Source: a virus
Strand: one strand, 5' to 3'
DNA: 23,894 bases
Virus record (IMG/VR): IMGVR_UViG_3300025138_000354
Coordinates: 1-23,894 of that record
Made by a program: the position numbers and the translations under genes. Every line of letters starts with the position of its first letter. Within the stretch, counting starts at the first letter, position 1. Shown piece after piece: positions 1-23,894 of this stretch. A model generated the notes under the pieces. The model was given only the letters and a program-made list of their open reading frames with translations, had not been told where the DNA came from and did no database searches.

Positions 1-423
1 ACAATCTTTGCAACACCGGCTGCAGCATCAGGTTATGTACCTTTTGAAATAAGCCCTGGTGGTGGAAATGTAGATTGTTTAAGTAGAATTTATAAATCTA
101 GTCAGAGTATAACAAGTAATCCTACTTGGGGTACTGCTAAGTTTATTAATGATGGAAAGGTATTACCGCCAATGTCATGGGCTATGTTTGTCTATGATAA
201 ATGCAGAATTGTTGGAAAGGGTGCACCTCGATGGACCATCTCCAATACTACTAACTCATCAGTGGCTGATATATATTTTGAAAGCAAGTATCTAACATAT
301 CTTTTTAAAGACCCAGGAAAGTATATGATAACATTGGAACTTACTGATACGAATGGGAATAAATATAAAAAAGGTAGAAATATCTTAAATATAAAAGAGA
401 TAGAAATATTTCAACAAATTTAA
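1..423 (+). CDS. Virion structural protein, C-terminal part (5' truncated), PKD-like C-terminal domain
   Basis: The reading frame is open from base 1, so only the last 140 residues of a longer protein are visible. A Met at 172 is internal and there is no reason to start there. The last ~60 residues have the strand pattern of a PKD/Ig-like beta sandwich: a Phe-x-x-Pro-Gly-x-Tyr turn, then alternating hydrophobic residues, an Asp-Thr-Asn-Gly-Asn turn and a final strand. Such domains are common at the ends of phage tail and adhesion proteins. It heads a run of virion genes on the same strand, and the next gene begins 15 bases after its stop. A structural role is inferred from this context and the fold pattern; the family is not recognised. 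Confidence 0.6.
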   Translation, partial: TIFATPAAASGYVPFEISPGGGNVDCLSRIYKSSQSITSNPTWGTAKFINDGKVLPPMSWAMFVYDKCRIVGKGAPRWTISNTTNSSVADIYFESKYLTYLFKDPGKYMITLELTDTNGNKYKKGRNILNIKEIEIFQQI

Positions 424-438
424 AACAAATAAAATAAA

Positions 439-1086
439 ATGGCAATCAGCGTAACAGAAATTTTAGGAACCGATTCTTTATCAGGATCGAGGTTAGTTAT
501 TAATGATAACTTCAATGTTCTTGCTAGTGAAATTAATGCAATGGAAGTATATTTTGCTCCAACTGCAGGTACAATCACAAATTTAAATAATCTTTCCACA
601 GAAGCATTAAGAGTTGGTTTAAGTACTATACTGCTTGATATTAATGCTAGTACTTTTGATATTCTAACGAATGTTAAAATGTCAGGTAATTTAAATTTAA
701 ATGGTGGTGGTTTATTCAGAAATGATACAAACCCAACACCACTTAATGATACTACGGCAGGAGGTAATGCAATTAATGTAGGTACAAGTACTGCAATTCC
801 ACCTTATTCAATTAATAGGTGTGGAAATACAGATATTACTTCACCTGTAGATATACAACTTTATCAAGGTGCAGTAGGGCAAGAGATATTCTTTATGTGT
901 ACTGAAGGAAGTGGTGATGTTAAAATAGCTTCACCTAGCGGATTAAACTATATAGTAACAACAGGTACAACTAATACTATTACTTTAAATGCAGTAGGAC
1001 AAACGGTACATCTGGTATCAATTGACAATGGATCAGGCCAAGGTGTTTGGTTTATTGCCGGTGGAACAGGGTATGTATTATCATAA
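439..1086 (+). CDS. Small fibre-like virion protein sharing an N-terminal module with the collagen-like fibre
   Basis: This 215-residue protein has no signal peptide or membrane segment. Residues 1-28 (Glu7-Ile8, Asp12, Ser15, Asn-Phe-Asn near 24-26) closely parallel the N-terminus of the 865-residue fibre protein starting at 11966, which suggests a shared virion-attachment module. The middle is rich in Asn, Thr and Gly. The C-terminal ~90 residues look like a beta-rich tip domain, with Gly-Gln-x-[VI] turns and alternating hydrophobics ending in a Trp-Phe strand. It is probably a short fibre, whisker or baseplate attachment protein. The start at 439 follows an A-rich leader without Shine-Dalgarno. 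The assignment rests on domain pattern and neighbours; no named family is recognised. Confidence 0.65.
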   Translation: MAISVTEILGTDSLSGSRLVINDNFNVLASEINAMEVYFAPTAGTITNLNNLSTEALRVGLSTILLDINASTFDILTNVKMSGNLNLNGGGLFRNDTNPTPLNDTTAGGNAINVGTSTAIPPYSINRCGNTDITSPVDIQLYQGAVGQEIFFMCTEGSGDVKIASPSGLNYIVTTGTTNTITLNAVGQTVHLVSIDNGSGQGVWFIAGGTGYVLS

Positions 1087-1108
1087 TTAATTAAAGAAAA
1101 AACTATAC

Positions 1109-3265
1109 ATGGCAACAACGCCCTTAATCAGAACTCCGCAAGCAGATGGGGGAACATTTTATACGTTCTCTTCCTCTGCTAAAGACTTATCTAGAACTCT
1201 CAATAATGACGAGCTCAAATTAGTCTTTTCTAAATTTGTGCTTCTTAATCTACCAGATATGGATAGATTGGATCCTAATACATTTAGTCAGTTTCAAAAT
1301 TATATGCAATTTGATACTATAGATGGTGCAATATGGAATGGCGGATTAAAAGGTGATCCTAATGTTAATTTTACTGAAAGTCTTCAAAATTACGCGCTGA
1401 ATTTAGAAGAGCTTATTATTAGTGATGCAACATATGATAATACTACAAACTTAACTGTTACAGAAAGGGTATTCTTTAAATGGCTCAAGGAAACCGGAGC
1501 AATAAGATTTAGAGAAGCTACTGTTTTAGAAAAAGCAAGCGGTTTAACCACACCTAGGTTTGTTGAAGAAGATGAAGTTACGTCCGGGACTCGACAATAC
1601 AGAAGAGTTGTTAGATATATTGGTGAAATTGATATTGTAAATAATGTGGATAAAGCCGGAGAAGCTTATACAGAATTATATATTAATGTACCAACAGAGG
1701 TCGGTAGAACACCTACAGTTCTCTTTGATTCTATATCTGATACGAATTATCAACCGTCATTAAAAATCCAAGGTACAAGTGAGTATATAATGGGAAGGAA
1801 TGCCGCAACAGTTCACCCACAAGGATTAGATATGTTTGCATTTTATGATTATGATCAACCGCTACAGGGCACAGGACCTGCAGGTTATCATTTACCTTAT
1901 GTCACGGCTTCACTAACAGACCCATCACAACCAATTTCTGGTGGTAATTGGATGGATGAAACTACCCCACCTAATACTGTAGATTCTTACTTTACAGAAC
2001 CTAATACATTTACTAGTGTTCTTAATGCCAATATTCAAAAAGTTGAAGCGGATTACGATAATCCTCCAGGCTATACTGCATCTGCTTATGTAAGATCTGA
2101 ATTAGATGGAATCTCTGTAGATTTTAATCCTAATGATTATCAACAGATTGTACAAGATGCAACTATAAGTAATATACCACAGTTTAATGGAACTGATTTA
2201 GCTGAATCATTTGAATTTAATGCAGTCTTAGTTTATTATGATATGGTAGACTTAAGTGATTCAAGTAAAACCAAAACAAACTTATACGGTATTTTAATTT
2301 TAGATAATATAACACCTACAACAGATGGTGGTTATATTCAAAGATACCCAAAATATAAACCTAATCTTGTAACAGGCCAAAACGGTAACAGTTATGGATT
2401 TAAAATTAATCTAAGATTTGATGCTTCACCTGGAACGGCGGGTATTGATACAATTGTAAATGATTATAACACATTTTCAATGGGATTATTTTCAGATGCA
2501 TCTGCACAGTTACAAGCATCGGCTCAAATATTTCAAAGACAGCAATTAGAGATAGCTGATATAGAATTAAGATTAGCTGCTGTTGAGAATACTCTTAACT
2601 CAGTTAGTACATCTGCATTCTTACAGTCTCAGATTAATAATTTACAAACACAAATTGATAATGCTTCATTAGCTTTTGCTAGTAGTACTACGTTATTAGA
2701 CTTAATTGCTAAAAATTCTGATGAAATTCAAAAATTAGCCAATGGTGAAGTTGCTACAACTTTACAATACAATACTGATGTTGTTAGACAAGGATCAGGA
2801 ATAAGTGTTAATACTAATACACCAAACCAAATACAAATATCTAATAATGTACAAGCATATAATTTAATGGTTCCTTTTGATAGTAGCGATGTTCAGATTA
2901 CAGCAACGGCACCATTAAATTTAAATGTAGTTGCGCCAAGCGCGTTTGTAGATTTAAGTACATATACCAATATGTTAAGGTTAGATACCATTAATACTGC
3001 AAATGGAGATTTATCCATTTATATTGATGATACTGATACACAGTGGAGAACTGGGCAAACTGTAAGATTAACATTTAATAATATTCTTCTTATAGGATCA
3101 AGAAATATAAAAATATATACTGATGCACCTAGTAGGCTTAACACTGGTTCATTCGGTAAATTAGTTGCAGATATACCTAATTCAAAATTAAGTAATATTC
3201 CAATCATTGATATAATTTGTACAGAGCGAGGCATATTAAATTTTGTATATGATTGCATTAAATAA
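1109..3265 (+). CDS. Large virion structural protein (718 aa) with central coiled coil, probable baseplate or fibre component
   Basis: The 718-residue protein can be divided in three. Residues 1-~450 form a mixed alpha/beta region with an aromatic-rich N-terminus (a Gly-Gly-Thr-Phe-Tyr-Thr-Phe motif near residue 15). Residues ~465-545 form a heptad-like coiled coil rich in Gln, Leu, Ala and Ile, consistent with trimerisation. Residues ~550-718 are beta-rich, with a Gly-Gln-Thr-Val-Arg-Leu strand typical of fibre tip or receptor-binding sandwiches. That layout of anchor, coiled coil and beta head suits a baseplate-attached fibre or wedge protein. The start sits after an A-rich leader with no Shine-Dalgarno. 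It is not matched to a specific T4 protein; a virion role is inferred from architecture and neighbours. Confidence 0.65.
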   Translation: MATTPLIRTPQADGGTFYTFSSSAKDLSRTLNNDELKLVFSKFVLLNLPDMDRLDPNTFSQFQNYMQFDTIDGAIWNGGLKGDPNVNFTESLQNYALNLEELIISDATYDNTTNLTVTERVFFKWLKETGAIRFREATVLEKASGLTTPRFVEEDEVTSGTRQYRRVVRYIGEIDIVNNVDKAGEAYTELYINVPTEVGRTPTVLFDSISDTNYQPSLKIQGTSEYIMGRNAATVHPQGLDMFAFYDYDQPLQGTGPAGYHLPYVTASLTDPSQPISGGNWMDETTPPNTVDSYFTEPNTFTSVLNANIQKVEADYDNPPGYTASAYVRSELDGISVDFNPNDYQQIVQDATISNIPQFNGTDLAESFEFNAVLVYYDMVDLSDSSKTKTNLYGILILDNITPTTDGGYIQRYPKYKPNLVTGQNGNSYGFKINLRFDASPGTAGIDTIVNDYNTFSMGLFSDASAQLQASAQIFQRQQLEIADIELRLAAVENTLNSVSTSAFLQSQINNLQTQIDNASLAFASSTTLLDLIAKNSDEIQKLANGEVATTLQYNTDVVRQGSGISVNTNTPNQIQISNNVQAYNLMVPFDSSDVQITATAPLNLNVVAPSAFVDLSTYTNMLRLDTINTANGDLSIYIDDTDTQWRTGQTVRLTFNNILLIGSRNIKIYTDAPSRLNTGSFGKLVADIPNSKLSNIPIIDIICTERGILNFVYDCIK

Positions 3266-3288
3266 ATAATAAAATTGAAACCTAGATA

Positions 3289-6200
3289 ATGGCTGAAAAT
3301 AATTCAATACAAACAATGCTACCTGAGCTGTTAAGACTCTTTAACAATTCACTGGAGAGCTTTGAGAAAGTTAATCAAGCGATTACATCAAGCAGAGAAT
3401 CTGTAACTGTTAATATTCAAAATAATGACGGGACTAATTCTAGGATTACTATTCCAAGTTTTGGGTTTCTTAAAAACTCAGTTGATAGATTAAATACAAA
3501 TATTAATACTATTACGAATTTTAATGATGGTGATAGTTCTATAAGATTAGCTGATGGTACATTTAGAAAATTAGTTTTAGCTAAGTTACCAACAGAGGCA
3601 CTAGACTTAACTTCATTAAATTCTATTAATGAATTTGACATTAAACCTAATTGGTTTTTTGAAGAATTAATTAATCCTTTATTATATGTAGCCTTTGATA
3701 TTACAGGACAGGCTCCTATTGATACTGAGAGAGCAATTGTCCAAAGATATATTTTAGATACTAATTCTCAAAGTAAAATTAACTTTTTTGAAAATAATTA
3801 TCTTGGAATTTCTTCGATTGATTATAATACATTTTTACAAGAAATTGTAGAAAAAAATATATCTTATGTATTAGATGAAGCTGTTGTAGATTTACCACCT
3901 AGAGATAAAAGATTCTCAGGTAAGTTTAGTGTAATAAGAATTGGTGAGGAGAGTGTTACTCAAACTGTCAATGGTGTAGAACAAACAACTATACAAAAAT
4001 TATATAAGCTTGATAAAATATTTTATACAGATTCAGAAGCTGATTTTGCAGACACTGTTCAACTTAAAGTAGGTGATAGTTTAGAAGTAGTATCAACACC
4101 AATTGATACACGATATACTGTAACACAAATTGATGCAAGTACAAATTCTGTTATTGTTAGATTACAAGAAGGCTCTAGGACTATAAGTATTGGTGCTGAT
4201 GTTTTAAAAATAGGATCTTTAGTAAGCAATACTTTAGAAGTAGATGTTACTGTTGGATTTAATGAAAGGTGTGTAACTTTTATTAAGCCTATTGATCCTG
4301 ATTCTAAAATACCTGCAGTTAACTGGTCTCCAGGTAGTGGGTTTTATACAAATGATTTAACAACTATAAATGCTGCAGGTACTGCACAGACACTTGCTGA
4401 GTATTATCAACAGAATGCTGTTGATTTTGGTAGATACTTATTATCCTTTGCACAAGATAAAATTCCAACAAGTAGAGAAGGAATAGCTCCTAATGCACCA
4501 GTCTTAAATGCTGAGGATTTTACAGTGGCTTTAATAAATGGCCAAGTTAGTAATTCCGATGCGATTGTACAACTTAAAGATTTAAGTAATCAAAAAAGTA
4601 CTATTCAATCAACCTTGTCTGAATTAGATGTGGCTATTGCTCAGAGTAGATCAAAAATACAAACAACTAATTATACTACCGAGGTTGAGCGAGATGCTGA
4701 TAAGAATGCCTTACAAGGTTTAATTACTGAAAGGGCTTCACAAGCAAAATTATATTCTTCAGTAGTAACTGAAATAGATTCATTTGCATCTGATAATTCA
4801 GTAAGCAGTATAACACCTAAGTATAGGGTTAGAGGGTTTTGGGCAATGCCCGAAGAAAAATCAGCACCCGATACAGGTATACAAGATATTATTAAATTTA
4901 AATATCGCTACAGATATCTGTCTGCTGATGGTGCTGCAAATGCAGTTGATCAATTTACATACACAGATGGGAGTGGAACTAGCCAAGGTGCTTTTTCTAA
5001 TTATGTAATAGTAGATAGTGTATTAAGACCTAGAACAAAAAATAGTATAACAGGTTTATATGAGTGGACTCCAATTGATGATGATAATGCAAATTCAGTA
5101 AACATTAATCAATTAGATATTCCAATTAGGAAAGGCGAGCAAGTTGAGATAGAAGTAAAATCTATTTCTGAAGCTGGGTGGCCAGCTAATCCATTAGAAA
5201 GTGAATACAGTACGGCTATCAGAGTTGAATTTCCAGCAGATTTAAGTTCTGACAGTTCTCTTGAATCTATTCTTGCACAAAATCAAGAAGATTTAGCTTT
5301 GGTTGCATTAAATGAAAATTTAGAATCTATAGGATTACCTACTCACTTAAGTAGTTCATTTACAGCAAACGAAACATATTTTGCACATTCATCACCAGTA
5401 ATTGCGTCAGGGTTTTTATCTGAAAATCAAACCCCTATAGATTTATTTACTAAGTTAAATGAAATGCAAAATCAATTAGATTTATTTTCAGAAATACTAA
5501 GTAGCGCACAAGGTGAATTACAAACTACATTAGTAGATGATACTGGTAATACTTTTAATTTAAGAAGAAATAGTACAACTAAAATATTTGCTGGATTCTA
5601 TAGACAACAGGTTAAAGGATTAGATGATCCTAGGGGAGCTGTCGTTTCAAAAACTTATTTTATTAATATTGCAAATACATCACAAACTGCATTACAGTTA
5701 ATAGCAAGAATTACAGGTAATCGTAATAGAATGGTAAAACAATCTGAAAACCCTGCATCTTATAATGCAACCACAAGCCAAGTAGGAGATTTAGTAAATG
5801 GATCTACTATTTTACCAGCAACATATTCATGGTTAGATAATAGCCAGATTAATCAGTCTAATGATAGAGCTACATTTAGAGGTGATGATACAGATTATAA
5901 TACAATAAGAAAATACGATTTAACTCCATTGCTTTTAACCAACCCTAATGTTACTGCTAGTACACGGTATGGTCAAATGGTTTCATTACCGCCATATCAA
6001 TCTACACAAAATAAAAACCAATTTATATATAGTAGATTTTCAGATGTATCTGCAGAAGGCAATTTTTATAGTTATATTAATCCTTCTAAAGATTATACTT
6101 TTAATTTAGATACAGTAGAAAATTTTTATGATGCGCCATCTAACACAGCAGCAGCATCGCCTACAACTGAATTTATTTGGGGTGGTGGATTTTTGGCTAC

Positions 6201-7200
6201 TGGGTTGCCTACAACTAATTCAGGTTATCCAGCCAACGACGATAAGGTTGTTTCAGTTTCAATTGCTCATCCATTTTTGGTAAACTATGCTGCATATAGA
6301 GATGCTTATATTGCCCTCACAGGTGATACTAATACATTACCAGCTACTGCAACCGGTGGTGTTGATTGTAGCGATGCTATTACTGGTGCAGGAAATGGTA
6401 CAGGTGCAGTCTTGTTTAGACAATCAAAATTTGCGCCTCTTCAAATAGATAATTCTTTTGGAACACAGCAAGCAATATATTTAAATGAAAATGTTACTGA
6501 TTTAAATAATTTGGCTACAGGTTTAGGTGGGGTAACTCAATTAATAGTACCTTTTGATAGCGGGCAAACATTACAAGCTAGCCCTTCTCTAACTACAGCC
6601 TCTTTAGTTAATTTATGGGATGCAACTGCACCAGATTATATTACAGGTGGGTATAGTAGAAATGCCAAATGTTCATTTGATGGATTTGATCAATACACGC
6701 TAGGAAAACAAAGTTGTGGATCTTACTTATTTATATCTGCTGATAATCATTTAAATATTCAAGTAGACGGTGATTCAATTCAATCTAGAGAAGTTATACA
6801 ATTTGGTCAACAAAATGCCGTTAGTATACCTTTAGTATTTCAATATAGAATGACTGATTATTTTGGAACTGTTTCCGGAAGTGGTTTAGGAAACGTTGGT
6901 GGAGATTCCACAGGATCTACCGTTAACCTTACCTTTGCTAAAAAAATTGGTTTTGATTTATATCCAAATAATTCAGATGTGGTACAATTTGACATTGAAG
7001 TCTCTGCTAAATATAGATCTGATAGATTAACTTTAGATGTATTTCCTAAGGCAACTGTTACTAAAGGGTTAAATGATTTAGAAAAAGTAGTAGCTGGGTT
7101 AAGGCCTTCATTAACGCAAACAAGAGTTAATAGACAAATCAGACTTACTCAAGAAAGCGCTGGCGGTGGTGGCGGTGGTGGATTTGGTGGAACTCAATAA
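3289..7200 (+). CDS. Very large virion structural protein (1303 aa) with coiled coil, FN3-like domain and poly-glycine tail
   Basis: This is a 1303-residue soluble protein. The N-terminal ~400 residues are mixed. A long heptad-rich segment near residues 425-490 looks like a coiled coil. It is followed around 505-645 by a stretch with a fibronectin type III-like strand pattern ending in a Lys-Ser-Ile-Ser-Glu-Ala-Gly-Trp motif. A second helical segment lies near 720-750, and a long beta-rich, Tyr/Asn-rich region fills the rest. The protein ends in seven consecutive glycines (1292-1298) and Phe-Gly-Gly-Thr-Gln, a flexible tail. Size and neighbours suggest a baseplate wedge or peripheral baseplate protein, and T4 gp7 is a size analogue only. 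No family is recognised. Like the next gene it begins Met-Ala-Glu-Asn. Confidence 0.65.
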   Translation: MAENNSIQTMLPELLRLFNNSLESFEKVNQAITSSRESVTVNIQNNDGTNSRITIPSFGFLKNSVDRLNTNINTITNFNDGDSSIRLADGTFRKLVLAKLPTEALDLTSLNSINEFDIKPNWFFEELINPLLYVAFDITGQAPIDTERAIVQRYILDTNSQSKINFFENNYLGISSIDYNTFLQEIVEKNISYVLDEAVVDLPPRDKRFSGKFSVIRIGEESVTQTVNGVEQTTIQKLYKLDKIFYTDSEADFADTVQLKVGDSLEVVSTPIDTRYTVTQIDASTNSVIVRLQEGSRTISIGADVLKIGSLVSNTLEVDVTVGFNERCVTFIKPIDPDSKIPAVNWSPGSGFYTNDLTTINAAGTAQTLAEYYQQNAVDFGRYLLSFAQDKIPTSREGIAPNAPVLNAEDFTVALINGQVSNSDAIVQLKDLSNQKSTIQSTLSELDVAIAQSRSKIQTTNYTTEVERDADKNALQGLITERASQAKLYSSVVTEIDSFASDNSVSSITPKYRVRGFWAMPEEKSAPDTGIQDIIKFKYRYRYLSADGAANAVDQFTYTDGSGTSQGAFSNYVIVDSVLRPRTKNSITGLYEWTPIDDDNANSVNINQLDIPIRKGEQVEIEVKSISEAGWPANPLESEYSTAIRVEFPADLSSDSSLESILAQNQEDLALVALNENLESIGLPTHLSSSFTANETYFAHSSPVIASGFLSENQTPIDLFTKLNEMQNQLDLFSEILSSAQGELQTTLVDDTGNTFNLRRNSTTKIFAGFYRQQVKGLDDPRGAVVSKTYFINIANTSQTALQLIARITGNRNRMVKQSENPASYNATTSQVGDLVNGSTILPATYSWLDNSQINQSNDRATFRGDDTDYNTIRKYDLTPLLLTNPNVTASTRYGQMVSLPPYQSTQNKNQFIYSRFSDVSAEGNFYSYINPSKDYTFNLDTVENFYDAPSNTAAASPTTEFIWGGGFLATGLPTTNSGYPANDDKVVSVSIAHPFLVNYAAYRDAYIALTGDTNTLPATATGGVDCSDAITGAGNGTGAVLFRQSKFAPLQIDNSFGTQQAIYLNENVTDLNNLATGLGGVTQLIVPFDSGQTLQASPSLTTASLVNLWDATAPDYITGGYSRNAKCSFDGFDQYTLGKQSCGSYLFISADNHLNIQVDGDSIQSREVIQFGQQNAVSIPLVFQYRMTDYFGTVSGSGLGNVGGDSTGSTVNLTFAKKIGFDLYPNNSDVVQFDIEVSAKYRSDRLTLDVFPKATVTKGLNDLEKVVAGLRPSLTQTRVNRQIRLTQESAGGGGGGGFGGTQ

Positions 7201-7219
7201 TAGTCTAATTTATTTTAAC

Positions 7220-7258
7220 TTTATCTTTGGTGAATAAATAAAAAAAGTGAAAGATAAA
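7220..7258 (+). promoter_or_regulatory. Perfect 9-bp inverted repeat reaching the start codon of the 1565-aa gene
   Basis: TTTATCTTT at 7220-7228 is the exact reverse complement of AAAGATAAA at 7250-7258, separated by 21 bases. The right arm includes the A of the ATG at 7258, so as RNA the hairpin would cover the translation start; as DNA it could be an operator. The left arm overlaps TATCTTTG (7222-7229), which fits the Bacteroidota -7 box TAnnTTTG, although no -33 TTTG lies at normal spacing. The stem is AT-rich and would be weak. Confidence 0.35.
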
Positions 7259-10200
7259 TGGCTGAAAACCTATTCGACAAAGCATCATATAGTTTAGTTA
7301 GGACAAACCCTAAATTAACCGCTAATGTAAAAGTAGTATCTGATGGAACAGATATTTACTTAGAATCATTTAGTGCTAATACGAGACTCTCTTCACAAAA
7401 ATTTAAGGCTTTTAAGGTTGATGGAACTAGTACATATGACCAAGATGTTTTTAAATTTTTTGATAATGGCAAATTTCCTATAGAGGCTGCATATGAAATA
7501 TTTCAAGAATATGAAGATGATGCAGTATTATCAACATATGGGAATCAATATGAAATGTTTTATTGCGCTGGTACGAGATCTATAGCATCAGAAAGTTACT
7601 CACAAAGCTTAGGTACTTTAGCACCTCTTTGGTTAAATGAACAGATCCCAAATTATTTTGTAATTTTCAGATTAGACAATCCTGCTGCTGTTAATAATTT
7701 TAGGGCTGTTACGGAAAATGCTGACACCGTAAATGCACAAACATCAGCAGAATTTAGTAAAAATGTATTAGAGAATTGTACTGCAATTAAAACATTTGAT
7801 TTAACTGAAGGTACTACGCTAGGATCTTATATTAGGAATTATAGAAACCAAGAAAGCTTTCCAGAAGTTCCACTTAATATGACTTGGCGAAAAGACGAGC
7901 CTATTCTATGGAATGGAATATCCTACAAGTCTGGTGGATTTACTAGTTCTGGTAACTTTGCATATAAAGATTTAATTGTTAAAGATTCTACTATTATTCA
8001 AGATGAATATTTATTTACACAAGGATTTCAAAATAATGGTATTATTTTAGCTAATCTATTAAATATGGAATTTTTGTTTGATGATCCTACTGCTAGTGAC
8101 TATTCCATAAATAGATATTTTGGAATGTATGTTAATGATATAGAGGAGGGGCAGTTTGATTTATCAGGTGAAGCTTTTTATAAAGGAACATCTACAGAAA
8201 CAACACAACAGCCTAAAATAACAAACGTTACAGAAGTATCACAATTTCTAAATACACCGTTTGAATTAACAAATGAAAATGGTATATTATTATACTTAGA
8301 TCCATTAAAAACAGAAACTATCACAGGGCTACCTACACCTACTAGAGTTAGTGAAGTAGAATCTATATTTTATGTTAAAGATAAAGAAGATGATTTTCAT
8401 ACTATTAAAAAAGGTTCTTTTTGGGAACAGGATCAAATAAGATTATTTGACACTAAAGTAGATATATCATTATTTACTGGATATCAGGAGCCTGATACAT
8501 TTGCTAATGCAAGTATTATTAGTAGTAAAGGCTTTGCACAAATGTATATAAAAGTTTTAGATAATGTTCAAGAAGGTTCTAAGATATCATTTTATGATGG
8601 TGTAGATTTTACTGGTGCGATTTTTGCTGACAGTACAATAGCTACAGTACCGGGTAAATCAATTGAAAGATTTTTTAATCCTAATGGAACTTTACAAGAA
8701 GTTGCTCAATCTATAACATCTGCTATTAATAGAGGTATAAATGAAAATGAAAGATTTTTTGTAGCATCTTATAATGACACAACAGTTTATGTAAAGTCCA
8801 GATTTAGTGGTACAAGATTTAATAGAATGGGCTTTGAATTAGATATTCAATTTCCAGAACAGTTTATACAATTAGAAACATATCCTGTAACAACAGTAGC
8901 TGTACCAGCCAAAACCTTTGTTGGTGGTAATGATGTTAATAATAGTTTATTAAAAGTTGAACTAGGGGATCAGGATAGATTTGTAAAAGGTAATTCAGTT
9001 CAAACAACTGGAGGTTTTGCTGAAATAGGTGATTGGGTTCCATATACTGATGAACCTATTTATGATGGATTTAATCAAATAATTGGATATACTGATATAG
9101 ATAAGTATGCAATTATTACATGCAATAATAATCAGATAATGGTTACGCGATCTGGTCAAGTAGCATTATATTCTGATTACAAACCGTCTTTTGGTAGATT
9201 TTCATTTTTTCCAGTTAAAGATTTTGATTTTGATTTTTATAGTAAGCAGTATAGTCAGAAAGGTGAATTGGATTTTGAAGAATTAGAATATAATAAAACA
9301 ATACCTAATGCAGTTAGGCCTTTTGATATTCCTGATTATGTTGGGGTAGGTCAGACGCCAGAAATTAGAACCTTTTATGATAATGGTGGATTTTATAATC
9401 TTATTGGATTATTAAATGATGACGGGGATGTAACTGAAGATGAATACATTAAAAGTGAATATGACAGATTGCAAGAAAACTTTTTAACTTCACAAGCTGC
9501 AATATCTAGAATTGCGCCATACATTAATAAATGGGCTTGGGTTAATGATGGTAAAGATGTTAGAAATCATCCATATAGACTAGATGTAAATGAAGCATTT
9601 GGTTTAAATAATTTTGCACCATCTAAATGGGATAAAGTACAGGAAGCTAGTGGCTATACTCAAGAGTGGTATTACTTATCTGAATTTCCTTTATATTTTG
9701 ATCAGGCTGCAATTAAAAGTTCATGGAGTTATATTGATACCGCACCTAGCGATAATATTGAAGCTGTACCAGCAACAGGCCAAGCTTTTGTTCCTGGTAC
9801 ATTTCAAGATACAACAGTTAATAACTTTAATAATTATTTTATAATACAAAGATTTACTACAGGTGGTATAACTGAGATTGATAGACAGCTTAGATATGGA
9901 AGATTTAGAGGTGGTAATGAAAAGAATTTTTCCGAAACTTTTTTAAGAGGGGTTAGAATTATAGCAAAACCAAAAGCAATACCAACTCAAAAACCAAACT
10001 TTGATTCTAAAGCATTATCTTATGTACAAGATGGATCGTTTAATGATTATAGGTTTTCTGTAATACTAGTTCCTAATTTACCTAATACACCAGAATTTCA
10101 AGTAAAGTTTATAAAAAATGAAAAGTGGAAAACTGTCGTAATGCTTATATCTATTAATTATGATATACAGTGTTTAAATCAAACAACCGAGTCTATAATT

Positions 10201-11955
10201 GATAGAACGTCTTTATATTCACTTAATAGTCAATATAGAGTTAATGCCGACTGTACACCGAAATTAGTAAATGGTAAACCTACATATGAGACTACAGGTT
10301 TAAGTGGTGCATTGGCATTAACACAAACAACAGGTAGTGCCGCTGCTGGTTATACAATAAAAGGCCAGGCTGATAGTAATGGTATCCCTACTAATTTTAT
10401 AAATGATATTAGAATACTCGAGGATGGAACTTATGGAGAAATTAAATTTGTTATTGCTGGAGATGCTTATTCCATTGGAGGTATTCAAACAATTATAGAT
10501 TCAAATACATTCGTTGCTAAAACTTTCACAGTTACACCTGGGGGGACTAGTACTAGTTATGATATGCAAGTACCAACATCAGTTCCTAGTAATGCACAAT
10601 TAAAAGTTGCTTCATATGTGATTTCACAAGGTGGATATAATCAATATACTAACATATTAAATAAAGCTTCTTTTGGTGAATTATTTGATTCTGTTAATGA
10701 AGGTGACCCAAGCATTATATATGAAACAATATCTGAGGATGGATCACAAGTTAGAAATATCGACGGTACATTATCACAAACCTTTAGTATTACATTAAGG
10801 GCACAAGATGATATCTTAAAATCTATTTATATAGGTAAATTACCTGATCCTGCTAAACCTACTGCTTTTAATTTAACAGATGCTGTTGGTTTTGATTTAT
10901 CTTTACAAAAGACTCCTCGCATAACACCTATTGCTAGACATGCTGGATACTATGAACCTTATGCTTTACCTTTACTTTCATTTAGAGACCCATATCAAAA
11001 TTTAGATTTTGGAAACCCACAAGAAGATGAGACATATAAATTAAAAGTATTAGAACTATGTAAATATAAAAATGCACAATTTAATAGTAGTGATTCTTCG
11101 TTTGGGCAAATACCTAATTTCTTTTATCATAAAGTAAATGAACAAGATCCTTCGACTATTTTAGAATTATCTCGGGCAAGTGCATTTCCTAGCCTATATC
11201 CACTCATTAATGAAATAGGTATTGACTATAGAAATTTTTATGCATTCTCTTCTAATTGGGAACCTTCTTATTTTGTTAAAAATATTGATAAATCACAGAC
11301 ACAAAGAGTAATAGGTACAAGATCTATGTTTGAAAGAAAATCCTTTTTTGGTTCTAAATATCTTAAAGTTCCAGAAACAATAATATTAGATACTTTCAAA
11401 CCGCACCCTTTTGAAAAAAGAGCTATTAGGCAACCTAGTTTAATAGATGGTACATTTATGTATCAGGATCAGCCTTCTGTTACAATTAATAAAAAAATTA
11501 TTCAGAGTGTTGGTGTCAGACAATTAAGAGAGATAAAAAGAAGGCCATCAGCACCAATAGAAACATTTTATTTGTTTAATCAAAAAAGATTAATTGAATA
11601 TTTATTTACTCCTATAAAGGAACAATTTTTAAAATATGTAAAAGATTCATTTGGGTGGGGTAACTTAGAAACTTTAGATGATGATGTTAATGAATATATA
11701 AGAGAAAATATTTTAAAGCTTTATAAAGTTGAGAAAGTTGAATTTTATAATTTAGCTAGTAGAACCAAAGGATCTTCAACTTATACAACTGCTGAATTAA
11801 CAAATGCTGAAAAAATTAGTAAAGGATTAACTATTAATAATAATGTTTCATCAAAAACATTAAATACAAACCTATTTGATTTAAAGCTAATATATAATAA
11901 AAGAACAGGTTTCTCTGAATCATACGGGTTCAGTGTTACGATAGTTAAAAAATAA
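7258..11955 (+). CDS. Giant virion structural protein (1565 aa), probable baseplate/tail component
   Basis: At 1565 residues this is the largest product in the window. It is soluble, rich in Phe, Tyr, Asn and Thr, with beta-strand patterns throughout and few Cys. Around residues 480-530 a motif of the type N-G-T-x-x-E-V-A-x-x-I-x-x-A-I-N precedes short strands; this arrangement recurs in beta domains of phage tail proteins. Near the C-terminus there is a helical, charged stretch (about 1455-1500). The start at 7258 follows the only sizeable gap inside the virion block (57 bases), which holds an inverted repeat and a possible -7 promoter box. A structural role is inferred from size, composition and neighbours. 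I do not recognise the family and cannot place it within the virion. Confidence 0.65.
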   Translation: MAENLFDKASYSLVRTNPKLTANVKVVSDGTDIYLESFSANTRLSSQKFKAFKVDGTSTYDQDVFKFFDNGKFPIEAAYEIFQEYEDDAVLSTYGNQYEMFYCAGTRSIASESYSQSLGTLAPLWLNEQIPNYFVIFRLDNPAAVNNFRAVTENADTVNAQTSAEFSKNVLENCTAIKTFDLTEGTTLGSYIRNYRNQESFPEVPLNMTWRKDEPILWNGISYKSGGFTSSGNFAYKDLIVKDSTIIQDEYLFTQGFQNNGIILANLLNMEFLFDDPTASDYSINRYFGMYVNDIEEGQFDLSGEAFYKGTSTETTQQPKITNVTEVSQFLNTPFELTNENGILLYLDPLKTETITGLPTPTRVSEVESIFYVKDKEDDFHTIKKGSFWEQDQIRLFDTKVDISLFTGYQEPDTFANASIISSKGFAQMYIKVLDNVQEGSKISFYDGVDFTGAIFADSTIATVPGKSIERFFNPNGTLQEVAQSITSAINRGINENERFFVASYNDTTVYVKSRFSGTRFNRMGFELDIQFPEQFIQLETYPVTTVAVPAKTFVGGNDVNNSLLKVELGDQDRFVKGNSVQTTGGFAEIGDWVPYTDEPIYDGFNQIIGYTDIDKYAIITCNNNQIMVTRSGQVALYSDYKPSFGRFSFFPVKDFDFDFYSKQYSQKGELDFEELEYNKTIPNAVRPFDIPDYVGVGQTPEIRTFYDNGGFYNLIGLLNDDGDVTEDEYIKSEYDRLQENFLTSQAAISRIAPYINKWAWVNDGKDVRNHPYRLDVNEAFGLNNFAPSKWDKVQEASGYTQEWYYLSEFPLYFDQAAIKSSWSYIDTAPSDNIEAVPATGQAFVPGTFQDTTVNNFNNYFIIQRFTTGGITEIDRQLRYGRFRGGNEKNFSETFLRGVRIIAKPKAIPTQKPNFDSKALSYVQDGSFNDYRFSVILVPNLPNTPEFQVKFIKNEKWKTVVMLISINYDIQCLNQTTESIIDRTSLYSLNSQYRVNADCTPKLVNGKPTYETTGLSGALALTQTTGSAAAGYTIKGQADSNGIPTNFINDIRILEDGTYGEIKFVIAGDAYSIGGIQTIIDSNTFVAKTFTVTPGGTSTSYDMQVPTSVPSNAQLKVASYVISQGGYNQYTNILNKASFGELFDSVNEGDPSIIYETISEDGSQVRNIDGTLSQTFSITLRAQDDILKSIYIGKLPDPAKPTAFNLTDAVGFDLSLQKTPRITPIARHAGYYEPYALPLLSFRDPYQNLDFGNPQEDETYKLKVLELCKYKNAQFNSSDSSFGQIPNFFYHKVNEQDPSTILELSRASAFPSLYPLINEIGIDYRNFYAFSSNWEPSYFVKNIDKSQTQRVIGTRSMFERKSFFGSKYLKVPETIILDTFKPHPFEKRAIRQPSLIDGTFMYQDQPSVTINKKIIQSVGVRQLREIKRRPSAPIETFYLFNQKRLIEYLFTPIKEQFLKYVKDSFGWGNLETLDDDVNEYIRENILKLYKVEKVEFYNLASRTKGSSTYTTAELTNAEKISKGLTINNNVSSKTLNTNLFDLKLIYNKRTGFSESYGFSVTIVKK

Positions 11956-11965
11956 TAGAAAAGAA

Positions 11966-14563
11966 ATGCCAATCACTATACAAGAAATAATAGCATCAGA
12001 TACTATTTCACAACTGGTCGATAAAACAAATTTTAATTTTGACCAATTGTTACTTAATGGTGGAGGGCCTGCTGGACCTGTCGGCCCAAAAGGACAAATT
12101 GGACCAGCTGGTGGTAGAGGTCCAAAAGGAACCACGTGGTATGAAGATACCTCTACCGTAGCTCCTGGTGTTACGCCGATTGCAGTTCCACCAACTGCTA
12201 CACCATTACCTGGTGATTATTATTTACAATTTAATGGACAAGTTTGGGAATATGTTAGTACTGCCTGGTTGGCGACAACTGTTAACCTAACAGGACCTAC
12301 TGGACCAGCAGGTCAGAGTGGTGGATTTGGGTTAGATTTTGGTTCACCAACAGTTCTTACTGATAAGACTGCTGTTTATAATGGTCCTATAGGTACTATT
12401 GGGCTAGGGCCAACACTAGAAAATGAAGGTGTCCCTTCTGTGATGATAGGTGGTGCAACTGAATATACTCCTAATGTAGATGCTTCAATTCCACTAACAC
12501 CTGCATTTATTATTCCTAATGCAGTTGCAGGTGGATTAATATCTGAAGTAGCCTCATTAATGATTCACCAAAAGGATGCTACAAGTAAAGCTATAGTGTT
12601 TCATGGAGGTAGGCTGCGAACTGCTTCACCTTCACCAGCTACAGATGGAAATCCAAGTAATTTTGACCAAACTTCAATTAATAGTTTATCTAATATTGCT
12701 ATTGGATATGATGATAAATTAATTTTAAATGTTCCTAAAATAGCTACATCGCCATCAACGCAAGCTGATTTAATTGGTTTATCTGTATTAACACCAACAA
12801 AATCTCAAGAGTATGTAGCAGGAAAGGCTATTTCATTCTCAACTAATAATAGACCTACGGAGGACTTATCCGGTGAAAATTCTGATTTCCTTATTTCAGT
12901 AGGTGGTAATAATAAATATGTATGCACAACAGGTGGAAGTAGTAATACAACACAATTACAGCAAGGTGGTGGTTTTAGTGTTGTTACAGGTAGTAATTCA
13001 GAAGTAGGGGCAATTCAAATGTTATCAGGTTTAATTAATTTAACTTCATCAGTAGGTAAAAATATTCAATTAAATGCAGGTGGGTCTTTAAAATTAAATA
13101 CTACTTTAGGTACAAATAATGCAGGGCTAATAGAATTAACTTCCGGTATTGGTGGAATTCTTGGACAAGTAAGTAATAATGGAAGTATAACACTTTCACA
13201 AAGTGATTCCTTGGCAACTGCCACAGGAAACATCAATATTATTAATTCTTCAACTGCACCTAATACAGTAGTAGGTGGTGATATTTATATAAAAGGAAAT
13301 AGTCAAATATATTTACAGAACGCAGTTACGAGTGATACTGAGGCACCTAGTATAGTTATTGATTATGGTTATCATGATAACAACGATCCAACTAAACCTT
13401 TAATACCTCATACAAGATTTGCAGGTAAAAGTACATGGCAGAGATCAAATATGAACGTTACAGTTTATCCTGATACTGGTGGGGGAGAACCTTATCAATT
13501 TAATTATTTAGATTCGACTCTTACAAACTCTGCTAGGGTTTTTAGAAAAACTGGTAGTCAGTCTTTAACAGATGTTATAGCTGGTGCTAAATATGAAAGA
13601 TGGGTTGGTGGTACTGCTGCTCAAACTAATGAACCAATGCATCAAATAACTATTATGCAAGGTAATGAAGGCAGTCCCAATGGTTATCCTATTACAGCGC
13701 CATATGAGGCTTATGACAATTCACTAACATTAAAAGTCTCTGATAAAGATGAGAATAAAGATTATGTTACTATAAGTAAAAATAAGATAGGTGTTGCTGC
13801 TCCGTTTGTATGGAAAAGAAGTAATGAGGCGAATAGTACTAATAATTCGGCACCTGATAGTGGAGCAAATGCAGAATCTAGTGGCCAAACAAAAAAATAC
13901 GGTTGGAATCCAAGAAATTCTAACAGTACCCCATCTAGAACTGCAGAAGGTGGAATGCCTACAACTGCTGATTTAAATGTTCCTTATATTGAAATTGGTA
14001 TGGGACAGGGTTTTGGGCCTAATGGTGGTGGAAGTTACAAAGATAGAAAAGGTTTTGATAGAACGTTTGATTTCCCTTTAGGACAATATCCAGGTCAGCA
14101 AATAAAAGTTATTATGTATAATCAGGCTTATGATTATAAAACTCTTAGAAACACAGGAACGGTTGATCATTATGAATATTATGGAGATTTTGCACTAAGA
14201 ATACCACAAATGAGAATGCAAAGACCAACTGGTGGGACATATACTGATTGGTGGGCAAGTGTTGCCACAGAACCAGGTGCTAGTCAACTTATAACGTTAA
14301 CACTTAGTGCAGCAAATGGAGTTCTAGGAACAGGAAAAAGGCTTGCACTTGAATTAGTGTGGAATGGTGGATACCAGAAATATACAAGAGGCTTCCCACT
14401 TAATCCTGGAAATAATGCTAACGCAAGTGAGGTTACAATACAATATGGTTGGGATATATCTGCATTATCTTTCGCTGGTGTATTCACAAATGGATGGAAT
14501 ATTAATCAATTGGACAGTGGTGGAAGTACAACGATACCAACAACTTCACCTCCAGTAACATAA
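11966..14563 (+). CDS. Tail fibre protein with collagen-like Gly-X-Y repeats
   Basis: This is an 865-residue fibre. Residues 1-31 resemble the N-terminus of the 215-residue protein at 439 and probably anchor it to the virion. A collagen-like run of Gly-X-Y triplets spans residues 34-55 (GPA, GPV, GPK, GQI, GPA, GGR, GPK), and a shorter one lies near 109-118. Collagen-like stretches in phage fibres form trimeric stalks. Residues ~260-450 hold loosely repeating Gly/Asn/Leu/Ile strands resembling a trimeric beta-helix or beta-prism shaft. The last ~200 residues form a Trp/Tyr-rich globular head with a Ser/Thr/Pro tail, the likely receptor-binding tip. The start is 10 bases after the preceding stop. 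A fibre role is well supported by architecture; its exact T4 counterpart is unclear. Confidence 0.75.
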   Translation: MPITIQEIIASDTISQLVDKTNFNFDQLLLNGGGPAGPVGPKGQIGPAGGRGPKGTTWYEDTSTVAPGVTPIAVPPTATPLPGDYYLQFNGQVWEYVSTAWLATTVNLTGPTGPAGQSGGFGLDFGSPTVLTDKTAVYNGPIGTIGLGPTLENEGVPSVMIGGATEYTPNVDASIPLTPAFIIPNAVAGGLISEVASLMIHQKDATSKAIVFHGGRLRTASPSPATDGNPSNFDQTSINSLSNIAIGYDDKLILNVPKIATSPSTQADLIGLSVLTPTKSQEYVAGKAISFSTNNRPTEDLSGENSDFLISVGGNNKYVCTTGGSSNTTQLQQGGGFSVVTGSNSEVGAIQMLSGLINLTSSVGKNIQLNAGGSLKLNTTLGTNNAGLIELTSGIGGILGQVSNNGSITLSQSDSLATATGNINIINSSTAPNTVVGGDIYIKGNSQIYLQNAVTSDTEAPSIVIDYGYHDNNDPTKPLIPHTRFAGKSTWQRSNMNVTVYPDTGGGEPYQFNYLDSTLTNSARVFRKTGSQSLTDVIAGAKYERWVGGTAAQTNEPMHQITIMQGNEGSPNGYPITAPYEAYDNSLTLKVSDKDENKDYVTISKNKIGVAAPFVWKRSNEANSTNNSAPDSGANAESSGQTKKYGWNPRNSNSTPSRTAEGGMPTTADLNVPYIEIGMGQGFGPNGGGSYKDRKGFDRTFDFPLGQYPGQQIKVIMYNQAYDYKTLRNTGTVDHYEYYGDFALRIPQMRMQRPTGGTYTDWWASVATEPGASQLITLTLSAANGVLGTGKRLALELVWNGGYQKYTRGFPLNPGNNANASEVTIQYGWDISALSFAGVFTNGWNINQLDSGGSTTIPTTSPPVT

Positions 14564-14579
14564 TTTTAATAAATTAAAT

Positions 14580-14813
14580 ATGACAAAAAAAGAAATAAAA
14601 GAACTTAATGAATATGTAAGTAGGTATAGGGAAATACAACTTTCATTAGACTTAATGCAAAAAAGTATTCAAAGTTTAGCAAAGAAAAGAGATGGTCTTT
14701 TTGAAGAAGTAGATGGAATGAAATTTAAAGAAAAAAGTTTTATAGAAAAAATTGCAAAAAAATATGGAGCTGCTGAAGTAACTCCTAATAAGTTAATGAA
14801 ATATTTAAAATGA
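14580..14813 (+). CDS. Small coiled-coil protein of unknown function, coupled to the membrane-anchored protein
   Basis: This 77-residue, highly charged, mostly helical protein has a Lys/Glu-rich heptad pattern over residues 3-55 and a short basic C-terminus. It has no signal peptide or membrane segment. Its TGA stop overlaps the start of the next gene as ATGA (14810-14813), which indicates translational coupling and perhaps interaction with the membrane protein that follows. The leader is A/T-rich without Shine-Dalgarno. No family is recognised. It could be an assembly chaperone for the neighbouring fibre or a cytoplasmic partner of the membrane protein; both are inference. Confidence 0.6.
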   Translation: MTKKEIKELNEYVSRYREIQLSLDLMQKSIQSLAKKRDGLFEEVDGMKFKEKSFIEKIAKKYGAAEVTPNKLMKYLK

Positions 14814-15595
14814 TTTTAATTATTAAAAATATTCTTGGTATTCTAACAGACCCAAAGAACACTAGAATGTTTTTATTGGGTGGTATTGTAGTGCTACTTT
14901 TTTTGTTGGTTAGACAATGTAATGAAACTGAATATGCAAAAGGTGAAGTTACTAGATTTCAAAATAATCTTTTGGCTGCTAATGATACTATTCTTAATTA
15001 TATAAATGAGAATGGTGAATCGGTTGGAGAAATCAAAGGTCTAAATTTATCATTAGAAGAATTAAGAGATAGTTTAGATTATGAAAAGAGTAGACCTCCT
15101 ATAACAATTGTAAAATATAAAACAATTATAGAGGAAAGAATCCTAGAAGTTCCAGTCAAAACAAAAGACACTGTTGTTAAACAAGATGGTGTGGAGTTTA
15201 AATCGGTATTAAGTTTTGATTCTAAAAGTAATTGGAAAAAAAGCTCAAGATTAATTGATGTCTCTTTACCTTATACATTTACCGATAGCTTAATGTTTGG
15301 TTCTGCAACAATAGATTTAAAACAAAATATATGGTTAGATGCTACATTATCACAGGACTTAAGTACAAAAGAAGTTTTTATTAAATTAACTTCTGATTAT
15401 CCTGGTACAACATTTAATAATACCCAAGGAATTATGATTGATCAAAATAGCCCTGAGTTTAAAAGTATACAAATGAAAAATAGAAAACCTTTTGGATTAG
15501 GTCTTAATATGGGAATGGGAATTACTGGTAACGGTAATTTTGGACCATATATCGGAATAGGAATTTCTTGGAATCCAAAGCTTTTGCAATGGTAA
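14810..15595 (+). CDS. Membrane-anchored protein with Gly/aromatic C-terminal domain; candidate envelope-spanning (spanin-like) protein
   Basis: The protein has 261 residues. Residues 20-34 form one clear hydrophobic membrane segment. Lys and Arg at 6, 16 and 19 precede it, while acidic residues dominate just after it, which predicts cytoplasmic N-terminus and periplasmic C-terminus. Residues ~40-95 are heptad-like. Beta-rich sequence follows, and residues 227-254 alternate Gly with Leu, Met, Ile or aromatics, a pattern like the C-terminal strands of small Bacteroidota phage envelope proteins (the DUF6808 type comes to mind, from memory). No lipobox surrounds Cys37. Inner-membrane anchor, periplasmic coil and membrane-seeking end fit an envelope-spanning lysis or injection factor. 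No holin or endolysin is in the window, so this remains a hypothesis. Confidence 0.6.
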   Translation: MILIIKNILGILTDPKNTRMFLLGGIVVLLFLLVRQCNETEYAKGEVTRFQNNLLAANDTILNYINENGESVGEIKGLNLSLEELRDSLDYEKSRPPITIVKYKTIIEERILEVPVKTKDTVVKQDGVEFKSVLSFDSKSNWKKSSRLIDVSLPYTFTDSLMFGSATIDLKQNIWLDATLSQDLSTKEVFIKLTSDYPGTTFNNTQGIMIDQNSPEFKSIQMKNRKPFGLGLNMGMGITGNGNFGPYIGIGISWNPKLLQW

Positions 15596-15609
15596 ATAAA
15601 TAGAATAGA

Positions 15610-17001
15610 ATGGAATCATCAAGGTTTATACAAATATCGGAGCAAATACTTATAGAGTATGTATATACTAGTCAGGCAACGCCAACTACATATAATACTG
15701 CTACTTATCCAGTTGAGCTCATGCGGGATACTAATACTAAAGGAACTTATTTCTTTAATACCGATACAGTTTCTGCTGTTATGGGTAATTATAGGGATAT
15801 CTCTGCAGTATCTAATAATACAACTAAAACACAATATGTTTCTTTAGATACAGATATAGGAGTTCCTTATAACGACTTTAGCCCAGCACTAACTGATTCT
15901 GCTAATCTTTTACAAACATTTAGCCCAGAATTAGATGTTGCTTATGACAAGATAAAAATTCATTTTATTGCTGGTTTTAGTTTTGAAGAATTTGACGGTA
16001 TTGTGTTTGAATCATTAGCCCCTAGGAGAGACGGCGTGATGTTAAATCTTTCGTCTATTAATTTCTTAAAAAATGATACACCAACATTTAACCCTGATCC
16101 TTTATTAATTGCAGATAAATTATATGCAACTTATATTGAATGGAGAGTACCTTCTTTGTACTTTATGAATAATTTATTTAATGCAGCTGATCCTAATGGT
16201 ATAGCTTATAAGATTACTGAAGGCCAAGGCTTTTTAGGAACCCCTGCTATTACATTAAAGGCAACGGGTATTTATGAAACTATTGTTGAAAATGCATACA
16301 GCTTTTATAATATGCAAGAAATTAATTCTGTTTCTATATTAAGCAGGGATATCTATGATAATTTATATGCTGAAGTAAAACAATCAGATAACGGTGATTA
16401 TTTTGAATTATCTGGACAAGTTGCAGGATCTACATTTAGTAATTTTATTGCACAGTTAAATTCTTCAGGTGGTAATTATGTAGTATTCCATGAAATAAGT
16501 GTTACAGAACAAGTTGGACAGGTGTTTACTCAAACGAGCTTTCAGGTAATATCTCAAGACAATTTATTTGATGAACCTGTTTTATTTAGACCAATTATAA
16601 AAAATGCGAACAGTGCAGTTTCTTTTTCTATTAATTATGTATTAAGATTATATAATAAAGCTGATGCTACACAAATTATTAAAAATGCTAAACTAACTTC
16701 ATTTGAAACTCAAAAATACGGGCCTCAAATGGTGCAAATTAATTTAGGTGTAGTACCAACAGTTGCTAATGTTTATAATCGAATTAATAATGACACAGGA
16801 AAACAAATAGTAATTGGAACTGGTAGTGGATTAAGCAATAGTGCCGTTCCAACTGCAGATACCACAGAACAAATAGTAGAAAAACTTGTAGTAAAAACAT
16901 CATATGTAACTACATTTAGGGATAGAATAAAAGTAAAAGCTGCGATTTCTCCAGTTAAAATACAAACAATAACACAAACTAATGGCCGCACAGAAAAATA
17001 G
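15610..17001 (+). CDS. Virion structural protein (463 aa), family not recognised
   Basis: This is a 463-residue soluble protein without signal peptide, membrane segment or enzymatic motif. It is rich in Asn, Thr, Ser, Tyr and Phe with strand-forming patterns, like the other tail proteins here. Around residues 115-155 a Phe-Asp-Gly-Ile-Val-Phe-Glu strand is followed by an Arg-Arg-Asp-Gly turn. The final ~45 residues are a beta/basic segment. Its last 20 bases overlap the next coding region, so the two are probably co-translated. A tail or baseplate role is inferred from position between fibre genes and a tail-tube-fold gene. Confidence 0.65.
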   Translation: MESSRFIQISEQILIEYVYTSQATPTTYNTATYPVELMRDTNTKGTYFFNTDTVSAVMGNYRDISAVSNNTTKTQYVSLDTDIGVPYNDFSPALTDSANLLQTFSPELDVAYDKIKIHFIAGFSFEEFDGIVFESLAPRRDGVMLNLSSINFLKNDTPTFNPDPLLIADKLYATYIEWRVPSLYFMNNLFNAADPNGIAYKITEGQGFLGTPAITLKATGIYETIVENAYSFYNMQEINSVSILSRDIYDNLYAEVKQSDNGDYFELSGQVAGSTFSNFIAQLNSSGGNYVVFHEISVTEQVGQVFTQTSFQVISQDNLFDEPVLFRPIIKNANSAVSFSINYVLRLYNKADATQIIKNAKLTSFETQKYGPQMVQINLGVVPTVANVYNRINNDTGKQIVIGTGSGLSNSAVPTADTTEQIVEKLVVKTSYVTTFRDRIKVKAAISPVKIQTITQTNGRTEK

Positions 17002-17995
17002 ATTATCGGAAGCAGAAGAAATTCAAAAGAAAGCAAGCACTCCTCAGGTTGTGAGTGGTGTAAGAACTAATATATCTTTGACAAAAACAGAAAAGGAATT
17101 TTACCAAAGATTTGTTAATTTATCTGTAAATGAAGAACCATTGCCACAAGGAGATGGGATGATTAGAATATCTTTATTTGATGATTATTATCTTTTTACA
17201 ATATACGATGAAATTGATAATGAAGATACTCCAATTGACTTAAGTAATGTTGGTGATCTATATTTAAACTTTATCGGTTCTACTGATGAAATTGATATCT
17301 TAAATCATACACAAGTAGACGAAATAGATTTAGCACAAGGTCAAATATTATTTAGAATTACTAGGTCTGATAGTAAAAAAATATTAGCATTAGATAATAA
17401 TAATTTTTATATTTCTAGTAAAATGGTAGATCCTACAGATGGTTCTACTTCAGATGAAACTGTATTGTATCAAGGTGTTTGGTTAGCTGTAGATGATGCA
17501 AATAGAATTACGCTTACAAGACAAATTGAAGAAGCAAGAACAGAGTATAGTATTTTATTAGGAAGATTACAAACGCAGATCGATGAACTTACACAAGACA
17601 ATGCAGAATTAATAACTTCAGCCCAAGAAGATGAAGCTACTATTATAAGACTGCAAAATAATAATAATGAACTAACAGATGAATTAGCTGAATTAACTAA
17701 AGATTTAAAATCTACAAGAATAGCAGCACTTAATCAAAGAGCCAAGGAAGCACAAAAATATGCAGAATTACAAATGCAAAGGAGGCAACAGGTGAAGGCT
17801 CTTAAACAGTCTTTAATAACGGCATTAACAAAATCTAAGAAGGTTGAGTTTTATAAAAATGCTGCTAAGAATTTACAGAACTTTACAGTAGGTAAAACTC
17901 CTATTACTACAAAAGTAGTTGATGAAGCTAATTCTAGATTTGATAGATTTAAAGGTTTCTTTGGTGGGCGTGGTAGATTTGGTAGATTTTATTAA
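16982..17995 (+). CDS. Virion protein with beta-rich N-terminal domain and long coiled coil (337 aa)
   Basis: Residues ~55-165 form an acidic beta-rich domain. Asp-Leu-Ser-Asn-Val-Gly, Phe-Ile-Gly and Tyr-Gln-Gly-Val-Trp motifs give it an upper-baseplate-protein (BppU-like) N-terminal flavour. Residues ~168-275 are a long coiled coil, heptads of Leu/Ile with Gln/Glu/Asn, ending in basic helices. The C-terminus is a Gly/Arg/Phe tail (Gly-Gly-Arg-Gly-Arg-Phe-Gly-Arg-Phe-Tyr). The start at 16982 overlaps the preceding gene by 20 bases; the next Met in frame is about 60 residues on, so this start is preferred. It is probably an elongated baseplate or tail component. The BppU comparison is a fold-pattern guess. 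Confidence 0.6.
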   Translation: MAAQKNRLSEAEEIQKKASTPQVVSGVRTNISLTKTEKEFYQRFVNLSVNEEPLPQGDGMIRISLFDDYYLFTIYDEIDNEDTPIDLSNVGDLYLNFIGSTDEIDILNHTQVDEIDLAQGQILFRITRSDSKKILALDNNNFYISSKMVDPTDGSTSDETVLYQGVWLAVDDANRITLTRQIEEARTEYSILLGRLQTQIDELTQDNAELITSAQEDEATIIRLQNNNNELTDELAELTKDLKSTRIAALNQRAKEAQKYAELQMQRRQQVKALKQSLITALTKSKKVEFYKNAAKNLQNFTVGKTPITTKVVDEANSRFDRFKGFFGGRGRFGRFY

Positions 17996-18008
17996 AAGAA
18001 TATAAATT

Positions 18009-18563
18009 ATGATATTAAGCGCAAGAAATAATCAGTTTAAGTTTGACTTTCCTAGAAATTTTATACCTGATCCAATTATTAAAAAATATAAACCGTTTCT
18101 TAATAGAATCCCAGGTGGGTTAATTAAAGAACCTATTGATTATTGGAATTATGGAATACAATCATTAAATTTACCAGGACCATCTTTTGATCCAGTAACC
18201 CAGGTAGATTACCCAGGAAACCAGAGAGCATTTAGATCTAGCCTACCTAAGCAACAATTATTTGATAAATCACTAACTGTTACCATGCAAGCATTTGACG
18301 GGTATGTTAATTATTGGATGGCCGTAGAAATGTTTGACTATTATTATAAGTTAAGTGGTAAACACCCATATTTACCAGAAGGTGTAGGTGTACAAATGTT
18401 AGATGCAGATGGTACTGTTTTTGTTACTATACAATTAAAAGATATGTTTATTTCAAATATAGGTGCATTGGATTTAAATTTTTCTAGTAACACTATTGAA
18501 TTTCAAACTTTTGATATTGAATTTAGTTATAATGTCTTAGATGTTGTAGTTAACATAGCCTAA
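18009..18563 (+). CDS. Tail tube-fold protein (T4 gp19/gp54-like)
   Basis: The protein has 184 residues, close to the 163 of T4 gp19. Two regions match the tail-tube fold: a central strand-helix unit (residues ~93-118, Thr-Val-Thr-Met-Gln-Ala-Phe-Asp, then Asn-Tyr-Trp) and the C-terminal hairpin (residues ~150-178). The C-terminal part aligns by eye with the gp19 end: Asn-[IV]-Gly-x-Leu-x-Leu-[DN]-[FW] followed by [IE]-x-x-Phe/Gln-Thr-Phe-[DE]-[IV] strands. Tube proteins stack as hexameric rings to form the DNA channel. It could be the main tube protein, the tube initiator (gp54-like) or a baseplate-tube paralogue. The N-terminal ~40 residues are longer than in gp19, which favours an initiator or adaptor. 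No sheath gene is adjacent in the window. Confidence 0.65.
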   Translation: MILSARNNQFKFDFPRNFIPDPIIKKYKPFLNRIPGGLIKEPIDYWNYGIQSLNLPGPSFDPVTQVDYPGNQRAFRSSLPKQQLFDKSLTVTMQAFDGYVNYWMAVEMFDYYYKLSGKHPYLPEGVGVQMLDADGTVFVTIQLKDMFISNIGALDLNFSSNTIEFQTFDIEFSYNVLDVVVNIA

Positions 18564-18587
18564 TATATAAACAAATAAAGAACTGAA

Positions 18588-18944
18588 ATGAAAACCTTTA
18601 AAGATTATCTTACTGAAAATGAAACTTCACTAATTGATATACAAAGTATATTAAATGAATCTCATGAACTAACTGAAGAACAAGATGCTGCAATAGATTT
18701 TGCAGTAGAAAGAATTCTTGAAGCTCAGAAGGAAGGTAAGAATTTAGAAGACTGCGTCGAAGAAATAATTAATGAAGGTTTACTAGGAAGTATATTTGGT
18801 GGATTAACTGGTTTTGCTTTGGGGAAAACTATAGGTAAAGCAGTAGCCAAAGTATTAGGTGTTACTAAAGGTGTTCTTTATGATTTATTAACCTCACGTC
18901 TTGTAGGTGCTGCCTTAGGTGCAGTTATCGGCAAGAGAATATAA
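18588..18944 (+). CDS. Putative capsid-targeted internal protein with glycine-zipper C-terminal half
   Basis: Residues 1-10 (MKTFKDYLTE) follow the pattern of the capsid-targeting peptide of T4 internal proteins IPI and IPIII (MKTYQEFIAE), which the gp21 prohead protease removes after Glu10. Further sites of the gp21 type, (L/I)-x-E before A/G/S, occur at Leu22-Asn-Glu|Ser25, Ile43-Leu-Glu|Ala46 and Ile61-Asn-Glu|Gly64. The N-terminal half is acidic and helical. Cleavage at 63 would free a 55-residue hydrophobic, Gly-rich piece with Gly at 67, 71, 75, 79 and 83, Ala87, Gly91 and 95, then Gly107, 111 and 115, which is a glycine zipper. Such sequences insert in or pack within membranes. Packaging in the head and membrane action on ejection are inferred. 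It sits between a tail-tube gene and a nuclease gene. Confidence 0.6.
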   Translation: MKTFKDYLTENETSLIDIQSILNESHELTEEQDAAIDFAVERILEAQKEGKNLEDCVEEIINEGLLGSIFGGLTGFALGKTIGKAVAKVLGVTKGVLYDLLTSRLVGAALGAVIGKRI

Positions 18945-18949
18945 CTATA

Positions 18950-19609
18950 ATGATTCATATAGGAATTGACTTTTCATTAAATAGCCCAGGTGCCTGTATC
19001 GAAACAGATAATGGCAAATATCACTTTATAACTTTTTTTAATTACGGAAATCGTATATGGGATGAAGAAGGTAGAAAAATACCTAAAGCATTCAGTATAC
19101 ATAAAGAATTAATGGATGATTCTGCATTGTTAGGATTTCCTTATAATAGAGATGTAACTAGTAAAGAGTTTTTACCTAGAGAGAGACAAAAACTACAGGA
19201 TGCTGCAAATATAAGTTCTCTTATGGTTAATATATTTTCTACACTATTTGAAGGTGATGAAGTTTCTGTTGCATTAGAAGGATTTTCATATGGCTCTAAA
19301 GGTAATTCATTTATAGATATAATTCAATACAATACATTTCTAAGAAAGGAACTAATAGATAAGTACTCTATTGAAAATTTATCTGTCTTTCAACCATCTC
19401 ATGTAAAGAAGTTAGCTGGGAAAGGAAATGCCAATAAACATTATATGGCTAAAGCATTCCAAGATGATGTCCTTAATGATAAGAACTTAAGAACTACAAA
19501 ATTGTGGAAATGGTGTCAAGGAAAAGACTTCAGCATTAAAATTCCTAAACCCATTGATGACATAGTTGATGCCTACTTTATTCTTAAAGCCCTAAAGGCT
19601 AACAATTAG
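18950..19609 (+). CDS. RuvC-fold (RNase H-like) endonuclease, probable Holliday-junction resolvase
   Basis: This 219-residue protein shows the RuvC/RNase H catalytic layout. Asp7 lies in the first strand (Gly-Ile-Asp-Phe-Ser-x-Asn-Ser-Pro-Gly), Glu110 in a mid strand (Ala-Leu-Glu-Gly-Phe-Ser-Tyr-Gly-Ser-Lys-Gly-Asn), and Asp203/204/207 in the C-terminal helix (Pro-Ile-Asp-Asp-Ile-Val-Asp-Ala-Tyr). A Gln-Pro-Ser-x-Val-Lys-Lys segment with Gly-Lys-Gly-Asn-Ala-Asn-Lys (residues 148-163) is also typical of RuvC-type resolvases. These metal-dependent enzymes cut branched DNA, resolving recombination intermediates before packaging. T4 itself uses the unrelated endonuclease VII (gp49), so this may be a functional replacement. 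It starts 5 bases after the preceding stop. The specific substrate is inferred. Confidence 0.75.
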   Translation: MIHIGIDFSLNSPGACIETDNGKYHFITFFNYGNRIWDEEGRKIPKAFSIHKELMDDSALLGFPYNRDVTSKEFLPRERQKLQDAANISSLMVNIFSTLFEGDEVSVALEGFSYGSKGNSFIDIIQYNTFLRKELIDKYSIENLSVFQPSHVKKLAGKGNANKHYMAKAFQDDVLNDKNLRTTKLWKWCQGKDFSIKIPKPIDDIVDAYFILKALKANN

Positions 19610-19694
19610 ATACTTTTCTTTCTCTGAATAGTTAAAAATTATATTGCAACATGTTAACTTTGTTTCAGCTTTACATAAAAAAAATTAAAATAAA
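19610..19694 (+). promoter_or_regulatory. 85-base gap with possible Bacteroidota-type promoter before the co-chaperonin gene
   Basis: TAACTTTG at 19655-19662 fits the Bacteroidota -7 box (TAnnTTTG) and would give a leader of about 25 bases before the ATG at 19695. No TTTG -33 box is found at the usual ~19-21 base spacing, so support is partial. Two nested short inverted repeats flank it: CTGAA 19624-19628 with TTCAG 19664-19668, and GTTAA 19631-19635 with TTAAC 19654-19658. The gap separates the virion block from the replication block, a natural place for a promoter. So short a motif also occurs by chance in AT-rich DNA. Confidence 0.3.
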
Positions 19695-19979
19695 ATGATA
19701 AAACCTTTAGGAAATAGAATATTTTTAAAAAAAGATGAACAATCTAAAAGAAAAGGCAGTATAATTTTAATGGAAAAGAAAGGTATGTTTGCCCCACCAT
19801 ATTCTGGTACAATCGTCGGAATAGGTGAAGGTGTCGAGGATACAGATTTTCAAATAGGAGTAAAGGTTCTTTTTCATGATTTGGCAGGTACAGAAATTAA
19901 ATATAAAGAAGAAACTATATTAAGTTTAAGAGAACGTGATATAACTGCAATAATAGATAAAAATGTACAAATAGTCTGA
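19695..19979 (+). CDS. GroES-like co-chaperonin (functional counterpart of T4 gp31)
   Basis: This 94-residue protein matches GroES (97 residues) along its length by eye. The N-terminal strand is Lys-Pro-Leu-Gly-Asn-Arg-Ile. A mobile-loop region at residues ~15-31 contains a Gly-Ser-Ile-Ile-Leu hydrophobic contact resembling the GroES Gly-Gly-Ile-Val-Leu that binds GroEL. A Pro-Pro-Tyr-Ser-Gly-Thr-Ile-Val-Gly-Ile-Gly strand follows, then Ile-Gly-Val-Lys-Val-Leu-Phe, and a C-terminal Arg-Asp-Ile-Thr-Ala-Ile-Ile. It would cap the host GroEL, probably to fold phage capsid proteins as gp31 does for T4 gp23. It is shorter and more GroES-like than gp31 (111 residues). The start follows an A-rich leader. 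Acquisition from a host is possible but not shown. Confidence 0.85.
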   Translation: MIKPLGNRIFLKKDEQSKRKGSIILMEKKGMFAPPYSGTIVGIGEGVEDTDFQIGVKVLFHDLAGTEIKYKEETILSLRERDITAIIDKNVQIV

Positions 19980-20022
19980 AACAAACTTACTTAGGGGATA
20001 TATAATAAACAAAGGAATCAAT

Positions 20023-20040
20023 AAAGTATTGGTACTTTTT
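20023..20040 (+). terminator. Weak hairpin plus T-run between the co-chaperonin and gp32 genes
   Basis: AAAGTA (20023-20028), TTGG loop, TACTTT (20033-20038) form a perfect 6-bp hairpin running into a five-T run (20036-20040). This has the shape of an intrinsic terminator, but the stem has only one G-C pair. At best it attenuates readthrough from the co-chaperonin gene. Confidence 0.25.
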
Positions 20041-20068
20041 AAACTGGCGATAACAAGGCAAAATAAAT

Positions 20069-20152
20069 AGGCAATTAAAATAAGTAGTTTAGGCATAGAG
20101 CTTTGTTATCATTTAAATAATAATAAATTAATAACAAAAAAAAGGCAATTAA
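20069..20152 (+). repeat. Direct repeat AGGCAATTAA, copy in the leader loop and copy at the gp32 start
   Basis: AGGCAATTAA occurs at 20069-20078, inside the loop of the leader stem, and again at 20143-20152, one base before the gp32 ATG. A partial copy, AAGGCAA, lies at 20055-20061. The copy at the start contains AAGG at Shine-Dalgarno distance, the only such hint in the window. The repeat may mark a protein-binding or ribosome-standby site, or simply a small duplication. Confidence 0.4.
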
Positions 20153-20153
20153 C

Positions 20154-21077
20154 ATGGCAAATGAATTCGACATTTTTAACGTAAGTGTAAAAGATTTAGA
20201 CACTGGTGAAAGACCATCTACCGCAGGTAGTGATCTTTATTCACCTAAACCAGATCAAGGACAGGACGGAACTTACCGTTCTTTAATTAGGTTTCTACCT
20301 AATGCCAAAAACCCAAGAAAACCATTCGAACGCAAGTATGTTTACTGGCTAGAAGACAGAGAAGGAAACGGCTTTTATGCTGATTCCCCATCAACGGTTG
20401 GAGAAAAATGTCCAGTACAGGATATGTTCTTTAAACTAAGAAACTCTGAATCTGCAGTAGACAAAAAGATGTCGGAAGGTTTAAAGCGTAGAGAAGTATT
20501 CTATGCATTAGTACAAATCGTAAAGGATCCACAAAACAGAGATCTTGAAGGGCAAGTTAAAATCATGAAGTTTGGTTATAAAATCAAAACCAAAATTGAT
20601 GAGGAGTTAAATCCACAATTTGATGAACCTACTCAAGTATTTGATCCATTTGAAGGAAAGAACTTTGAATTAGTAATTTCTAAAAAAGCAGGGTTCCCTA
20701 ATTATGACTCAAGTAAATTCCACGGAAATAAATCTCCAATGACAATTGAAGGTGAAGCAGTATCTAATGATGATGCAAGCCGTAAATTAATTTTAGATTT
20801 ATTAAAGGATGCTCCTGATTTATCAAGCTGGGGTTATAAGGCCTGGGATGATGTAGTAAGAGGAAAGGTAATGAATGTATTATCTCAATTTACATCTCCA
20901 GGTGATTCAATCCAAAATATCACAAGATCAAAACCAGCACCTTCTACTCCAAAAGTAACTGAGGCTGCTGCAACTAAAGCAACAACTGAAACAAAGGAAA
21001 CTCCTAAAGCTGAACCTGCAAAGGCTGGTGAAAAGGCTGATGACTTTGATGATTTCATTAATGGTTTAGATCTTTAA
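20154..21077 (+). CDS. 32: Single-stranded DNA-binding protein, T4 gp32-like
   Basis: The protein has 307 residues against 301 in T4 gp32. The N-terminal core carries the Tyr-Arg-Ser-Leu-Ile-Arg-Phe-Leu-Pro-Asn strand (41-50), a basic Asn-Pro-Arg-Lys-Pro-Phe-Glu-Arg-Lys stretch, and the aromatic strands expected of the OB fold. A low-complexity Ala/Thr/Lys/Pro linker (~260-290) leads to an acidic tip (Asp-Asp-Phe-Asp-Asp-Phe-Ile-Asn-Gly-Leu-Asp-Leu), the partner-binding tail of the family. It coats single-stranded DNA and organises replication and recombination with the neighbouring primase, UvsY and UvsW. The family's zinc-binding Cys-x-x-Cys is reduced to Cys86-Pro-Val-Gln89, the only Cys in the protein. 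Four CGT/CGC arginine codons and more C-ending codons than neighbours suggest high expression. Confidence 0.88.
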   Translation: MANEFDIFNVSVKDLDTGERPSTAGSDLYSPKPDQGQDGTYRSLIRFLPNAKNPRKPFERKYVYWLEDREGNGFYADSPSTVGEKCPVQDMFFKLRNSESAVDKKMSEGLKRREVFYALVQIVKDPQNRDLEGQVKIMKFGYKIKTKIDEELNPQFDEPTQVFDPFEGKNFELVISKKAGFPNYDSSKFHGNKSPMTIEGEAVSNDDASRKLILDLLKDAPDLSSWGYKAWDDVVRGKVMNVLSQFTSPGDSIQNITRSKPAPSTPKVTEAAATKATTETKETPKAEPAKAGEKADDFDDFINGLDL

Positions 21078-21082
21078 TAAGT

Positions 21083-22156
21083 ATGGCAGAAGAAGTAATA
21101 ATATCTTCTGAAATGAAAGCTCGGATCATTGATAAGGTGGTCCGAGTTCTTCATACTAATCATACCCATCCAGAAAAAAGAAGAATGCTGGAGAGTAAAG
21201 GCAGGTTAAATTTTGCTTGTCCTTACTGTGGAGATTCGCATGATAACGTTAGGAAGAAAAGAGGTAATCTATATTGGAATGATTTATACTTTCATTGTTA
21301 TAATTGCTCAGCACATGCATCATTAGATGTTTTCTTAGCTGAACATAATCAAAACTTTGAAGGTGATGATAGAATTGATGTAATTAATTATATTAAAGAA
21401 AATCGCAAACATTTTTCATTAGGTGAAAATTTAGATTTTTATCTATTTGATAAAGCAAAACAATTAGCATTAACTTTTGATGAAATAGCTTTGGGTTTTA
21501 ATGTTTATCCAATTAATACTTTAACTTACCAAGCATATCCTTATTTAAAGAGTAGGTTACTCCATCATAAAACTGAAAGATTCGGTTTTGATCCAAGGCG
21601 TAGAGAACTGTATGTTTTTAATTTAACACCTGATGGCAAAATACTAGGATTTCAAACCAGAGACTTAGGAGGTGGTGGCGGTCCTAAATATAAAACATGG
21701 AATATAGAAAGAATCTATGATAGGTTAAAAATAAAATTAGATGTAACCGAAGAAGAATTAGATAACTTAAATAAAATCTCAATGTTATTTGGCATCTTAA
21801 CTGTTGATATGGCCAGAGACTTCTCTATATTTGAAGGTCCTATTGATGCAATGTTTATGAATAATTCTATTGGATTAACTGGGGTTAAAAAACAAATAAT
21901 AGAATTTAATGAAATACCTACAGCTCGGTATTTCTTTGATAATGATTTAGAAGGCAAATCTAGAATGATTGATAAATTAAAAGGTGGGCAATCGGTATTT
22001 ATGTGGGATAAGTTTTTAAAAGAATTTAATATTCCTGCAAGAAAAGTTAAAGATTTAAATGATTTAGTGAAATGGGAATACAGTAATAGATCTGGGTGCT
22101 TAAGCGACTTAGATAAATATTTTACAACAGATTCATTAGATATTATTTTTATATAA
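21083..22156 (+). CDS. 61: DNA primase, T4 gp61-like
   Basis: The protein has 357 residues (T4 gp61: 342). A zinc ribbon at the N-terminus has Cys46-x2-Cys49 and Cys72-x2-Cys75, with an aromatic-rich loop between, which recognises template for RNA primer synthesis. The central/C-terminal TOPRIM core shows Phe-Glu-Gly-Pro-Ile-Asp-Ala (~250-256), the catalytic glutamate motif, and Phe-Asp-Asn-Asp (~288-291), the metal-binding acidic pair. A Gly-rich loop, Leu-Gly-Gly-Gly-Gly-Gly-Pro-Lys (~195-202), precedes the core. Primases of this kind make short primers at the fork with the replicative helicase. It begins 5 bases after the gp32 stop with no Shine-Dalgarno, and its stop overlaps the next start as TAATG. 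Confidence 0.88.
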   Translation: MAEEVIISSEMKARIIDKVVRVLHTNHTHPEKRRMLESKGRLNFACPYCGDSHDNVRKKRGNLYWNDLYFHCYNCSAHASLDVFLAEHNQNFEGDDRIDVINYIKENRKHFSLGENLDFYLFDKAKQLALTFDEIALGFNVYPINTLTYQAYPYLKSRLLHHKTERFGFDPRRRELYVFNLTPDGKILGFQTRDLGGGGGPKYKTWNIERIYDRLKIKLDVTEEELDNLNKISMLFGILTVDMARDFSIFEGPIDAMFMNNSIGLTGVKKQIIEFNEIPTARYFFDNDLEGKSRMIDKLKGGQSVFMWDKFLKEFNIPARKVKDLNDLVKWEYSNRSGCLSDLDKYFTTDSLDIIFI

Positions 22157-22374
22157 TGAGTTTAAAAAATTATAATAATTTTGTGAGTGAAGAAGTAAAT
22201 GATTTTTATGATGATTTAGAAACAAGTAAAAAAAGACTTAAGTTTTTTGCTACTTTTAGTAAATCAGAGTTAAATCAAGTAAAAACTAATTTTTCTATAC
22301 CAGCACCGAAAAAGAAGTTTCAGCCTAAAGTAAAGGGCTTTAAAAAGATTAATAATGATAAAGGTATATTTTAA
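22156..22374 (+). CDS. Small basic protein of unknown function with capsid-targeting-like N-terminus
   Basis: This 72-residue protein starts one base inside the primase stop (TAATG), and its own stop overlaps the UvsY-like gene in the same way, so it is probably expressed with them. Residues 4-12 (Lys-Asn-Tyr-Asn-Asn-Phe-Val-Ser-Glu) fit the K-x-[YF]-x-x-[FY]-[ILV]-x-E pattern of T4 internal-protein targeting peptides. The first half is acidic. The last third is strongly basic (Pro-Ala-Pro-Lys-Lys-Lys, then repeated Lys), suited to nucleic-acid binding. It might be a packaged DNA-associated protein or a small replication/recombination accessory. No family is recognised, and the targeting resemblance is weaker than in the 118-residue protein. 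Confidence 0.6.
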   Translation: MSLKNYNNFVSEEVNDFYDDLETSKKRLKFFATFSKSELNQVKTNFSIPAPKKKFQPKVKGFKKINNDKGIF

Positions 22375-22823
22375 TGGAATATAATGATTCTGCTACTGGT
22401 GACGCTAATGAAGAATTGGCAACTAGATTAGCTAAAGATAGGGATGATTGGAAAGGAAAGATAACTCATTTAATTAGTTTATTAAAAGAAGTTAGAAATT
22501 TATCCGAGTGCCAAGTAAATATGTTATCTTATAGACAAATACTATTAGATAAAATTACTGATTTTAAAACAACCAAACATAAAAGGCAAGCTTCATATGA
22601 TAGGTACTATAAAATTAAGTACAGAGAATATTCAATTGATTATGATGTTAAATTAACAAGTGGAGAAAAGGTTGCTTTTATAAAGGCAGACTTATCTCAT
22701 TTAAGGACGCAGATGGAAATGCTACAATCTCATATGGATTACTACCAAGAATGCATTAAGACTTGTGATAATCTAGCATTTGCAATAAGAAATAGAATTA
22801 ACCTAGACGATAAAGAATATTAA
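22374..22823 (+). CDS. uvsY: UvsY-like recombination mediator
   Basis: The protein has 149 residues (T4 UvsY: 137). It is mostly helical and charged, with a Tyr-rich basic central stretch (residues ~78-95) and a C-terminal helical segment resembling that of UvsY. There, an Ala-[DV]-x-x-[LV] strand-helix, a long helix and an Ala-[FI]-Arg/Lys-x-Arg-x-x-x-Phe-Ala-Ile-like ending line up by eye, though only loosely. It lies directly before a UvsW-like gene, and uvsY and uvsW are neighbours in T4. UvsY loads the UvsX recombinase onto gp32-coated DNA. The start overlaps the preceding stop as TAATG, as does the next gene. Identification depends as much on neighbourhood as on sequence; an unrelated helical accessory protein is possible. 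Confidence 0.6.
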   Translation: MEYNDSATGDANEELATRLAKDRDDWKGKITHLISLLKEVRNLSECQVNMLSYRQILLDKITDFKTTKHKRQASYDRYYKIKYREYSIDYDVKLTSGEKVAFIKADLSHLRTQMEMLQSHMDYYQECIKTCDNLAFAIRNRINLDDKEY

Positions 22824-23894
22824 TGGAATTATCACTATCTGAAAATAAAAAGTTTTTAGTTATAGATGCATGTACTGAATTAGAGTATGAGCAGCTAAAG
22901 AGTAGCTTGACTAAAAAAATTGAAGGATGGAGATTTCACCCTTTGGTTAAAAAGAAAGTATGGGATGGTAATGTATCATTTGTAAAAAGAAATAAAATAC
23001 CTGCAGGTTTATGGAAAGAAATATTAGATATATGTAAAGATTATGATTTTCACGTTACCCTAAATAATATAACTAATATTTTTGATACCGAAATTAAAGA
23101 AGATAAGTTTAGGGAATGGGTTACAGAAATATTTAAAAAACAACCAGATTTTAAACCTAGGGAATATCAAATAGATGCAGCGTTTAAAATTTTAAAATAT
23201 AGAAGGTGTTTAGCAGAATTAGCAACATCTGCTGGTAAAACATTAATATCATTCATGGTAGTTGCTTATCTTATGGATAAATTGAATAAGAAAAAGATAT
23301 TAATGATTGTTCCTAATGTAAATTTAGTTTTACAGGCTACTGGTGATTTTGATGAATATAATAAAGTAGGTGTCCCACTAAAGACCCAGCAAATATATGC
23401 TGGTGTAAAAATAAGAAAGAGTTCTAATCTAGTTATTGGTACTTACCAATCTCTAGTTAAAAAGGATGAAGAATATTTTAGTCAATTTGATGCTGTATTT
23501 GTAGATGAAACACATAAAGCAAAAGCTAACTCTATTCAAAAGATAATGGATAAATGTTGGCATTGTGATTTCCGATTTGGCTTAAGTGGAACTATTCCTA
23601 AAAAAGGAACCGTTAATAGGTTAAGCTTAATGTCTGCTATGGGACCGTTAGTTACTCAAGTTAAAGCCAACCAATTACAACAAGAAGGTTTTATTGCAAG
23701 CTGTAAGGTTATACAACTTCATATGGATTATGCAACACCTGAACAAAAAGAATCATTTTCTTTTCTATCTAAAAATCCACAAGATAGACAAAGATTATTT
23801 GGATTAGAACAAAATTTTATAAATCAAAGTGAGAAGAGACTAGATTTTGTTTGCCAAGTAATTAAAAAGTCAACATCCAATTCACTAGTGCTAT
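22823..23894 (+). CDS. uvsW: UvsW-like ATP-dependent DNA/RNA helicase (3' truncated)
   Basis: The frame is open to the window end, showing the first 357 residues of a protein that is 503 residues in T4. After an N-terminal domain with Gly-Trp-Arg-Phe-His-Pro-Leu-Val-Lys (~35-43) comes the superfamily 2 core. It has a Q-motif-like Pro-Arg-Glu-Tyr-Gln (~113), Walker A Ala134-Thr-Ser-Ala-Gly-Lys-Thr140, motif Ia Ile-Val-Pro-Asn, motif Ib Gly-Thr-Tyr-Gln-Ser, motif II Asp228-Glu-Thr-His231 and motif III Leu-Ser-Gly-Thr (~254-257). UvsW unwinds R-loops and branched DNA and shifts T4 from origin- to recombination-dependent replication. The start lies within the UvsY-like stop (TAATG). The C-terminal RecA domain is only beginning at the window edge. 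Confidence 0.85.
   Translation, partial: MELSLSENKKFLVIDACTELEYEQLKSSLTKKIEGWRFHPLVKKKVWDGNVSFVKRNKIPAGLWKEILDICKDYDFHVTLNNITNIFDTEIKEDKFREWVTEIFKKQPDFKPREYQIDAAFKILKYRRCLAELATSAGKTLISFMVVAYLMDKLNKKKILMIVPNVNLVLQATGDFDEYNKVGVPLKTQQIYAGVKIRKSSNLVIGTYQSLVKKDEEYFSQFDAVFVDETHKAKANSIQKIMDKCWHCDFRFGLSGTIPKKGTVNRLSLMSAMGPLVTQVKANQLQQEGFIASCKVIQLHMDYATPEQKESFSFLSKNPQDRQRLFGLEQNFINQSEKRLDFVCQVIKKSTSNSLVL

What the first reader, a model, noticed from the sequence alone, without database searches (positions are those of the whole stretch)
18588..18944. Capsid-targeted protein that may release a glycine-zipper membrane peptide
MKTFKDYLTE reproduces the T4 internal-protein targeting pattern MKT[YF]xx[FY][IL]xE, with Glu at the same position 10. 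Three further (L/I)xE sites precede S, A or G. The last, after Glu63, would release a 55-residue piece with Gly/Ala in strict i+4 register from 67 to 95 and again at 107-115. A protein imported into the prohead, matured by the head protease, and carrying a membrane-active payload for ejection would be a notable addition to internal head proteins, whose known members are soluble and basic.
Basis: partly seen in the sequence, partly recalled or inferred. Interest (0 to 1): 0.75.

Follow-up and report, generated by a model that had tools for sequence, protein, structure and literature searches.

The report
Head-targeted phage pre-protein with membrane-type tail
A small protein of a marine T4-like giant-phage lineage carries the same ten-residue address label that sends T4's internal proteins into the forming virus head, followed by conserved protease cut sites that would free a membrane-type peptide, and its relatives appear to use the same kind of label on many unrelated proteins.

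Summary
The ORF (118 aa, 18588-18944 +) and its features are real. MKTFKDYLTE matches the T4 capsid-targeting sequence at all four experimentally tested positions. In 35 representative close homologues it is fixed except for two positions (chiefly position 9, the 'x' of LxE), beside a hypervariable linker. The last site, (I/L/V)xE|G at E63|G64, is invariant across the whole family, including LR756500, two contigs whose front half is a different sequence, and Lak megaphages. A relative with a 98%-identical homologue (181 kb) encodes an S77 (gp21-type) protease-scaffold fusion and a gp23-type capsid protein starting LINE|AE. In that genome N-terminal (L/I/V)NE|(A/S/G) sites occur only in the capsid protein, this protein and proteins with the same style of leader. 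The T4-style leader recurs on mutually unrelated proteins: 20 in LR756500 (0.08 expected), six on two small contigs (0.01 expected). In T4 the same pattern finds only IPII and IPIII. Head import and cleavage are therefore well supported in silico. Membrane action is plausible but unproven: two helices, glycine zipper, conserved amphipathic half, borderline hydropathy, no family or fold match. Ejection is inferred. A prohead-membrane tether cut on maturation is a serious rival. New variant of a known kind.

The parts
18588..18944 (+). pre-protein gene, 118 aa plus stop
   Evidence: 80 homologues of the same length in IMG/VR
18588..18617 (+). residues 1-10, MKTFKDYLTE: T4-type capsid-targeting sequence (F4, Y7 targeting positions; L8, E10 processing positions)
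   Evidence: fixed in 35 representatives except position 9 and one K5N; T4 positions 4, 7, 8, 10 from PMC9026906; T4 control
18618..18647 (+). residues 11-20: hypervariable linker
   Evidence: mean entropy 1.59 bits against 0.12 for residues 1-10
18651..18662 (+). residues 22-25, LNE|S: predicted prohead-protease site
   Evidence: L22, E24, S25 invariant in 35 representatives; E24 column invariant in the alignment with LR756500 and Lak
18714..18725 (+). residues 43-46, ILE|A: possible extra cut site, less certain
   Evidence: I/L43 and E45 kept, P1' varies A/E/D
18768..18779 (+). residues 61-64, INE|G: predicted maturation site, best supported
   Evidence: E63-G64 invariant in all 40 aligned homologues including L214/L215 (LNE|G) and Lak (VDE|G); break between two helices in the model
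18588..18776 (+). residues 1-63: acidic propeptide, net charge -13
18777..18941 (+). residues 64-118: predicted mature 55-residue glycine-zipper peptide, net charge +6, helices 65-90 and 104-117
   Evidence: conserved where the N-terminal half is replaced
18009..18563 (+). upstream neighbour, tail-tube family protein (PHROG 45)
   Evidence: same order in LR756500 and L214/L215
19695..19979 (+). nearby GroES-type co-chaperonin (T4 gp31 role inferred)

Best explanation
It is a prohead-imported pre-protein that works like the T4 internal proteins but carries a different kind of payload. (1) The N-terminal helix MKTFKDY docks the protein on the prohead core (inferred from T4). (2) The S77 prohead protease cuts after Glu in (L/I/V)xE motifs, removing the acidic residues 1-63 in one or more steps; E63|G64 is the key cut (inferred from conservation, not shown). 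(3) This frees a 55-residue glycine-zipper peptide of two helices that stays in the head. (4) On infection the peptide leaves with the DNA and inserts or oligomerises in the host membrane, helping DNA entry or host takeover (inferred, weakest step). Until cut, the acidic front half may shield the membrane-seeking helices. Estimates: head import and cleavage about 0.85; membrane-active payload given import about 0.65; ejection given those about 0.7.
For: CTS match at T4 positions 4, 7, 8 and 10. The leader is fixed while residues 11-20 are hypervariable. The pattern is specific: in T4 it finds only IPII and IPIII. LR756500's homologue starts METFIEY (F4, Y7 kept) with its first (L/I/V)xE at 22-24 (FVNE|N), like T4 IPI, whose leader is MKTFKEF with the cut motif at 19. 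E63-G64 is invariant even where the front half is replaced or very different. A protease-scaffold fusion and a gp23-type capsid protein with an N-terminal LINE|AE are present. In the 181-kb relative all 11 N-terminal (L/I/V)NE|(A/S/G) sites (4.6 expected) lie in the capsid protein, this protein and proteins with similar leaders. The leader recurs on unrelated proteins and is conserved in the gene after the capsid gene, M(A/S/P)KLKTYSEF(L/V/I)NE(G/A) or similar. In Lak phages the homologue lies about 4.5 kb from the protease gene. Payload: i+4 G/A run, conserved amphipathic half-helix, helices 65-90 and 104-117 with a break at 63/64, pLDDT 83.6.
Against: No virion proteomics for this lineage was found. 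Best 19-residue hydropathy is 1.26-1.57, borderline for a transmembrane helix. Pfam glycine-zipper models stay below cut-off and no fold matches. The Lak and L214/L215 homologues lack a recognisable T4-type leader. E63-G64 could be conserved as a helix cap; in another family an 'E-GG' next to a leader is also found in Mel-JY01 inside a fusion protein with no leader. The gene is next to a tail gene in the window lineage, not in the head cluster.
Confidence: 0.42

Rival explanations
1. Prohead-membrane tether. The C-terminal glycine-zipper part sits in the host inner membrane during assembly while the CTS end is built into the core; the prohead protease cuts at E63|G64 and so releases the maturing head from the membrane. 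The peptide is left behind, not packaged.
For: Same conserved cut site between a core-binding acidic half and a membrane-type half. T4 proheads detach from the membrane at proteolytic maturation (PMC9026906) and SPN3US protease mutants stall on the inner membrane (PMC10052503). How procapsids attach to the membrane is stated to be unknown for SPP1 (PMC13212656).
Against: Import topology is awkward: T4 CTS cargo lies inside the core. Hydropathy is borderline for a permanent anchor. T4 gp40, the known membrane-associated initiator, shows no resemblance by eye.
Confidence: 0.18
2. Prohead core or scaffold component (gp67/gp68/gp22-like). It is imported and cut at several sites as part of core disassembly; the 55-mer is a core packing fragment with no membrane role.
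For: Several (L/I)xE sites and an acidic front half, as in T4 gp22, gp67 and gp68. Proximity to the protease gene in Lak.
Against: The strongest conservation beyond the leader lies in the hydrophobic 55-mer, not in the acidic part, and the gene is outside the head cluster in the window lineage.
Confidence: 0.2
3. Basic internal DNA-binding peptide, like T4 IPII and IPIII: the cut frees a basic peptide that packs with the genome.
For: Charge changes from -13 (propeptide) to +6 (55-mer).
Against: Net charge falls to +1 in the Lak homologue while the helix pattern persists; the peptide is very hydrophobic.
Confidence: 0.08
4. Not a head protein: a tail-associated or membrane protein of other function (tail tube neighbour, pilot peptide, lysis factor) whose N-terminus resembles a CTS by chance.
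For: The adjacent gene is a tail-tube family protein in the window, and the gene in the same place in LR756500 and L214/L215 looks homologous. A look-alike N-terminus (MSLKNYNNFVSEE) occurs at 22156-22374 between the primase and UvsY-like genes, so false positives exist.
Against: Selective conservation of exactly the CTS and site positions and the genome-wide context.
Confidence: 0.07

Closest known systems
T4 internal proteins IPI, IPII, IPIII (and Alt) with the capsid-targeting sequence
   Same: Ten-residue N-terminal leader with aromatic/hydrophobic residues at 4 and 7, hydrophobic 8, Glu 10; propeptide cut after Glu; small protein; basic mature part
   Different: Mature part is a hydrophobic glycine-zipper peptide; no homologue was found in the T4 record; longer acidic propeptide with several sites; no tested virion
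T4 prohead core proteins gp67, gp68, gp22
   Same: Acidic region with several (L/I)xE sites
   Different: Conservation here is concentrated in the leader and the last 55 residues; gene not in the head cluster, though near the protease in Lak
SPN3US/phiKZ-type ejection proteins with cleaved propeptides
   Same: Propeptide removal after Glu by a prohead protease, in giant phages (PMC10052503)
   Different: No homology found; T4-type short leader instead of the mostly long propeptides
Pfam glycine-zipper domains PF13488, PF05433, PF13441
   Same: GxxxG repeats in helices
   Different: Scores below curated cut-offs

Membership tests
T4-type CTS-bearing internal head protein | N-terminal leader with hydrophobic/aromatic residues at 4 and 7 (targeting) and hydrophobic 8 plus Glu 10 (processing) | tested here: met
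   F4, Y7, L8, E10 fixed in 35 representatives; positions from PMC9026906
T4-type CTS-bearing internal head protein | Leader shared with unrelated proteins of the same virus | tested here: met
   Three strict matches in G001 (about 0.12 expected over both registers), 20 in LR756500, 6 on L214+L215; mature parts of 17 LR756500 proteins mutually unrelated
T4-type CTS-bearing internal head protein | gp21-type (S77) protease and gp23-type capsid in the same genome | tested here: met
   Found in the relative with a 98%-identical homologue; the window itself is a 23.9-kb fragment without head genes
T4-type CTS-bearing internal head protein | Protein present and processed in virions, ejected on infection | not testable with these tools
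   uncultured virus
S77 prohead protease substrate | (L/I/V)xE|(A/S/G) site conserved in homologues | tested here: met
   E63-G64 in all 40 homologues; E24-S25 in 35 of 35 representatives
S77 prohead protease substrate | Cleavage observed | not testable with these tools
   needs mass spectrometry
Pfam glycine-zipper families | Score above curated cut-off | tested here: not met
   17 bits against 25 for PF13488
Membrane-inserting ejection protein | Transmembrane-grade hydropathy | tested here: inconclusive
   Best 19-residue mean 1.26-1.57
Membrane-inserting ejection protein | Fold shared with a solved or predicted viral protein | tested here: not met
   No match with E <= 0.001

The most novel reading that the evidence does not exclude
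T4-like giant phages from the sea to animal guts use a short N-terminal head-import label plus a cleavage site as a general cargo code. Tens of unrelated proteins (LRR proteins, a ligase-like enzyme, a phosphatase, SnoaL-like and metallopeptidase-like proteins) would be loaded into the head, and one near-constant item is a glycine-zipper peptide that is freed by the head protease and opens or anchors to the host membrane.
Probability: 0.3. Interest if true: 0.82.

Novelty: new variant of a known kind. Interest (0 to 1): 0.62.

Why it matters
If true, the contents of giant-phage heads can be read from genome sequence: every gene with this leader is candidate cargo. That would make the question of what T4-like giant phages carry in the head testable in uncultured viruses. 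A protease-released membrane peptide would be a kind of head cargo not described for T4, as far as I know, and would bear either on DNA entry or on how proheads hold on to the membrane and let go of it. In the open-access papers searched I found no description of this protein family or of such a leader set outside T4-type and phiKZ-type phages; that is a limited search.

Tried and rejected
Ordinary chance: rejected. Sequence families (Pfam, PHROGs, NCBIfam): only weak hits to unnamed PHROGs and sub-threshold hits to glycine-zipper, MscL, microcin E492 and xenorhabdolysin models, not used as evidence. Fold search in PDB and viral models gave no significant match. A simple regex over all N-termini gave weak enrichment in G001 and none in Lak-C1, so the claim rests on stricter, register-specific patterns and on site conservation. 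For Lak only an L(F/L/M)E(S/G)-like N-terminal tendency was seen by eye and no strict match was significant. The 'E-GG' site of the ligase-like family was considered as a further conserved cut but weakened, because Mel-JY01 has it inside a fusion without a leader. Further homologue scans with the alignment returned the same 80 contigs.

Full report
What is there. The ORF at 18588-18944 is open and encodes the 118 residues quoted. The window is a 23.9-kb virus record with T4-type genes around the ORF: a tail-tube family protein upstream, then a RuvC-like resolvase, a GroES-type co-chaperonin, gp32-like ssDNA-binding protein, primase and a UvsY-like protein. Homologues are abundant in metagenomic viral contigs; the 80 fetched are all 118 aa with the same start. 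A relative with a 98%-identical homologue (record G001, 181,663 bases) supplies the genome context. More distant homologues occur in LR756500 (462 kb, 52% identity) and in Lak megaphages (about 540 kb, 36-44%). The lineage may be the 'moraphages' of PMC12619734, aquatic T4-group phages of predicted Bacteroidota hosts near Lak; that placement is inference and was not tested.

The leader. PMC9026906 reports that in T4 IPIII the first 10 residues suffice for import, that positions 4 and 7 matter for targeting and 8 and 10 for processing. Here those are F4, Y7, L8 and E10. In 35 representatives below 93% nucleotide identity, residues 1-10 are fixed except position 9 (T, I, Q, M or K) and one K5N, while synonymous codons vary; residues 11-20 are hypervariable (mean entropy 1.59 against 0.12 bits). 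Variation at exactly the 'x' of LxE is what a targeting-plus-cleavage signal predicts. This set was collected with a start pattern MKTF, but one search shows that all 80 fetched loci have it. In LR756500 the start is METFIEY and the first (L/I/V)xE lies at 22-24, the same separation of targeting and cutting seen in T4 IPI, MKTFKEF...ITE|A. As a control, the strict N-terminal pattern finds only IPII and IPIII among 245 T4 ORFs.

The cut sites. E63-G64 is invariant in all 40 aligned homologues, with I, L or V two residues before the Glu. Two contigs (L214, L215) carry the last ~60 residues behind a quite different ~160-residue front half, and the homologous part begins around LNE|G. Lak has VDE|G. 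E24-S25 (LNE|S) is invariant in the close set; E45 is kept but its P1' residue varies.

The protease and its sites. G001 encodes an S77 protease fused to a scaffold-like region (PHROG 207) beside a portal-like gene and a gp23-type capsid protein (PHROG 138); LR756500, Lak-C1 and Lak-B1 also have the protease. The capsid proteins of G001 and LR756500 begin with ...LINE|AE. In G001, sites of the form (L/I/V)NE|(A/S/G) within the first 30 residues number 11 against 4.6 expected; all are in the capsid protein, the gene after it, this protein, or proteins with leaders of the same style, and proteins with several sites include the protease-scaffold itself.

A wider cargo code. In LR756500 twenty proteins start with a version of the motif that is three residues longer (MKYIKEYEEFLLEA and the like), 0.08 expected; on L214 and L215 six of 28 ORFs match the T4 register, 0.01 expected, mostly in tandem just downstream of the homologue. 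Of 27 such LR756500 proteins, ten are related to each other (leucine-rich repeats in the two tested) and seventeen have mutually unrelated mature parts. The gene after the capsid gene begins M(A/S/P)KLKTYSEF(L/V/I)NE(G/A) or MK(R/T)(L/V)KSYN(E/Q)FI(T/A)E in most of its homologues, almost the T4 IPIII leader. A KxDG (ligase-like, assigned by eye) protein carries swapped leaders of the same style. Virion location of any of these is untested.

The payload. Residues 1-63 carry -13, residues 64-118 +6. AlphaFold2 gives helices 65-90 and 104-117, with a break at 63/64 (mean pLDDT 83.6, pTM 0.76; the other four models score lower). Gly/Ala recur at i+4 from 67 to 95; the rear half of the first helix is strongly amphipathic in all lineages (moment 0.61-0.74), but hydropathy is only borderline for a membrane span, and in Lak the charge falls to +1. 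No family or fold match supports a function.

Judgement. Import into the prohead and cleavage are well supported by conservation and context, though not shown. Membrane activity is a fair inference from composition. Ejection is the least secure step; a membrane tether released by cleavage explains the same anatomy, and procapsid-membrane attachment is described as unexplained for SPP1 (PMC13212656). I file the protein as a new variant of the T4 internal-protein kind, not as a proven member, because virion presence could not be tested.

Noticed in passing
window 22156-22374: 72-aa ORF with CTS-like N-terminus MSLKNYNNFVSEE between the primase and UvsY-like genes; the LR756500 counterpart shares a C-terminus of the same style (KKINNDKGIF / KKINNKKGLF) but not the N-terminus, so probably a look-alike (a gp33-like role is a guess).
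   Followed up: partly
L082:20380-21228 (LR756500), next to the homologue: 283-aa protein with a very acidic front part, then LEE|G and a basic glycine-rich stretch: similar architecture to the target, no family match.
   Followed up: partly
LR756500 11706-15898, 124308, 180972, 197835-199531, 313382, 331856: Ten related proteins with the MKYIK-type leader, most ending in a shared motif like NADDFGFFDN; the two tested match leucine-rich-repeat models.
   Followed up: partly
L103:17985-19253 (G001:175985-177256) and relatives L254-L333: KxDG ligase-like protein starting EGGAAGHMxHPFD after leaders that differ between lineages but are mostly CTS-like; in Mel-JY01 the same domain is fused to a cytidylyltransferase-like part.
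   Followed up: partly
L090 / G001:18182-19903: Prohead protease (S77) fused to a long repetitive scaffold-like region in one ORF, in contrast to separate gp21 and gp22 in T4.
   Followed up: partly
L214:5665-6312, L215:5536-6192: Homologues with a different front half, MKSIKENATVANVNGMGEVSLP... (and the MRKLKET... version), whose origin and role are unknown.
   Followed up: no
L082:24977-26695 (LR756500): ThyX-like protein (by eye) that seems interrupted by an intein-like insert with a homing-endonuclease-like part.
   Followed up: no
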